A DNA stretch of 57,329 bases from Bacilli bacterium (GTDB taxonomy: Bacteria > Bacillota_I > Bacilli_A > RFN20 > CAG-826), in the NCBI GenBank assembly GCA_017447305.1, contig JAFSNY010000039.1, positions 1 through 57,329 of the forward strand. The letters are read 5' to 3'. The translations under genes were made by a program, and so were the position numbers. Below the pieces are notes generated by a model. The model ran no database searches, had not been told where the DNA came from, and saw only the letters and a list, made by a program, of their open reading frames with translations. Every line of letters starts with the position of its first letter. The stretch's first letter is position 1. This document shows, one piece after another, positions 1 through 57,329 of the stretch.

Positions 1-429
1 TCAATATCAGAATTATGTAATAAAGCTTGGGTTTCAAGATGCACATTCTATAGAAATTACAAAGATATGGACGACATCATCTATCAATTTTTCATGAGAA
101 AATCAAAGAATTGGTGGGAAACAAACTACGTCAAGTTTTTAAAAGAAGAAAAAGATGTTAGCGTTAGTCTTTTTGAATACCTATTATCCTTAAAAGATGA
201 AATCTTGACTATTTATCAAAGAGGCTTATCTCATATATTTGAAAAGCACATTTTTGATTCAGCGATAAATGGAAGGAATATTTTTGATAAAGAACAATCT
301 TATTCTTCCGCGAGAGTGTCAGGTTCAATTGTTGGTTTAACTAATGAATGGGTGAGAAGAGGGATGCAAGATTCACCAGAATACCTGGCTAAATTTTTAA
401 ATAAGGAAATTGAATACAAAACGATTTAA
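1..429 (+). CDS. TetR/AcrR family transcriptional regulator, 5' end outside the window
   Basis: The frame is open from base 1, so the gene starts upstream of the window. The first residues (ISELCNKAWVSRCTFYRNYK) are the second half of a TetR-type helix-turn-helix, with the usual pattern of a short turn followed by S-R-x-T-F-Y-R-x-Y-K. An internal ATG at 67 would give a protein with no DNA-binding domain and is not the true start. The remainder is the helical ligand-binding and dimer domain; the run ending in GLSHIFEKHIF resembles the TetR_C_8/C_7 type C-terminus. The gene lies 8 bases before a large membrane protein gene and may control it, a common arrangement for TetR repressors and the transporters they regulate. 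The ligand cannot be read from the sequence. Confidence 0.85.
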   Translation, partial: SISELCNKAWVSRCTFYRNYKDMDDIIYQFFMRKSKNWWETNYVKFLKEEKDVSVSLFEYLLSLKDEILTIYQRGLSHIFEKHIFDSAINGRNIFDKEQSYSSARVSGSIVGLTNEWVRRGMQDSPEYLAKFLNKEIEYKTI

Positions 430-437
430 AAGAGTTT

Positions 438-1688
438 ATGTTTAAAAACATTTGTAAATATATTGAACTTGCACTGTCATTTTTATTATTAGGGACCACT
501 ATTTATCAAAGTATCATTGGTGGACGATTATTTTTGCTAGTCTCTTTATTATTCTTAATAGAAACAGTTATTTATTCTTTAGCGTTGTTCAATAAAACAC
601 TCAAACTATCATCGTTAATTCAATTTATTCATTCACCACTTGCGATGGTTGTTTTGTTAATATCGGTGGTCTTAAATGGGGAAGCAAAATATTCAATATT
701 GTTAATCATTATTGCTTCTATTTACATCTTCTTAAAAATAGGGATTATCATCTATTATTATCTTATTCATGAGAGGAAAGATGATGTAATTAGCTATGCT
801 AAGTTTTATAACGGATTATGCTCTTTACTATACGTTATCGACTTATTAATTGTCGTTATTTTTAAAAATATCGCCATAGAAGCAACAGCCTTAACATTTT
901 TATTAATTCTCATCATCATTAACGCCTTGTCAACTTTCGCAGTGGCTTATTTCGCTCTAGCTTTTCTTGTTACTGCCTATTCTTTAAAAACACTGTCATT
1001 TAAAGAAAAGATCACTGCTGTTTCTAGATTTTTTATCAAATATGAACTTGGCTTTATTATTAGTGAGATATTTTGCTTTGTCACTATGATAGTGTCTTTT
1101 ATTAACGTAAACAAAAATCAATTCTTCTTCTTTTTAGGCGTGTTTTATTCAATCATATTTACCGCTAGATTGATTACTTTCTTATGGAATAAGAGTTTAG
1201 AAAAGAAAGAGACTAATCCCCTATTATTATCAAAGAAAAAACACGGAATTCTCTTATTTAATTCATTGTTCTTTTTAGCGGCAGGAGATTTATTATCTAT
1301 CTCTTCTATCTTACTATCAGCTCTTAGAGCTTCTTCTAATATACCAGCCTGGTTTTTTGTGGGTTTTATGTTTCCTTTTTCAATATTAAATTTTGTATTA
1401 AGCATGATTCATAGAAAATCCGCGAAAACAATTGATAATGCCTATTTAGATGTTACAGTGGATCAGTCCTTAATTACGTCGTTATTCTCTTTTTTGGCGG
1501 GGTTATCTTATTTCTTTAAATATATTTCTAATAATGATTTATCTGGTTTACTATGGCTTTTATTATGGCTAGGTGTTTTAACAATTATTACCGTTGCCTT
1601 AATCGTATCTTTTGTCCGTTCGTTAATGGGTTTAAAAGGGAAAAGAGGAACACAAAAAAACAGTCCTGATATTACATCAGAACTGTAA
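438..1688 (+). CDS. polytopic membrane protein of unknown function
   Basis: This 416-residue protein is almost entirely hydrophobic, with roughly eleven or twelve predicted membrane spans separated by short charged loops and a basic C-terminal tail (KGKRGTQKN). I see no ATP-binding motif, no transporter signature that I recognise and no signal peptide cleavage site. It follows the TetR-type regulator by 8 bases and is probably co-transcribed with it, so a regulated exporter or other integral membrane function is a reasonable guess but only an inference. The next bases downstream are relics rather than a continuing operon. Confidence 0.7.
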   Translation: MFKNICKYIELALSFLLLGTTIYQSIIGGRLFLLVSLLFLIETVIYSLALFNKTLKLSSLIQFIHSPLAMVVLLISVVLNGEAKYSILLIIIASIYIFLKIGIIIYYYLIHERKDDVISYAKFYNGLCSLLYVIDLLIVVIFKNIAIEATALTFLLILIIINALSTFAVAYFALAFLVTAYSLKTLSFKEKITAVSRFFIKYELGFIISEIFCFVTMIVSFINVNKNQFFFFLGVFYSIIFTARLITFLWNKSLEKKETNPLLLSKKKHGILLFNSLFFLAAGDLLSISSILLSALRASSNIPAWFFVGFMFPFSILNFVLSMIHRKSAKTIDNAYLDVTVDQSLITSLFSFLAGLSYFFKYISNNDLSGLLWLLLWLGVLTIITVALIVSFVRSLMGLKGKRGTQKNSPDITSEL

Positions 1689-1743
1689 TTAACGATTGGA
1701 AGTAAAAGCAAGAAATAATACACATGAGACGCTTCTTACAGAT

Positions 1744-1795
1744 AAATGGTACACCCTCCAAAAAATGGGACAACATTTTCTTAAAATGGTACACC
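1744..1795. repeat. three 12-base boxes spaced about two helical turns (insertion-sequence-end-like)
   Basis: AAATGGTACACC occurs at 1744 and at 1784, and a related box AAATGGGACAAC lies between them at 1763. The start-to-start distances are 19 and 21 bases. Multiple short, evenly spaced boxes are typical of the transposase-binding ends of some insertion sequences such as the IS21 family. There is no transposase beside them, so this is either a relic end or a protein-binding site of another kind. Confidence 0.5.
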
Positions 1796-1890
1796 TTTTA
1801 TTTCACTACACCTTAAAGAAAAAGGTCACTCAAGGAAGAGCAACCTCAACTTCGACACCAGTGGAAAATTTAAACCTTAATCTATCTTTA

Positions 1891-2049
1891 CTAATGACCA
1901 TCACCTAATCTACTGTCATTACCCATAACCATAATCGTATTGTCTTCTTTAATATCAAATATTTCTCTTGCTTCTTTTAGAATCTTCGTTTATCCCTTAG
2001 GCCCTACTCTAATAGAAACGATGAATCGGTTATCACTAGTTTCTTTCAT
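1891..2049 (-). pseudogene. AbrB/SpoVT-type regulator fragment with an internal stop codon
   Basis: Reading the minus strand from an ATG at 2049 gives MKETSDNRFIVSIRVGPKG, then TAA, then TKILKEAREIFDIKEDNTIM and a short tail. This matches the swapped-hairpin DNA-binding domain of AbrB-like proteins, whose pattern is V-x-x-K-G-Q-I-x-I-P-K-E-A-R-x-x-F-x-I-K-x-G-D. The stop falls exactly where the conserved glutamine should be, so a single CAA to TAA change explains it. The remaining C-terminal part also lacks the usual length. The gene is therefore decayed, within a gap of about 440 bases that otherwise holds only the repeat boxes at 1744-1795. Confidence 0.75.
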
Positions 2050-2134
2050 AATTATTATTTTTTTTACTTTATATATCGCTATTTCCTATTTCTAATAGAT
2101 ATTATGTGATATCTTTTTATTTGAGATAATTAAT

Positions 2135-2854
2135 ATGCGATTGAACAATAAATTATTTGTATTACCACTTCTCTCTATATTCTTATTTGGCTGCTCTATA
2201 AATAATCCAGCAACTGTTAAACCAATTAGTTTAGAGGAAAGATTGAATAATGCTTATTTAGATGTTATTGAAACAAAAGAAGAAAATATTCGTCCCTTAA
2301 TTAATATCTCTCTTGATGAAAAGAATATCACTTGGAATGAAGATAATAATCGAGTGTTGTTATTTACATTGCATCGATTTCCTGATTCATATCCTGATGG
2401 AGAAGATATTACATTTTCGTGGGGTGAATCTTGGCTTTGCTCAGTAAAAGAATTGCAAGGTTGGTATGTAAATAACAAAGATAATATTAAAGACCCGTTA
2501 CTCAGAATAAAACAATTACTTGGAATGAGCCACGAGAGTAAAAATACATATATTAGTTCGCTTTGGATTGGTGTTGATGATTTGATTCGACCTGCATATG
2601 TAACTGATGTTAATAAACCAATGGCGACATCTTTTGATGAAAATGTATCCGAAGAATATAAAGCTTGGTTCATCAATCAATATTATTATTCATATGATGT
2701 TAATAAACTTCCATGGACAAGACTTGGCTATACATATGATTGGAGCGAAGAAGCAAAAAATAAATATGGATTAAGTGAATTTATCGCATTTAAAGGAACA
2801 ACAGCAAAAGTTGATAAAACACTACCTGTCGAAGTTTTTTTAAAAACTCTTTGA
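2135..2854 (+). CDS. predicted lipoprotein of unknown function
   Basis: The first 20 residues form a lipoprotein signal: a basic start (MRLNNK), a hydrophobic stretch and the lipobox LFGC, so the mature protein should be anchored to the outer face of the membrane through Cys20. The remaining 219 residues are polar, rich in Asn, Asp, Trp and Tyr, and match no family that I recognise. Start choice follows the signal peptide. It ends 35 bases before the TIR-methyltransferase gene on the same strand, so the two may share a transcript, although the lipoprotein is extracellular and the downstream protein should be cytoplasmic. Confidence 0.7.
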   Translation: MRLNNKLFVLPLLSIFLFGCSINNPATVKPISLEERLNNAYLDVIETKEENIRPLINISLDEKNITWNEDNNRVLLFTLHRFPDSYPDGEDITFSWGESWLCSVKELQGWYVNNKDNIKDPLLRIKQLLGMSHESKNTYISSLWIGVDDLIRPAYVTDVNKPMATSFDENVSEEYKAWFINQYYYSYDVNKLPWTRLGYTYDWSEEAKNKYGLSEFIAFKGTTAKVDKTLPVEVFLKTL

Positions 2855-2889
2855 TATATTGTTACTAATTTCTATAACGAAGGTGAATT

Positions 2890-4272
2890 ATGATTAGAAA
2901 GAATTACAAAGTTTTTATTGCATATCATGGAACCTATAGTGAAAAAGGTTCAAAACAAGACGCTGAAGATTTAAGAAAATATCTTCTTAATCATGGTTTT
3001 AGTGAATCAGAGATTTTCTTTTTCCCTTCAAAAGAAGGTGGCGCCTATAAGGCCAATGTCATCGACGCATTATCAAGTCAGACTTTCATTCTTGTTTATA
3101 ATGAGAATTTAAAGCTTGAAGATAATGGAATAATCGATCACAAAGAGCATTATGAATTATGCACTGAAATCGATGCTTTTTATGCGCTGACACAGTTAGG
3201 GAATGATGTCGGTCAAAACGACGCGAAAGCGTTATATGTTGGCAACATGGACATCCACCATCGAGGAGACGAAAGCCTTCTCCATCCTTTGTTTAAAGAT
3301 ATTGCTCAATCCGCTACATCAAAAGAAGACAAAGAAACAGCTTTTGAAGGAATTCTTAAATGGATAAATATCCGTCTATCAACACAAGAAAAAGATGATA
3401 ATAACAATCAAATTAGAAATATAGAATTTTTCGATGATAATATCGAAGAAAGAAGAAGATTAGAAAGACAACAAAAATTTTTATTAAAATTTGATGCTTC
3501 TACCTATGATTATCATTTAAAAGACATGAAAAATATCAACATCCTTGATTTAGGTTGCTCTAATGGTAGAGGAGTGATGGAAAGACTTGGTAAAAGAGAA
3601 GGATTATATAATAGATTAATTGGTATCGATTCGAGTGCTTCTAGTATCGATGAGGCTCGCTATTACTACGATAATAAAAATATTTCTTTTTATGTTGTTG
3701 ACGTGGAAAGTGAAGATTTTTTACCTAAGATGCATGGAATAATGAAACAAGAAGGAATCGATGGTTTCGACTTTATTAACTGTCAATCCTTATTACTTCA
3801 TTTAAAGAATCCTTTTAACGTTTTAAAATCTGTTCGTTCGTTGATGAATGATGGAGGAATTATCTTTATTTTAGATGTTGATGATGGCTTGACATTAGCC
3901 TATCCAGATAACGATCATTTAATATCTCATCTATTTGATATTGATTATCAACTTCCTACTACTGGTAACCGTCACTGCGGTCGAACAATCCCTGGTCTTC
4001 TATCTCTTGCTGGATATAAAAATATAGTATTAGAAAAAGCAGGAATTAATACTTGTTCTTTAACTCACGAAGAAAGAGAAACGCTTTTCCGTTTTAATTA
4101 TGATTTCATTAAAGCGGGTTTAGAAAAAACCATTAAAAAAGATCCTGATAATAAAGAAATGCAAAATCATCTTAAATGGGTGATTAAAATGGGTGATGAA
4201 ATGGAAAAACGCTTTTACAGCGATTCCTTCTTCTTCACTTATGGTGATGTAATAATCACTGCAAAAAAATAA
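2890..4272 (+). CDS. TIR-like domain fused to a class I SAM-dependent methyltransferase
   Basis: Two domains are visible in 460 residues. Residues 6-140 look TIR/SEFIR-like: a first strand KVFIAYHG, a helix followed by a second strand EIFFFPS, a third strand TFILVYNEN, and an acidic residue in YELCTEIDAF (Glu93) at the place where active TIR NADases carry the catalytic glutamate. Residues 213-460 are a Rossmann-fold methyltransferase: motif I ILDLGCSNGRG (218-228), the ribose-binding acid in LIGIDSS (Asp247), a third acidic strand YVVDVES and a post-motif strand GGIIFILDVDD. A charged linker of about 50 residues joins them. The ribosome site AAGGTG precedes the ATG at 2890. TIR domains consume or cyclise NAD in bacterial defence and signalling; the methyltransferase substrate is unknown. 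The domain calls rest on motifs seen by eye. Confidence 0.7.
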   Translation: MIRKNYKVFIAYHGTYSEKGSKQDAEDLRKYLLNHGFSESEIFFFPSKEGGAYKANVIDALSSQTFILVYNENLKLEDNGIIDHKEHYELCTEIDAFYALTQLGNDVGQNDAKALYVGNMDIHHRGDESLLHPLFKDIAQSATSKEDKETAFEGILKWINIRLSTQEKDDNNNQIRNIEFFDDNIEERRRLERQQKFLLKFDASTYDYHLKDMKNINILDLGCSNGRGVMERLGKREGLYNRLIGIDSSASSIDEARYYYDNKNISFYVVDVESEDFLPKMHGIMKQEGIDGFDFINCQSLLLHLKNPFNVLKSVRSLMNDGGIIFILDVDDGLTLAYPDNDHLISHLFDIDYQLPTTGNRHCGRTIPGLLSLAGYKNIVLEKAGINTCSLTHEERETLFRFNYDFIKAGLEKTIKKDPDNKEMQNHLKWVIKMGDEMEKRFYSDSFFFTYGDVIITAKK

Positions 4273-4291
4273 TTAATAATTGGTTTATGAT

Positions 4292-4501
4292 TTATAGGTG
4301 ACGTAAACTCACTAGTGCTAACAAAACGAAATCAATACCACCGTCGCCACTTTTAGACGTCACCTCAACTTCAGACAATCCAATCGATTCTAAAAATGGC
4401 TTTAAAAATTCTTCGAAATCATAGCCAGTTTCAAATTGATGATAAAATTCATCAAGGATTTTGCCAAGTTCAGCTTTGCTTAATTCTTTAATTGTCCTCA
4501 T
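4292..4501 (-). pseudogene. truncated Mrr-like restriction endonuclease fragment
   Basis: The 69-residue product contains GLSEVEVTSKSGDGGIDFV, which is the first half of an Mrr-type PD-(D/E)XK nuclease core: the acidic residue of G-D-G-G-I-D is kept, but the frame then runs into unrelated residues and stops, so the second half with the Q/E-x-K catalytic pair is missing. The start ATG overlaps the TGA stop of the upstream nuclease gene by four bases (ATGA), a sign of an old operon. It converges on the TIR-methyltransferase gene, only 19 bases away. I treat it as a remnant. Confidence 0.6.
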
Positions 4502-5052
4502 TGGTTGTCACCATTATTATTTTTTTCATCTTCCATCATTTCTTTGATGGCGGGAATGGACATTAATTGCTGATAGAAGTATTCCATGTTTGCTTTAGCA
4601 TCCTTTTTGCGCTCTTCAATTATCTCATCGTATGAAATTCCTAATATTTCACACAATTCTTTTCCTGTCATTACGTGCTCAATTTCAAAGGCGTTTTTAA
4701 AGCCTTTAACGATTTCTTCTTTGTTAGTTTGATTGAAACAACAAACGTAATAATCGGATACAAATGGTATTTTGGCACCTATATGGAGGTTGAATCTCTC
4801 AAGGTGCTCTTGCTCTCCCCATGCTTTTTTAGTATCAAATGAATCGCCATCTTTTAATTCGATGATTTTGCAAACTCTTTTTTGCTGAACGACAAAAACT
4901 AATAAATCCGGTTCGTTACCATCTAATTTATATGAGCTCTTTTTAAGAATTCTCTTGGTACAGACATATGTCCCGTAAAATGCATAAGTAATACTTTCAA
5001 TTCTATATACTTTGTATATAGATAAAATAAAAAGACATCTTGATGTTAACAA
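4498..5052 (-). CDS. PD-(D/E)XK nuclease, type II restriction enzyme-like, N-terminus uncertain
   Basis: The core EPDLLVFV followed about ten residues later by IIELKDGDSFDTKKA is a good PD-(D/E)XK nuclease signature: acid, then E-x-K on the next strand. Similar ELKDGDxFDTKK strings occur in several type II restriction endonucleases. The C-terminal third is helical and ends in an acidic tail. The only in-frame start at the 5' end is TTG at 5052; the residues before about 45 (MLTSRCLFILSIYKVYRIES) do not look like a natural N-terminus, and the repeat boxes at 5053-5124 lie immediately upstream. The gene may therefore have lost its beginning to an insertion. No adjacent cognate methyltransferase is obvious. 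Function is inferred from the motif alone. Confidence 0.55.
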   Translation of the reverse strand: MLTSRCLFILSIYKVYRIESITYAFYGTYVCTKRILKKSSYKLDGNEPDLLVFVVQQKRVCKIIELKDGDSFDTKKAWGEQEHLERFNLHIGAKIPFVSDYYVCCFNQTNKEEIVKGFKNAFEIEHVMTGKELCEILGISYDEIIEERKKDAKANMEYFYQQLMSIPAIKEMMEDEKNNNGDNQ

Positions 5053-5124
5053 AATGTCTCATTTTTTCGAATGTCTCAATGTAACGACATTACTAGTAAA
5101 CACGACCAATCGTAACGACATTAC
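5053..5124. repeat. paired direct-repeat boxes, insertion-sequence-end-like
   Basis: Two box types are each present twice in the same orientation: AATGTCTCA at 5053 and 5070, and GTAACGACATTAC at 5081 and 5112. The block abuts the abnormal 5' end of the nuclease gene on one side and a short open frame at 5126-5260 on the other. This is the layout expected for a relic insertion-sequence end, but no transposase is present. Confidence 0.5.
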
Positions 5125-5125
5125 A

Positions 5126-5260
5126 CTAATCTTTTACGTTTAATAATATGTAATCGAAATACTTCAAGGTAGAAAACGCATATCTTTTAGCAACGTATTC
5201 ATTTCCACCATGCTTGCTATTACATTCAGAAGTATCTGTGCTGTTGCTGTAATACTTCAT
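5126..5260 (-). CDS. short open frame, possible gene remnant
   Basis: An ATG at 5260 opens a 44-residue frame (MKYYSNSTDTSECNSKHGGN, then a segment ending YILLNVKD). It stops two bases before the repeat block at 5112-5124, so it may be the broken 5' end of a gene interrupted at that point. There is no clear ribosome site and no family match that I know. The remaining bases from 5261 to 5455 are AT-rich and show no gene. Confidence 0.2.
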   Translation of the reverse strand: MKYYSNSTDTSECNSKHGGNEYVAKRYAFSTLKYFDYILLNVKD

Positions 5261-5455
5261 GGTTATAACAAATTTTACACTGACAAATATATTATATGCA
5301 TGCATGTTTTACAAAAGTGCCATGCATTTAGCAAACTATAAGATTTTCTTCCTATATCTTTAACTATTATAGTCTAAAAAAACAGTAATATAAAAATGGA
5401 TATTTCTTACATCAAAATATGGAGTGTATATTATAACTTCTTCTATCTTTTTGCC

Positions 5456-7453
5456 TTATATAGGCATTTCTATTTCTGGGATATCAATAAATTGATATGA
5501 GTAATATTCTATTGCGCCATCATCATTTTTTATTTCAATTTGATCAAGTGTATCATATATAAATGTTATTCTAATCGTTTTGCCATTTAGATAATAGCAT
5601 CCTCCAACATCTAAAGTTTCATATGTAGCGTCATCATAATTATATGGTTTTAAACCTGATAAATTAAATAGCCAAGTACGGATATTAGAATCAAATGTCT
5701 TTTGCCATCCTTCATATTCGGGACAAGTATAACGATATCCTCCATTATCTATTATCTCAAAATAATTATCGACAAATTCATTTGTGTTATCAATATATGT
5801 TCTATAGTTGCCTTTATAGTCATTATATAAAACATGATACTCGTCAATAATTTGTTCATTTCTATATTTATAGTAGCTAATATTTATTTTTTTATCGGCG
5901 ATATCAGTTAAAGAGAAGTAGCTATTCCAAGCGTCTTTAGAAACACTGTATTTATCATCAATAAAGTATTTATATTGTGGATTGATACTTATTGATGTGA
6001 TATTTAAATCCATCTTCGTAAACACCCCATTAAAAATCATTCTTAAATTGAATGTATCATTAATAAGTTCTATATCTGCGCTATAGTGACCTAAATAAAT
6101 CTTTTCATCTTTATTAACATCATATAAACATTCAAAATCAATCCTAAATGCTTCATCGTCATAAGAGTTAAAAAGGGCAAAGCCAAGAAGAATTTGCTGG
6201 TTATTTAATACAAATTCTACGTAAAACACATTTTTTTCATTATCAATATCAATTACGAGAAATCCACCAGTAAAGATGTCGATGCCTTTTTCATTATCAT
6301 TTGGGAAGACGACATTACTAATCTCAATCTTTTTATGATTTAAGTAAGATTTTAATTGTTCTTCTGCGTGAGGATATTCATATCTATCTGTTATATCTTC
6401 TTTATTAGTTAATGTAGCAGTTACATCTACATAAACCACTTCTTCTTTCTTCTCGTCTTTAAGCAGCGCAAATTGAAGTTCCATATCATGTTCTTTAATA
6501 ACCGCGCCAGGAATATTAATGAGTCTATTTTCATCACTAGAAGGATCATAGTCTTTACCATAGCCCATTCTCTTATCAAAAGATATGTTAAATGATTTAG
6601 TGGCACTCTTATAGTCTTCACTAACACCAAAATATACTATGACGATATTTCTACTTAAGTTAGTAACTAACTGCACTTCGGTAGATGTATATTTATCACC
6701 AATTACATATAGATATGCATCTTTTAATTCATCTTCTATAACTTCTTTATATTCTGAAGTTTCCACTACAACATTACTTAATTTATGTTTTGTGTACCAA
6801 TATGGATTAGAGTTATCCATCACTTTTCCATCTGGAATATCCACTTTTGTTTTATCGTAATCACGCGCTTCTAAGATATAAGTTGTATCGTTAATAACAG
6901 CCTTAAAGCTTGTCACTTTTTTATTATAAAATTTAAATTCAACGTATTCTGCTTGTATACGCGTAGTAGATTGAGTCTTTTCATCTTTATAATTATCACT
7001 ATCGTAGTTAGTAGCGATATATGCTTCTTTTGTAGAATCATAACTAAACGCTTGATATTCAAATGTATGGATAATCGTGTAATCTAAAATATCCGCTTTG
7101 AAACCATCAATAGTTTTATATTCTTCAATAACCCAGCCTTCGTCTTCACTATTATAAATATGACGATATCCACCTTCATCTAATAGTTGATAATAATCGT
7201 TAATCGTATCTTTAATCTCTACATGAATCTTGCCGTTTTCATTTTTAATAACACCCGTAGAAGTAACCTGATTATTAATTAAAACTTGGCGGTCTAAGGT
7301 GAAATTGTTATCGCTAGAAAATAACCCACCTTGACTTATATTGACATTCCAAAAGTTTTCATCCACTTGACTAGGAGATAATGAAGAAAATGAACAGCCA
7401 CATAAAGAAGTTGATAAAAATAAGATTATTGGAGAAAAAAATCTAGATTTCAT
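5456..7453 (-). CDS. large predicted lipoprotein with an internally repeated module
   Basis: This 665-residue protein starts with a lipoprotein signal (basic start, hydrophobic run, lipobox LCGC with Cys at residue 20) and should be anchored outside the cell. The mature part is rich in Asp, Asn, Tyr and Ile with alternating patterns that suggest beta structure. The N-terminal and C-terminal parts resemble each other: each contains a Y-x-x-x-D-x-GGYR block (LLDEGGYRHIYN near residue 90 and IIDNGGYRYTCP near residue 575) followed at a similar distance by EGW. The module therefore looks duplicated. No enzyme motif is visible. The gene stands alone on the minus strand. Confidence 0.7.
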   Translation of the reverse strand: MKSRFFSPIILFLSTSLCGCSFSSLSPSQVDENFWNVNISQGGLFSSDNNFTLDRQVLINNQVTSTGVIKNENGKIHVEIKDTINDYYQLLDEGGYRHIYNSEDEGWVIEEYKTIDGFKADILDYTIIHTFEYQAFSYDSTKEAYIATNYDSDNYKDEKTQSTTRIQAEYVEFKFYNKKVTSFKAVINDTTYILEARDYDKTKVDIPDGKVMDNSNPYWYTKHKLSNVVVETSEYKEVIEDELKDAYLYVIGDKYTSTEVQLVTNLSRNIVIVYFGVSEDYKSATKSFNISFDKRMGYGKDYDPSSDENRLINIPGAVIKEHDMELQFALLKDEKKEEVVYVDVTATLTNKEDITDRYEYPHAEEQLKSYLNHKKIEISNVVFPNDNEKGIDIFTGGFLVIDIDNEKNVFYVEFVLNNQQILLGFALFNSYDDEAFRIDFECLYDVNKDEKIYLGHYSADIELINDTFNLRMIFNGVFTKMDLNITSISINPQYKYFIDDKYSVSKDAWNSYFSLTDIADKKINISYYKYRNEQIIDEYHVLYNDYKGNYRTYIDNTNEFVDNYFEIIDNGGYRYTCPEYEGWQKTFDSNIRTWLFNLSGLKPYNYDDATYETLDVGGCYYLNGKTIRITFIYDTLDQIEIKNDDGAIEYYSYQFIDIPEIEMPI

Positions 7454-7665
7454 ATCTCTACTTTAATATAACCACGAAACATAAATAAAAGCAAACTAGA
7501 ATCCTAGTATCTCTTCTTATCCAAACTTGAAATCAATTTTTGTCTTTCCTAAAAATAATTATTACATGATTCAATAAATCACATTAAAAACTCGAAGATT
7601 CAAGTCATTTTTGAGCGTTTTTGATTGCAATCATTATTGTTTTTCTTCGTTGCGTAATTCTGGAT

Positions 7666-7713
7666 ATAGAGTGACAAATGGAGAGACAAATGTCACCCTA
7701 GATGTCACTCTAT
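7666..7713. repeat. perfect 10-base inverted repeat with internal repeated boxes
   Basis: ATAGAGTGAC at 7666-7675 is matched by GTCACTCTAT at 7704-7713. Inside lie GAGACAAATG and further GTCAC copies. It occupies the 470-base gap between the large lipoprotein gene and the Fic remnant. It could be another insertion-sequence end or an operator. Confidence 0.4.
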
Positions 7714-7784
7714 TTATATTTAATTCATTATAAAGATAATATGCCAATATTTATGCTGTGCAAAGATTTTTTGCCATCGAAATA

Positions 7785-7815
7785 GAAAAAAGAGACTAAT
7801 ATCACTATTAATCTC
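7785..7815 (-). terminator. Rho-independent terminator
   Basis: On the minus strand a 10-bp stem (one T-G pair) with the loop GTGA is followed by a run of six T. It would end transcription coming from the Fic/antitoxin side. Confidence 0.75.
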
Positions 7816-7864
7816 CAATCTCTCATAATGATGGCAGATTACTTAAGTAATACAAATACCATCT

Positions 7865-7900
7865 AAAAGTTGGGTTATATTCACCACAAGTGATACATTT
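7865..7900. repeat. third, shorter copy of the 74-base island repeat
   Basis: AAAAGTTGGG and TTCACCACAAGTGATACA match the right half of the repeat at 8784-8857. It lies just downstream of the Fic reading frame. Confidence 0.6.
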
Positions 7901-7925
7901 TTAGCGTATCTTGGGATGGATTAAG

Positions 7926-8527
7926 TCATAGAGAATAAATGATTTTAGAAATGATAGCTCTTAATTTATCATTATTCCCATTAACACTTTCAAAACTAGC
8001 AACATTATTCTCTTCAGCACTGATTTTAGACCAGTCAAAGCCATATCCGCTTTTAAGACCAATATATCTAATAATTCTCTTTGGGTTCTACCATTGCCTT
8101 CTCTAAAAGGATGAAGAGCATTTATATCCGCTAAAAGATTAGTGACATAGTTAATGAAATCTTCTTTCGGAATGCCTTGAAAGTAGTTATCTCTTTTTAG
8201 ATTAGCAAAAATGTCTTTAGCGTAGGATTCGATGTATTGCGGAAGGCAAAACAAATTACCCTTTGCAATCGCAACAGTCCTTACCTTACCTGCCCAAAAG
8301 AATAAATCTTGAAACAAATAAAAATGAATCGCTTTCAAGTGCTCAAAATCTAGGTTGCCATCTATTGGTTTATTCAATAATTCGGATTGTCTCAAGCCAC
8401 TATAAAAACGTTCGACCTTATAAAAGGTTTCCTCGTCTTGTATATTTAGTTTATTTATTAAAACATCACTGTCTTGATAACAGTAGATGCCCTTTTCGTC
8501 TAAATAAGAATATTTATATTTATCCAT
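7926..8527 (-). pseudogene. fic: Fic-domain AMP-transferase toxin with a one-base frameshift
   Basis: The uninterrupted frame (7961-8527) contains the full Fic catalytic loop HPFREGNGRTQR at residues 139-150, with the catalytic histidine, and the upstream flap region. Immediately after TQRE the frame goes wrong. The other frame continues as RYIGLKSGYGFDWSKISAEE and on to a TGA at 7926, which is exactly the normal C-terminal Fic sequence. The text GAATTATTAGA near 8068-8078 (minus-strand reading) becomes GAATTTATTAGA if one T is restored, giving a 200-residue protein of normal length. Fic enzymes of this type attach AMP to target proteins. The gene overlaps its antitoxin gene by 8 bases. It is either a recent pseudogene or a sequencing error. 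Confidence 0.85.
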
Positions 8528-8690
8528 TAATTCCTAAACTGGCGTTGAGCTGTCTAAAAGCCTCTTCCCTAGTAATTTCTCCATCAACAACTTTAGATAT
8601 TAATTCAATATCAAAATCACTTAATGGCATACCTTCTAATGACATAGTTGCATTAACATCTTTGATTATTTTTTCAGCTTTTTTACTCAT
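8520..8690 (-). CDS. small VbhA-like antitoxin of the Fic toxin
   Basis: The 56-residue product starts MSKKAEKIIKDVNATMSLEG. The string TMSLEG fits the inhibitory motif (S/T)-x-x-x-E-(G/N) of class I Fic antitoxins, in which the glutamate blocks ATP binding in the Fic active site. The second half, with ISKVVDGEITREEAFRQLN, matches the usual small helical domain with a G-E-I-(S/T)-x-E-E pattern. The ORF is intact and its end overlaps the start of fic (ATGGATAA), as is typical for such pairs. With the toxin frameshifted, the antitoxin may now be an orphan. Confidence 0.85.
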   Translation of the reverse strand: MSKKAEKIIKDVNATMSLEGMPLSDFDIELISKVVDGEITREEAFRQLNASLGING

Positions 8691-8746
8691 GGATTCATTA
8701 TAACATTATCAATCAAATATAATCATTATTTAATTACTTTAAAAAC

Positions 8747-8775
8747 TAAAAAACAGTACCGATTTACGATACTGT
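8747..8775 (-). terminator. Rho-independent terminator upstream of the Fic module
   Basis: On the minus strand a 9-bp stem (ACAGTATCG paired with CGGTACTGT, one T-G) with a 5-base loop precedes six T. It isolates the Fic operon from upstream transcription. Confidence 0.7.
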
Positions 8776-8783
8776 AATAAGCT

Positions 8784-8857
8784 TTGGGGGCAGAGTACTA
8801 AAGTGATACTTTTTGCCTTAAAAAGTTGGGGTGTATTCACCAAAAGTGATACACTTC
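8784..8857. repeat. 74-base repeat, copy A
   Basis: This block aligns along its whole length with 13264-13337 (same order of GGG-GCAGA, TAC-rich box, GGGTGT-TTCAC, and AAAGTGATACACT), and its right half with 7865-7900. Within it AAGTGATAC occurs twice, at 8801 and 8844. It ends 9 bases before the acetyltransferase remnant. The internal repeats and dispersed copies suggest ends of a mobile element. Confidence 0.7.
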
Positions 8858-8865
8858 ATAATATT

Positions 8866-9060
8866 TTATGAATTGACAATCTTTTTTATTTGTTCCTTGT
8901 CTAATTCTTTGGCAGTTAGTAATGGAATTAATTTCCTAATTATCTCAACATCCTTGTCCCACCATTTAAGTTCTAAAAGAAACCTTCTTGTTTCTTTGTC
9001 AAAACGATATTTTTTTACTTGAGCAGGATTGCCTACAGCAACTGAATAAGGTGGTATATC
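8866..9060 (-). pseudogene. 3' end of a CatB-type hexapeptide acetyltransferase
   Basis: The minus strand reads DIPPYSVAVGNPAQVKKYRF and then a tail with FLLELKWWDKDVEIIRKLIP to a TAA at 8866. This is the characteristic C-terminus of xenobiotic (chloramphenicol/streptogramin) O-acetyltransferases: the last left-handed-helix turn G-N-P-A and the W-W-D helix. Nothing of the catalytic part remains; a stop codon precedes the fragment, and it is joined to the end of the small gene at 9033-9266. It is a 64-residue relic of a resistance-type gene, lying next to repeat copy A. Confidence 0.75.
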
Positions 9061-9266
9061 TTAGTGACGATGTTGTCAAAACGATAAAGACTCTTTTCTG
9101 AAATGTCGTATTTTTCTGCAGCCCACTTCTCTGCTTTTTCATAATCATCAGCGGTTATGATTCCTTTGTACATTATATTTTTCAGCACAAACACATGACA
9201 TAGGTAATTCATGGCTCGCTCTAAAATATCAGTGTCTTTGTATGACTTGAATTCTTCTTCGCTCAT
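9033..9266 (-). CDS. small protein of unknown function, 3' end probably altered
   Basis: The gene has a strong ribosome site (AAGGAGG six bases before the ATG). Its first 65 residues are a plausible soluble, charged, mostly helical protein (MSEEEFKSYKDTDILERAMN). The last residues overlap, in another frame, the acetyltransferase remnant, which suggests that the natural 3' end was replaced at a recombination junction near 9060. I do not recognise the family. It is followed in the minus direction by relics only. Confidence 0.5.
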   Translation of the reverse strand: MSEEEFKSYKDTDILERAMNYLCHVFVLKNIMYKGIITADDYEKAEKWAAEKYDISEKSLYRFDNIVTKIYHLIQLL

Positions 9267-9317
9267 AGTGAAACCTCCTTATAGTTCCACTAATTGCTCA
9301 AAAAATCGTTACTTCAA

Positions 9318-9342
9318 ATAAAAAAGACGTTTTCAAACGTCT
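9318..9342 (-). terminator. Rho-independent terminator of the restriction operon
   Basis: An 8-bp stem, AGACGTTT with AAACGTCT on the minus strand, separated by two bases and followed by TTTTTT, begins directly after the stop codon of the restriction endonuclease gene. Confidence 0.85.
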
Positions 9343-11046
9343 CTATAATGATGGTTTTATCGAATTAACAACATCTGTATATGCTTCAGGTGTTGATTGA
9401 ATTAAGTTTCTTAAATACTCATCAAATTGATTTTTGAAAGCGGAAATACGTGGTGATTTATCAATCATATCAACAAAAGCATCTATTGACACAGGGATGA
9501 TGTTTTCATTTTGATCATCCGCATAATATCTAAAGAAGCTAGCAACTCGAGAACTAACAAATGGCGAAATAACCATGCCCATACAGTCATCGTTGCTTCT
9601 AGCTCTTTCGGTTAAATAATGTTCGCGTACTCCTGTTGTCTCTCTTGTCATCATTTCGGTTGGACTTGTTAACATAGTAGGCTCCATGATAAAAGACATA
9701 TTCAAATATCTATATATTAAATCAGCTCTTCTACTTGGGGCATGATGAAGTGGATAACCATTTTCGTTATAAATGATGTTCGAAATCAAGCCAACTTTTC
9801 CATATGATTTTCCAAGAATCAATGCCAAAACATATTCTAGTCTTAATGGTTCATCAATATCGCTATACATGGAGCGACTATTAATTCTCCCACTTAAAAT
9901 CATGAGTTCTTTTCTTAAAGAGTTAAATTCCGCTTCTTCTATCGCCTGTGTTAAAACGTTTGTATAGAATTCGTTATCTAAATATTCTTCAACAGCAATA
10001 ATATCTGAATAATCTTCTATTACAACACCAAGTTGTGAAGCTTTTCTCTTTGCAATTTCAATTCTAATATCAAGACTTTCTTGCCAAGGAAGATGGATGT
10101 TTTCTAAAAATCTATAATATTCAGTTTGATTTCTAAATTCCTTAAAGGAATAATCTTTATATTTAACTAAAATTGATTTAACTTTTTCAATGTTATATGA
10201 CGAGAAATCATACATTGTATAAGTGGATCTGCCTCTTTTTGTTAAAAGACCAGTCATTTCGAATTTTCTAAACACATCATCTGGATACTCATCAGTTATA
10301 TTATCAAATTTTCCAGGAATCAATCCGAGTTCGTTGTAGCAATAATTCTCTAGGTATTTTTGATTAATTCTAAAATTAAATTTTTTTCTATATTTAATTA
10401 TTTCTTCGGCAGCTTTTTTATAGTCACAATCTTTCATGCTAAGGACAAACGCTCCAAATTCATGTTTAGCAATCCCGGTGTTGTCTCTTCCAAGTGCTCT
10501 CCAAAGTTTATTGACTTCATCGATTACAAACAAAACATTCAAAAAAGGTCTAGCCTTATTGTAATTTGCAGGTCGAGATGGATTGTTTGCATGCATCCCT
10601 ATCATTGCTTTGCAATATACATCAGTTGAATATTCTTCATTGCCAATTAAGTCCCACCCCAATTTAGTAATTGAAATCTTATTTAAACCATGTCGGACAG
10701 GTTCGATCATTAAAAAGCCCTGATCTTTTAATGCTCTAAACTGAGTCATAACGCGTCCGTTAAGTCCACACGCTTGTGGATTATCTCGAATTAATTGCTC
10801 CACTTCCGATCCAGTTAATTCAATGCCTTCTTCCAGTTTAAAACGGACGCCTTCTTGCATTCTAGTGAATCTATATATTCCATCAGCGACAAGTCGTGTC
10901 AAATAACTATGGAAAACTTCTTCTGTAAAAATCCGCCCATCAAAGCCTTTAAAAGCAATTAGAAATTTTTCATTTCTATTAGGGTTTCTAACAGTTGTGT
11001 TGATTGAGAAAATTTTAAATCCTGGTCTATTTCCACTAGTTCCCAT
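9343..11046 (-). CDS. AlwI-like type II restriction endonuclease
   Basis: The 567-residue protein opens with KIFSINTTVRNPNRNEKFL, the N-terminal hallmark of the AlwI family (sTTvRNP-R). Near residues 415-455 it has a helical E-Y-V-L-A-L-I-L-GK-YG segment, then LHHAPSRRADLIY and FIMEP, which supply the acid (Asp442) and the E of the nuclease core (Glu455). AlwI cuts outside an asymmetric GGATC site. That two adenine/cytosine methyltransferase genes lie directly upstream in the same operon fits an asymmetric site, where each strand needs its own methylase. The ribosome site AGGAG lies 7 bases before the ATG. The recognition sequence cannot be read here; GGATC is only a guess from the family. 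Confidence 0.8.
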   Translation of the reverse strand: MGTSGNRPGFKIFSINTTVRNPNRNEKFLIAFKGFDGRIFTEEVFHSYLTRLVADGIYRFTRMQEGVRFKLEEGIELTGSEVEQLIRDNPQACGLNGRVMTQFRALKDQGFLMIEPVRHGLNKISITKLGWDLIGNEEYSTDVYCKAMIGMHANNPSRPANYNKARPFLNVLFVIDEVNKLWRALGRDNTGIAKHEFGAFVLSMKDCDYKKAAEEIIKYRKKFNFRINQKYLENYCYNELGLIPGKFDNITDEYPDDVFRKFEMTGLLTKRGRSTYTMYDFSSYNIEKVKSILVKYKDYSFKEFRNQTEYYRFLENIHLPWQESLDIRIEIAKRKASQLGVVIEDYSDIIAVEEYLDNEFYTNVLTQAIEEAEFNSLRKELMILSGRINSRSMYSDIDEPLRLEYVLALILGKSYGKVGLISNIIYNENGYPLHHAPSRRADLIYRYLNMSFIMEPTMLTSPTEMMTRETTGVREHYLTERARSNDDCMGMVISPFVSSRVASFFRYYADDQNENIIPVSIDAFVDMIDKSPRISAFKNQFDEYLRNLIQSTPEAYTDVVNSIKPSL

Positions 11047-11056
11047 ACAAAAGCTC

Positions 11057-11932
11057 CTAAAAATTTGTAATAAGCACTTCTATCGAATCTGTGATGTTAA
11101 CTTTTTGATAATTGGCGTTTCTATATTGCCTTTTAAGATAATGGATATGATATTTTTCAGCCCATTTTATAAGTTCTTCGTTTTTCTTTCCGTTGGAAAT
11201 AAATACATTTGAGAGAGCTGCTTTAATGCCTGCTTGTGATAACTTATCAAATAAAGTAAATAAATTTAAATCATCTATTTGAGACCATTCACCATTATAT
11301 GGTGCGGTTGTAACCAAGTATGGAGGATCAAAATATACAAACGAATTTTTAGTACAGCAATCATAAAGACTTCTATCTAGATAATCTTTTGTAGAAAAAA
11401 GGGCTTTATATTTCTTGCTTTCATTGCAAAATGCGATTGTTTTTTCTCTCAGCGATTTTGAAAAGTCAACCTTGCCAACAGGTACATTAAATAATCCTTT
11501 TTTGTTAAATCTTAAATAATGATTAAAGCCATATATTATAAGTGCAAAGAGTTTTTTGGTGTCTTTGTCGGAATTGTAATCCGACTTAAGCCTATCAAAT
11601 GGAGCCTTATTATATTTGGACAAACCCTCATGTTTATATTCGATGTAATGATTATCAAGATTTGTTGAATCAGTGAAACCATATTCTTCTATTATTTTAT
11701 TCATTGATTCAATAATAGATTCCCCACTATTCTCATAGAGGTATTTGATTAGTTCGATTGCATGATTGTTAATGTCGTTACAAATGATTTCTTTTGCGGA
11801 ACTATTAAACGAAACCATGCCACTACCTGCAAACGCATCAACAAAAACATCGATATCTTTTGGTATGATATCGAGTAATTCTTTTAGTGATTTTGCCTTG
11901 TTACCAGGATAATTCAACGGAGATATCGCCAT
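11057..11932 (-). CDS. D12-class (Dam-like) adenine-N6 DNA methyltransferase
   Basis: Order and motifs match the alpha class: an N-terminal YPGNKAKSL substrate loop, motif I VDAFAGSGMVSF (31-42), an Asp-rich strand IICND (49-53), and catalytic motif IV VYFDPPY (199-205). At 291 residues it is of normal length. It should modify one strand of the site cut by the neighbouring endonuclease, protecting host DNA. Its ATG lies inside the end of the other methyltransferase gene (32-base overlap), so the three genes are translated as one operon in the order methylase, methylase, nuclease. Confidence 0.9.
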   Translation of the reverse strand: MAISPLNYPGNKAKSLKELLDIIPKDIDVFVDAFAGSGMVSFNSSAKEIICNDINNHAIELIKYLYENSGESIIESMNKIIEEYGFTDSTNLDNHYIEYKHEGLSKYNKAPFDRLKSDYNSDKDTKKLFALIIYGFNHYLRFNKKGLFNVPVGKVDFSKSLREKTIAFCNESKKYKALFSTKDYLDRSLYDCCTKNSFVYFDPPYLVTTAPYNGEWSQIDDLNLFTLFDKLSQAGIKAALSNVFISNGKKNEELIKWAEKYHIHYLKRQYRNANYQKVNITDSIEVLITNF

Positions 11933-12623
11933 CTAATCTTTCCACCGATTTCCTGTAATAGTTCTCATCTATCTCAGTAGAAACAGAGTTTCTGCCTGTT
12001 AATTTGCATGCTAAAGCAGTTGTTCCAGATCCACTAAATGGGTCAAAAACAACATCATTTGGATTTGTATGAACTTTTATAATTTCTTCAATTACTTCAA
12101 CGCTTTTTTGAGTTGGGTGAATTCTTCTTTTGCCACCAAGAACAACACCACTCTCATATACTGGTTTTAAATATGATTTGTCAGATGGTTTATTAAATGT
12201 CCATCCTTTTTCGCCTTTGACTGCCCAAATTGCAACTTCAAAGTCCGTTACATATCGACTATTAACATTGCGAGGCATTGGGTTTTTCTTTTCCCACCTA
12301 ATAAGGTCTTTAATTACAAAGCCTTCTTCAACAAGTGCTTCAACAAGATAAGAAAGATTTTTCCAATCGTTGAATATGATCATACAGCCACCTTTTTTAA
12401 CGACAGGTGCACATTTTTTTATCCATTCTTTTTGGTCGAATCCATAATCCCATTGGCCATAGTTCATTCCTGATCTTCCCATGTTAGAAAAACCAAGTTG
12501 GTGAGTTCTGCTTACGCAATAAGGTGGATCAGTAATAATTGCATCAACAAAAAGATGCTTATCAACCATCTCTTTTACTGCTTTTTTATAATCACAATTA
12601 ATAAGAATTGTTTTGTTACTCAC
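11901..12623 (-). CDS. beta-class DNA methyltransferase (DPPY first, FxGxG last)
   Basis: Catalytic motif IV, IITDPPY, comes near residue 33 and the SAM-binding motif DPFSGSGTTALA near residue 204, the motif order of beta-class N6-adenine or N4-cytosine methyltransferases. HPTQKSVEVIEEII just before motif I is also typical. I chose the GTG at 12623 because the ribosome site AAGGTGG (12634-12640) lies ten bases upstream; the GTG at 12632 would be only one base from it. This is the first gene of the restriction-modification operon and diverges from the controller-like gene at 12726. Together with the D12 enzyme it fits methylation of both strands of an asymmetric site. Confidence 0.88.
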   Translation of the reverse strand: MSNKTILINCDYKKAVKEMVDKHLFVDAIITDPPYCVSRTHQLGFSNMGRSGMNYGQWDYGFDQKEWIKKCAPVVKKGGCMIIFNDWKNLSYLVEALVEEGFVIKDLIRWEKKNPMPRNVNSRYVTDFEVAIWAVKGEKGWTFNKPSDKSYLKPVYESGVVLGGKRRIHPTQKSVEVIEEIIKVHTNPNDVVFDPFSGSGTTALACKLTGRNSVSTEIDENYYRKSVERLDGDISVELSW

Positions 12624-12641
12624 ACGAATCACTCCACCTTA

Positions 12642-12665
12642 ACGTTTGGAATACTTCCCAAATGT
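12642..12665. promoter_or_regulatory. candidate operator between the methylase operon and the controller gene
   Basis: ACGTTTGG and CCAAATGT form near-perfect inverted arms (7 of 8) around an 8-base centre. The site lies in the only space between the divergent genes and just upstream of the methylase ribosome site. Controller proteins of restriction systems bind such palindromes, so this is a likely target of the product of 12726-13037. Confidence 0.45.
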
Positions 12666-12713
12666 ATATTAATTATATTTCAGGTGGGTTTTATATGCAA
12701 CGCAGATGTGTAT

Positions 12714-12719
12714 TACAAT
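12714..12719 (+). promoter_or_regulatory. possible -10 box for leaderless transcription of the controller gene
   Basis: TACAAT lies six bases before the ATG at 12726, which would place the transcript start at or next to the start codon. No ribosome site is found at the usual distance. The match at -35 (TTATAT, 17 bases upstream) is weak. Confidence 0.35.
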
Positions 12720-12725
12720 GCTCAC

Positions 12726-13037
12726 ATGAACGTATTAGAAAAAATAAAGAAAATGCAAGCGGAAAGAGGTTGGTCTACCTACAAGCTTGCATATGAATCA
12801 GGCCTAACTCAGTCAACTTTATCTAACATGTTTTCTCGTGGAACTTGTCCAACAGTAGATACTTTAGAAAAAATATGTGAAGCTTTTGGCATTTCTTTGT
12901 CTGATTTCTTTGATGACAATGACAAAGTAGCTCATGTTTCCGAAGAAGAAATGGAATTATTAAGTAAATATAGAGTGCTTACCGATAAAGAAAAAGAAGC
13001 TGTCAGATCAATGGTCACAGCTTTATCTCATAAATAA
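12726..13037 (+). CDS. XRE-family helix-turn-helix regulator, probable restriction controller
   Basis: The 103-residue product has a Cro/CI-type domain in residues 1-62: WSTYKLAYESGLTQSTLSNM contains the two HTH helices, followed by P-T-V-D-T-L-E-K-I-C-E-A-F-G-I-S-L-type dimer contacts. A short helical tail follows (TDKEKEAVRSMVTALSHK). The open frame extends upstream to 12498, but that part overlaps the methylase gene and is not protein-like, so I start at the ATG before NVLEKIKK. Being divergent from and adjacent to the restriction operon, it probably times expression of the nuclease, as C proteins do, although C proteins are usually shorter (about 80 residues). A host-like regulator is the alternative. 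Confidence 0.82.
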   Translation: MNVLEKIKKMQAERGWSTYKLAYESGLTQSTLSNMFSRGTCPTVDTLEKICEAFGISLSDFFDDNDKVAHVSEEEMELLSKYRVLTDKEKEAVRSMVTALSHK

Positions 13038-13059
13038 TAGTTGTCCTTAATTCTATACC

Positions 13060-13079
13060 GAGGCAATGCCTCTTTTTTT
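13060..13079 (+). terminator. Rho-independent terminator after the controller gene
   Basis: GAGGC-AAT-GCCTC is followed by seven T, 22 bases after the stop codon. Confidence 0.75.
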
Positions 13080-13105
13080 ATTTAACTTGAAAACTATTAA
13101 CAGTT

Positions 13106-13168
13106 AAATCGTGTTCTAGTTAAAGTTCAAATAGTTTTCTAGTTGAAACAAATCGTGTTCTAGTTGAA
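13106..13168. repeat. three TTCTAGTT boxes spaced 21-23 bases
   Basis: TTCTAGTT starts at 13114, 13137 and 13158, the last two followed by GAA; the longer unit AAATCGTGTTCTAGTT occurs at 13106 and 13150. This is the same style of helically spaced boxes as at 1744 and 5053, with different sequence. It lies in the roughly 400-base gap after the controller gene, which holds no convincing gene. Confidence 0.5.
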
Positions 13169-13178
13169 CCAATTATTA

Positions 13179-13198
13179 CGGAGAGAGGATTTGAACTA
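13179..13198 (-). other. tRNA-Ser-like 3' end remnant, possible attachment-site relic
   Basis: The minus strand reads TAGTTCAAATCCTCTCTCCG: a T-loop (TTCAAAT) and the 3' acceptor strand TCTCTCC with discriminator G, as in many bacterial serine tRNAs. The 5' part of a tRNA is absent and CCA is replaced by TAA. Integrases commonly recombine into tRNA 3' ends, so this could be a leftover attachment site. It could also be chance similarity. Confidence 0.35.
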
Positions 13199-13263
13199 CC
13201 TCTATTCTTGTCAAAAAAGCATGAAAAAAGGCACTTTTTGGTTATTTTAGTGCCTAAATTATC

Positions 13264-13337
13264 AATTGGGAGCAGACTGCCAAATTGGTACTCTTTGTCG
13301 AAAAAACGGGGGTGTTCACTACCAAAGTGATACACTA
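13264..13337. repeat. 74-base repeat, copy B
   Basis: This block aligns over its full length with 8784-8857 and ends with CCAAAGTGATACACTA. It lies between the restriction controller and the SEFIR gene. A hairpin formed by AGGCACT and AGTGCCT lies just before it. Confidence 0.7.
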
Positions 13338-13439
13338 CTATTCAATTTCTTCATAGTAATGCACTAGTATGTGGTTAACAAGGGCAATCAGCGAACAAAT
13401 TGAATACTTCACAAATCTGAGGACCAGACTATTTTTATT

Positions 13440-14918
13440 TTAGTTTTGTTTGCAGACATCATCTTTCTTCAAATAATCGCTAATAAGAGGAATTCCATAA
13501 AATCTTCCTGAATACGCAAGCCTTAATTCATTGTTGGTAGAATACTTATCCAAAGCCTCTATACTTTTCTTTATGTCTTCTTCATTTTCCCAACCAAACA
13601 ATGTGTAAAAATCTTTCGAAAGAGATTTCGATTTCAAAGAGAGGGCGATTCTCTTTATAAATGACACATTGTTATCGTTGAGATAGCAATGAGATAAAGC
13701 AAACCAATAATTGCCAGTTAATGAAATAGATATATTAGTCAGCAAGCAATCGGCATCAATAAATTCATTAAAACTTAAATATTTTGCTTGGATATGCCTT
13801 CTCCAATATTCTGAAAACCCAGAATAATAGTAAGCTCCTTTTGCTTTGTCTTGATGAAGTTCCCTACCTAAATTCTCCGAGACATTGTAAAGATTGTTGT
13901 ATGTCAAGCAATAAAAAGCATCCTTAAAATACATAAGTTCTGCCGAAACAGAATAGTTACCAATACTAATATAAGGGGTATTGGTAAGATAAAAGATTGA
14001 TTGGTAGTTTTTGCTCGCTAAAAGTAGAGCTATTGTTTCTACAAACAATTCATGCAAAACGATTTTCGCTAAAGAAAAGAAAGACTGTTTAGAGGTTTTC
14101 ATCTCATTTGTGACTTTAAGTACATCAACGAAAAAACAGTGCAAAGCGTTTCCTACATCATCTTTATATTTTATTTCGGACAGAAATGCTAAATATGGGA
14201 TTTTAAAAGAATCAAAAAGGCTGTAGTTTTTTTCAAATTCTGAAGCGTTATAAAAGTCAAAATACTCAATATTCTCACTAATTTTAGTAAAACTGTCTAA
14301 AAGTTGATTAAAAGAAATAGTCAGCGCACGCTTATCACCAATCTCCTTTTTGTTTGCTTTGAATGTGTTGACAATTATCTGCGACTCTGCATTCATTGGG
14401 TTCGACTCATCAACCCATTCTGGTTTGGTTCCTAGCGGGTTTTCTATATATTTTTCATTCCCGTAAAGTGCTTTTACTAATTCAAAATAGCCTTCTTCAA
14501 AATTTGAATCTTCTGACAAATCAATCCATCTTCTTTGTTTTAGATATGTAGGAATACAAGAATCTACTTCTTCTCCTCTTTTCTCAAACAAAACAGGTAT
14601 AAATTTGGTGTTTTCAACATTCGAATATACTTCACCGGAGATGATTTGAGTTTCCTTTCCAGCTCCACCTGTTCTAGAATCAGCTTTTTTCTTGTAATCA
14701 GGAGACAACAATATCAAAACATTAGTTATCGTTGAATCGTTTACGCATTTTTCCATAAAATTATTCATATCATTGCCAAGTTTCATGTGAAATTGATCAA
14801 GAACAACATCAACTCCATCACCTCTAAGTCTCATCGCGAACTCGACAACTCTATCAATATATTTTTGATTGCTCCAACAATATGAAATAAACACTCTTGG
14901 TTTTTCTATCTTTGCCAT
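13440..14918 (-). CDS. SEFIR (TIR-like) domain protein, probable defence effector
   Basis: Residues 8-100 carry the SEFIR pattern: PRVFISYCWSN, then a helix, GDGVDVVLDQFHMKLGNDMN, NVLILLSPDYKKKADSR and GGAGKETQIISGE. SEFIR belongs to the TIR fold superfamily and appears in bacterial immune proteins. The other 390 residues are mostly helical, without a motif known to me, and probably sense or transduce a trigger. The ribosome site AAGGAG is 5 bases before the ATG. The gene lies 29 bases downstream of the unknown gene at 14948-15730, so the two are likely one operon and may act together. The catalytic activity (NAD cleavage or only assembly) cannot be decided from sequence alone. Confidence 0.75.
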   Translation of the reverse strand: MAKIEKPRVFISYCWSNQKYIDRVVEFAMRLRGDGVDVVLDQFHMKLGNDMNNFMEKCVNDSTITNVLILLSPDYKKKADSRTGGAGKETQIISGEVYSNVENTKFIPVLFEKRGEEVDSCIPTYLKQRRWIDLSEDSNFEEGYFELVKALYGNEKYIENPLGTKPEWVDESNPMNAESQIIVNTFKANKKEIGDKRALTISFNQLLDSFTKISENIEYFDFYNASEFEKNYSLFDSFKIPYLAFLSEIKYKDDVGNALHCFFVDVLKVTNEMKTSKQSFFSLAKIVLHELFVETIALLLASKNYQSIFYLTNTPYISIGNYSVSAELMYFKDAFYCLTYNNLYNVSENLGRELHQDKAKGAYYYSGFSEYWRRHIQAKYLSFNEFIDADCLLTNISISLTGNYWFALSHCYLNDNNVSFIKRIALSLKSKSLSKDFYTLFGWENEEDIKKSIEALDKYSTNNELRLAYSGRFYGIPLISDYLKKDDVCKQN

Positions 14919-14947
14919 ACCTTTCTCCTTTTTAACATAAAATCATT

Positions 14948-15730
14948 TTATATTTTGGTTTCTTCCATAACCTTAAACATCATGTCGTGGTTATATTCAA
15001 AGCCCTTTTCTTTTAAGTTTTTAATATCGTAGATAGCCGCTTTCGGCATTTTTATCCGCCTTCCGTTAACAGTTAAATATTTCCAACGGCCCATCCAAAC
15101 TACATATTCGGCTTTTACGTTCTTTATAATACTAAGGAATTTGCTATCAATGAAACAATTGTGAGGGTAATACTTTCCTAATGGTTCTTTTCTATTTAAA
15201 TCTTCTTTATCAATTACTTGAACATAGCTATTAGACTCATCGCAAACAAATAGAACGCAAGTTTTGCATTTAGGATAATTGCTCCTATATGAATCCACTT
15301 TATTAGAATGGTTTATCAACACTCTTTCAAAGTTCTTTAAATAACCTGTGAAGTTAAAATCTTCGTTATTAAAAGTATTCGGAACAAAATATAAGCTTGC
15401 ATTGTATTTATTCCTGTAATCCTTTCCCATAAGTTTTTTCATGTAAGCATTTTCCTTTTGAAACGCGTTCGCTATTTTCTTTCCATTTTTTTCATTAACG
15501 CAATCATCAATTCTCATAACATCCATCATAATTTTGTGCTTTTCGTTGTGAAAATCTGGGGGAAGACTATCTTTGGAGGAAGAATCAATCCAAGATTTAG
15601 CAAATAAAAAACTCTTTATAAGTCTTTCAATACGAAAACAATGGAAAAAGTTCCCGAAATAAGCGATTTTTCCATAAAGGATCGACTTAAAATTCTTGAT
15701 TACAAAACTTTCGTTATCCATTGTCTCCAT
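14948..15730 (-). CDS. unknown protein encoded upstream of the SEFIR gene
   Basis: This 260-residue soluble protein has no signal peptide or membrane span. A cysteine pair (CKTC, around residue 156) followed by a hydrophobic strand (VLFVCDESN) and the motif VVWMGRWKYLTVNGRRIKMP are its most distinctive parts. I do not recognise the family. It is the first gene of a likely two-gene operon with the SEFIR protein and starts about 165 bases downstream of the initiator tRNA, with that tRNA's terminator between them. A sensor or partner role is inference from position only. The bases between it and the terminator show no other gene. Confidence 0.6.
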   Translation of the reverse strand: METMDNESFVIKNFKSILYGKIAYFGNFFHCFRIERLIKSFLFAKSWIDSSSKDSLPPDFHNEKHKIMMDVMRIDDCVNEKNGKKIANAFQKENAYMKKLMGKDYRNKYNASLYFVPNTFNNEDFNFTGYLKNFERVLINHSNKVDSYRSNYPKCKTCVLFVCDESNSYVQVIDKEDLNRKEPLGKYYPHNCFIDSKFLSIIKNVKAEYVVWMGRWKYLTVNGRRIKMPKAAIYDIKNLKEKGFEYNHDMMFKVMEETKI

Positions 15731-15856
15731 AGGTTAGTTATCCTTTGTTAAACAAAAAATAGTATAAACCATTAAGGCAATTGCTACAGCAATAAAATAG
15801 CGATACAGGTTTTTAGTTATAACCTGGAGGTCGGTGTAATCCGTCTCTGCAACCAT

Positions 15857-15885
15857 TAAAAAAACGCTGATTGCATCAGCGTTTT
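15857..15885 (-). terminator. Rho-independent terminator after the initiator tRNA
   Basis: A perfect 11-bp stem (AAAACGCTGAT with ATCAGCGTTTT, three-base loop) continues into a T run on the minus strand, 9 bases downstream of the tRNA 3' end. Confidence 0.9.
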
Positions 15886-15894
15886 GTGGACAAT

Positions 15895-15970
15895 TGGTTG
15901 CGGGGGAAGGACTTGAACCTACGACCTTCAGGTTATGAGCCTGATGAGCTGCCAACTGCTCTACCCCGCG
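15895..15970 (-). tRNA. initiator tRNA-fMet (CAT) with an AU/GC/GC anticodon stem
   Basis: The minus strand folds as a full cloverleaf beginning CGCGGGGTAGAGCAGTTGG with encoded CCA. Initiator features are present: C1 and A72 do not pair, and the D stem has A11:U24. The anticodon loop is CTCATAA. However, the anticodon stem is TCAGG/CCTGA, so pairs 29:41, 30:40 and 31:39 are A:U, G:C and G:C instead of the near-universal three G:C pairs. The T stem (GTAGG/CCTTC) contains a U-U mismatch. The gene follows rpsU and ends with a strong terminator; it also marks the edge of the accessory island. Confidence 0.95.
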
Positions 15971-16011
15971 ATGTGAGGTGACCAAGGCGTGTTTGATCAC
16001 CGTTTTCGTAA

Positions 16012-16188
16012 TTATTTACGATTTTTTCTTCTAGCGTTTTCAGATTTGAGTTTTCTCTTTAAACCTGGTTTAAGATAGAAATCTCTTCTCTTCGCTTCTT
16101 GAATGACTCCCGCTTTGTTAACTTGACGTTTGAAACGACGGAGGGCATCATCTAAGGATTCATTCTCACGAACGACGATCTTTGGCAT
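16012..16188 (-). CDS. rpsU: 30S ribosomal protein S21
   Basis: The 58-residue product begins [20 protein letters not shown] and ends in a very basic tail ([14 protein letters not shown]), the standard S21 sequence. S21 sits on the platform of the small subunit and helps base pairing of the mRNA leader with 16S rRNA. A strong ribosome site (GGAGGT) precedes the ATG. It lies 41 bases upstream of the initiator tRNA in the same direction, so both may be one transcript ending at 15857. Confidence 0.95.
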
Positions 16189-16267
16189 TTTTGCTCACCT
16201 CCTTCAGCGGTTCTTTTAACACGCAATAGAGAATATACCATTATCAAATCCCTATTGCAATATAAAA

Positions 16268-16903
16268 TTATACAATTTTTACTCCGTTTGAAGTGCCAAT
16301 TCTATTTGCGCCAGCTTCGACCATAGCGAGTAGATCTTCGTGGGTTCTAACTCCGCCACTAGCTTTGACACCCATATCTGGTCCAACGGTTTCTCTCATA
16401 AGTTTGACATCGTGAACAGTCGCACCGCCTGTTGAGAATCCAGTTGAGGTTTTGACAAAGTCAGCGCCAGCGTTTTTGGAAAGGAGACATGCTCTAACTT
16501 TTTCTTCATCAGTTAATAAACATGTTTCAATAATAACTTTAAGAACTCTCTTTCCAGCAACCGCTTTTAATTCAGCAATTTCCGCTTCGACATAGTCATC
16601 ATTACCTGCTTTAAGCATTCCGACGTTGATGACCATATCAATTTCATCCGCACCTTCTCTAATGGCTTGTTGAGCTTCTTCCACTTTCGTTTTTGGAAGA
16701 TTCATTCCAAGTGGGAATCCGATAACTGTGCAAACTTTAACATCGCTTCCTTTTAACGCTTCTGCAGCGAGTGGAACGTAGGCAGGGTTAACACAGACGG
16801 ACATGAAGTCGTGTTCTTTTGCTTCTTCACAAAGCTTTAAAATTTGTTCAGGAGTAGCATCTTGTTTAAGCAAAGTATGATCAATAAGCTTGTTGTATTT
16901 CAT
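16268..16903 (-). CDS. deoC: deoxyribose-phosphate aldolase
   Basis: DeoC splits 2-deoxyribose 5-phosphate into glyceraldehyde 3-phosphate and acetaldehyde in deoxynucleoside catabolism. The protein starts [16 protein letters not shown] and has [30 protein letters not shown], the Schiff-base lysine in DFVKTSTGF and the second essential lysine in [10 protein letters not shown]. It is 211 residues, typical for the bacterial short form. No other deoxynucleoside gene is adjacent; it follows rpmF after that gene's terminator. Confidence 0.96.
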
Positions 16904-16935
16904 ATATCATTCCTTCTTTTCTACCATTATTATAA

Positions 16936-16965
16936 AAATAAAGTGGCCTTTCGACCATCTTTATT
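16936..16965 (-). terminator. Rho-independent terminator of rpmF
   Basis: On the minus strand an AAATAAAG-TGG arm overlapping the stop codon pairs with CCA-CTTTATTT and is followed by an AT-rich tail. Confidence 0.6.
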
Positions 16966-17149
16966 TGCTTTCAGATTTCTTTTCAATTTGAACCTTGCCA
17001 GCGTAATAACCACATTTTGGGCAAACATGGTGGGATTTGATCATTGCGCCACAATTTGGGCAAGTGACTAAACCAGCGGCTTCGAGTTTGAAATGGGTTC
17101 TTCTTGATCTTTTCTTAGTTTTAGAAATTCTTCTTTGTGGAACTGCCAT
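16961..17149 (-). CDS. rpmF: 50S ribosomal protein L32, zinc-ribbon form
   Basis: The 62-residue product starts [20 protein letters not shown] and contains a four-cysteine zinc ribbon (CPNCG ... CPKCG), the C+ form of L32 that holds zinc. In many Bacilli rpmF follows a yceD gene; here the YceD-like gene is instead downstream of pheT, about 5.4 kb away. The downstream terminator overlaps its stop. Confidence 0.96.
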
Positions 17150-17250
17150 ATTAGTTCGTCCTCCTAAACAACGAGGAAATTATATTCTTATACATAAGGA
17201 GTGTCAATAAAACTTTAGACAAGTTCTAAAAAATTTAAAATAATACTGAT

Positions 17251-18534
17251 TTATTCTTGTTTTTTATATGTAGTTTTCACTACTTTTCCTACGAGATTAT
17301 CCTTGTTTTTGAAGGAAATATCTAGATAGTTGGTGGTGTGCCCTCTATTTATAGAGGTTTTTTCGTCATATTCTTCAACGAGAACATCAACTTCATGACC
17401 ATCGAACCTTTCCGTATATGCATCCCATAATGTTTCTGATAAGTCTAACAAAACATTAACTCTTCTTTTTTTGACATCTGGAGCGATTTGATTTGGCATT
17501 CTAATCGCTTTAGTGTTTTCTCTAGCGGAGAATGGGAAAACGTGAAGCATATTGAAATCACATTTTTTAATAAATTCATATGTTTCGTTAAATTCTTCTT
17601 CGCTTTCTCCTGGGAAACCAACAATAACATCTGTGGTCAAGGCAATATCAGGAATCTCTTTTCTTATCTTTCTTAGTGTCGATAAAAATTCGTCACAGTT
17701 ATATTTTCTGTTCATTCTTTGGAGAACACTTTTGGAACCGCTTTGAAGAGGGATATGTAAGTGTTTAGCGATGTTCTTTCTTTCTTTAACAAGAGTGATT
17801 AATCGTTCATCAATTTCTGATTCTTCGATTGAAGAGATACGTAAAGAATACAGTCCTTCTAATGAAGAAAGGTCATCAATTAAATCAGAGAATTTATAAC
17901 CTACTAAATCGTTTCCGTATCCTCCGACATGAATACCGGTAATAACGATTTCTTTATATCCTTTTTCAATGAGATACTTAGCTTCATCGATGATGTTTTT
18001 TGGATCTCTAGAACGAGATTTTCCTCTTGTGAAAGGAATAATACAGTAAGAGCAGAAATTATCACAGCCATCTTGTATCTTTAAATATGCGCGAACATTT
18101 TCGTTATAGGAAGTAATACCAAGTTCTTCATAAGAAAAGAAGCGACTTTTATCTTCAGTTGCGTCTATTTGTTGATGATTTCTATGAAATTCATCAATAT
18201 AGTCGGGAATTAAGTGACGATTTGATGTTCCAACAACGATATCCGCTTTAATGTCATTGATGATAAAATCATGGCTTTTTTGTGAATAGCAGCCCATGAC
18301 ACAGATAATCGCATTTGGATAATTATTTCTTAATTTACGAATATGCTGACGTGATTTTTGATCCGCGGTCGCGGTGACTGAACAGGTGTTAATTATGGCA
18401 ATTCCCACTTCTTCATTTGGGTGGTCTTTTGCTTCTTCATGACCCCTCTTAATTAATAAAGAAGCGAGTGATTGACACTCGTATGAATTAACCTTACATC
18501 CCAAAGAAATAATTTTAAATTTCATCATCTCCAC
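17251..18534 (-). CDS. mtaB: tRNA t6A37 methylthiotransferase
   Basis: MtaB is a radical-SAM enzyme that turns N6-threonylcarbamoyl-adenosine 37 into its 2-methylthio form. The N-terminal UPF0004 domain shows the three cluster cysteines (GCKVNSYE, NTCSV, MGCYSQ), and the radical SAM motif is CDNFCSYCIIPFTRG (C-x3-C-x2-C). LHIPLQSGS and TDVIVGFPGE are family strings. It has 427 residues with a short C-terminal TRAM-like region. The 5' end overlaps the preceding unknown gene by 20 bases, in an operon with rsmE, an order common in Bacillota. Confidence 0.93.
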   Translation of the reverse strand: MEMMKFKIISLGCKVNSYECQSLASLLIKRGHEEAKDHPNEEVGIAIINTCSVTATADQKSRQHIRKLRNNYPNAIICVMGCYSQKSHDFIINDIKADIVVGTSNRHLIPDYIDEFHRNHQQIDATEDKSRFFSYEELGITSYNENVRAYLKIQDGCDNFCSYCIIPFTRGKSRSRDPKNIIDEAKYLIEKGYKEIVITGIHVGGYGNDLVGYKFSDLIDDLSSLEGLYSLRISSIEESEIDERLITLVKERKNIAKHLHIPLQSGSKSVLQRMNRKYNCDEFLSTLRKIRKEIPDIALTTDVIVGFPGESEEEFNETYEFIKKCDFNMLHVFPFSARENTKAIRMPNQIAPDVKKRRVNVLLDLSETLWDAYTERFDGHEVDVLVEEYDEKTSINRGHTTNYLDISFKNKDNLVGKVVKTTYKKQE

Positions 18535-19312
18535 CAGTCGTCTTTCTTAAAATGGACATCAACTTTCCAGAGATGAATTTATTGTTATGTAATGTCTCAA
18601 TCATCCTTCCGCGGTCGAAGGCAAAATAAGCATCCACTACTTCTGATATTCTTTCTAACATATGGGTCTTTTGTGGATGATGAATGTATTTATCAAATAA
18701 CACTAGTTTTGCGTCTAATCTTCCTTGGTCATTGATGAAATAAATCGTATCAGTGTCATAATGGAAGAAGGCGGCTTCTTTATGATTTGGGCTTTCTTTG
18801 ACTAAGACGAGACGTGTAAATGATGAGTTATATAGTTTATAACCATATGTATCAAACGGATCAATTAATGATTCAGTGAAAGAGGTTCTAATTTTGTTAT
18901 ATGGCTCAAACAAGAATTTCATTGGGTCATTAACGTAGATGTTATTTAGAACTTTAGTGAAGAAAGCGATGAAGATACGATTCTTTCCATCTTGATAAAA
19001 CTCTAAGTCGAGAGTTTTTTCCATGATTGTTTTGCTAAACGCAGCAGGATCGATTTCGTTGGTCTTTTTTTGATATGCTTCTAGAGATGCGATTTCTTTT
19101 TCAAAGACATTCTTATTTAGATAAGAACGGATGATGATATTCGCTCTCATGATATTGAAATCGTTATGGTCAGAATTATATAAGAAAGCAAACCTTGGGA
19201 GTTTATCAAGGATATAACGATATTTCAAAAAGAAAGAATATTCTTCACTTCTTTCAAAGGAAGTCCTCATTTTCTTTTTGCTTTCTAATAGTTGATAAAG
19301 GGTTTGCGACAT
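18515..19312 (-). CDS. conserved-looking protein of unknown function between rsmE and mtaB
   Basis: The 265-residue protein is soluble, rich in Phe, Tyr, Lys and Asp, and without signal peptide or recognisable catalytic motif. Its C-terminus (LMSILRKTTGGDDEI) overlaps the start of mtaB, and its start lies 2 bases after rsmE, so it is translated as part of this operon. The tight packing argues for a real gene. Function is unknown. Confidence 0.7.
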   Translation of the reverse strand: MSQTLYQLLESKKKMRTSFERSEEYSFFLKYRYILDKLPRFAFLYNSDHNDFNIMRANIIIRSYLNKNVFEKEIASLEAYQKKTNEIDPAAFSKTIMEKTLDLEFYQDGKNRIFIAFFTKVLNNIYVNDPMKFLFEPYNKIRTSFTESLIDPFDTYGYKLYNSSFTRLVLVKESPNHKEAAFFHYDTDTIYFINDQGRLDAKLVLFDKYIHHPQKTHMLERISEVVDAYFAFDRGRMIETLHNNKFISGKLMSILRKTTGGDDEI

Positions 19313-19314
19313 AA

Positions 19315-20031
19315 TTATCTTTCTAACATAAAGGAGATGACACTTAAAGCATACATCGCGGCGGTCTCGGTTCTCAAGATTCTCTTTCCAAGAGAAATGT
19401 TTTTAAAGTCTTGGGAATGAAGAATTTCTAATTCGCTTTTATCGATTCCACCTTCACTACCAATGAGAACACTGACACTTTCTCCCTCTTTGATTTCATT
19501 TAATAATTCGTATGTTTTTGATGTATTTCCCGCTTCTTCTTCATAAGCAATGAGATTATGATCATTTAATAATTCAGCAGGTATTTTCTTAATAGGAATA
19601 ATTCCGATGATTTCTGGGATGATATTTCGATGAGATTGTTCACTAGCTTCTTTTAATATCTTTTCATAACGGGCTTTTTTACGGCTGAAATCATCATCGT
19701 TCATTTTCACTACACTTCTAAGAGAGGATAATAAGACAATTCTTTTAACTCCTAGCTCAGTAGCTTTTTGGATGACGAATTCATTTTTCTCTCCCTTGCT
19801 TAAGCAATAAAAGAGAGTGATATCGTGCTTTAATTCATTATTTAAGGAAGAGATATCATCTACTACATATGTTAAAGGACGAAGGGATGTGATTCTCATC
19901 TTATAGATTTTTTCATTAAAGATAACTTCAAAAAAATCACCCACCTTATTCCTCATGACATGAGTAATATGGTGAATGTCACCTTCATCTAAAATGATTT
20001 CTTTTCTTGATAAGGAGAAATATCTTTGCAT
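19315..20031 (-). CDS. rsmE: 16S rRNA m3U1498 methyltransferase
   Basis: RsmE methylates N3 of U1498 in 16S rRNA. The product is 238 residues with an N-terminal PUA-like part (MQRYFSLSRKEIIL, GDIHHITHVMRNKVGD) and a SPOUT knot at the C-terminus: VLIGSEGGIDKSELEIL and LGKRILRTETAAMYAL, both family hallmarks. It overlaps the stop of the upstream zinc-ribbon gene by one base. Confidence 0.95.
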   Translation of the reverse strand: MQRYFSLSRKEIILDEGDIHHITHVMRNKVGDFFEVIFNEKIYKMRITSLRPLTYVVDDISSLNNELKHDITLFYCLSKGEKNEFVIQKATELGVKRIVLLSSLRSVVKMNDDDFSRKKARYEKILKEASEQSHRNIIPEIIGIIPIKKIPAELLNDHNLIAYEEEAGNTSKTYELLNEIKEGESVSVLIGSEGGIDKSELEILHSQDFKNISLGKRILRTETAAMYALSVISFMLER

Positions 20032-20483
20032 TATCGAACGAGTTCCCCGTTAGCGTCTTTATAATCATTCATGATTAAATATTTAATTCCAACTGCGATA
20101 TTGGCTAAATAAGCGATGGACAATGGGATAATTAAAGATAATAGTAGCTTATTATCAAGATTAGTGAAAGCAAGGAAGAATAAAATAGAAAAGACACTTC
20201 CGATAAATAAAGCATTAATTAAAAGCCAAATTAAGCCTTTTTTTAAATATCCAAGATAATAAAAAGGGGTTCCAAAAAATGGGAGAAGAATAGAAAGAAG
20301 GAAGACTGTAATCTTCTTTTTAATTTTCACGCCTCTTTTGAGTTCTTTTTCTAAAGAGATATTAGAAGTTATTTCCACGGTTTCACTATTCTCGGTTGAG
20401 ATAGGGTTAGGAAAACCACAGACAGGACATCTATCTTTATCGAATTTTGATATACGGGCGTTACAATTTTTACAAACTGGCAT
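20031..20483 (-). CDS. zinc-ribbon membrane protein
   Basis: The N-terminus MPVCKNCNARISKFDKDRCP continues to VCGFP, giving a four-cysteine zinc ribbon (C4, C7, C19, C22). After a charged linker there are about three hydrophobic spans between residues 55 and 140. Such small zinc-ribbon membrane proteins are common in Bacillota, with no assigned role. It is the first gene of the operon with rsmE and mtaB. Confidence 0.7.
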   Translation of the reverse strand: MPVCKNCNARISKFDKDRCPVCGFPNPISTENSETVEITSNISLEKELKRGVKIKKKITVFLLSILLPFFGTPFYYLGYLKKGLIWLLINALFIGSVFSILFFLAFTNLDNKLLLSLIIPLSIAYLANIAVGIKYLIMNDYKDANGELVR

Positions 20484-20580
20484 ACTCTTTCCTACGTGCT
20501 AACTATATTAGCACATAAAAATTATCTTTTGTATGGAAATCGATTATTTTTAGACAGTGTCTAGTCTATTGTTTATAAAC

Positions 20581-20606
20581 TAAAAGAGCGGGGATTTCCC
20601 GCTCTT
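20581..20606 (-). terminator. Rho-independent terminator of the symporter gene
   Basis: AAGAGCGGG and CCCGCTCTT form a 9-bp GC-rich stem with a five-base loop, 14 bases after the stop codon; the T tail is short. Confidence 0.75.
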
Positions 20607-20619
20607 AATTTAAGATTAA

Positions 20620-22347
20620 TTATTCTTCTTTAGGTTTATTTCCTTCTGACGCAGCAGCGCTTGGTTCACCGCCGATCGATTCGAAGGCTAATTTATCAGT
20701 GTCCGCCACTTCTTCTGATTTATGTTTTTCTTCTAGCTTCGCTAAAACTTCTTTAACTTTATCTTCATCAAGTTTATAGCAGAATCTAAGAAGGATGTAT
20801 GAAGCGGCAAAGACGAGAAGAATAACGCCGATAACAATAACGCCAAAGAGGATTAACTGCCATCTTTCAACGGAAATTGCATCATCGACAGTTGCAGGGA
20901 ATCCGTTTCTATATGCGTCTTGTTCCGCTTTGCTTAATGCTGCAAAATCAGCGGAGTTAAGATAAGCGTTATAATCACCTTCCATATTGGAAATAGTGTT
21001 AATGGCAAGCGCGGTTCCAGTTAAGGCGTAGACTAAGTATTGTAATCCTCTATTTAAACCTGAGGCTAATTTAACATCGAGTGGTCTCCAAGCAAAGCAG
21101 ATGGATTCTTTTCTTTCTCCAGTCATGAGTTCTCCGTAGTCAATCGCGTCTTGGAACATAACTAAGACAGCGAGATAGAAGATACCTGAGGCTCCAAAGA
21201 AGAGGAAGGACATGACATAAAGCAATGACATGCTTCCACCAAAGACCCAGAAAATATTGCTACCATCTGGTGTATTCCAAGCAATTGGTTTATCTCCAAA
21301 GACTGGGAAGGCGATTAAGAAGAAGGCAAGATAAGCAACAAAGATGATAATCGCTGAGACGGTCAAGATTTGTTTTCTCTTAAACTTCTTAGCTAGCATT
21401 GGATAGAAGGCTTGCGCTAAGACGGTCGCGAGAACATAGATTGCCGCAATCGCGGTCGCAACCATTCCTCCTTTTCCACCACCATAACCATAAACCATGT
21501 AGAAATAGTTTTGACCAATACCGGTTAAGATAAAGCTACCTAGGTAATATAAACCCATACCTAACGCAGCAAATAATAATTGTTTGTTCTTTTTAATGAC
21601 GCGGAATAAGTCTAAAATCGATGAATGTTCACTGATTTCTTCTTGTTCGAGGTCACGTGATTTTTCTTTACAGTAGATGTAAATGAGAAGCTGTGAAACA
21701 AAGAATAAAGCGGCAACCCCAATAGCGGCCATCATATACACTTGAATTGTTGATCCAAGACCAGCACCTGGAAGGACGAACATCATGATGTTCATGACGA
21801 AGGTACCGATAGAGGCAGCGATAGCTGTATGAGTGGTGAGTTTTGCTCTTTGCTGTGGGTCACTAGTTAACGCTGGAAGCATCGACCAATAACCGATATC
21901 ATTCATTGAGAAGAAGGCATCCCAAAGAATGTACATGATAATCATAAAGACGACATATCCCCAACCTCTTAAACCAGAGAAGATAAACGGCATAAAGAAC
22001 ATTGAGGCAACCACGAGGGCATTTCCAAGAGAACCCCATAAAATCCATGGGCGGAATTTACCGGATTTGAAGTGACATTTTTCCAAAATGAATCCCATTA
22101 ATGGATCGTTAATGCCATCCCAGACAAGAGCGATAATCATCGCGATGGTAATGACACCATATTGGGCTTTGAAGTCACTTGAGTTCGTTGATAAAACACC
22201 TGCGGTAATCGCATACTGCATGAGGAATGTACCAATTAAAGCGTAACATGCATCCCTAAAAATACCCGACCATGGGAAAATTAATCGCGTAGCTTTAGGA
22301 ACAGTGTTACCCTCAAAGGTGTGACTCCTTGAAGAGTTTGTGCTCAT
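20620..22347 (-). CDS. GPH-family (MFS) sugar:cation symporter
   Basis: The 575-residue protein has about twelve membrane spans. The glycoside-pentoside-hexuronide signature is clear: LVWDGINDPLMGFILEK near residue 75 with GKFRPWILWG following, and FQDAIDYGELMTGER in the second half. It should import a glycoside or sugar acid with a cation. The C-terminus carries a cytoplasmic acidic tail of about 60 residues. It is a single-gene unit: no glycosidase or regulator is adjacent, so the substrate cannot be inferred. A ribosome site GGAGG precedes the ATG. Confidence 0.88.
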   Translation of the reverse strand: MSTNSSRSHTFEGNTVPKATRLIFPWSGIFRDACYALIGTFLMQYAITAGVLSTNSSDFKAQYGVITIAMIIALVWDGINDPLMGFILEKCHFKSGKFRPWILWGSLGNALVVASMFFMPFIFSGLRGWGYVVFMIIMYILWDAFFSMNDIGYWSMLPALTSDPQQRAKLTTHTAIAASIGTFVMNIMMFVLPGAGLGSTIQVYMMAAIGVAALFFVSQLLIYIYCKEKSRDLEQEEISEHSSILDLFRVIKKNKQLLFAALGMGLYYLGSFILTGIGQNYFYMVYGYGGGKGGMVATAIAAIYVLATVLAQAFYPMLAKKFKRKQILTVSAIIIFVAYLAFFLIAFPVFGDKPIAWNTPDGSNIFWVFGGSMSLLYVMSFLFFGASGIFYLAVLVMFQDAIDYGELMTGERKESICFAWRPLDVKLASGLNRGLQYLVYALTGTALAINTISNMEGDYNAYLNSADFAALSKAEQDAYRNGFPATVDDAISVERWQLILFGVIVIGVILLVFAASYILLRFCYKLDEDKVKEVLAKLEEKHKSEEVADTDKLAFESIGGEPSAAASEGNKPKEE

Positions 22348-22469
22348 TATATATTTCCTCCAAAATTGAAAGCATAGATATATTAATCTAATGAGGTGTT
22401 TTTCTCAATCAATTCATTTTTTTATCTATAAAAAGGTAATTAAAGTCAACAAATCGGGGAAAAGTGTCG

Positions 22470-22491
22470 AAAAAAAAGAACCGAAGTTCTT
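22470..22491 (-). terminator. Rho-independent terminator of the pheST operon
   Basis: AAGAAC-TTCG-GTTCTT on the minus strand is a UUCG-type tetraloop hairpin followed by eight T, just after the YceD-like gene. Confidence 0.85.
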
Positions 22492-22497
22492 CTTTTT

Positions 22498-23013
22498 TTA
22501 TTCATCGCCATCATCAAGTTCGATGTCGTTTAATTTATCCCATCGATGATCAACCTGAGTGGCTTTTCTTTGATAATATTCATCCTCACTGATGACATCA
22601 TATCCTTTGCCACCTTCAGGTAATTTTGCGCCTTTTTTAACGACTTTAGGTGGAACTAGAGCAATAAGGAGAGAAAAGATATATGGGTCTAAAGAGAAGA
22701 TTGGTTTTGGTTCATATATCATTCCCGCTTCTTCATCATCTTCTTCCTTCTCATCGGTGAAGATGAATTCTTCCCCTCCTTTGATGATGTAATCGACATC
22801 TTCAAGAGTGTAACTACAAGGTAAGATGACATTAGATTTGATATTGATGATGATTCGAACATGACCAAAATATAAAGGAGTAACATCTACTTCGGCGTGG
22901 CAGTCCTTAATTTTCCTTATCAAAATAGGATTTAGCGTTTCACTCGAAAAATCTAAATCTTCGGAATAATGATAGGTTTTTCCTTCCTCTAAGATATTGG
23001 TGTTAATTTGCAT
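22498..23013 (-). CDS. YceD/DUF177-like protein
   Basis: The 171-residue protein has the YceD layout: a beta-rich N-terminal half (CSYTLEDVDYII where the family has a conserved Cys) and a C-terminal block ending DHRWDKLNDIELDD, close to the family D-P-R-W-x-x-L-x-x-L motif. YceD-type proteins influence 23S rRNA levels. It starts 2 bases after pheT and ends before a terminator, so it is the last gene of the pheS-pheT operon here rather than the partner of rpmF. The family call is by resemblance only. Confidence 0.65.
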   Translation of the reverse strand: MQINTNILEEGKTYHYSEDLDFSSETLNPILIRKIKDCHAEVDVTPLYFGHVRIIINIKSNVILPCSYTLEDVDYIIKGGEEFIFTDEKEEDDEEAGMIYEPKPIFSLDPYIFSLLIALVPPKVVKKGAKLPEGGKGYDVISEDEYYQRKATQVDHRWDKLNDIELDDGDE

Positions 23014-23014
23014 A

Positions 23015-25414
23015 TTATCCTCTTAACGCAGCGTGATAAGTTTTGGATAATTCAAATTTAATCTTTTCTTCCATGTCCGAAACTTCTTTTTCACTTAAGG
23101 TATGGTCATCGCTTCCATATGTAATGGAAACAGCGATGGATTTTTTATTTTCTCCAAGAGCTTCACCTTCGAAGACATCGAAGATTTCCGCTTCTCTTAC
23201 TAAGCCTTTTCCACTTGTCTTAATCGTTTTAACGATATCTTTAGCGAGGACGTCTTTGTCGACAACTAAAGCAAGGTCACGAACAACGACAGGGAATTTG
23301 GAATATCCTTTGGTTTTGATGAGGCTAACTTTTAGGTCAAATAAATCGTTTAATCTCATTTCGAGAAGAACCGCTTTTGTTTTACCTAAATCGTAGTCTT
23401 TATATTTATTTGGATGAAGTTCTCCAAATGATCCAACTTTGACATTTTGGACATAGATGTCCGCACTTCTACCTGGGTGAAGCTCATCAGTGTGACTCTT
23501 AAGGTTATCAATTCTATAACGGGATGCTTCAATTCCTAATAGATCAAAGATTCCTTCTAATAAACCTTTCATATGATAAAAATCATATGGGATAGATTTC
23601 ATCTTTCCCCAAGTATTGTCATTACCAACAAGGAGAATAGCGAGATGCTTTTCATCCTTTTTCTTTGTAACGATATTTGAAATTTCAAATAAAGCGAGGT
23701 CCTTATTTTGACGAGAAACGTTGTATGAGGCAACTTTTAAGAGTGAATGAGCGATATTCTTTCTGAAATATTCATGATCATCAGTTAATGGGTTGATGAG
23801 TTTATAAGATTCATCTTCATTAACTAAAGCGAAGAGATTATCTTCTTTTTCACTGACAAGAGAATATGTTAAGCATTCATCGAGCCCATTATAAAGAAGG
23901 TATTCTTTGATTCTTCTTTCCTTGAGTTGACTATCGGAGAGCGCTCCAACGGTGGTATCAAGGCATGGGAGGATGGATTTAACATGTTCAAATCCTAATA
24001 AACGAATGACTTCTTCACTTAAATCAGCGTCACAGGTGACATCAAGTCTAAAAAGAGGGACTTTCGCAGTGAAGGTATCCCCTTCTCCTTTTTTCACTTC
24101 AAAGCGAAGTCTAGTTAAGGCATCGGAGATTTCTTCGTAGGTGAAGGTTGTGCCAAGTCTCTTATTGATACGAGTAACACTGCTATTGATAATTTGTTCT
24201 TTCTTTTCTTCGCTTTGATAGGTAGCAATGTTAGAGAATTTCTTTCCATCACAAAGTTCTTTGATTAAATCCGCGGTGAATTCTAAGACATCATCAGCTT
24301 GGAAATGATTTGTTCCTTTAACGAATCTTTGCGAAGATTCACTAACTAAACCGAGTCGATTAGAGGTATGTCTTACAGAAGCAGCGTCAAAGGAAGCGGC
24401 TTCGATGACGATGTTTTTACTATTTTCATCGACCGCGCATTCTAAGGAACCCATCACTCCACCTAAACACATCGCTTTACCATCTGAGGTAATGACGATA
24501 TCTCCAGGGATGATTTTATAAGTCTTTTCATCAAGAGCGACAAAGTCGATATCTAAGTCATCTCTAGCGATAAGTTCATTCTTTGGAAGTTTATCAGCGT
24601 CATACATATGGAGAGGTTGACCGGTCATTAACATCACATAGTTACCAATATCAACGATATTGTTAATCGATCTAACTCCCATACTCATTAAGAAGTCTTT
24701 CATCCATTTTGGTGATTCTTTGATGGTGACATTTTTAACTTCTTTCGCGGAGAACTGTGAACATCTAAAGGTATTAGAGCCCACTTTGGTTTCCACTTTC
24801 ATATCTTCGAGTTTTTTAATTTCTAGTTCGTTGACTTTACGATTAAAAATCGCTCCAACTTCTCTAGCAATATTTAATAAAGATAATAAGTCTGGACGAT
24901 TAGCTAAAATCTTAAGATTAAGAATTGAATCATCAAGGTCTAAATATCCTAAAACATCTTCTTCTCCAACTGGAGCATCACTAGGAAGTTCTTCAATTCC
25001 ATCCATTTGTTCTTGTCTAAGATATTTAGAGTCCACTCCTAATTCGAGTAAGGAGCAGCACATTCCATTGGATTCCACTCCACGGATAACGCCTTTTTTG
25101 ATTTCGATTTTTGGAAGGATAGCACCAACACGAGCGACGATGACTTTTAATCCTTTTCTTGCGTTAGGAGCGCCACAAACGATTTGGTTAATTCCGTATT
25201 TATCTCCAAGATTGACATCTAAAACATGGAGATGGTCGCTATCTGGGTGCTTTTCACATTTAACAATCTCACCAATGACAAGATTTGTTCCACTAGCGAG
25301 AGTTTTAACTTCTTCGACTTCGATTCCGGAGAAAGTTAAACGATCCGCTAACATATTAGCGTCAATGTCGTGTAAATCAACTAATTTGGCTAAGTTTTTA
25401 TAACTAACTAACAT
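23015..25414 (-). CDS. pheT: phenylalanyl-tRNA synthetase beta subunit
   Basis: PheT pairs with PheS to charge tRNA-Phe and carries the editing site. The 799 residues show, in order, the B1 region starting MLVSYKNLAKLVDL, the EMAP-like tRNA-binding domain (VGEIVKCEKHPDSDHLHVLDVNLG), the B3/B4 editing domain, B5 and the C-terminal anticodon-binding ferredoxin-like domain (SKFPVVVRDLALVVD). The length is normal for Bacillota. It follows pheS by 18 bases in one operon. Confidence 0.97.
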   Translation of the reverse strand: MLVSYKNLAKLVDLHDIDANMLADRLTFSGIEVEEVKTLASGTNLVIGEIVKCEKHPDSDHLHVLDVNLGDKYGINQIVCGAPNARKGLKVIVARVGAILPKIEIKKGVIRGVESNGMCCSLLELGVDSKYLRQEQMDGIEELPSDAPVGEEDVLGYLDLDDSILNLKILANRPDLLSLLNIAREVGAIFNRKVNELEIKKLEDMKVETKVGSNTFRCSQFSAKEVKNVTIKESPKWMKDFLMSMGVRSINNIVDIGNYVMLMTGQPLHMYDADKLPKNELIARDDLDIDFVALDEKTYKIIPGDIVITSDGKAMCLGGVMGSLECAVDENSKNIVIEAASFDAASVRHTSNRLGLVSESSQRFVKGTNHFQADDVLEFTADLIKELCDGKKFSNIATYQSEEKKEQIINSSVTRINKRLGTTFTYEEISDALTRLRFEVKKGEGDTFTAKVPLFRLDVTCDADLSEEVIRLLGFEHVKSILPCLDTTVGALSDSQLKERRIKEYLLYNGLDECLTYSLVSEKEDNLFALVNEDESYKLINPLTDDHEYFRKNIAHSLLKVASYNVSRQNKDLALFEISNIVTKKKDEKHLAILLVGNDNTWGKMKSIPYDFYHMKGLLEGIFDLLGIEASRYRIDNLKSHTDELHPGRSADIYVQNVKVGSFGELHPNKYKDYDLGKTKAVLLEMRLNDLFDLKVSLIKTKGYSKFPVVVRDLALVVDKDVLAKDIVKTIKTSGKGLVREAEIFDVFEGEALGENKKSIAVSITYGSDDHTLSEKEVSDMEEKIKFELSKTYHAALRG

Positions 25415-25432
25415 TGTTTTCTTCCTCCTTTA

Positions 25433-26479
25433 TTATGCTTTCTTTATGAACTGATGAAGGAAACGAATATCATCAGTGTAGAATTTACGAATATCATCAA
25501 TGCCATATCTAAGCATGGCGACACGTTCAATACCAATGCCAAAGGCAAAGCCGGAATAGACTTCAGGGTCATATCCATTCATCTTTAAAACATTAGGGTG
25601 GACCATTCCACCACCGAGAATTTCAATATATCCGGTTCCTTTGCAGACTGGGCAGCCTTTACCTCCACAGGAAGCACAGGTGATATCAACTTCAACACTT
25701 GGTTCAGTGAATGGGAAATATGATGGTCTCAATCTAATTTCACGTTTTTCACCAAACATCTTTTTAGCAAAGAGTTCTAAGGTCGCTTTTAAGTGACCGA
25801 TATTAATATCTTTATCGATTAATAACCCTTCAATTTGAGCGAATTGATGGGAGTGTGTAGCGTCATCATCATCACGACGATATGTTTTACCAGGACAAAT
25901 AATTTTGACTGGTTTTCCCGCTTTCTTTTCCATCGTTCTTGCTTGAACTGGAGAGGTGTGGGTTCTTAAAAGAAGATTTTCTGTGATATAGAAAGTGTCT
26001 TGCATATCTCTTGCAGGGTGATCTTTTGGAAGATTTAAAAGTTCGAAGTTATAGTGATCAAGTTCCACTTCTGGACCATCCGCGACTTCATATCCCATTC
26101 CTAAGAAGATATCAACGATTTCATCTTTAACGACATGGAATGGATTTTTCGCTCCAACATTAAACTCTCTTGCAGGAAGAGAAATATCGATGGATTCTTT
26201 TTTGAGTTTAAGTTCAAGTTCTTTCTTTTGAAACTCTTTCATCTTTTCATCTAAACGTTCGGTGATTCTTTGCTTAACAGCGTTAATCTTCGCACCAAAT
26301 TCTTTTCTTTGATCCGCAACCATGCTTCCAAGAGTGCTCATCAAAGACATAAGAAACGATTTTTTTGATAAATACTTGTTACGGATTTCGTTTAATTGCT
26401 CACTATTTTCCGCTTTAGAAATCTCTTCTTCCGCTTCTCTAGCGATGACATCAAGTTTTTCATTTTCCATAGGGGTCAC
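25433..26479 (-). CDS. pheS: phenylalanyl-tRNA synthetase alpha subunit
   Basis: The catalytic subunit, 348 residues: an N-terminal coiled coil for tRNA binding (residues 1-90), then class II motifs including [44 protein letters not shown] and [31 protein letters not shown] string near residue 270 matches the cysteine-bearing insert seen in many PheS. No T-box leader is visible upstream; the space to the preceding terminator is only about 80 bases. Confidence 0.97.
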
Positions 26480-26559
26480 CTCTTTAATGCGCTGTTAATT
26501 TTATCATTCCTTGATTTTTTAATCAATGTAATGATATGACTTCCTCATACTCGATAATG

Positions 26560-26581
26560 AAAAAAGAGACTTTCAAGCCTC
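26560..26581 (-). terminator. Rho-independent terminator after the TrmH-like gene
   Basis: GAGGCT-TGAA-AGTCTC (one G-T pair) followed by six T on the minus strand overlaps the stop codon and separates this gene from pheS. Confidence 0.75.
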
Positions 26582-27311
26582 ATTTTTCAAAGTGTTGATT
26601 AAGCACATACATCATTATTGCTCCCGCTTGAGCGACATTTAAGGAGTCAATTCCTGAGATTGGTATTTTGACTTTTATTGTAGCGATATCGAGTGTATCT
26701 TCACTCACTCCATGGGCCTCGTTGCCAAGCACTAAGATGAATGGTTTAGTAGGGTAACAATCATCAATATCAATTGAATCATCAGAAAGAGTCGAAACAA
26801 TGATTTCTCTATTTCCCAAGAATTCAGAAAGAGGGAGATGATGAATTGGCATTTTAAAGAGCGAGCCTTTAGAAGCAGCAATAGCTTTATCATTAAATGG
26901 ATCACACGAATTATCACTTAAAAAGATAGCGTCATATCCTAATGCAAGGGCGGTACGTATCGAAGTTCCTAAGTTTCCTGGATCTTGGATATTTTCTAAA
27001 TAGAGATATTTATCGTGCTTTTTAATTTCAATATTTGGCATTTTACTTATGAAGACGATGCCTTCAGGATTAACGTTTAAAGAGATTTTGTTTAGAAGGT
27101 CCTCGTTAATGATATATTGCATGATATCGTTAGGAAGTTTTAAGGTTTTTGTGGTGTAAACCTCAACGAGGAGTCCGCTTTCCTTAGCCATCTCCATAGC
27201 CTTTCTTCCTTCGCTGACAAAAAGGCCTTCTTCTTTACGTATTCTTTTATTACGTAAAGCGATGACGTGTTTAATCTTATCGTTTTGACGGGAAGAAAGA
27301 TGAATAATCAT
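26580..27311 (-). CDS. TrmH/SpoU-family RNA 2'-O-methyltransferase
   Basis: The 243-residue protein has an N-terminal substrate-binding part and a C-terminal SPOUT knot with the three family motifs: LENIQDPGNLGTSIRTALAL, FILVLGNEAHGVS and VKIPISGIDSLNVAQAGAIM. It should methylate a ribose in rRNA or tRNA; the target cannot be fixed. A gene of this family (ysgA) also lies directly upstream of pheS in Bacillus subtilis, so the order is conserved. It overlaps the preceding peptidase gene by four bases. Confidence 0.92.
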   Translation of the reverse strand: MIIHLSSRQNDKIKHVIALRNKRIRKEEGLFVSEGRKAMEMAKESGLLVEVYTTKTLKLPNDIMQYIINEDLLNKISLNVNPEGIVFISKMPNIEIKKHDKYLYLENIQDPGNLGTSIRTALALGYDAIFLSDNSCDPFNDKAIAASKGSLFKMPIHHLPLSEFLGNREIIVSTLSDDSIDIDDCYPTKPFILVLGNEAHGVSEDTLDIATIKVKIPISGIDSLNVAQAGAIMMYVLNQHFEK

Positions 27312-27949
27312 TTAAAAATCCTCTTTTTTAATTTTACATTATCCTTTTTATAATTCGGACAATATTTATAGACAACGGAATAAAAATTCTTTGAATGGTC
27401 AAAAAAGAAATGATGAGCGAGTTCATGAACGATTAAAGAATCGAGAATATCTCTTGAATAAGAATATAGGTGATTTGCGTAAGATATTGTATGTGTTTGT
27501 TTGGAATTGCTTCCAAATCTCGATTTCATCTTTTTAATCTTCACTTTATAAGATGGAACGATTGACATTAAGCTTTCATAATATCTTGTTCTCTCTATCA
27601 TATAATCGGAATAAATCCATATTAATTTATCAATTAAATCTTCTCTTGAAACAAAGGTCATCTTTTCTCCAGAAGAAAAAGTTGCGACATCCCCTTCTAT
27701 TTTTACTTCATCCCCAAAAAGGAAGAGTCTTTTATCGTTCTCTAAAGACTTATTAAGATTATCTCTTTCAATTAACTTTTTAGCGAATTTATCTAATCCT
27801 TCTTTGATTCTTTTTTGAGTGACCATATAAGGCGCGTTTACAAAGAAAACTCCATCTTTTAATCGATAAGAGATAGACTTCTTCATTTTATATGTCACTT
27901 CAACAGGATATTCCTTGTTGTTATAAATATAGATAAATGATTTTTTCAT
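27308..27949 (-). CDS. YgjP/DUF45-like zinc metallopeptidase
   Basis: Near residue 167 the protein has VHELAHHFFFDHS, the HExxH zinc site with a downstream His, and YCPNYKK close to the C-terminus, both typical of the YgjP (DUF45, SprT-like) group. The N-terminal part YPVEVTYKMKKSISYRLKDG is the usual beta region. The physiological substrate is unknown in the family. It shares an operon with the TrmH-like gene (ATGA-type overlap). Confidence 0.85.
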   Translation of the reverse strand: MKKSFIYIYNNKEYPVEVTYKMKKSISYRLKDGVFFVNAPYMVTQKRIKEGLDKFAKKLIERDNLNKSLENDKRLFLFGDEVKIEGDVATFSSGEKMTFVSREDLIDKLIWIYSDYMIERTRYYESLMSIVPSYKVKIKKMKSRFGSNSKQTHTISYANHLYSYSRDILDSLIVHELAHHFFFDHSKNFYSVVYKYCPNYKKDNVKLKKRIFK

Positions 27950-28007
27950 AACGAAATTATACCTTGATATGGCTACTTAGAAAATATATAATTTTCTCGG
28001 AAATTCT

Positions 28008-28475
28008 ATGGAAAAGATTTTGATCTCTGCGTGCCTAGTCGGTGATAACGTCAAATATGACGGGACAAACAATAAATCCTCACTCATTGACGAATTATTG
28101 AAAGATTTTGAGCTCATCCCCTTCTGCCCCGAAGTTGAAGGTGGATTAAGCATTCCTCGCGATAAAAGCGAAAGACTAGGTGAACGCGTAGTGAGTGAAA
28201 AAGGAAGAGATGTCACTCGTCAATTCTCTTTTGGAGCTGAAATGGCATATAACATCTGCCTCTATCTCGGTATCAAAGTCGCCATCTTAAAAGAAACTTC
28301 ACCTTCGTGTGGAGTGCATGAAATATATGATGGAAGATTTACCCATCGTAAAATTAAAGGACGCGGATACACAACTGAATACCTTGAGCAAAAAGGAATA
28401 AAAGTTATCTCAGAAAACGAAATAGAAGATTTCTTAAAAGAGATTCGTCCAGAAGAAAAAGAAGAGTCGAAATAA
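28008..28475 (+). CDS. DUF523-family protein (TudS-type thiouracil desulfurase relative)
   Basis: The 155-residue protein begins MEKILISACLVGDNVKYDG and contains FCPEVEGGLSIPR and LKETSPSCGV, all DUF523 hallmarks. Cys9, Cys40 and Cys101 lie where the family binds a 4Fe-4S cluster. A bacterial member, TudS, removes sulfur from 2-thiouracil; the same activity is possible but not proved by motif alone. It is a lone gene on the plus strand between minus-strand genes, with its own terminator. Confidence 0.85.
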   Translation: MEKILISACLVGDNVKYDGTNNKSSLIDELLKDFELIPFCPEVEGGLSIPRDKSERLGERVVSEKGRDVTRQFSFGAEMAYNICLYLGIKVAILKETSPSCGVHEIYDGRFTHRKIKGRGYTTEYLEQKGIKVISENEIEDFLKEIRPEEKEESK

Positions 28476-28488
28476 ACTCTTCTTTTTT
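28459..28488 (+). terminator. Rho-independent terminator overlapping the DUF523 gene end
   Basis: AAGAAGAGT and ACTCTTCTT pair in a 9-bp stem followed by TTTT; the A-rich left flank means it can also act for the converging lipoprotein gene. Confidence 0.8.
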
Positions 28489-28502
28489 CATTTAATCTTT
28501 GA

Positions 28503-29426
28503 TTAATACGCCCAAGTGAATGAATTTACATAGAGGGCATATTTCGATTCGTTAGCGATTTTATAATATGTATATGCGCCAGCTTCATAGACATAGGAGA
28601 TATGACCATCGTTAGTTTCGCCCACTTTTGGGGTTAAAACTTCATCAACACTATTGATAGATGTTCCAGCATAGACAGTAGGAACTCCGGTGAAATCATG
28701 ATCTTCGTTGTTATAATATTGGGTTTGTTTTAGGACATTGAACATTAATGTTCCTTGAACAGGGGTAAGGTTATAAATGTAAGAGACTTCTTTTTTCATT
28801 TGGATATGATTAGCGTAGTCTCCTCCACCTTTCATGACTGTATCGAGGTAGAAACGATCTCCACTTGTTGAAGTAACTTCACCAGGTGCAGGATATTGAC
28901 CATTATTTGGAGCAGGAACATCTTCAAATAATAAAACATGAGTGCCGCCTTCTACTGGCTCACTTTCTATAGAAAACTCTACAGGAACGCTATCTTCAGA
29001 AACAGGTTCTTCAAATGTTTCTTCACTGACAATACCTGTTTCGGAATCAATTTCTTTTTCACTAATAACATCGGATTCTTCTAAAACGCTTTCTTCTTCG
29101 CTTGGAAGGATGCTTTCTTCGAGGGACTCTTCGATAGATTCCGCTACTGGTTCTTCTTCAGATGGGATTGCATTCTCTTCTTCAGAAACAATAACCTCTT
29201 CGATAGACTCCTCAATAATTGTGGTTTCTTCTATAGATCCTTCAACTGGAATTGATTCTTCAATAGACTCCTCAGCAGGAATACTTTCTTCAAAAGAAGA
29301 TTCTTCGCTTGAAAATGGAATAGAAGATTCTTCTATAGAGATTTGACTAGAAGTATCATCTTTTTTATTGTTGCAAGCACCTAAAGAGATGATTAAAGGT
29401 AAGATGAGTAAAATAGTTTTTTTCAT
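28503..29426 (-). CDS. surface lipoprotein with a long Ser/Glu-rich repeat region
   Basis: A lipoprotein signal (MKKTILLILPLIISLGACNN, Cys18) is followed by about 145 residues built from irregular repeats of the type E-E-S-I-x-x-E-E-S. This low-complexity, highly acidic segment probably forms an extended stalk. The last 130 residues form a separate, beta-looking domain that begins after EGGTHVLLFEDVPAP and is rich in Tyr and Gly. No enzymatic motif is visible. The repeats are imperfect at DNA level and could vary in number between strains. Confidence 0.7.
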   Translation of the reverse strand: MKKTILLILPLIISLGACNNKKDDTSSQISIEESSIPFSSEESSFEESIPAEESIEESIPVEGSIEETTIIEESIEEVIVSEEENAIPSEEEPVAESIEESLEESILPSEEESVLEESDVISEKEIDSETGIVSEETFEEPVSEDSVPVEFSIESEPVEGGTHVLLFEDVPAPNNGQYPAPGEVTSTSGDRFYLDTVMKGGGDYANHIQMKKEVSYIYNLTPVQGTLMFNVLKQTQYYNNEDHDFTGVPTVYAGTSINSVDEVLTPKVGETNDGHISYVYEAGAYTYYKIANESKYALYVNSFTWAY

Positions 29427-29428
29427 AA

Positions 29429-29920
29429 TTAATAATTCGTTTCTTGACGATGATAATTTTCTCCGAGTTTTAAGAGGTAAGATGAGTAAATATCATCTTT
29501 ATCCATCATTAATTTCGAAGCGATTAAAAGGAAGGTTTCAAATGTTTTTTGATATGTATCCTCATTCTTTTTCTCATGAAGGAGGTCGATATCATGATAC
29601 ATTTCGATAAATAAATTTGATAAATCTTCGGTGGTTTCTTTTTGATTGAAACTAGTTGTTTTAATTCCAAGAGCGATTCCGATAGATAGAAGAAAATGAA
29701 GGCCATCCGCGTATTCATCCATCACCATATCTCTTGGTTCGCTTGGTTTATTGGACCAATACTTAAAACACCTTGTCGCGTTAGCGAGTTCGCCGATTTC
29801 GACATATAAAGAGAGGAAACGTCTTTCCAGGGTTTCCTCATATGTTACGTTATGTCTTCTTTGAATTTCTTCATCAAGTTCACGTTGTTTGGTGAACAAA
29901 GGTTGAAACTCTATTTTCAT
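29429..29920 (-). CDS. dimeric (all-alpha) dUTP diphosphatase
   Basis: The enzyme hydrolyses dUTP to dUMP, keeping uracil out of DNA. The pattern fits the dUTPase_2 group of the MazG-like superfamily: LFTKQRELDEEIQRRH, an LYVEIGELANATRCFKYW helix with two catalytic acids, and MDEYADGLHFLLSIGI with the second acidic pair. I start at the ATG at 29920, whose first base is shared with the glgP stop (TAATG), suggesting translational coupling; a longer frame to 29947 would overlap glgP. Length 163 residues is normal. Confidence 0.85.
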   Translation of the reverse strand: MKIEFQPLFTKQRELDEEIQRRHNVTYEETLERRFLSLYVEIGELANATRCFKYWSNKPSEPRDMVMDEYADGLHFLLSIGIALGIKTTSFNQKETTEDLSNLFIEMYHDIDLLHEKKNEDTYQKTFETFLLIASKLMMDKDDIYSSYLLKLGENYHRQETNY

Positions 29921-32328
29921 TATCTTGTGACCTTTGGAAGTTTCCAAATTTCTGTCGCATATTGTTTAATGGTACGGTCAGAGGTGAAGAATCCGCTATT
30001 GGCGATATTCATTAAACACATCTTTTGCCATTTACGAGTGTCACGATAGAGTTGATCGACTTTTTCTTGGGCTTTGACATAAGAATCAAAGTCTAAGAGG
30101 ATGAAGTATTGATCATTCTTATTCATGATTTCATCAAAGATCATTCTGAAACGATCTTGACGATAAGCACACCATGGACCATTGAATAATGAATCAAGGA
30201 TATTCTTGATGCGATAATCATCGTTATAGACATCCCATGGGGAATAATCACCCATTGCATAATGTCTTTCCACTTCTTCCGTTAACATACCGAAGATAAT
30301 AGCGTTTTCTTTACCAGCGCGTTCAACGATTTCGATATTCGCACCATCCATCGTTCCTAAGGTGATAGCGCCGTTCATCATTAATTTCATATTGGATGTT
30401 CCACTAGCTTCTTTACCAGCGGTAGAGATTTGTTCGGATACATCAGCGGCTGGGATGATGAGTTCAGCAAGGGTAACGCCGTAATTTTCAATGAAGACGA
30501 CTTTAAGATATTTATTTGTTTCTTCATCGTTATTAACGACATCAGCGACCGCGAGGATGAGTTCGATAATCTTCTTCGCATACACATAACTAGGCGCAGC
30601 CTTCGCACCGAAGATATATGTATGCGGATAAATTCTGAAGGATGGATCAGATTTCATCTTTTGGTATAAGTAGATGATATGGAAGATATTTAAGAGTTGT
30701 CTCTTATAAGCATGAAGTCTCTTGATTTGCACATCAAAGATTGAATTAACATCGACTTCAATGCCGGTCTTTTGATAGATGTAATTAGCAAGTTTGGCTT
30801 TGTTTTCTTGCTTGATGTCATAAAGTTGATCAAGAACATCTTCATCATCTTTGAATTTTTCGAAGTCTTTAATCTTATCAAGATTAGTAATATATTCATC
30901 ACCAATCTTTTCTGAGATGAGATTAGCTAATCTTGGGTTAGCGTTAACAAGCCAACGACGATGTGTGACACCATTGGTTTTGTTATTAAATTTATCTGGC
31001 ATATAGGCATAGAATTCTTTAAAGGTGATGTTCTTTAAGATTTCTGTATGAAGTGCAGCGACACCATTGACGGAGAAGGAAGCATAAATCGCTAAATTTG
31101 TCATATGGATTTGACCATCTTTGATGATGTTCATCGCCCATCTCATTTGTTCGTTGACATTATTTTTGGTCATTTCAATATTGAAACGACGATTGATTTC
31201 TTCGATGATCATATAGCAACGAGGAATGAGATTTTGGACGTATTGAACTGGCCATTTTTCTAAGGCTTCGACCATGACGGTGTGGTTGGTGTAGGCCATA
31301 GCATGAGTTACTTCGTTCCATGCTTCATCCCAACCATAATCATATTCATCCATCATAATTCTCATCATTTCAGGAATGGCGAGAATTGGGTGGGTATCGT
31401 TAAGTTGGAAGACATATTGATTGGAAATACCAATTAATGTTCCGTGGTGGCGATAATATGATTTAAATGTTGATTGAAGACCAGCGGAAACGAGGAAATA
31501 TTGTTGACGTAATCTTAAGATACGTCCACTTTCGGTTGAATCATCTGGATATAGACCATGACATAGTTCTTTTAACGCACTTAAATATTCATTAAAGGAC
31601 ATGCTCTTTGGAAGGTTTTGGGAAGATGGTTCAGCATTCCAAAGACGTAAGGTATTAGTGACGTGGTTACGATATCCAACGACTGGGACATCATATGGAA
31701 CTGCGCGGATACTAACAGCGTTTGTTGTTTTAATTCCGTAGGAACCATCACTCTTAAGGTAGGTTTCTGGAGTGCCATAGAACTGAACTTCAACCGCGTA
31801 TTTTGGTTTTCTAACTTCCCAAACATTACCATTAGTCAACCATTGATCTGGAAGTTCTTTTTGTTTTCCATCGACGATTTTTTGACGGAAGAAACCGTAT
31901 TCGTAACGAATACAGTTACCGTGTCCGACATAACCTAATGAGGCGATGGAATCAAGGAAACAAGCGGCGAGACGTCCAAGACCACCATTACCAAGGCCAG
32001 CGTCGGATTCTTGTTCTTCAAGTTCGTGGATATTAATATCAAAGTCTTCAAGGCCTTCTTTAGCGACTTGATAAATACCCATATTTTGCATGTTGTTAAT
32101 AAGGAGTCTTCCGATAAGGAATTCCATGGAGAAATAGATTAATGTCTTGCGGTTTTCTCCAATCGCGACATCGTGGGTTTCTCCCCAGTCAACGTTTGCG
32201 TAATCTCTCACCATTTCACCTAAGATTTCATATCTTTCGGTGATGTGGGAATTTTCAACGCTGACACCATAACGTTCAAGCATTCTTCTGGCGTATTCCG
32301 CCTTAAAATTTTCTTTATTGTTAAACAT
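29920..32328 (-). CDS. glgP: glycogen/alpha-glucan phosphorylase
   Basis: GlgP releases glucose 1-phosphate from alpha-1,4-glucan ends. The 802-residue protein has GLGNGGLGRLAACFLDS, the RIPYTLL-region equivalent, FQLNDTHPILAIPEMMR and the pyridoxal-phosphate site EASGTSNMKLMMNGA with its lysine. It lies downstream of glgB, 17 bases apart. No glgA or glgC is present in the window, so this looks like a degradation/branching pair rather than a complete glycogen synthesis operon. Confidence 0.97.
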   Translation of the reverse strand: MFNNKENFKAEYARRMLERYGVSVENSHITERYEILGEMVRDYANVDWGETHDVAIGENRKTLIYFSMEFLIGRLLINNMQNMGIYQVAKEGLEDFDINIHELEEQESDAGLGNGGLGRLAACFLDSIASLGYVGHGNCIRYEYGFFRQKIVDGKQKELPDQWLTNGNVWEVRKPKYAVEVQFYGTPETYLKSDGSYGIKTTNAVSIRAVPYDVPVVGYRNHVTNTLRLWNAEPSSQNLPKSMSFNEYLSALKELCHGLYPDDSTESGRILRLRQQYFLVSAGLQSTFKSYYRHHGTLIGISNQYVFQLNDTHPILAIPEMMRIMMDEYDYGWDEAWNEVTHAMAYTNHTVMVEALEKWPVQYVQNLIPRCYMIIEEINRRFNIEMTKNNVNEQMRWAMNIIKDGQIHMTNLAIYASFSVNGVAALHTEILKNITFKEFYAYMPDKFNNKTNGVTHRRWLVNANPRLANLISEKIGDEYITNLDKIKDFEKFKDDEDVLDQLYDIKQENKAKLANYIYQKTGIEVDVNSIFDVQIKRLHAYKRQLLNIFHIIYLYQKMKSDPSFRIYPHTYIFGAKAAPSYVYAKKIIELILAVADVVNNDEETNKYLKVVFIENYGVTLAELIIPAADVSEQISTAGKEASGTSNMKLMMNGAITLGTMDGANIEIVERAGKENAIIFGMLTEEVERHYAMGDYSPWDVYNDDYRIKNILDSLFNGPWCAYRQDRFRMIFDEIMNKNDQYFILLDFDSYVKAQEKVDQLYRDTRKWQKMCLMNIANSGFFTSDRTIKQYATEIWKLPKVTR

Positions 32329-32345
32329 ATGTGGTTAATCCTTTA

Positions 32346-34238
32346 TTACTTTTTCGTTGTTCTCTTCTTTTTTGGAGCTTCTTCTTCAAGTTTCTTTTCT
32401 GGCTCCGGACGATGTAAACGGAAGATACAGGCTCCATAGGAGGCTAGTTTAATTGTGATGTGGTATGGTTTATATTCCGCACCACCTTCGAAGGCTTCAC
32501 ACCACATTCCGTTATATTGGTTATTACCACCATAAACATCCTTATCGGTGTTTAAGATTTCTTCATACATTCCTCTTTCCATCACTGGAATTTCGACAAA
32601 TTCATAATAGTTAGGAGTCATGTTGAAGACGAAGACTAATAAGTCATCACCATAGCTTCTTTGGAAAGCATAGATTGATTGATCAGCGTTATCCGCTTGT
32701 AACCATCTAAATCTTTCTGGGTTATGTTCTTCCATGTGCATAGCAGGAGAAGCAGCGTAAATTCTATTTAAGTCGCGAATTAAGCGAGAGACACTATCGT
32801 GTTTTGGGAAAGATTTAAGTTCCCATGGAAGGGACTTAGCTTCATTCCATTCATCGAAGGAAGCAAGTTCATTACCCATGAAGTTAAGTTTCTTTCCTGG
32901 GTGTCCCCATTGATAGCAATATAAGTTACGGATAAGAGCAAACTTAGTGTCATAATCACCATACATCTTGTTGATGATGGTTCCTTTTCCGTGAACAACT
33001 TCATCGTGGGATAATGGTAACATAAAGTTATCACTATAGAAGTACGCCATCGAGAAGGTTAATTTATTGTGGTCATATTTTTTATAAATAGGATCGAGAG
33101 CATAATATTTTAAGGTATCGTTCATCCAACCTAAATCCCATTTGTAATCAAAGCCAAGTCCACCATATTCGATTGGTCTAGTTGTGCCAGAGAAATCGGT
33201 GGAGTCTTCAGCGATCATCATGACTTCTGGATGTTTGTAATGAATCTTGCCATTTAAACGTTTGACGAATTCAACCGCACCATCATTTTGGCCTTTGGAT
33301 TTATCGCCGTTATAGTAAAGGATGTTGCTAACTGCATCGACTCTAATTCCATCGAAATGGAAATAGGTGAGGAAATAATCCATCGCGGACATTAAGAATG
33401 ATCTTACTGGATCTTTTCCTAAATCAAATTGATATGAACCCCATGGAGATACCCTCCATTCGTTGTTATATTCATATAATTTGGTTCCATCAAATTCAGC
33501 AAGGGCGAATTTATCTTTAGCAAAATGGACTGGAGCAAAGTCTAAAATAACACCGATACCAGCTTGATGGAGACGGTCAACGAAGGACATGAGCTGGAAT
33601 GGATTTCCATATCTTGAATCAACGGAATAGAATCCGGTTGCTTGATATCCCCAAGATCCATCAAATGGATATTGAGTGATTGGCATGATTTCAACGTGAG
33701 TAAATCCGAGTTCTTTGACATATGGAATGAGATAATCCGCTACTTCTTCGTAGGAGAGGTTTCTTCCATCGACTTGGCCTTTCCATGAACCAACATGCAT
33801 CTCATAGATGGACATTGGGCGGTCGAAGTTTCTCTTTCTATTTCTTAAAAATTCTTCATCATGCCACATGAATCCTTCGATATTGAATAATCTTGAACAT
33901 GTTGCTGGACGATGCTCACTATAGAAAGCAAATGGGTCAGCTTTATCGACATATTTTCCTTTTGCGTTCTTGAAGTGATATTTGTAGTTTTGATAATTCC
34001 AGAGATTTGGGATGAAGATTTCCCAAACACCAGCATCATCAACTTTGTGTAATTTGTGTCTTGTGAGATCCCAATCATTGAAGTCACCAATAACTGAGAC
34101 ATCGTCCGCCATTGGGGCATAAAGCCTAAAGACGACCCCATCAACGCCTTCCGCGTTTTTGATGAAGTGCGCACCAAAATAATTATAGGCCTCAATCGTC
34201 TGGCCCATTAAGTAATCATATAACAATCCAAATGCCAT
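32346..34238 (-). CDS. glgB: 1,4-alpha-glucan branching enzyme
   Basis: GlgB introduces alpha-1,6 branches in glycogen. The 630 residues contain an N-terminal carbohydrate-binding module (GVVFRLYAPMADDVSVIGDF), then a GH13 barrel with QYPFDGSWGYQATGFY, the nucleophile region DGIRVDAVSNILYY, the acid in MIAEDST and the third acid region LPLSHDEVVHGKG. A lysine-rich tail (EEEAPKKKRTTKK) ends the protein. It is the first gene of the operon with glgP. Confidence 0.96.
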   Translation of the reverse strand: MAFGLLYDYLMGQTIEAYNYFGAHFIKNAEGVDGVVFRLYAPMADDVSVIGDFNDWDLTRHKLHKVDDAGVWEIFIPNLWNYQNYKYHFKNAKGKYVDKADPFAFYSEHRPATCSRLFNIEGFMWHDEEFLRNRKRNFDRPMSIYEMHVGSWKGQVDGRNLSYEEVADYLIPYVKELGFTHVEIMPITQYPFDGSWGYQATGFYSVDSRYGNPFQLMSFVDRLHQAGIGVILDFAPVHFAKDKFALAEFDGTKLYEYNNEWRVSPWGSYQFDLGKDPVRSFLMSAMDYFLTYFHFDGIRVDAVSNILYYNGDKSKGQNDGAVEFVKRLNGKIHYKHPEVMMIAEDSTDFSGTTRPIEYGGLGFDYKWDLGWMNDTLKYYALDPIYKKYDHNKLTFSMAYFYSDNFMLPLSHDEVVHGKGTIINKMYGDYDTKFALIRNLYCYQWGHPGKKLNFMGNELASFDEWNEAKSLPWELKSFPKHDSVSRLIRDLNRIYAASPAMHMEEHNPERFRWLQADNADQSIYAFQRSYGDDLLVFVFNMTPNYYEFVEIPVMERGMYEEILNTDKDVYGGNNQYNGMWCEAFEGGAEYKPYHITIKLASYGACIFRLHRPEPEKKLEEEAPKKKRTTKK

Positions 34239-34273
34239 ATTAATTATGCTCCTTATTCTATATTATATTTTAC

Positions 34274-34283
34274 ACGCGTGTTT
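34274..34283. promoter_or_regulatory. palindrome in the glgB/ackA divergent region
   Basis: ACACGCGTGT is a perfect 10-base palindrome between the divergent starts of glgB and ackA, just upstream of a TATAAT-like element for glgB (minus strand). It is a candidate operator for control of central carbon genes; no regulator is identified. Confidence 0.35.
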
Positions 34284-34402
34284 GAAATAATAAAAGTAGA
34301 ATAATGCACCAGCGCGTATGCGTATGAAATTTTTCTTTCTTAAACAATTTAATTTCAATGCGTATTGTGGAATAATTTATATGAAAGTGAGGTCACTTAC
34401 AT

Positions 34403-35599
34403 ATGAGCAAAGTAATGACAATTAACTCTGGTAGTTCCAGTTTAAAATTTAAATTATATGAAATGCCTGAAGAGGTTGTTTTATGTTCTGGTAATGCAGA
34501 ACGAATCGGATTAGATGAAGGTATCTTTACCATTAAATATGGTGCGGAAAAACTTGTCAAAAATCTTCCAATCCCATCTCACGCGGTGGCGGCTAAACTC
34601 GTTTTAGATTCATTAATTGAATTAAAGATTATTAAGAGTTTTGATGAAATCAAGGCAACAGGACATAGAATCGTTCAAGGTGGAAAATATTTCTCTCATT
34701 CCATGCCATTTGACGCTGATACAGAGGCAAAGATTGAATCATTGATTCCTCTTGCCCCACTTCATAACGCTGCACATTTAACATGTTTTAGAGCGTTCCG
34801 TGATGTTTTGCCAAACACTCCAGCAGTCGCGGTCTTTGATACCGCTTTCCATCAAAGTATGGATGAAGAAGACTATACCTTCCCAATTCCATATGAATTA
34901 ACTAAGAATTTTGATATCCGTCGTTACGGCGCCCATGGTACCTCCCATAACTATTTAGCTATCGAAGGCGCTAAATATATCCCTGAAGTTAAACATTCAA
35001 GAATTATTTCTTGCCATATCGGTTCCGGCTCTTCCATCACCGCGATTAGAGATGGAAAATGCGTTGCCACATCAATGGGTCTTACACCTTTAGGTGGAAT
35101 CATGATGGGAACAAGAACTGGCGATATGGACCCAAGTGTCTTCAACTATGTTGTAACAGTGACAGGAAGAAGCGCGGAAGATGTCTATCAAATGTTTAAT
35201 AAGAAATCCGGATTCTTAGGTGTCGGTGGATATTCTGATTCAAGAGATATTCTCGCCCATGCGGAAGAAGGAGATAAGAGATGCATCTTAGCCAATAAGA
35301 TTTTCAATAGAAGAATTGCTGACTTTATCGGTCAATACTATGTCCGTTTAGGTGGCTGCGATTTAATCATCTTCTCCGCTGGTATCGGTGAAAATGAACC
35401 AAGAACTAGAAAGGCTGTTTGTGAACTTCTCCATGACGCTTTAGGTGTTGAAGTTGATGAAGAAGTCAATGCGACATTAAGAGGCAAAGCAGGTGTCATT
35501 TCTAAACCAACTAGTAGGATAAAGGTTGTCGTCATTCCAACCGATGAAGAAGTGATGATCGCAAGAGATGCTTATCACATGGGACTTAAAGGTGAATAA
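34403..35599 (+). CDS. ackA: acetate kinase
   Basis: AckA converts acetyl phosphate and ADP into acetate and ATP, the energy-yielding end of acetate fermentation. The N-terminal signature MTINSGSSSLKFKLYEM, the catalytic aspartate in VAVFDTAFHQSM, YGAHGTSHNY, and HIGSGSSITAI are all present; length 398 is standard. The gene starts behind GTGAGG and ends one base before nrnA. Phosphotransacetylase is not in the window. Confidence 0.98.
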   Translation: MSKVMTINSGSSSLKFKLYEMPEEVVLCSGNAERIGLDEGIFTIKYGAEKLVKNLPIPSHAVAAKLVLDSLIELKIIKSFDEIKATGHRIVQGGKYFSHSMPFDADTEAKIESLIPLAPLHNAAHLTCFRAFRDVLPNTPAVAVFDTAFHQSMDEEDYTFPIPYELTKNFDIRRYGAHGTSHNYLAIEGAKYIPEVKHSRIISCHIGSGSSITAIRDGKCVATSMGLTPLGGIMMGTRTGDMDPSVFNYVVTVTGRSAEDVYQMFNKKSGFLGVGGYSDSRDILAHAEEGDKRCILANKIFNRRIADFIGQYYVRLGGCDLIIFSAGIGENEPRTRKAVCELLHDALGVEVDEEVNATLRGKAGVISKPTSRIKVVVIPTDEEVMIARDAYHMGLKGE

Positions 35600-35600
35600 A

Positions 35601-36596
35601 ATGAAGATTAACCCGATTGTCTTAGAACAAAATAAACTGTATAAACCTTACTTTAATCGAATTTTAAATGCGATCAAAAGATATGACCGCATTGTTGTTT
35701 TCCGTCATATTATGCCGGACTTTGACGCGCTTGGAACCCAGATGGGTTTAGCGACTTGGCTTAAGGATAATTTTCCAGATAAAGAGGTTAAAGTTGTCGG
35801 TGACAATCACGTGACCTTTACCCCGCGTGTTTATCCAGTGATGGACTCTTTAAATGACAAGTGGTTCGCCAAACCATTTTTAGGGATCGTTGTCGATGTC
35901 GGAAATGTCAATCGTATCGCTGATCCAAGAATTAAAAAAGCTAAATATAAGATTAAAATTGATCACCATCCAGAAACCGAAGTTTTCGCAAAAGTATCCT
36001 TAACTGATACGAGCAAAGCCGCAGCGGCAGAAATTGTTGCAAATATGCTCATTTGCTGGAAGAAACTTGGTTACGTTTTAAGTGAAGACGCAGCAGCGTA
36101 TCTATATTCTGGCATCGTTGGTGATTCAGGAAGATTCCAGTATTCTTCCACTTCTTCTCATACTTTCGCGGTTTGTGAAGAACTTTTACAATCAGGATTC
36201 AACATTTCTCACGTCTATCAAAAGATGTATGAAAAGAAGATTGATGACCTTAAGGTCACTGCTTATATCCTTAACCACTTCTTCGTTAGTAAAAACGGAG
36301 TGGCGTATTACGTTTTAGATAAAGATATCCAACAAGAACTCAAGATTACCACTGAAAGAGGAAAAGAGAATGTCAACCTCTTCTCCAATATTGAAGGTAT
36401 TAATGCTTGGGCTTCTATTACTGAAGATACGAAAGAACCTTGTTGGAGAGTATCGTTACGCAGTAAAGAAAAGGCTATCAATGGTGTCGCAACGATGTTT
36501 GAAGGCGGAGGACACGCGCAAGCATCTGGCTGCAAGCTAAACACTCTTGATGACTTGCCAAGACTTATCGAAGAACTAGATAAACTCTTCGAATAA
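35601..36596 (+). CDS. nrnA: DHH-family bifunctional oligoribonuclease / pAp phosphatase
   Basis: NrnA degrades nanoRNA and dephosphorylates pAp. Motifs: RHIMPDFDALGTQMGL (the usual H-x-x-x-D-x-D, DHH motif I), VVDVGN, KIDHHPE (motif III) and, in the DHHA1 domain, GGGHAQASGC. I chose the ATG at 35601 preceded by AAAGGTG; an earlier in-frame ATG lies inside ackA. The gene precedes dnaE, as in Bacillus subtilis, with a terminator between them. Confidence 0.94.
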   Translation: MKINPIVLEQNKLYKPYFNRILNAIKRYDRIVVFRHIMPDFDALGTQMGLATWLKDNFPDKEVKVVGDNHVTFTPRVYPVMDSLNDKWFAKPFLGIVVDVGNVNRIADPRIKKAKYKIKIDHHPETEVFAKVSLTDTSKAAAAEIVANMLICWKKLGYVLSEDAAAYLYSGIVGDSGRFQYSSTSSHTFAVCEELLQSGFNISHVYQKMYEKKIDDLKVTAYILNHFFVSKNGVAYYVLDKDIQQELKITTERGKENVNLFSNIEGINAWASITEDTKEPCWRVSLRSKEKAINGVATMFEGGGHAQASGCKLNTLDDLPRLIEELDKLFE

Positions 36597-36615
36597 GAAA
36601 GAATATAATTTAGAA

Positions 36616-36644
36616 AAACATGGACTAGAAAGTTCATGTTTTTT
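36616..36644 (+). terminator. Rho-independent terminator of the ackA-nrnA operon
   Basis: AAACATGGACT pairs with AGTTCATGTTT through 11 base pairs (one G-T), loop AGAA, followed by a T run. Confidence 0.9.
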
Positions 36645-36674
36645 GATGAATTATTATAGATAATTCTATATACT
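36643..36674 (+). promoter_or_regulatory. probable promoter for leaderless dnaE transcription
   Basis: TATACT at 36669-36674 lies seven bases before the ATG of dnaE, and TTGATG at 36643 may be the -35 box (spacing 18-20 depending on the -10 chosen). There is no ribosome site before the ATG, so the mRNA probably begins at the start codon. Confidence 0.4.
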
Positions 36675-36681
36675 TATTTAT

Positions 36682-39600
36682 ATGAGATTTGCTCCACTTC
36701 ATATTTATAGTGCTTATTCCTTTTTGAAAAGTGGTTTGACCACTGAAAGAATTATTTCTTCCGTGATGAAGAATAAGTATTTTGGTGCAGCTATCACTGA
36801 CCTTGGAGTGATGTATGGAATTCCCGAGTTTATTAAGTCGATGGAAAAGATTAAACATCCATTTGTTGTTGGAATGGAAATCGAGCTTGAAGGTAACCAT
36901 TATGGCCTCTATGCACTAAATGAAGAAGGGTATATCAACCTCTGTAAAATATCATCTTCAATCCAAAATAAATCGTTTGATAAAAATACCCTACTTGAAC
37001 ATAAAAATGGAATTCTTTCTATCGTCGATACATCCCTAGGTGAGATTAAAAATAAGTTTGAAGATGTTCTTCTCGATGAAACCGATTTAGCGCGTTATGT
37101 CAACGAATTATCCAAGATGTTTGAGAAGTTTTATCTAGGTGTTGAACTTAAAGAGAGAAATGAGCTTGAATATGTCAGAACGATTAGAAAGTTCGCGAAA
37201 GAGCATACATATGAAAAGGTCGCCTTCCCTCATATCAAATATCAAAACAAGGATGATGCGATTGTTTTAACGATTGTTGAAGCAATCGCTAATGATGAGA
37301 AAATCACCAAAAAGAGCGAAACGGGAAATGAGTGTTTTTTAACGTTAGAAGATTATCAAAGAATCTATGCAGCGGATGAGATGGAGAACACTTGTAAGAT
37401 TATTGAAATGTCGACATTTAACTTCCATAAAAAAAGAGGAGAAATGCTGCATTTTACCAAATCTAAGTCCGATACATATCTAAAAACACTTTGTTTCGAT
37501 GCTTTAAAAGAAAAAGGATTAGCTGATAATCCGCTCTATATTGAACGACTTAATTACGAGTTAGATGTCATTCATTCAATGGGTTACGATGACTACTTTT
37601 TACTCGTTCAAGATTATGTCAATTGGGCGAGAAGTCAAAATATTCTCGTTGGACTTAGAGGTTCTGCTGCGGGATCTTTAGTCACTCATCTTTTAGGTAT
37701 TGCTCCTCTTGATCCAATTGAAAATAATCTCAACTTTGAACGTTTCCTTAATCCTGCGAGAAAGACGATGCCAGATATCGATATTGACTTTATGGATTCA
37801 AGAAGAAATGAAGTTATTGAATATTGCCGTGAAAAATATGGACGCGATAAAGTCGCAAACATTATCACCTATCAAAGTATCTTAGCTAAACAGTCATTAC
37901 GCGATATAGGACGTATTTATGATTATCCTACTAGACATATCGATTTGCTTTCGAAAACACTTTCGGATCCAAAGCTTAGTCTCCGTGAATCTTATCGGAA
38001 GATTCCAGCTTTTAAAGAGCTAGTCGATTCTGATAAATACTTCTTAGAAATCGTTTCTTTTTCTAGTAAAATCGAAGGACTTATTAGACAGTCTGGACTT
38101 CACGCGGCAGGTATCATTTTAAACAGCAATCCAATCAGCGATATCTTGCCAGTTACCTATGATTTAAGTGATAACATCATTTCTCAATATGAGATGGGTT
38201 ATTTAGAAGAACAAGGCATTTTAAAGATGGACTTTTTAGGTCTTACACATTTAAGTGTTGTCGCTTCTTGTGTTGAACTTATTAACGAAAGACATCCTGA
38301 TGCAAAATTAGACTTATTCCATCTGCCTTATGACGATGAAAAAACTTATGAAATAATCCGTTCGCTTCAAACAATGGGTATTTTCCAACTTGAATCATCA
38401 GGAATGAAAAATGCGATTAAGATTATTAAGCCCACTACTTTTAATGATGTCGCCGCTTTACTTGCTTTATTTAGACCTGGACCAATGAGAGAGATTAAAT
38501 CTTATTCCAAACGTAAAGCAGGATTAGAACCAATTCCTAAGATGAGCAAAGACCAAGAAAAGATTTTAGGTCAAACTTATGGAATTATCGTCTATCAGGA
38601 ACAAATCAGCGAACTCGCTGTTGCAATGGCAGGTATGAAGATGAGTGACGCTGATAACTTTAGATGGGCAGTTTCAAAAAAGAAAATCGAACTTCTTTCT
38701 AGTATGAAGGAAGCCTTCATCAATGGCTCCATTAATAATGGTTATTCTAAGGAAGAAGCAACTGATTATTATGATAGAATCGAAAAATTTGCTTTCTATG
38801 GTTTTAATAAATCACACGCTTATGGCTATGCGCTTCTCTCTTGTCAGATGGCGTATCTTAAAGCTTATTATCCTCTCGAATTTTATTCGATTATTTTAAA
38901 GAGTTCTAGTTCCACAAATGACACGAAATTTAACGAGTATATTTCAGAGATGAAGAAACGCAACATCATGATTGTTTCGCCAAATATCAATCGTTCATCA
39001 TTCGATTTTGAGATTTGTGATGAGGGTATTTTATTCCCGCTTAACGCTATTAGAGGAATTAACATCCTAACCAGTGAAAAGATTGTGGAAGAAAGAAAAA
39101 ATGGCGACTTTAGTGATTTCTTCGATTTCGTTGGAAGGATGTTTATACATAAGATTAACGAATCACAAATTAGTAGACTTATTGACGCAGGTGCGTTTGA
39201 CGAACTTCATCCTTCAAGAACATCATTAAGAAATTCTATTCAAATTGCTTTGCAATACGCTGAACTCGCTTATGATGAAAATGGTCAATTATCCTTATCT
39301 CTTGGTTTAGAAAAACCAGCGTTAGTCGAGAGCAAGGATGACCCAATTGATAATCTTGATAAAGAATATGAAGCAATTGGAATTATGCTTTCTGATAATC
39401 CACTTCGTTATAAGAAAGAGATTATTGAAAGAGAAAATATATACACTATTGAACAAGCTCTTCTTTTAGAAGAAGAAAACTATCGTAAAACATTTAAAGT
39501 CGCTGGCATTGTGAGAAATAAGAAAGTTATCAATACCAAAGCGGGATCTCCGATGGCGTTTGTTAAAATCTTTGATGAAACCTCAGAGATGGAAGTTATC

Positions 39601-39747
39601 TTCTTCCCAATGGTTTATAAAGATGCGATAAGAATTACGGACAAAAATAATATCATCGCTATCAGTGGTCACTTTGAAGATAACAAAGGTGAAAAGAGTT
39701 TTATTGGTGAAAGTGTTAGCTTATTGGAGGAAATAGATCATGCCTAA
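36682..39747 (+). CDS. dnaE: DNA polymerase III alpha subunit (DnaE) with degenerate PHP domain
   Basis: DnaE is a replicative polymerase. In 1021 residues it has a PHP domain (1-200), a palm domain with GLRGSAAGSLVTHLLG and the catalytic aspartates of PDIDIDF (near residue 366), fingers with GIFQLESSGMK and a GFNKSHAYGYALLSCQMAYLK motif, a helix-hairpin-helix, and a C-terminal OB domain. The PHP metal ligands are altered: LHIYSAYS instead of LHxHSxYS, and TDLG instead of TDH-G. At 1021 residues it is shorter than E. coli DnaE (1160). It overlaps polA by 8 bases. Confidence 0.96.
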   Translation: MRFAPLHIYSAYSFLKSGLTTERIISSVMKNKYFGAAITDLGVMYGIPEFIKSMEKIKHPFVVGMEIELEGNHYGLYALNEEGYINLCKISSSIQNKSFDKNTLLEHKNGILSIVDTSLGEIKNKFEDVLLDETDLARYVNELSKMFEKFYLGVELKERNELEYVRTIRKFAKEHTYEKVAFPHIKYQNKDDAIVLTIVEAIANDEKITKKSETGNECFLTLEDYQRIYAADEMENTCKIIEMSTFNFHKKRGEMLHFTKSKSDTYLKTLCFDALKEKGLADNPLYIERLNYELDVIHSMGYDDYFLLVQDYVNWARSQNILVGLRGSAAGSLVTHLLGIAPLDPIENNLNFERFLNPARKTMPDIDIDFMDSRRNEVIEYCREKYGRDKVANIITYQSILAKQSLRDIGRIYDYPTRHIDLLSKTLSDPKLSLRESYRKIPAFKELVDSDKYFLEIVSFSSKIEGLIRQSGLHAAGIILNSNPISDILPVTYDLSDNIISQYEMGYLEEQGILKMDFLGLTHLSVVASCVELINERHPDAKLDLFHLPYDDEKTYEIIRSLQTMGIFQLESSGMKNAIKIIKPTTFNDVAALLALFRPGPMREIKSYSKRKAGLEPIPKMSKDQEKILGQTYGIIVYQEQISELAVAMAGMKMSDADNFRWAVSKKKIELLSSMKEAFINGSINNGYSKEEATDYYDRIEKFAFYGFNKSHAYGYALLSCQMAYLKAYYPLEFYSIILKSSSSTNDTKFNEYISEMKKRNIMIVSPNINRSSFDFEICDEGILFPLNAIRGINILTSEKIVEERKNGDFSDFFDFVGRMFIHKINESQISRLIDAGAFDELHPSRTSLRNSIQIALQYAELAYDENGQLSLSLGLEKPALVESKDDPIDNLDKEYEAIGIMLSDNPLRYKKEIIERENIYTIEQALLLEEENYRKTFKVAGIVRNKKVINTKAGSPMAFVKIFDETSEMEVIFFPMVYKDAIRITDKNNIIAISGHFEDNKGEKSFIGESVSLLEEIDHA

Positions 39748-42334
39748 ATTAATTGTCATTGATGGTTATTCGCTTCTCTTTAGAGCGTACTACGCGACCG
39801 CATATCCAGGCGTCGAGATTATGAGATGTAAAGATGGCACTCCTACCAACGCGATTTTTGCTTTCTCCAATATGATTAATAAGATTCTTTCTTCATTAAA
39901 GGAAGGAGAAGCTATTTTTGTTGCTTTAGATGCGGGTAAGCCAACCTTTAGACATGAAGCCATGGAAACATATAAGGCTAACCGTAAACCAGCACCTGAA
40001 GATTTAGTGCCACAGTTTGCTATCGTTAGAGAATTCTTAAACGCGATGAATATCTATAACTTCGAAGAAGAAGGTGTTGAAGGTGATGATATTGCAGGCA
40101 CAGTCGCAAAGAAAGCCGAAGCTGAAGGATATGATGTTTATATCTACACTTCTGACCGTGACTTTATCCAACTTGTCAGTGATAAGATTTCTATCAATGT
40201 TATTCGTAAGGGTTTATCCGATGTCGTAGTAATGACTCCTTCATTAGTCAAAGAAGAATATGGGTTCGAACCTCTCCAAATCATCGATTATAAAGGTTTA
40301 AGAGGAGACTCATCTGATAATCTTCCTGGCATTCCAGGTATCGGAGAAAAAACAGCGGTTAAATTAATCCAAGAATATGGAAACTTTGAAAATATCGTCG
40401 CTCACGCAGAAGAGATTGGCGGAAAAATTGGAAAGAGTTTAATCGAGAATCAAGAGACGGGAAGACTTTGTCGTGATCTTGCGATTATTAAAACTGATGT
40501 TGAACTTCCATTTAGCATCGAAGATACGATTTATCATGGTTATTCATTTGAAAAAATCAACACTTTTGCGCAGAGATATGAACTAAAACAATTCATTTCC
40601 AAAGTCGCTCCTAAATGGAAAAAAGCTGATGAAACAATCACCGATTTAAAAGCGGAAGTTTTAACCTCTTTTGCTGATATTAAAAAACCTGAAGAACTAT
40701 CGATCGCTATCGACTTAGAAGGCGAAGATTATACGAGAGACGCTCTTATTGGTATCGCAATTAATGTTAACGGTCGTCACATCTACATGAGAATTGAAGA
40801 TGTCGTTAAAGATGAATACCTGAAAGCGATATTAAAAGATACAGACGTCAAGAAATATTGTTATGATTTCAAAGCAGTTAAGGTTGCTTTATCAAGATAC
40901 GACATTGAAATAGATGGCTGCATCTTTGATTTACTTCTTGCTGCCTATTTACTCGATCCTTCACCAAAGAGTGATGTTAATAGCGTCATGAATTTCTTTG
41001 GTGTTGATATTCCTAAATCTCAGGAAGTAAGTTTATTACAAGAATTCAATCCTCAAAGACCATTAAGAATTGCATTTTATTCGAGGATGCTATACGAAAA
41101 AGTGAAGAAAGAGATGCAAAAGACTGAAGTTTTAGACTTATTTAATACTTTAGAAATGCCTCTTGCGAACACTTTAGCGAAAATGGAAATTGAAGGTTTT
41201 CCGCTTGATTCAAAGACCCTCGATTCTTTTGGAGATGAATACCGCGCTAAGATGGCGGAATATGAAGAATTAATTTATAAACTCGCTGGATATAAATTCA
41301 ATCTTAATTCTCCAAAACAATTAGGAGAACTACTCTTTGATAAATTAGGACTTCCAAATAATAAGAAAGGATCCACTTCTGTTGAAGTATTAAAAGACCT
41401 TATCGATAAACATCCAATCGTTCCTTTAATTATGGAATATCGGAAATACTTTAAGCTTGTTTCCACTTATATTGATGGACTAAAGCCTCACATTTTAAAG
41501 GACGGAAAAATCCATGCGAAATTCAATCAAGCTTTAACCTCCACTGGGCGTTTGTCATCAAGCGAACCAAACTTACAAAATATCTCGATTCGTGACGAGG
41601 AAGGAAAGATGATTAGGAAAGCATTTTTCTATCCTGATGATAATATAGAAATCCTTTCATTAGATTATTCACAAATTGAACTTAGAATCCTTGCTTCTTT
41701 ATCAAAATGTAAAGGATTACAAGAGATCTTTGAATCTGGAGAAGATATCCATTCCGCGACCGCGAAAAAAGTATTCCACCTCGAAGGAGAACCAACCGCT
41801 AGTCAAAGAAGACAAGCCAAAGCGGTGAACTTTGGAATTATCTATGGAATATCAGATTGGGGACTTTCCGAACAAATTGGAACTAGCGTTGTTGAAGCAA
41901 GAGCGATTATTAATCAGTTCTACGCCTCTTTCCCAGAAGTTATGGATTTCTTTAAGAGCATTATCGCTAATGCGACCAAAGATGGATATGTTTCCACGAT
42001 TTTAGGTCGTAGAAGATATTTAAGAGAGCTTAATGATTCTAACTATGCGACACGAGAATTTGCTAAACGAGCGGCGATGAACGCTCCTATTCAAGGAAGC
42101 GCTGCTGATTTAATTAAACTTGCAATGATAAAAGTTGATAAACTATTAGAAGAATACAATTTGCAAACTAAAATGGTTTGCCAAATCCACGATGAACTTA
42201 TCTTTAAAGTTCCTAAAGAAGAAAAAGAAAAAGTTTATGGTCTTGTTAAAGAGACAATGGAACATGCGATGGAGCTTGATGTTAGTCTTGAAGTCGATGG
42301 AGGATTTGGCAAAGATTGGTACGATGCTAAATAG
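39740..42334 (+). CDS. polA: DNA polymerase I
   Basis: PolA fills gaps and removes primers. The 864 residues contain the 5'-3' exonuclease (1-290; VIDGYSLLFRAYYA, GDDIAGTVA, DSSDNLPGIPGIGEKTA), a reduced 3'-5' exonuclease-like domain (290-460) and the polymerase with motif A LSLDYSQIELRILA, motif B RRQAKAVNFGIIYG and motif C CQIHDELIF. In the middle domain IAIDLEGE keeps a D-x-E pair, but the Tyr/Asp site of motif Exo III is not obvious (IAFYSRMLYEK), so proofreading may be lost, as in Bacillus PolA. The gene lies between dnaE and mutM. Confidence 0.96.
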   Translation: MPKLIVIDGYSLLFRAYYATAYPGVEIMRCKDGTPTNAIFAFSNMINKILSSLKEGEAIFVALDAGKPTFRHEAMETYKANRKPAPEDLVPQFAIVREFLNAMNIYNFEEEGVEGDDIAGTVAKKAEAEGYDVYIYTSDRDFIQLVSDKISINVIRKGLSDVVVMTPSLVKEEYGFEPLQIIDYKGLRGDSSDNLPGIPGIGEKTAVKLIQEYGNFENIVAHAEEIGGKIGKSLIENQETGRLCRDLAIIKTDVELPFSIEDTIYHGYSFEKINTFAQRYELKQFISKVAPKWKKADETITDLKAEVLTSFADIKKPEELSIAIDLEGEDYTRDALIGIAINVNGRHIYMRIEDVVKDEYLKAILKDTDVKKYCYDFKAVKVALSRYDIEIDGCIFDLLLAAYLLDPSPKSDVNSVMNFFGVDIPKSQEVSLLQEFNPQRPLRIAFYSRMLYEKVKKEMQKTEVLDLFNTLEMPLANTLAKMEIEGFPLDSKTLDSFGDEYRAKMAEYEELIYKLAGYKFNLNSPKQLGELLFDKLGLPNNKKGSTSVEVLKDLIDKHPIVPLIMEYRKYFKLVSTYIDGLKPHILKDGKIHAKFNQALTSTGRLSSSEPNLQNISIRDEEGKMIRKAFFYPDDNIEILSLDYSQIELRILASLSKCKGLQEIFESGEDIHSATAKKVFHLEGEPTASQRRQAKAVNFGIIYGISDWGLSEQIGTSVVEARAIINQFYASFPEVMDFFKSIIANATKDGYVSTILGRRRYLRELNDSNYATREFAKRAAMNAPIQGSAADLIKLAMIKVDKLLEEYNLQTKMVCQIHDELIFKVPKEEKEKVYGLVKETMEHAMELDVSLEVDGGFGKDWYDAK

Positions 42335-42342
42335 GAGAAGAT

Positions 42343-43755
42343 ATGCCTGAACTACCAGAAGTAGAAACGATTAAAAACCTTCTTAAACCTCAACTTGTTA
42401 ATCGTAAGATTATAAGGGTTGATATTTTAAGAGAGAAAACAATCCTTGGAGATCCAAATGTTTTTAAATCTTCTTTGGAAGGAGAGATGTTTTTAGATGT
42501 TTCTCGTATTGGTAAATATTTAATCTTCCATTTAACTAATGAAATTGTCTTTATTTCCCATCTTCGTATGGAAGGGAAATATTTTGAATATCATAAAGAT
42601 GAACCAAGCACAAAACATGCGCGAGTTATCTTTTATTTAGATGATGATAGAAAGATTATCTATGATGACTCTCGCTGCTTTGGAATTATGAAATTATCAA
42701 ATGAAAAGTCCTATAAAAATGAAGAAGAAATATCTAAATTAGGACCAGAACCATTTGATATAAAAGATGTCGATTATCTAATTAAGAAAACAAAGAAATC
42801 GGCCTTACCAATCAAGAGTGTTCTTTTAGATCAAACGATTATGACCGGTTTAGGAAATATCTATGTTGATGAAACACTATTTAGAAGTAAAGTTCACCCA
42901 CTTAGAAAAGTTAATTCCATCACTAAAGATGAATGGAAAAAGATATTAGATGATTCCATCCTCGTTTTAAATAATTCCATCAAAGCGGGCGGATCCACAA
43001 TCCGTTCATATCACCCAGGAAAAGGAATCGATGGAAACTTCCAAACCGAGCTTCTTTGCTATGGACACAAAGGAGAGAAATGTCCAGAATGTGGACACGT
43101 CTTCCACTTCATTAAAGTTGGTGGCAGAGGAACGACATTCTGCCCGATGTGTCAAGTAGAAAAGAAGGATAAATTAGTTATCGGAGTAACTGGTAGAATG
43201 GCCGCGGGAAAAAGTGCGTTATTAGAGTATGTCAAATCACTTGGTTATCCAATCATTTCATCCGATGATATCGTCGAGGAACTTTATCAATCGAATGGAG
43301 ATATATATCAATTAATTAGTGAAAAACTTAATATTTCATTTGAGAGAAATTATGTCGATAAGGCTGTTTTAAGGGAACATCTCATCAAGCATCCTAAAGA
43401 TAAATCTAAATTAGAAAAAATCGTTCATCCTCTCGTGAGGAAATATATTAATAAATGGGTTAACGTACAACATGGTGGATTAATCTTTGTTGAAGTGCCT
43501 CTTTTATATGAATCTAAGATGGAAGAAGACTTTGATTTTATCATCGCTTTAGATGTTAATTTAGATATTCAAAAAGAAAGATTAAAAAAGAGGAACGAGT
43601 CCTCTTATCATGATTTGTTAATTATTAATCGCAATAACGCTTTTGACGATTATTCTCACCTTGTTGATTTCCTTATAAATAATAATAAAGATAAAGAGGA
43701 TTTATATCGTCAAATCGATAAGGTGATTAATACACTCCAACATCACCTAAACTAA
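42343..43755 (+). CDS. mutM-coaE: fused formamidopyrimidine-DNA glycosylase and dephospho-CoA kinase (MutM-CoaE)
   Basis: Residues 1-272 are a complete MutM: the catalytic start PELPEVETI (Pro2, Glu3), GKYL with Lys58, MTGLGNIYVDE, SYHPGKG and the zinc finger CPECG ... FCPMC (247-270). Directly after it, without a stop, residues 278-470 are CoaE: P-loop GVTGRMAAGKSALL (281-294), SDDIV in place of the usual DADxI, IVHPLVRK, and FVEVPLLYE. MutM removes oxidised guanine from DNA; CoaE makes coenzyme A from dephospho-CoA. In many Bacilli polA, mutM and coaE are neighbours, so the fusion probably arose by loss of the intergenic stop. The 3' end overlaps the converging dnaI by 29 bases. Confidence 0.93.
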   Translation: MPELPEVETIKNLLKPQLVNRKIIRVDILREKTILGDPNVFKSSLEGEMFLDVSRIGKYLIFHLTNEIVFISHLRMEGKYFEYHKDEPSTKHARVIFYLDDDRKIIYDDSRCFGIMKLSNEKSYKNEEEISKLGPEPFDIKDVDYLIKKTKKSALPIKSVLLDQTIMTGLGNIYVDETLFRSKVHPLRKVNSITKDEWKKILDDSILVLNNSIKAGGSTIRSYHPGKGIDGNFQTELLCYGHKGEKCPECGHVFHFIKVGGRGTTFCPMCQVEKKDKLVIGVTGRMAAGKSALLEYVKSLGYPIISSDDIVEELYQSNGDIYQLISEKLNISFERNYVDKAVLREHLIKHPKDKSKLEKIVHPLVRKYINKWVNVQHGGLIFVEVPLLYESKMEEDFDFIIALDVNLDIQKERLKKRNESSYHDLLIINRNNAFDDYSHLVDFLINNNKDKEDLYRQIDKVINTLQHHLN

Positions 43756-44635
43756 TTTCTTTTTTACATTCGTTTCGAATGATTTTGAAGATTCTTTCCG
43801 CCTGAATTTGGGCGATTTTATTTACGGAATAAAGCGTTTCAATTTGCTCGATTGAATAGTCGGAAGTAAAGATGGTAAATAACTTCTTAGCACTTCTTTT
43901 GATAATGATTTGCATGAGGATAGCGTCTCTAACGAAATCATTTTTATATTCACTACCGAAATCATCGATAACTAAGACTTGGCATGTCGAATATAAATCG
44001 AGCATTTCTTGGAACTTTCTCTTGTTGCTATAGGAGAGGTCGTTAAGCTCTTTAAATCTTAAAGCGGAATTCATAAAGCAAAGAGGGCCTTTCTTTTGTC
44101 TAGCGATATCAACAGCAATACTCGCGGCTAAATAACTTCTTCCGGTATTTGCTTCACCATTGATGAAAATCCATTCATCGGAGACATCTTTAAGATAGTT
44201 AACGTATTTTTTGATGACTTCTTTTCTGGCTTTCGTTTGATCAATTAAACTCAAGTCGTTAGCGATCCAAGCGTCATCAAAATCTCTCACTCTGAATTTA
44301 CCTTCGATTTCCACTTTGTCCAAAACTCTTTTACAAGGGGTCAATTCCCTTTCTAAAAAGCCAAAGTGATAAACGAGTTTGGTGATTAACAAAGGATTGT
44401 CTTTTTTACAATTTTCAATGCCTGGACATTTTGAACAGTAATTTAAATCCTTAACAAGGTCATAGACTTTGACGATGTTTTTCTCAATTACATCATCTGG
44501 CACTCCTAAGTCTTTGAGATATTTAATGGCTTTTGGACAATCAAGATATGCTTGTTTCATCTTGATGTACATCTCTTCATCATCTAGAGATGAAAGGATA
44601 TTTAAATCTCTAATTTTGTCTTTAACATTATCCAT
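43727..44635 (-). CDS. dnaI: primosomal protein DnaI (helicase loader) with altered Walker A
   Basis: DnaI loads the replicative helicase. The N-terminal domain has a zinc cluster (C67, C70, C76 and nearby His/Cys), and the C-terminal AAA+ domain has Walker B LVIDDFGSEY (221-230) and IFTSDYS. The Walker A loop reads GEANTGRS, where the nearly invariant lysine is arginine (Arg166, codon AGA at 44138-44140). I start at the ATG at 44635, preceded by AGGAGG and overlapping the end of dnaB by 8 bases. Length 302 matches the family. Confidence 0.93.
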   Translation of the reverse strand: MDNVKDKIRDLNILSSLDDEEMYIKMKQAYLDCPKAIKYLKDLGVPDDVIEKNIVKVYDLVKDLNYCSKCPGIENCKKDNPLLITKLVYHFGFLERELTPCKRVLDKVEIEGKFRVRDFDDAWIANDLSLIDQTKARKEVIKKYVNYLKDVSDEWIFINGEANTGRSYLAASIAVDIARQKKGPLCFMNSALRFKELNDLSYSNKRKFQEMLDLYSTCQVLVIDDFGSEYKNDFVRDAILMQIIIKRSAKKLFTIFTSDYSIEQIETLYSVNKIAQIQAERIFKIIRNECKKEISLGDVGVY

Positions 44636-45905
44636 CTCGTTCGCCTCCTCTGATATCATTCATTAGTTCATCCCAAGAAACATCATCTTCTTCGGATTCT
44701 TCCACTATCTCTTCTTTAGTTTCATTAGTCGTGGATTTGACTTCCTTGGTTTCTTTCTTTCGTTTATTCTTTGTTATCTTTTTAAGATAATTCATCGCAT
44801 CAATAACGGTGGTTATTCCTTCTCGAGCTAAAGAAGCAGCGATCTTCTCGGTGTAAGCTCTAGAAAGGATATTATTGTTGACCGTTAGGACATAATCGAT
44901 GAGGGCATTAATTACACCGGGGGTAAGATGGAATTTTGCACTGAGGTCATCGATTAAGCGAAGATCGCTGCTTGCAGGGGTAGCCCCGCCTTGAAGGATG
45001 GTCAGAAACTCCTTGGGGGAAAGAGTTTCCATCAGATTAATCTTATGTGCTAGGTCACTATCACTAGTCACCTTTGCAGTCTCTTTTCGATGCATTGATG
45101 ATAAGAAGCTGTAATTGGTTTCATTTTGAAGCATGGTTGCCATCTTCTTAAAATCAATACGATTACCTTTAGGTAGGCTTGGATCATATAAGTGACTAAC
45201 GATATTCGCCGCGCTTAATTCATCCACACCATAAAGGGCACATTGTCTTTCGATTTCTTTGAGTTCTTTTTTCGTTAAGCTATCTTGGGTAATTTGTGAG
45301 ATAGACGCTAAAGCTTCAAAGAAACGATCATAGTTGAATTCGGAGTCGATCTTTGCGGTTTTCCTTCCACGATTCTTCGATTCCTTAAGTGTCTTAGCAA
45401 AGATTGGATCGTCGAAGTCTGGATGGAATTCTTCTCCGAATGACTTAGAGATTTCCACTCCTTTTTCTTCATCGACATCTTCGTTGTAGATTGACTTTAG
45501 TCTGTTAGCGTCTTTTTCTCCGATATACTTAATGAGCATTCCGTATAGGAGTGTATTATCGAAGAAGGACTTTGGAGTTTTTGGAGCGTATATCTCGTAA
45601 TAGTAAGTTTTGATTTCTTCAGCAGCGCCTGAGAGGAAGGTTTTAAGTAATCCCACCGCTTCTAATGCGCCTCTTGCTTTTAAAAACTCCTGGGTCGAGA
45701 TTTGCATTCTCACTAATAGTTGCTCATGAGTGGAAACATTGGTAATCTTTTGGTTTTTTGCCTCATAAAGTAAGGACATGTAAAGAGCGCTACCAGATGC
45801 TCCAATCAGAGGTTGATATAAGTTAAAAATCGTTTCCTTATCGTAATCGGCGATGAGGGATTTTCTTTTAACTTGGAAGATGTCGTTTGGTGAGAGGATA
45901 ATCAT
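44628..45905 (-). CDS. dnaB: replication initiation/primosome protein DnaB (Bacilli type)
   Basis: This is the DnaB of Bacillus, not the helicase: a primosome component that works with DnaD and DnaI. The N-terminal winged-helix part (LYQPLIGASGSALYMSLL) and the C-terminal DnaD-like domain are separated by a linker; the end is highly acidic (KEEIVEESEEDDVSWDELM). A length of 425 residues is normal. It is the first gene of the dnaB-dnaI operon, which in Bacillus subtilis also precedes thrS and infC. DnaA boxes lie directly upstream. Confidence 0.88.
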   Translation of the reverse strand: MIILSPNDIFQVKRKSLIADYDKETIFNLYQPLIGASGSALYMSLLYEAKNQKITNVSTHEQLLVRMQISTQEFLKARGALEAVGLLKTFLSGAAEEIKTYYYEIYAPKTPKSFFDNTLLYGMLIKYIGEKDANRLKSIYNEDVDEEKGVEISKSFGEEFHPDFDDPIFAKTLKESKNRGRKTAKIDSEFNYDRFFEALASISQITQDSLTKKELKEIERQCALYGVDELSAANIVSHLYDPSLPKGNRIDFKKMATMLQNETNYSFLSSMHRKETAKVTSDSDLAHKINLMETLSPKEFLTILQGGATPASSDLRLIDDLSAKFHLTPGVINALIDYVLTVNNNILSRAYTEKIAASLAREGITTVIDAMNYLKKITKNKRKKETKEVKSTTNETKEEIVEESEEDDVSWDELMNDIRGGERDG

Positions 45906-45955
45906 AAAGTAGTGATATTTTTAACTAGAAAGATAAATCTTTCAACAAATAAAAG

Positions 45956-46071
45956 TTACCCACATATACGCGGATACACTTATCCACATAGGGTGTTTTT
46001 ATTGTATCTTTGATACAAGTGCGTTTTTTCACATTTTTTTAAGAATTATCCACATAAAAATTTGTGGAGAA
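45956..46071. promoter_or_regulatory. cluster of four DnaA boxes upstream of dnaB
   Basis: TTATCCACA, the perfect DnaA box, occurs at 45980 and 46046; TTACCCACA (one mismatch) at 45956; and TGTGGAGAA, the reverse orientation with one mismatch, at 46063. A palindrome TTGTATC-TTT-GATACAA lies between them at 46002-46018. The roughly 350-base gap between dnaB and the membrane-protein genes holds this cluster and the promoter at 46096. DnaA control of the dnaB operon is known in Bacillus subtilis, to my recollection; an origin is the alternative. Confidence 0.75.
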
Positions 46072-46095
46072 ATAATATCTTCATCTCTAAAAAAG

Positions 46096-46123
46096 TTGTG
46101 TTAGTAGACTAACGTAATATGAT
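46096..46123 (+). promoter_or_regulatory. promoter with embedded palindromic operator
   Basis: TTGTGT (46096-46101) and TATGAT (46118-46123) are separated by 16 bases. The palindrome GTTAGT-AG-ACTAAC at 46100-46113 lies inside this spacer, where a bound repressor would block polymerase. It would serve the membrane-protein pair that starts at 46263. Confidence 0.4.
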
Positions 46124-46262
46124 ACACTAATAAAAAAGAGGTAAAAGATTTCAAAAATCATCGATTTTATGAAGAATCATTCTGTAAAAAGTGAACACTT
46201 ATCATCGTTGTTGTTTGGAATGTTTTTATCCTTTTTGCTTGGTTGAGAATAGGGCGTGAATA

Positions 46263-46739
46263 ATGAATAAATTTTTTCAACTTTTGCTAAAAAACAAAAC
46301 TCAATTCATTTTGAGAATTTCGTTATTGCTTTTCACAACTTTACTTATCATCGTCTCGGTTTATAACTTGCATTTTCCTTTGATAAGAAGCGTATCTAAA
46401 TACGATGGTTTGCCTGATGTTTATAAGTTATTATTCTATAGCCTTGCGATTGGATCTAATGTCTATAATGCACACCAAAGTGAAGTGTATGATTTTATCC
46501 TAGATTCAATGGCGATTGAATGTATTGTCGTATCAACGATTTTCATGATCCTTCAAATTTCTAATTTGATTAAGAAGAGAACTAGCATTACTTATCCACT
46601 ATTTTTAGTGGGATTTATCATTCACTTTATATGTAGATTATCAAACAACGAATCAAAGGTATTTATAGTACTATTTTTAGCGGTTTTCGCCTTGATATTT
46701 TTTGCCATATTTTTCTTTCTTATATCACTACTCAGTTAA
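46263..46739 (+). CDS. small membrane protein of unknown function
   Basis: The 158-residue protein has a basic N-terminus and about four hydrophobic spans (residues 18-38, 90-105, 116-130, 136-155). It shows no motif that I recognise. A weak ribosome site (AGGGCG) precedes the ATG. It is followed after 4 bases by a second membrane protein gene, and both seem to be transcribed from the promoter near 46100. Confidence 0.65.
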   Translation: MNKFFQLLLKNKTQFILRISLLLFTTLLIIVSVYNLHFPLIRSVSKYDGLPDVYKLLFYSLAIGSNVYNAHQSEVYDFILDSMAIECIVVSTIFMILQISNLIKKRTSITYPLFLVGFIIHFICRLSNNESKVFIVLFLAVFALIFFAIFFFLISLLS

Positions 46740-46743
46740 GGAA

Positions 46744-47814
46744 ATGTCTATCGAGCAGAAAACAAGACTATACTATTTTGAAAATCGTTTCTCTTTATTA
46801 TTTTTTGCATTCTCTTCAGTGATCATGGTCTCCGTTTTGTTAAGGAGATTCGCTAAAGCATTGGCCGCTGCACTTTGGGGTGATAGCAACATTGAGAATT
46901 TTAACGAGATCGATTCAGTATTAATCGGGTATCACACTTTTCTAAGAATACCATCATTGTTTCAAGTTATTTTCATCGTCAATTTTGTGTTTTTGATCTT
47001 TACAGTATTCAGAAATTACAAATTTAAGATACAAAATATCGCTAAAAAGAGTTATTCGCTTTTAGATAAAATTGAAATAGCTTTAAAAGCTTTGTTAATT
47101 GTTCTTAGCTTCGTTTGTATTGTTTATGTTTTAGGGTTCGACATTTTTGAATATCGCTTTTTTCAAGGTCAAAATAATTTGCTAATCATCCTTCCACTGA
47201 TGATGAATTTTAATACTTTGGGTTGCTCTTCTTTTGCAACTAACTTTGCTATGGAATTCTTATATTTCATGTTGGTAATAAACTTATTCTTTTTCCTAAG
47301 TGTGTTGGTCGTTAATGGAATTAAAAAAGAAAAGAATTATATTTTTGAATCAATTGCATATTCCTTAATGCTTCCATATCTAATCTACTTTATTAAAATC
47401 GAGTATTTTTTAAGTCTAACGGGTCTTAGTTCAATTAATTATGCATTTTTTAATGGGTTATTTAATTGTCTAATATCGATATTGTTACTTCCGTTTCCAC
47501 TATTTTTTATCTATAGAAAGTATAAAGATTCAGATTCAAAGACTTTTCTAAAAGATTCGATTAAGTCCACCATAATTGTGGGTTCAATCGTAACTATATC
47601 AATCCTATTTAATTTGATAATTTTTATCATCGTTAATAAATTTGACAACCCTTCTGAATTAATACTTTGTTTTAAAGATAATTATCATCTAAACATTTCT
47701 GAAAGATTAATTGCCCCAGTTTTCTTTATATCAATACCACCACTAGTGTCCTTAGTTTGGGCTTTGATTAATTATCATCGACAAAGCAATACAAATACTA
47801 TAATCAATAACTAA
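46744..47814 (+). CDS. polytopic membrane protein of unknown function
   Basis: The protein starts MSIEQKTRLYYFENRFSLLF; the frame is open further upstream to 46702, but that part overlaps the previous gene, and AAGGAAATG supports the ATG at 46744. About eight hydrophobic spans separated by short polar loops fill its 356 residues. No transporter or enzyme signature is visible. With the preceding gene it forms a two-gene unit inserted between dnaB and pfkA, where other Bacilli have housekeeping genes. Confidence 0.65.
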   Translation: MSIEQKTRLYYFENRFSLLFFAFSSVIMVSVLLRRFAKALAAALWGDSNIENFNEIDSVLIGYHTFLRIPSLFQVIFIVNFVFLIFTVFRNYKFKIQNIAKKSYSLLDKIEIALKALLIVLSFVCIVYVLGFDIFEYRFFQGQNNLLIILPLMMNFNTLGCSSFATNFAMEFLYFMLVINLFFFLSVLVVNGIKKEKNYIFESIAYSLMLPYLIYFIKIEYFLSLTGLSSINYAFFNGLFNCLISILLLPFPLFFIYRKYKDSDSKTFLKDSIKSTIIVGSIVTISILFNLIIFIIVNKFDNPSELILCFKDNYHLNISERLIAPVFFISIPPLVSLVWALINYHRQSNTNTIINN

Positions 47815-47914
47815 TTACGAAATTATTTATATATTTCGTGTTTTTACTTTAATTTTCGTTTATATAAATATAAAATGTTTTTGTATTTCGATTTGTTTAC
47901 ATAAGGAGAATGTT

Positions 47915-48874
47915 ATGGTTAGAAAAATCGCAATCTTAACAAGTGGAGGCGACGCTCCAGGAATGAATGCAGCGTTAAGAGTTTGCATTCGTGCCGGTCT
48001 ATATTACGGCAAGGAGATGTATGTTATCTATGATGGATTTAGAGGCCTTGTTGAAGGTGACATCCACCAAGTTAACAAAGACTTCACACAAGACATCATT
48101 AATAGAGGCGGAACAATTATCCGTTCTGCACGTTTGCCAGAATTTAAAGAACCAGAAGTTATTAAGAAAGCCATCGATGTCTTAACAGACTTTGAAATTG
48201 ATGCCTTAATCGGTATCGGTGGAGATGGTACTTTCCGTGGTTTAAATGATTTAGCAAAAGCTGGATTCCCATGTGTTGGTGTTCCTGCCACTATCGATAA
48301 CGATGTCGGAAGTACTGATCAAACCATTGGTTTTTCCACCGCTTTGAACACTATTTGTGATTGCATCGATAAACTTAAAGATACATCCTCATCCCATCAA
48401 CGTTGTTCCTTAATCGAAGTTATGGGAAGACACTGTGGCGACCTTGCAATGTATGCAGCGTTAGCCGAAGGCGCCGAAGGTGTTATCTGTGTTGAACATC
48501 CATTAAAGAAAGAACAACTCTTCAAAAAACTTAGAAAGATGAAAGCACAAAACAAGAACCACGCCATCATCATCGTTTCTGAAAACTTACTCGATATCAA
48601 CGCTTTAGCCGCTGAAGTTGAAAAGGAAACTGGATTCACCGCTAGAACTGAAGTTCTTGGTCGTTTACAAAGAGGTGGTTCACCAACCGCTAACGATAGA
48701 ATCCTGGCAACCAGATTATCCGCTCGTGCTATCGATATCGTTATTAAAGAAGAAGGATCCAAGATTGTTGGAATGAAGAACAACGCTGTTGTTGATTATC
48801 CAATCCAAGATGCGGTCAACATGAAGCATGAATACGTTCATGGCTTACGTGATCTCATCGATATGCTCCAATAA
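47915..48874 (+). CDS. pfkA: ATP-dependent 6-phosphofructokinase
   Basis: PfkA phosphorylates fructose 6-phosphate, the committed step of glycolysis. The 319-residue protein carries LTSGGDAPGMNAALR, GGDGTFRG, PATIDNDVGSTDQTIGF with the catalytic aspartate, MGRHCGDLA and LGRLQRGGSPTANDR. The ribosome site AAGGAG is 6 bases before the ATG. Gly12, which follows the SGGDAP loop, and the length indicate the ATP-using type. Confidence 0.98.
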   Translation: MVRKIAILTSGGDAPGMNAALRVCIRAGLYYGKEMYVIYDGFRGLVEGDIHQVNKDFTQDIINRGGTIIRSARLPEFKEPEVIKKAIDVLTDFEIDALIGIGGDGTFRGLNDLAKAGFPCVGVPATIDNDVGSTDQTIGFSTALNTICDCIDKLKDTSSSHQRCSLIEVMGRHCGDLAMYAALAEGAEGVICVEHPLKKEQLFKKLRKMKAQNKNHAIIIVSENLLDINALAAEVEKETGFTARTEVLGRLQRGGSPTANDRILATRLSARAIDIVIKEEGSKIVGMKNNAVVDYPIQDAVNMKHEYVHGLRDLIDMLQ

Positions 48875-48965
48875 TTTATCGAATTACTGAATCAACTTGA
48901 TTCACTATCAAATATTTAAGAATACAAAAGAAGCCCGCTATTGTATTGCGGAGGAGATTTTAACT

Positions 48966-50720
48966 ATGAAAGTACAATTACACGATGGTTCAATCATCGA
49001 AATTGAAAAGAATAGCAAAGAAGGATTTGAAGTATTAAATCACTCTACTTCTCACCTTCTCGCTGCGGCGATTCATGAACTATATCCAGATGCCTTATTT
49101 GGATTTGGTCCAGCCATTGAAGAAGGATTTTATTACGACATTGATTTTAAGGAACCAATCTCAGAAGATGATTTCCCTAAAATTGAAAAGAAGATGCAAG
49201 AACTCGCAAAAAGAGATGATCGCATTATTAGAGAACAATTAAGTAAGGCCGAAGCTTTAAAAATATTTAAAGATAATCCTTACAAACTTGAATTAATCGA
49301 AGGAATTGATGAAGACATCACTGTTTTTAGACAAGGTGATTTCGTCGATTTATGTCGTGGACCACATATCATGTCCACCGGATTAATTAAACACTTTAAG
49401 CTTTTATCCCTCGCTGGTGCATACTGGAGAGGCGATTCTAAAAACAAACAATTAGTGAGAATTTATGGCACTTCTTGGTGGAGCGCTGAAGAACTCGCTA
49501 AACACTTAAGTGACATCGAAGAGAGAAAGAAAAGAGACCACCGCTTACTCGGTAAGCAACTTGGTTTATTCCTTCTTTCCGAATATGGTCCAGGATTCCC
49601 ATTCTGGCTTCCAAATGGAATGATTGTCAGAACTGAAATCGAGAATCTTTGGAAAAAGATTCATCGTCGTTATAACTATATGTTAATTGACACTCCAATT
49701 CTTTTAAGTAAAGAACTTTGGATTACCTCAGGTCACTGGGATCATTATAAAGAGAACATGTATACGACTTTAATCGATGAAAAGGAATTCGCGGTTAAAC
49801 CAATGAACTGTCCAGGAGCCATTCTTGTCTATAAGAATTCACTCCACTCCTATAAAGATTTACCACTCCGCTATGCGGAACTTGGTCATGTCCATCGTCA
49901 TGAAGCTAGTGGTGCACTTAACGGATTATTCAGAGTGAGAAGCTTCACTCAAGATGACGCTCACACCTTCGTTAGAGCGGATCAAATTGAAGATGAAATT
50001 AAGTCAATTTTAAAACTATATGACGAGATTTATTCCATCTTTGGTTTAGACTATAAAATCGAATTATCTACTCGTCCTGAAGAAGGATATATCGGAGATA
50101 TCGAGATTTGGAACAAATCTGAGGAAATCTTAGAAAGAGTTTGTAGGGCAACTGGAAAAGACTTCAAAATCAATCCTGGTGATGGAGCGTTCTATGGTCC
50201 AAAACTCGACTTTAAGTTAAGAGATTCAATGGGTCGTATCTGGCAGTGCGGCACGATTCAACTCGATATGAATTTACCAGAAAGATTCGATTGTTCTTAC
50301 ATCAATAAAAATGGAGAAAAAGAACGTCCAATTATGCTTCACCGCGCATGCTTTGGTTCGATTGAAAGATTCATTGGTATCATTACCGAAAATTACGCGG
50401 GAGCGTTCCCAACCTGGTTATCACCAGTTCAAGTTAATCTTCTTCCTGTTAATAACGAATATCATCTTGACTATGTCAACGAGTTATATAAATTACTCCA
50501 AGATGAAGATATTCGCGTTGAGAAGGATGATGATAACGAGAAACTTGGTTATCGTATGAGAAATTCTCAAATGAGAAAGATTCCATACACTCTCGTCATT
50601 GGCGATAATGAAGTCAAAGATAGGACTGTCACTTATCGTAAATATGGTGAGAAAGAACAAATTACCGTTCCATTTGACGATTTCCTAAAAATGGTCAAAA
50701 AGGAAATCAAGATTATCTAA
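48966..50720 (+). CDS. thrS: threonyl-tRNA synthetase lacking most of the N-terminal TGS domain
   Basis: ThrS charges tRNA-Thr. The 584-residue protein begins MKVQLHDGSIIEIEKNS and then goes straight into the editing domain (NHSTSHLLAAAIHELYPDA, later CRGPHI with the Cys/His of the editing site). The usual 60-residue TGS domain is reduced to about 20 residues. The catalytic core follows (GPGFPFWLPNG, CPGAILVYKN, RHEASGALNGLFRVRSFTQDD, HRACFGSIERF), then the anticodon domain. I start at 48966 because GGAGGAG precedes it by 7 bases; a longer frame to 48897 adds a non-family sequence. No T-box is visible in the roughly 90 bases upstream. Confidence 0.95.
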   Translation: MKVQLHDGSIIEIEKNSKEGFEVLNHSTSHLLAAAIHELYPDALFGFGPAIEEGFYYDIDFKEPISEDDFPKIEKKMQELAKRDDRIIREQLSKAEALKIFKDNPYKLELIEGIDEDITVFRQGDFVDLCRGPHIMSTGLIKHFKLLSLAGAYWRGDSKNKQLVRIYGTSWWSAEELAKHLSDIEERKKRDHRLLGKQLGLFLLSEYGPGFPFWLPNGMIVRTEIENLWKKIHRRYNYMLIDTPILLSKELWITSGHWDHYKENMYTTLIDEKEFAVKPMNCPGAILVYKNSLHSYKDLPLRYAELGHVHRHEASGALNGLFRVRSFTQDDAHTFVRADQIEDEIKSILKLYDEIYSIFGLDYKIELSTRPEEGYIGDIEIWNKSEEILERVCRATGKDFKINPGDGAFYGPKLDFKLRDSMGRIWQCGTIQLDMNLPERFDCSYINKNGEKERPIMLHRACFGSIERFIGIITENYAGAFPTWLSPVQVNLLPVNNEYHLDYVNELYKLLQDEDIRVEKDDDNEKLGYRMRNSQMRKIPYTLVIGDNEVKDRTVTYRKYGEKEQITVPFDDFLKMVKKEIKII

Positions 50721-50731
50721 TAAAAAAGTAT

Positions 50732-50760
50732 TTGACTATTATTTAACAATAAGTTAATAT
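50732..50760 (+). promoter_or_regulatory. promoter of the infC-rpmI-rplT operon
   Basis: TTGACT and TAATAT are separated by exactly 17 bases, predicting a start near 50767 and a leader of about 140 bases. Confidence 0.75.
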
Positions 50761-50766
50761 TGTCGC

Positions 50767-50886
50767 GTATAAATTGGTAGAAAGCAGAGGCACCCGCTTC
50801 TCGCCAGATCGACAAATGTTGGTTGGCTAACGCTATTAATACTTAGGGCTAGGTATTTGTTAACGGGTGTCATGCGCACCCGTTTT
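50767..50886 (+). ncRNA. L20-type ribosomal leader of infC with a transcription terminator
   Basis: The leader contains AGCAGAGGCACCCGCTTCTC near its start and ends in a hairpin AACGGGTG/CACCCGTT (stem 50862-50869 and 50877-50884) followed by a T-rich stretch. CACCCG at 50791 can pair with CGGGTG at 50864, so an antiterminator that excludes the terminator can form. This is the layout of the L20 leader, in which excess L20 protein promotes termination. Confidence 0.7.
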
Positions 50887-50908
50887 ATTATGTAAGGAGA
50901 TGATAAAT

Positions 50909-51448
50909 ATCGCAGACAATCAAAAGAAAGGAAACAATAGAGGCGGAGATCTTGTTAATGATTCCGTTCGTTTCCCACAAGTTAGACTCATCGGACCCGA
51001 TGGCGAGCAATTAGGAATTATGTCTTCTAGAGAGGCACAATTAAAAGCGAATTCTTATGATATGGATTTGCTTTGTGTCGCCCCAGGAGCCAACCCACCA
51101 GTTTGCCGCATATTAAATTATTCAAAGTACAAATTTGAACAACAAAAGAAGGCCAAAGAGGCTAAGAAGAATCAACACATTGTCGAGATTAAAGAAGTAC
51201 AACTAACTCCTCAAATCGGTCAACACGATTTAGAAACAAAAGCACGCGCCGCAATGAAATTCTTGCAAGCGGGTAATAAGGTCAAAGTTGGTGTGAGATT
51301 TAGAGGAAGACAACTCTCCCATACCGAAATCGGTATGGAGGTGTTAGAGAAATTCATCTCTTTACTAGCTGAAGTCTGCCAAGTGGAGAAAGCTCCAAAC
51401 ATGGAAGGACGTTGGCTATACGCTACATTAGCGCCATTAAAGAAATAA
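50909..51448 (+). CDS. infC: translation initiation factor IF-3, probable AUC start
   Basis: IF-3 guards start codon selection on the 30S subunit. The protein has RLIGPDGEQLGIMSSREAQ, CVAPGANPPVCRILNYSKY, EIKEVQLTPQIGQHD and VGVRFRGRQLSH, all hallmarks. AAGGAG at 50894-50899 lies nine bases before ATC at 50909, an ideal distance; the ATG at 50900 touches the ribosome site directly and should not work. infC genes often use rare AUU/AUC starts so that IF-3 represses itself, and I favour that here. If the ATG is used instead, three residues are added. Confidence 0.93.
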   Translation: MADNQKKGNNRGGDLVNDSVRFPQVRLIGPDGEQLGIMSSREAQLKANSYDMDLLCVAPGANPPVCRILNYSKYKFEQQKKAKEAKKNQHIVEIKEVQLTPQIGQHDLETKARAAMKFLQAGNKVKVGVRFRGRQLSHTEIGMEVLEKFISLLAEVCQVEKAPNMEGRWLYATLAPLKK

Positions 51449-51468
51449 GAAAGTAGGAGGAAAGATTT

Positions 51469-51663
51469 ATGCCAAAAATGAAAAGCAAAAAGGCTCTTAC
51501 CAAAAGAGTTAAAAGAACTGGCAGCGGAAAACTTGTGAGACATTCCGCATACACATCACACTTAGCCCCACATAAGACTCACAAACAAAAGAGACATTTG
51601 AGAAAACAAAGCTCCATCAGTAAGAGCGATTACAAGAGAATCAAATATCTCGTCCAAGACTAG
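51469..51663 (+). CDS. rpmI: 50S ribosomal protein L35
   Basis: The 64-residue, very basic protein begins MPKMKSKKALTKRVKRTGSG and contains HKTHKQKRHLRK, the standard L35 pattern. AGGAGG precedes the ATG. It is the middle gene of the infC-rpmI-rplT operon. Confidence 0.97.
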   Translation: MPKMKSKKALTKRVKRTGSGKLVRHSAYTSHLAPHKTHKQKRHLRKQSSISKSDYKRIKYLVQD

Positions 51664-51676
51664 GAGGTAACCGAAG

Positions 51677-52027
51677 ATGAGAGTTAAAGGTGGAACCGTT
51701 ACACACGCCCGTCGTAAAAGAATTCTTAAGAGAGCTTCTGGTTACTTCGGAAGCAAACACTTACTCTTTAAAACTGCGAAAGAGCAAGTTATGCACTCCC
51801 TCAGATATGCCTATGTTGATCGTAGAAATATCAAGAGAGATTACCGTAGACTTTGGATCAGACGTATCAATGCTGCTTGCAGAATGAATGATATCTCTTA
51901 TTCTAAATTCATGCATGGTCTTAAACTCGCAAACGTCAACGTTAACCGTAAGATGCTTAGCGAACTCGCCATCCATGATCCAAAAGCTTTCTCTGATTTA
52001 GTTAAATTAGCTAAAAAGAGCGCTTAA
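51677..52027 (+). CDS. rplT: 50S ribosomal protein L20
   Basis: The 116-residue protein reads [20 protein letters not shown] and contains [20 protein letters not shown], typical of L20, an early-binding 50S assembly protein. It is also the likely regulator of its own operon through the leader at 50767-50886. A terminator follows 14 bases after the stop. Confidence 0.97.
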
Positions 52028-52041
52028 TTACTCAAGATGAT

Positions 52042-52067
52042 AAAACACCAGCATCGCTGGTGTTTTT
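52042..52067 (+). terminator. Rho-independent terminator of the infC operon
   Basis: AAAACACCAGC-ATC-GCTGGTGTTTT is an 11-bp perfect stem followed by a T run; it is symmetrical enough to act in both directions. Confidence 0.9.
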
Positions 52068-52089
52068 ATTTTGATTTCTCAATACTATT

Positions 52090-52327
52090 TTATTCAGTGC
52101 CAAACAATTCAATTGGAATACTATTAAATTCTTCCAAAGAGATGTCGAATCCTTGCATTTCTTTTTTTTGCAGCGCCAATTCTTTTTGATGTATTTTTGC
52201 AAACCTGGGTCATCTTAACGAGTGGTTTGCCATACTTTGTAATAATAATGTAATCTTCTTTACCATCAATTAAGCACTGAATTAATTTAGAGAGATTTGC
52301 TTTTGCAGTACTGATGTCAATTTTCAT
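52090..52327 (-). pseudogene. Phd/YefM-type antitoxin with a frameshift in a run of eight A
   Basis: The start MKIDISTAKANLSKLIQCLI followed by EDYIIITKYGKPLVKM is a standard Phd/YefM DNA-binding fold. After KRIGAAKK the frame goes to NARIRHLFGRI and stops. Reading through the AAAAAAAA tract (52167-52174) with one A fewer gives KEMQGFDISLEEFNSIPIEL and a stop at 52090, a normal antitoxin tail, for a total of 78 residues. No toxin gene is next to it: the terminator of rplT and thiI flank it. It is an orphan, damaged antitoxin, or a homopolymer sequencing error. Confidence 0.75.
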
Positions 52328-52366
52328 GTAAACCTCTTTTATGAACAGTTAATTCAATTATAGATT

Positions 52367-53548
52367 TTATAACAACTCATCCTGATTATCTTCTTCAATA
52401 ATCTTAACTTCGACGTTGTTGATTGCTTCAGATATCAGTGATTGATAATCGAATTTTTCTTCTATTGCCTTGCATTCGTCCAAGCGCGGCATCGTCTTTG
52501 GATTTTTAGGCGCAAAGATTGTGCAACAATCTTCATAAGGACGAATCGATATCTCATATGTTCCAATGCGTTTAGCGATTTTAATGATGTCGGTTTTATC
52601 CATTACCACGCATGGACGGATAATTGGTATATTCGTTACTTCGTTAATGACATTCATCGACTGAACGGTTTGAGAGGCAACTTGGCCAAGTGATTCTCCG
52701 CTCGCCACAACAGGGCAATTCCTTCTCTTTGCAAGGATGGTCGCGAGACGGAACATCATCCTTCTCATAATCGTGATTGCATAGCTTTCATCAGCGTGTT
52801 TATAAATCTCTAGTTGTAGGTTAGTAAATGGAACGATATGAAGCCTAATTCTTGGCTGATATTTGTTTAAGATGTGAAGAAGGTCGTTAAGCTTATAAAT
52901 GACAGCCTCTGAGGTATATGGAGGAGAGGCGAAATGAATGCACTCAATAGTCACTCCTCTTTTCATCATTAGGTATGAGGCAACAGGAGAATCGATTCCA
53001 CCAGAAATCATCATCATTGCTTTTCCGCCTACACCTAATGGATATCCACCTGCGCCTAAGATGGTTTTGGTGAAAATATAGGTCCCCTCATCTCTGACTT
53101 CAATTGATAAGGTGATATCAGGATTATGAACATCAACAGTTAAGGATGTGTTTGATAAGATATTTCCAGCGACATGTCTCGTAATTTCATCACTAATGAT
53201 TGGGAAACGTTTATTTCCTCTTTTGCATTTAACTTTAAATGTTTTGCCTTCTTCTTGCTTGATAAGTTCTAAGGAAGCTTGCTTGATTTGGTTTAAATCA
53301 TTTTCACATTTATAGACGAGTGAGAGAGCGTAGATTCCAGACACATCTTGTAAACGAAGAAGAACGTCATCAGGATTTTCATCATTAAGTATGATGTAGA
53401 TATGATCATAACGCTTTTCATATTTGAGGTTCTTAAATTCCTTTAAGGCACGGATGATGTTCTTAAATAGCGTATTGATGAAATCATTTTTGTTTTTGCC
53501 TTTGGTGCTTAGTTCACCAAATCTCACCATGATATGGTCATATTTCAT
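52367..53548 (-). CDS. thiI: tRNA 4-thiouridine synthetase ThiI
   Basis: ThiI inserts sulfur at U8 of tRNA and, in some bacteria, supplies sulfur for thiamine. The 393-residue protein has an N-terminal ferredoxin-like/THUMP part (MVRFGELSTKGKNKNDF) and a PP-loop ATPase domain with MMMISGGIDSPVASYLMMKRG and VVASGESLGQVASQT. There is no C-terminal rhodanese domain, as in Bacillus, so sulfur must come from a partner; the adjacent cysteine desulfurase is the obvious candidate. The two genes are 2 bases apart. Confidence 0.95.
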   Translation of the reverse strand: MKYDHIMVRFGELSTKGKNKNDFINTLFKNIIRALKEFKNLKYEKRYDHIYIILNDENPDDVLLRLQDVSGIYALSLVYKCENDLNQIKQASLELIKQEEGKTFKVKCKRGNKRFPIISDEITRHVAGNILSNTSLTVDVHNPDITLSIEVRDEGTYIFTKTILGAGGYPLGVGGKAMMMISGGIDSPVASYLMMKRGVTIECIHFASPPYTSEAVIYKLNDLLHILNKYQPRIRLHIVPFTNLQLEIYKHADESYAITIMRRMMFRLATILAKRRNCPVVASGESLGQVASQTVQSMNVINEVTNIPIIRPCVVMDKTDIIKIAKRIGTYEISIRPYEDCCTIFAPKNPKTMPRLDECKAIEEKFDYQSLISEAINNVEVKIIEEDNQDELL

Positions 53549-53550
53549 AT

Positions 53551-54693
53551 TTATCTGATTCCTTTCACTATTTGATCGAGTTTCTTGATTAATTGAGTAA
53601 TATCATCCTCAGTGTTGTCTTTAGATAAGGAGATACGAATCATGTTATGAGAAAGGTTTGGATCGTGGCTCATTTCATAAATAACGTATGACATCCTCTC
53701 TCCTTTTGAGTGACAAGCCGAAACACTAGAGACCATAATTCCTTCTCTGGATAATCCTTCAACAACCACCGCGGCCTTCTTATTTTTAAGCGAGAAATTA
53801 ACGATATATGGGTTTTCTTCAGGCAAAGAGTTTAATTGATATAATTCGGTGTTATTTTTGAGATAATCAACAAGAGGCTGAATTAAGTTTTTAATATGAT
53901 ATCTCCATTGGTTTTGATTTTCTAAGGTAATTCTTAAGGCTTTAGCGAAAGAGATGATTCCTGCGACATCATTGGTTCCACTTCTCTCATCGTTTTCTTG
54001 TCCGCCACCACAGTTTAATGGTGTTAATGAAATGGACTTATTTTTAATAAGACATCCACATCCTTTTAAGCCATGAATCTTATGAGATGTAAAAGTGATT
54101 AAATCAATCTTAGAAAATGGAATATCAACCTTTCCAATTCCTTGAACAATATCACTATGGAAATAGACTTTTGGATGGTCTTTTAAAATGTCCGCTATTT
54201 CTTCAATTGGTTGAATAGCTCCCGTCTCGTTATTAACGGCCATAATTGAGACTAAAATAGTGTCTTTCCTTAACGCTTTTGCTAAATCGAGGGGATTTAC
54301 CTTTCCTTTTTCATTCACTTTTAGGTATGTTACTTCAAACCCGAAAAGTTCCTCTAATTGCTTGAAAGTATTGAGGACTGATGGGTGTTCAATGACTGTA
54401 GTGATAAGGTGTTTACCGCGATTTTGATAATTAAACGCGATGCCTTTAATCGCAAGATTGTTGGATTCTGTCGCTCCACTTGTGAAAATACATTGATGAG
54501 TTCTACTCACATTTAAAAGAGAAAGAACTTGATTTCTTCCTTTCTCAAGCAACGAAGAAGCGTCCATGCCAACTTGATGGATGGATGAGGAATTGCCATT
54601 ATGATGAAGAGCGACTTCTTCGTATGATTTTAAAACTTCAGGGTCAACCTTAGTTGTCGCTGCGTTATCTAAATAAATGATGCGATTAGCCAT
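53551..54693 (-). CDS. cysteine desulfurase, NifZ/IscS-like
   Basis: This pyridoxal-phosphate enzyme takes sulfur from cysteine. Motifs: IYLDNAATTKVDPEV, TSGATESNNLAIKG, HSDIVQGIGK, the PLP lysine in LITFTSHKIHGLKG, and a persulfide cysteine in SSVSACHSKGE. I start at the ATG at 54693, which overlaps the ezrA stop (ATGGCTAA) and gives the family-typical MANRIIYLDNAATTK; longer frames to 54708 or 54753 read into ezrA. The gene order ezrA, nifZ, thiI is the same as in Bacillus subtilis, where NifZ is the dedicated sulfur donor for ThiI. Confidence 0.93.
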   Translation of the reverse strand: MANRIIYLDNAATTKVDPEVLKSYEEVALHHNGNSSSIHQVGMDASSLLEKGRNQVLSLLNVSRTHQCIFTSGATESNNLAIKGIAFNYQNRGKHLITTVIEHPSVLNTFKQLEELFGFEVTYLKVNEKGKVNPLDLAKALRKDTILVSIMAVNNETGAIQPIEEIADILKDHPKVYFHSDIVQGIGKVDIPFSKIDLITFTSHKIHGLKGCGCLIKNKSISLTPLNCGGGQENDERSGTNDVAGIISFAKALRITLENQNQWRYHIKNLIQPLVDYLKNNTELYQLNSLPEENPYIVNFSLKNKKAAVVVEGLSREGIMVSSVSACHSKGERMSYVIYEMSHDPNLSHNMIRISLSKDNTEDDITQLIKKLDQIVKGIR

Positions 54694-56410
54694 TGTTAGT
54701 TTCGACATGGCTCCTTCTAAATAAACTATCTGCTTCGTGATAAACGGTTTCAAATTGTCCTTCGTAGAATTTCTCTTCTAAAGCAGTGAGATATTGATGG
54801 ACTTCTTCTTGATGGACACGATCTCTATTCGCATATACAATCGCGCTTTCAGCGAGCTTGCATTCTCTTTCTTTGCAGTCGATATCATCAAGTAAGATAG
54901 AGGCTTTAACTTTCAATTCTTCGACTTTTTGATTAATCAAAGCAACATCGATTGGACGGATTTTAATTGTTCTATCAATTTCATTGAGGAGTTCATAACA
55001 TTCATTAATTCTTTCGTCATATGTCTTAGCGAATTCTGGAAGATTAATCATGCTTAATGTGAATTCAGCTTCTCTTAGACGATAATAATAAACGAAGATC
55101 ATGTTATATGCTTCTTCAGAAGATGTCTTTAATGACTCAAGATAACTCCTGAAGTTATTAAGTCCAACATATGCGACATCATAATCCGCGTGTAATTGTT
55201 CTAATTTAGAACGTAAAACGGAATATGGTTGAGGGGTTGAGGAATGGACAAAGGCGTCGAGACTTCTTTTAGAAACACCCATGCTGTTGATGTTTTCCTT
55301 AAGAATTTTCATTTGCTCTTGTTGGAGTTCTTCAACGATATAGACTTGTTCTACTTCTGGAAGAATCGAACAAATCTTTAGGAAACTCTTCTCTAAATCA
55401 AGAACGTTCTTATAGATTTCACTATTATTTAGGACAAAGTATTCTTTGTCTTCCACTTCTTTATCAAGCTCTAAAGAGAGAGCATCGATTTCATTTTGGA
55501 TGGTTTCGCACTCCTCACCTATACCCGCGACGTGGAGAGCAATTAATTGTTTCTTTATCGCGGATAAACGATAATTCCAGTCATCAACTTTGCTTCTAAA
55601 AGAAAGATGGAATAATGGATATCCATTGGCTTCGAGGGTGTTGTATTTTTCAGTAATTTCCTCAATTTTTTGAGGAAGAATTTTAGTAACGTAAATGCAG
55701 AAGTTTGGCATTTGTTCCAAGGCTTGTTTTAATGCAGCAACAACGCCAGAAATAACTGGAAGTAATGCATTAGCTTCATCATATTCCGCACTATCGATAT
55801 GTGTTTCAAACTTTGCAAAAGTTTCATCTAGTTTATCAAAAGCTTTATTAAATGAAGGAAGAATAAGTTCAAGGTCACTAGATAAACTAAAGAATAATTG
55901 CTTAACAGCGCGGTAGCTTTCTTTTAAACGTAAGATAGCTTGTCTAGCTTCTTCTTCAGGTTTGATAACGTCATATAAATCACGATCAAGTTCATTGACT
56001 TTATCTTCTAAAATTTGAACAGCGTTTTTAACGTTTTCGATAACTAATTTAATGTTCTTATATTGTTTATTGGCGATTAAGGTCTTAACTTGTTTAATTT
56101 TAGATTCAGCAAATTTATCATCTATTTCATAGATGGATTTGAAGCGGCGTGAGAATTCATTATAAATATCAACATATAAAAGATTTGTTCTAGAAACGAT
56201 TTCTAGACGATGAATATATTGAGAATCTTGTCCGATTAACAAAGCATCGAGATAAGAATATTTCTTTTCTAAATCTTTAACCGTCCTTTTAGCAGCGTTT
56301 CTTGAAAAGACAATGACATAAAGCAAAATGAATAACGCGATGAGAAAAATAGATCCCACGACTGCGACTAAAATGATTAGCCAGGTTTGAATAAGAACAA
56401 CTAACGCCAT
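54686..56410 (-). CDS. ezrA: septation ring formation regulator EzrA
   Basis: EzrA binds FtsZ and limits Z-ring formation away from midcell in Bacilli. The 574-residue protein has one N-terminal membrane span (residues 9-35) followed by a long run of coiled-coil segments rich in Leu, Glu and Lys, with the family-like RLEIVSRTNLLYVDIYNEF region after the span. The length matches EzrA (about 560). It is the first gene of the operon with the cysteine desulfurase and thiI, and diverges from rpsD. The assignment combines topology with conserved gene order. Confidence 0.85.
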   Translation of the reverse strand: MALVVLIQTWLIILVAVVGSIFLIALFILLYVIVFSRNAAKRTVKDLEKKYSYLDALLIGQDSQYIHRLEIVSRTNLLYVDIYNEFSRRFKSIYEIDDKFAESKIKQVKTLIANKQYKNIKLVIENVKNAVQILEDKVNELDRDLYDVIKPEEEARQAILRLKESYRAVKQLFFSLSSDLELILPSFNKAFDKLDETFAKFETHIDSAEYDEANALLPVISGVVAALKQALEQMPNFCIYVTKILPQKIEEITEKYNTLEANGYPLFHLSFRSKVDDWNYRLSAIKKQLIALHVAGIGEECETIQNEIDALSLELDKEVEDKEYFVLNNSEIYKNVLDLEKSFLKICSILPEVEQVYIVEELQQEQMKILKENINSMGVSKRSLDAFVHSSTPQPYSVLRSKLEQLHADYDVAYVGLNNFRSYLESLKTSSEEAYNMIFVYYYRLREAEFTLSMINLPEFAKTYDERINECYELLNEIDRTIKIRPIDVALINQKVEELKVKASILLDDIDCKERECKLAESAIVYANRDRVHQEEVHQYLTALEEKFYEGQFETVYHEADSLFRRSHVETNNG

Positions 56411-56680
56411 AATAACTCCTTGATATTTAATTCTTCGTATTAAATACGTACTATTATTTTATTATTTCAGCGATAATAATTAAACTAATTAATAAAAAAG
56501 TTTAAGAAAGCTTTAATTATCCTCAAAAAGCAAAAGAAAAATAAGCGCAAAAAATAATAACGAATTCTTCCAAGTCAAATTATGTTTATGTAGTATAAAT
56601 TTTTCATATGATTTAGGCACTCATTTTTAGCGAATAATATACTCTCTAAAGAACAAAATATTTAAATCTCGAAAAAAGAA

Positions 56681-56709
56681 TTGACTAATGTTTTAAAAAA
56701 ACATATATT
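56681..56709 (+). promoter_or_regulatory. promoter of rpsD
   Basis: TTGACT and TATATT are separated by 17 bases, predicting a start near 56716. The roughly 270 bases between the ezrA start and this promoter are AT-rich and show no gene. Confidence 0.75.
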
Positions 56710-56715
56710 AATAAG

Positions 56716-56870
56716 GCATGTAATTGAAGCATGTAAGTACTACCTGTCTGACGTTTGGTAATCGATCTGGTATGAAGTAGCCAAAGCTATGAGGTGAAGC
56801 AATGAGCCAAACACCCGAGGTAAGGAACTTACACCTAGATATTATTTTGCAAAAGAAATAAAGGAAAGGA
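56716..56870 (+). ncRNA. structured 5' leader of rpsD, candidate S4 autoregulatory element
   Basis: Several complementary segments occur here: GTTTGG (near 56754) with CCAAAC (near 56806), GTAGC-CAAA-GCTAT (near 56777), and GTAAG-GAA-CTTAC (near 56820). The ribosomal protein S4 represses its own mRNA leader in Bacillota. I infer a similar element from position and structure; I cannot match it to a defined consensus. Confidence 0.4.
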
Positions 56871-56883
56871 AGGAAAAAATCAC

Positions 56884-57329
56884 ATGAGATACACTGGATC
56901 CACATGGAAAAAGTCTCGTCGTTTAGGTTTCTCAGTTCTTGAAACACAAAAAGAACTCGCAAAACGTCCTTATGGCCCAGGCCAACACGGCGCTCCAGGT
57001 CGTAAAAAGAAAAATTCTGAATACGGCAAACAATTAATCGAGAAACAAAAACTCAGAGAAATGTATGGTGTCAATGAAAGACAATTCCGTCGTTTATTCA
57101 TGATTGCTCTTAAATCTGAAGAAGTTACAGGTTTCGCCTTCATGAAATTACTCGAATCCCGTCTTGATAACTTAGTCTATCGTATGGGCTTTGCTCGCAC
57201 GAGAAGAGGCGCAAGACAACTCGTTAACCCTGGACATATCGAAGTTAATGGCAAGAAAGTCGATATTCCATCCGCTCTCTTAAGCGTTGGTGATGTCGTC
57301 AGTGTTAGAGAAGGTTCAAGAAACCTTAA
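56884..57329 (+). CDS. rpsD: 30S ribosomal protein S4, 3' end outside the window
   Basis: The product begins [20 protein letters not shown] and contains [31 protein letters not shown]-type text, and an S4 RNA-binding domain ([38 protein letters not shown]). The frame is still open at base 57329 after 148 residues; S4 is normally about 200 residues, so the last quarter is missing. S4 nucleates 30S assembly. Promoter and leader lie upstream, and rpsD diverges from ezrA. Confidence 0.97.

Follow-up and report, generated by a model that had tools for sequence, protein, structure and literature searches.

The gene at positions 2890-4272 (+ strand) of the window, the whole 57,329-nt stretch of DNA analysed here, encodes a TIR domain fused to a class I methyltransferase-like module. 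The bacterial family to which it belongs appears to be undescribed and is strongly tied, often within the same operon, to a membrane protein carrying three transmembrane (TM) stretches and a RyR-like tail. This linkage is suggestive of a new form of TIR-based antiviral signalling. Our favoured explanation, held with a little better than even confidence, is that the fusion would be the TIR component of a defence system acting in the manner of Thoeris, with the methyltransferase-like half as the sensor, the TIR half as the source of the signal and the TM-RyR-like protein as the effector.

The open reading frame starts with ATG, runs unbroken for 460 residues and has a plausible ribosome-binding stretch 5' of the start, and the opposite strand contains stop codons throughout. 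Because the same architecture is common to about 30 co-linear proteins the fusion is not a product of chance, and we conclude that it is a real, single protein, as the preliminary description had proposed. That description also knew of no characterised family with this pairing, and we likewise found no library model (Pfam, NCBIfam, PADLOC) or literature on a TIR-methyltransferase fusion, or on a TM-RyR-like partner in TIR systems, although a 2025 TIR-system preprint outside our scope might describe them.

In searches with the window protein and with a profile of the C-terminal module (A1), 26 sampled genomes yielded homologues of the fusion, of which nearly all are 430-475 aa long with an N-terminal TIR. 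The hosts belong to the same class of small-genome bacteria, the named records including a Tenericutes MAG and a Christensenellaceae MAG. No fusion was found outside this class in a phylum sample of 392 genomes, nor any fusion homologue in phages and viral contigs; plasmids yielded no fusion and only two unrelated methyltransferases, and a single-protein scan of the genome contig collection with the window protein returned no relative. Two genomes of the same genus do not carry the fusion, which is consistent with an accessory gene, both assemblies being incomplete. A second copy is present in the genome of the window on another contig (G000:C85; L075:3187-4563, - strand), and this copy has lost its SAM motifs. 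Elsewhere, locus L065 (6036-10797) holds two TIR-methyltransferase genes of different TIR subtypes together with another TIR gene and a 1516-aa protein that looks DUF4062-like on sequence inspection. One close homologue, L049, is free-standing without a TIR and another, in L091, is frame-broken, so that the two halves are almost, though not strictly, always fused; these and the contig-truncated L089 aside, all members carry the TIR.

Across the family the methyltransferase-like half is constant and about five types of TIR half occur. The TIR subtype switches at least six times on a maximum-likelihood tree built from the C-terminal module, and for the SYRR type at least three changes are forced by well-supported branches; the subtypes are named by motif, and such changes possibly reflect divergence as well as exchange.

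The N-terminal half of the window protein (residues 1-166; 2890..3387), which we assign to the FIAYHGT subtype, had no direct match in Pfam, NCBIfam, PADLOC or the PDB, and a caspase match at E = 0.37 was dismissed as noise. It is nevertheless called a TIR here because of its match to its relatives: an alignment of seven sequences of this subtype (A5) was matched by hhalign to one of 15 TIR N-termini from other fusion members (A6) with a probability of 97.8 and E = 1.2e-12. All six N-termini scanned from fusion members other than the window protein passed the Pfam TIR_2 cut-off (E = 4e-9 to 9e-19), and the FIAYHGT profile also retrieved fusion members of other TIR types in a 34-sequence set, for example L074 at E = 7e-11. 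From these comparisons the window N-terminus is assigned as a divergent TIR domain. The preliminary description had called it 'TIR/SEFIR-like', of which the first label stands and the second is less apt. The bSEFIR protein of the same island (13440-14918) is likewise a defence protein of the TIR/SEFIR superfamily, but it has another domain type and another C-terminus and represents a different family. Glu93 (3166..3168), put forward earlier as the candidate catalytic residue, is invariant in all seven sequences of the subtype and lands, in the hhalign alignment, on the catalytic glutamate of TIR helix alpha-C (WVxxEI / HVLNEIE). PADLOC Thoeris/ThsB models did not match the window protein; the ThsB models match other fusion members weakly, over the TIR part. 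AlphaFold prediction of the window protein from a shallow alignment of four sequences gave a TIR half of low confidence, and that of a relative, L047, gave alternating strands and helices at the N-terminus (pLDDT about 55-86) alongside a good methyltransferase. Elsewhere the FIAYHGT subtype has different fusion partners: a STAND-like ATPase (L017/L093), the C-terminal part of a helicase-like protein (L018, L098) and further tails (L021, L099).

The C-terminal half (residues 177-460, the start being approximate; 3418..4269) matches the Pfam models Methyltransf_31 (E = 1.6e-11) and Methyltransf_23 (E = 2.7e-11). The nearest solved structure is 3MGG, a class I methyltransferase of Methanosarcina mazei (profile E = 2.9e-22 over 200 positions; fold E = 5.4e-13), which, unlike the fusion, is free-standing without a TIR and is annotated only as a methyltransferase. 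The SAM-binding motif I, LDLGCSNG (residues 219-226; 3544..3567), is intact and is followed by an acidic residue after strand 2 (IGID), and with its Pfam match and this motif the half unambiguously belongs to the class I methyltransferases. Two further motifs are specific to the family: DVDDGLTLAYPD (DVDDG...YPD; residues 329-340; 3874..3909), in which D155 and D156 are invariant, and GNRHCGR (GxR..GR; residues 359-365; 3964..3984), in which the first arginine (R185) is invariant.

Of the 32 full-length members, 26 have motif I together with the acidic motif II, and all 32 have the TIR glutamate (in L074 it was read by eye, as DDIRNEI). Both SAM motifs are lost in the remaining six (L068, L069, L071, L075, L076 and L087), which form one clade with support of 99/96. 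These six are full-length open reading frames that retain the DD pair and the first arginine of the GxR..GR motif; they span different taxonomic families and show no sign of decay. Their kept length and spread therefore indicate a module that is functional without SAM catalysis in this clade, where methylation would be dispensable. Since the TIR glutamate, the length and the distal motifs outlasted the SAM motifs, a sensing or regulatory role of the C-terminal half is probable, at least in this clade, and from this we infer recognition or regulation as the common role of the module. Most members keep the SAM motifs and methylation may matter in them. The preliminary description had proposed a defence effector using SAM to modify a small molecule or a phage component; its defence setting is borne out below, and the SAM-dependent modification is less well supported now that one clade is seen to have lost the motifs.

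Gene clustering around the fusion identified a recurrent neighbour, a protein of 626-958 aa with three N-terminal hydrophobic (TM) stretches, a Rossmann-like middle (GFGxxN) and a C-terminus of the form E-H-x-R-W-N-A...G...H-x-C-[LM]-T..GL. It is coupled to the fusion gene with a gap of -32 to +12 bp in seven loci (L074, L076, L079, L080, L081, L086 and L088), lies within three genes of it in L087 and L070 (divergently in L070) and occurs in trans, not adjacent, in many genomes. The same protein also adjoins other TIR genes (L137, L139, L066, L148), and in L093 it overlaps by 41 bp (gap -41 bp) a TIR of the window subtype fused to an ATPase domain. In the class sample it is present in 12/13 genomes with the fusion compared with 9/382 others (Fisher 1.5e-16, kinship ignored), and when the genomes that seeded the profile are left out the figures are 6/7 and 9/382 (p = 7e-9, kinship again ignored). 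The order sample gave 11/13 compared with 5/134, and among all genomes tested 23 of the 26 with the fusion had a partner match at E<=1e-10 (two weak). TM-RyR-like genes in L132, L141 and L070 lie by a ClpP-like protease gene pair and two conserved unknown genes, a recurrent operon of conflict type. Two candidates for a partner within the window were rejected: an 11-TM protein (438-1688), which bears no relation to the TM protein close to the second copy and does not recur, and a lipoprotein (2135-2854) 35 bp upstream of the fusion, not seen beside other members.

The tail of the partner recalls a class of ligand-binding domain already known from phages. Phage proteins with a RyR domain have been shown to bind TIR signals and to cleave them, and one of these proteins, RyDEP, binds 2'/3'cADPR through the ligand-contacting residues H75, W78 and H100 (PMC13232231). 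The order and spacing of E-H-x-R-W and H-x-C in the partner match these residues, as in RyR/R12-domain (PF02026) proteins. Among 25 partner sequences E, R and W are invariant and the downstream H is found in at least 90%, the first His being K in L088, L074, L142 and L143. We refer to the tail as RyR-like rather than RyR because the Pfam RyR model stayed below its cut-off (best E = 0.35, in one member; the excised region had no match) and hhalign against canonical RyR gave a probability of only 26% (E = 7e-4), with the same H..W and H residues aligned. A PDB search with the RyR-like region returned no meaningful match. RyDEP is also a small soluble enzyme, whereas the partner is a large membrane protein. 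Small proteins that match PF02026 canonically (E about 1e-34) are encoded beside TM-RyR-like genes at L134:7550-7843, L136:9332-9631 and L141:5198-5488.

The surroundings of the fusion are those of a defence locus. In the window the gene sits in a low-GC island (1-15.7 kb) ending at a tRNA-Met (15895-15970), and the restriction genes, Fic module and SEFIR gene that had been described in the island were all located: a type II REase-like gene (4498-5052), Fic (7961-8527), an AlwI-type endonuclease (9343-11046), two type II MTases (11057-12632) and the bSEFIR gene (13440-14918; PADLOC bSEFIR, E = 4e-77). An HTH gene lies at 12498-13037. By this gene and the restriction genes, three direct repeats of 19 nt, spaced about 22 bp from each other (13106-13168), resemble a controller-protein operator. 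The tRNA-Met at the island edge is a possible integration site; no integrase was identified. Across the family, 117 neighbours of fusion genes, not counting the partner, have matches to 80 PADLOC families (E<=1e-12), among them Cas9, Cas1, Cas2, AbiLi, a DRT reverse transcriptase and a restriction enzyme; for 123 control genes, drawn from arbitrary contigs of the genomes with a fusion, the number is 10 families. This contrast is only indicative because families and not genes were counted. Mapping of homologues and their neighbours, as suggested in the preliminary description, yielded about 30 relatives of the same length, defence-rich neighbourhoods and the TM-RyR-like partner.

The closest known system is type II Thoeris, in which His-ADPR made by a TIR protein drives a TM-macro effector, leading to membrane perturbation (PMC12847820). 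Here too a TIR enzyme (ThsB in Thoeris) shares an operon with a membrane protein (ThsA) with TM helices at its N-terminus and a domain of ADPR-binding type at its C-terminus. The present system differs in the methyltransferase-like module joined to its TIR and in its partner, which has three TM, Rossmann-like and RyR-like regions instead of a macro domain. No ThsA-type effector (SIR2-SLOG, TM-macro or caspase-like) was found next to the window gene. In the mechanism that we favour, the C-terminal module, as the constant regulatory part, would recognise some mark of infection or else a metabolite, SAM or a SAM-dependent state being possible candidates, and would switch on the N-terminal TIR. 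Through Glu93 the TIR would then cleave NAD+, giving rise to an ADP-ribose-type signal and/or NAD+ depletion. In most genomes the reader of this signal would be the three-TM partner, through its RyR-like C-terminus; the partner would in turn disturb the membrane, the phage being stopped by abortive infection.

A simpler possibility is that the fusion is a stand-alone abortive-infection NADase, whose TIR depletes NAD+ without a messenger or a partner and whose methyltransferase-like half only senses phage or restrains the TIR. Bacterial TIR proteins can themselves be NAD+-depleting effectors (PMC12847820), and the genome of the window, which is 92% complete in 88 contigs and has two fusion copies, contains no detectable TM-RyR-like partner, so that for the window gene itself the key link of our favoured explanation is missing. 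For the window copy this leaves three possibilities: a partner lost to an assembly gap, a different effector in its place, or action as a stand-alone NADase. For the family as a whole, the presence of the partner in all but three of the fusion genomes and the translational coupling of several of the operons argue against an NADase acting alone, and we regard it as doubtful, though it is the strongest of the alternatives.

Further down in probability is an enzyme with a tailored signal, in which an ADP-ribose species produced by the TIR (or a phage target) would receive a methyl group from the methyltransferase, the fusion so giving a methylated messenger. The fold is that of small-molecule methyltransferases, and the SAM motifs are intact in most members, the window protein included. 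The SAM-less clade is also informative in this respect, as 6/6 of its members have a group-transfer or redox enzyme of another kind coupled directly upstream of the fusion (gaps -4 to +15 bp), compared with about 1/21 of the others, where it is a flavin reductase; these counts are not independent by descent. The enzyme is a GNAT acetyltransferase in four (L068, L069, L071 and L076), double-length in three of these and translationally coupled to the SAM-less fusion gene, and an aldo-keto reductase, recognised by inspection of its sequence, in two. L076 is a three-gene operon of GNAT, TIR-pseudomethyltransferase and TM-RyR-like genes, and the second copy in the genome of the window (L075) is coupled at 2 bp to its aldo-keto reductase, the same pair recurring in a distant family (L087). 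One speculative extension is that the built-in methyltransferase, or the coupled acetyltransferase or aldo-keto reductase where the methyltransferase died, would tailor the TIR-made ADP-ribose signal such that only the cognate TM-RyR-like effector reads it, and not phage sponges or RyDEP-like enzymes. Such a replaced tailoring step would explain the upstream enzymes of the SAM-less clade, but an operon accident within one clade would do so equally, and the retention of the rest of the module in the SAM-less members argues for a non-catalytic core role. We therefore consider methylation of the signal unlikely, and its extension to the coupled enzymes slightly more so. An ordinary metabolic methyltransferase with a non-TIR N-terminal extension, to which the free-standing L049 and the frame-broken L091 might point, is largely refuted and very improbable, given that only these two homologues lack the TIR apart from the truncated L089, that the six scanned N-termini and the window N-terminus match TIR as described and that the neighbours are of defence type.

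The fusion family represents a new TIR architecture, in which the constant half is a methyltransferase fold that appears to be non-catalytic in one clade. In so compact a protein, the way in which bacterial TIRs sense infection becomes open to testing, and the analysis indicates a membrane protein with a RyR-like tail as a TIR-associated partner. Bacterial TIR operons with a RyR-like sensor would be the host-side counterpart to the phage RyR-domain proteins, and may form a parallel to the sensing of cADPR by the ryanodine receptors of animals.

Follow-up and report, generated by a model that had tools for sequence, protein, structure and literature searches.

In the window, the whole 57,329-nucleotide stretch of DNA that we analysed, a single gene encodes both the DNA-repair enzyme MutM (Fpg) and the dephospho-CoA kinase CoaE. 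The frame is continuous, both domains are complete, their catalytic residues are conserved, CoaE is present as a single copy and the fusion recurs in other genomes. Judged from its sequence, the gene is probably an operon-derived, end-to-end fusion giving one bifunctional polypeptide with the predicted activities, for which no coupling was seen. The mechanism behind it is probably an ordinary one, and the product is most likely one bifunctional enzyme.

Organization of the fused gene

The gene and its surroundings contain the following features.

39740–42334, + strand: polA (DNA polymerase I), directly upstream of the fusion, 8-nt gap
42333–42338, + strand: Shine-Dalgarno (SD)-like AGGAGA, read from the sequence, overlapping the polA stop and 4 nt 5′ of the ATG
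42343–43755, + strand: mutM-coaE fusion gene, 470 aa, ATG to TAA
42343–42690, + strand: Fpg N-terminal catalytic domain (PF01149), residues 1–116, with conserved P2, E3 and K58
42739–43008, + strand: H2TH DNA-binding domain (PF06831), residues 133–222
43072–43155, + strand: Fpg zinc finger (PF06827), residues 244–271, with Cys 247, 250, 267 and 270 and R262
43156–43173, + strand: junction VEKKDK, from the zinc finger to the first CoaE strand, without in-frame ATG, GTG or TTG
43174–43722, + strand: CoaE (dephospho-CoA kinase) domain (PF01121, TIGR00152), residues 278–460
43192–43215, + strand: Walker A motif (P-loop) GRMAAGKS, G284–S291, from sequence and residue conservation
43621–43653, + strand: CoaE lid segment, residues 427–437, in which N431 and Y437 replace Q-x5-[K/R] in the alignment
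43727–44659, − strand: DnaI-like helicase-loader gene, convergent with the fusion, named by its neighbourhood and a weak IstB match

A preliminary description had read this frame as a complete Fpg glycosylase with its zinc finger followed by a complete CoaE. Sequence and translation bear this out, as there is no in-frame stop within the 470-aa frame and both halves exceed the cut-offs of curated profiles. Full-length MutM was matched by residues 1–271 (NF002211, 276.9 bits against a cut-off of 212; TIGR00577, 271.1 against 203.3, zinc finger PF06827 included), and CoaE by residues 278–460 (TIGR00152, 111.3 against 65.55; PF01121, 90.3 against 27). Between 43150 and 43190 the window reads CPMCQ-VEKKDK-LVIGVTGRMAAGKS, with neither a stop nor a frameshift. 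The protein begins with MPELPEVET, which supplies the N-terminal Pro nucleophile and Glu3, and Lys58 is also present. Gaps aside, MutM residues P2, E3, K58, M76, R111, F113, N172 and R262 and the zinc cysteines are kept in the fused rows, and CoaE residues G284, G289, K290 and D308, belonging to the Walker A motif GxxxxGK[ST] and the catalytic Asp, are kept in 69/69 of them. The N-terminal half would be a glycosylase/AP lyase that excises oxidised purines, and the C-terminal half would phosphorylate dephospho-CoA.

An AF2 model of the full-length protein had a mean pLDDT of 91.6 and a pTM of 0.82, and its confidence was also high at the junction. Its MutM half superimposed on DNA-bound MutM (1r2y) over 270 residues at 1.6 Å (Z 36.5). 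Two fold comparisons with the full-length model listed MutM-type chains alone, and they therefore bear on the MutM half and not on the CoaE fold. Structure prediction of CoaE alone, without an alignment, gave a poor model (pLDDT 47.5).

Among solved structures, the MutM half is closest in sequence to Lactococcus Fpg and the CoaE half to dephospho-CoA kinases of bacteria. Known MutM/Fpg enzymes (1tdz of Lactococcus lactis, 1r2y) share with the window protein their full length and the catalytic, H2TH and zinc-finger residues, but they end after CxxCQ, whereas the window protein runs straight into CoaE. Similarly, the CoaE half has the P-loop, the catalytic Asp and the whole-domain match of the kinases 8dv0 and 1jjv, but it lacks a start codon of its own, carries an N-terminal MutM and, in this order, has the lid motif replaced. 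CoaE also lies within a larger polypeptide in the eukaryotic bifunctional CoA synthase (2f6r) and in long CoaE proteins (PRK03333/6n39 type). There CoaE is joined to a CoA-pathway enzyme or to another domain, whereas in the window protein its N-terminal partner is a DNA-repair enzyme.

NCBIfam has an equivalog for each half, and we saw none for the fusion; nor did we find a paper describing a MutM-CoaE fusion among open-licence PMC papers. One published remark suggests that a CoaE may be concealed under the MutM name, and the paper itself states no fusion. Since the MutM model scores highest, naming by best score would hide the CoaE half, and such naming can make CoA synthesis seem incomplete in these uncultured Bacilli.

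Recurrence and proposed origin of the fusion

The preliminary description had proposed looking for the same fusion in relatives. Searching 58 genomes, consisting of the source genome, its family and its order, recovered it as one open frame in 42, the source genome included. One further fusion (G046) was broken by a contig end, and another (locus L035 of genome G051) was open except for an in-frame TAG at codon 8, which could reflect a pseudogene, recoding or a sequencing error. Ten genomes lacked the fusion, having either adjacent but separate genes or, at this site, a mutM with no coaE beside it; four gave no match to the fusion query. Of 245 sampled genomes of the order, 233 matched the fusion query, and nearly all of the matches listed had both halves in one frame. 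Although the window genome is fragmented (88 contigs), there is next to no chance that an assembly or sequencing artefact deleted a stop codon, because dozens of genomes that were assembled independently, including single-contig ones, have the same uninterrupted junction.

Seven further families of the class, from outside the order, also have the fusion in an intact frame (f12, f16, f19, f25, f26, f27 and f28). Genus g89 of f16 includes single-contig genomes and groups near Acholeplasmataceae. Among 392 genomes sampled from the phylum, without a breakdown by class, the strong matches listed all belonged to this class. The earlier remark that mutM and coaE are neighbours in many other Bacilli agrees with the sampled genomes; in Streptococcus, Staphylococcus, Enterococcus, Lactobacillaceae, Paenibacillus and Exiguobacterium the genes are separate and often adjacent.

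We placed 131 MutM+CoaE loci in a quick tree built without bootstrap. It contained 13 changes between the fused and unfused states, gains and losses together, at least nine of which are forced by well supported branches, and a topology that groups all fused rows was rejected (p-AU 2e-44). The suggestion that the fusion marks a clade therefore stands only in part: almost all members of the window's family and of two related families have the fusion, but its occurrence in the seven other families and the tree reject a single-origin marker. The fusion is recurrent and most likely operon-derived, and not the marker of one clade; the window's family consists of uncultured Bacilli. Genome G533 contained a second fusion copy (L140) that grouped with the fusions of family f3 and may represent contamination of the bin.

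Unfused relatives show the state expected of a precursor, in which an in-frame stop is followed within a few codons by a start, mostly with an SD sequence. Unfused MutM terminates just past CxxCQ, and in the fused proteins the first CoaE strand starts a few residues on. Among Bacilli, mutM and coaE are commonly a tandem pair after polA; they often share a frame, the mutM stop being only a few codons 5′ of the coaE start. We propose that this stop was lost by a point change or a small indel, so that the Gln ending the MutM zinc finger was followed almost at once by CoaE strand 1. polA is on the same strand as the fusion at 70/71 fused loci. Fusion most likely occurred repeatedly because mutM and coaE already adjoined in one operon, and repeated gain would be an easier direction than loss, given that the unfused precursor is tight and in frame.

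Recurrence to this extent (at least nine changes) could also be a sign of selection for the fusion, for instance if 8-oxoG repair and CoA supply were useful together under oxidative stress, with CoA as a thiol buffer. Loss of the GO system (MutM, MutY and YtkD) in B. subtilis was accompanied by a rise in CoaE protein of about 9.5-fold (PMC10968225), a lead for such coupling but no proof of it. However, the rise in CoaE may be an effect of the mutM deletion on the adjoining gene, a shared substrate or interface is not in evidence, and since mutM and coaE are tandem neighbours, chance loss of the stop accounts for the recurrence equally well. We therefore regard selection for functional coupling as unlikely. 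It is distinctly unlikely that repeated selection, through co-regulation or by linking redox state with CoA and repair, was combined with a changed CoaE lid and altered control in this order. As to the coupled regulation raised in the preliminary description, we found no evidence of it beyond co-translation. Favouring the bifunctional enzyme, we infer that both predicted activities are present, that the protein remains uncleaved and that cells tolerate the fusion, without selection for a functional link. Fused and unfused relatives form a natural set for asking whether fusions of unrelated neighbouring genes are neutral or selected.

A probable single polypeptide and the state of its CoaE half

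The fused genes probably derive from separately translated genes, and internal initiation or proteolysis might still free a separate CoaE. A start codon between the end of MutM and the P-loop was present at 28/28 unfused in-frame loci, mostly an ATG with an SD match. Any ATG, GTG or TTG was found in this interval at 22/71 fused loci, and only three of these 22 had an SD match of at least four bases; one fused locus (L155) retains a junction ATG with a 6-base match. The window has none of these codons between residue 271 and the P-loop. Its zinc finger does contain an ATG (M269), but this residue is rarely conserved and lacks an SD sequence at normal spacing. As a start with an SD sequence is rare at fused junctions (3/71) and absent in the window, internal initiation is unlikely as a general rule; we reject it for the window and consider it possible at a few loci only. 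The junction is about six residues long in the window (VEKKDK) and two to three in some relatives, other fusions reading HVA or KSY at this point, and the AF2 model predicts the window's junction to be ordered. The sequence thus gives no support to the earlier suggestion of linker cleavage, there being hardly any linker to cleave; the halves are joined end to end, without a linker domain. Release of two products is accordingly very unlikely.

The source genome (92% complete) contained no second PF01121 match and no second place matching the fusion query. A coaD match was above the cut-off and no coaBC match was found. With CoaE in sole copy, coaD kept and coaBC not found, the fused CoaE is probably needed by the cell, and the route to CoA probably runs from salvaged phosphopantetheine through CoaD to the fused CoaE. 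As a counter-point, four family members that are 96–97% complete (G004, G025, G085 and G088) had neither a fusion match nor a PF01121 match. The absence of both halves may reflect true loss or missing contigs, and is surprising if the enzyme is essential.

In Bacilli the CoaE lid often carries the motif Q-x5-[K/R], but this motif is not established as a defining feature. It is absent from 28/28 rows of family f1 and from all fused rows of f2, f3 and f5, and R413 is likewise often lost. It is also absent from the sole unfused f6 row, and is retained in unfused f8, in the fusions of other families and in nearly all other CoaE rows; the lid change therefore tracks lineage, not fusion. Because the motif is lacking in this order, the activity or specificity of the CoaE half could differ. 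End branches were also slightly longer in fused rows (CoaE to MutM ratio 2.50 versus 2.15; p = 0.02, with kinship ignored), a small effect by which fused CoaE may evolve faster. That the CoaE half has ceased to be a normal dephospho-CoA kinase, whether altered in specificity or declining, is nevertheless highly improbable: the Walker A lysine and D308 are invariant among the fused rows, TIGR00152 was matched by 38/38 aligned members, and the genome retains coaD and this sole PF01121 match.

At its 3′ end the fusion overlaps the convergent DnaI-like gene by 29 bp (43727–43755). Elsewhere in the window, at 46263–47814, two ORFs with no Pfam match adjoin one another, and both look hydrophobic.
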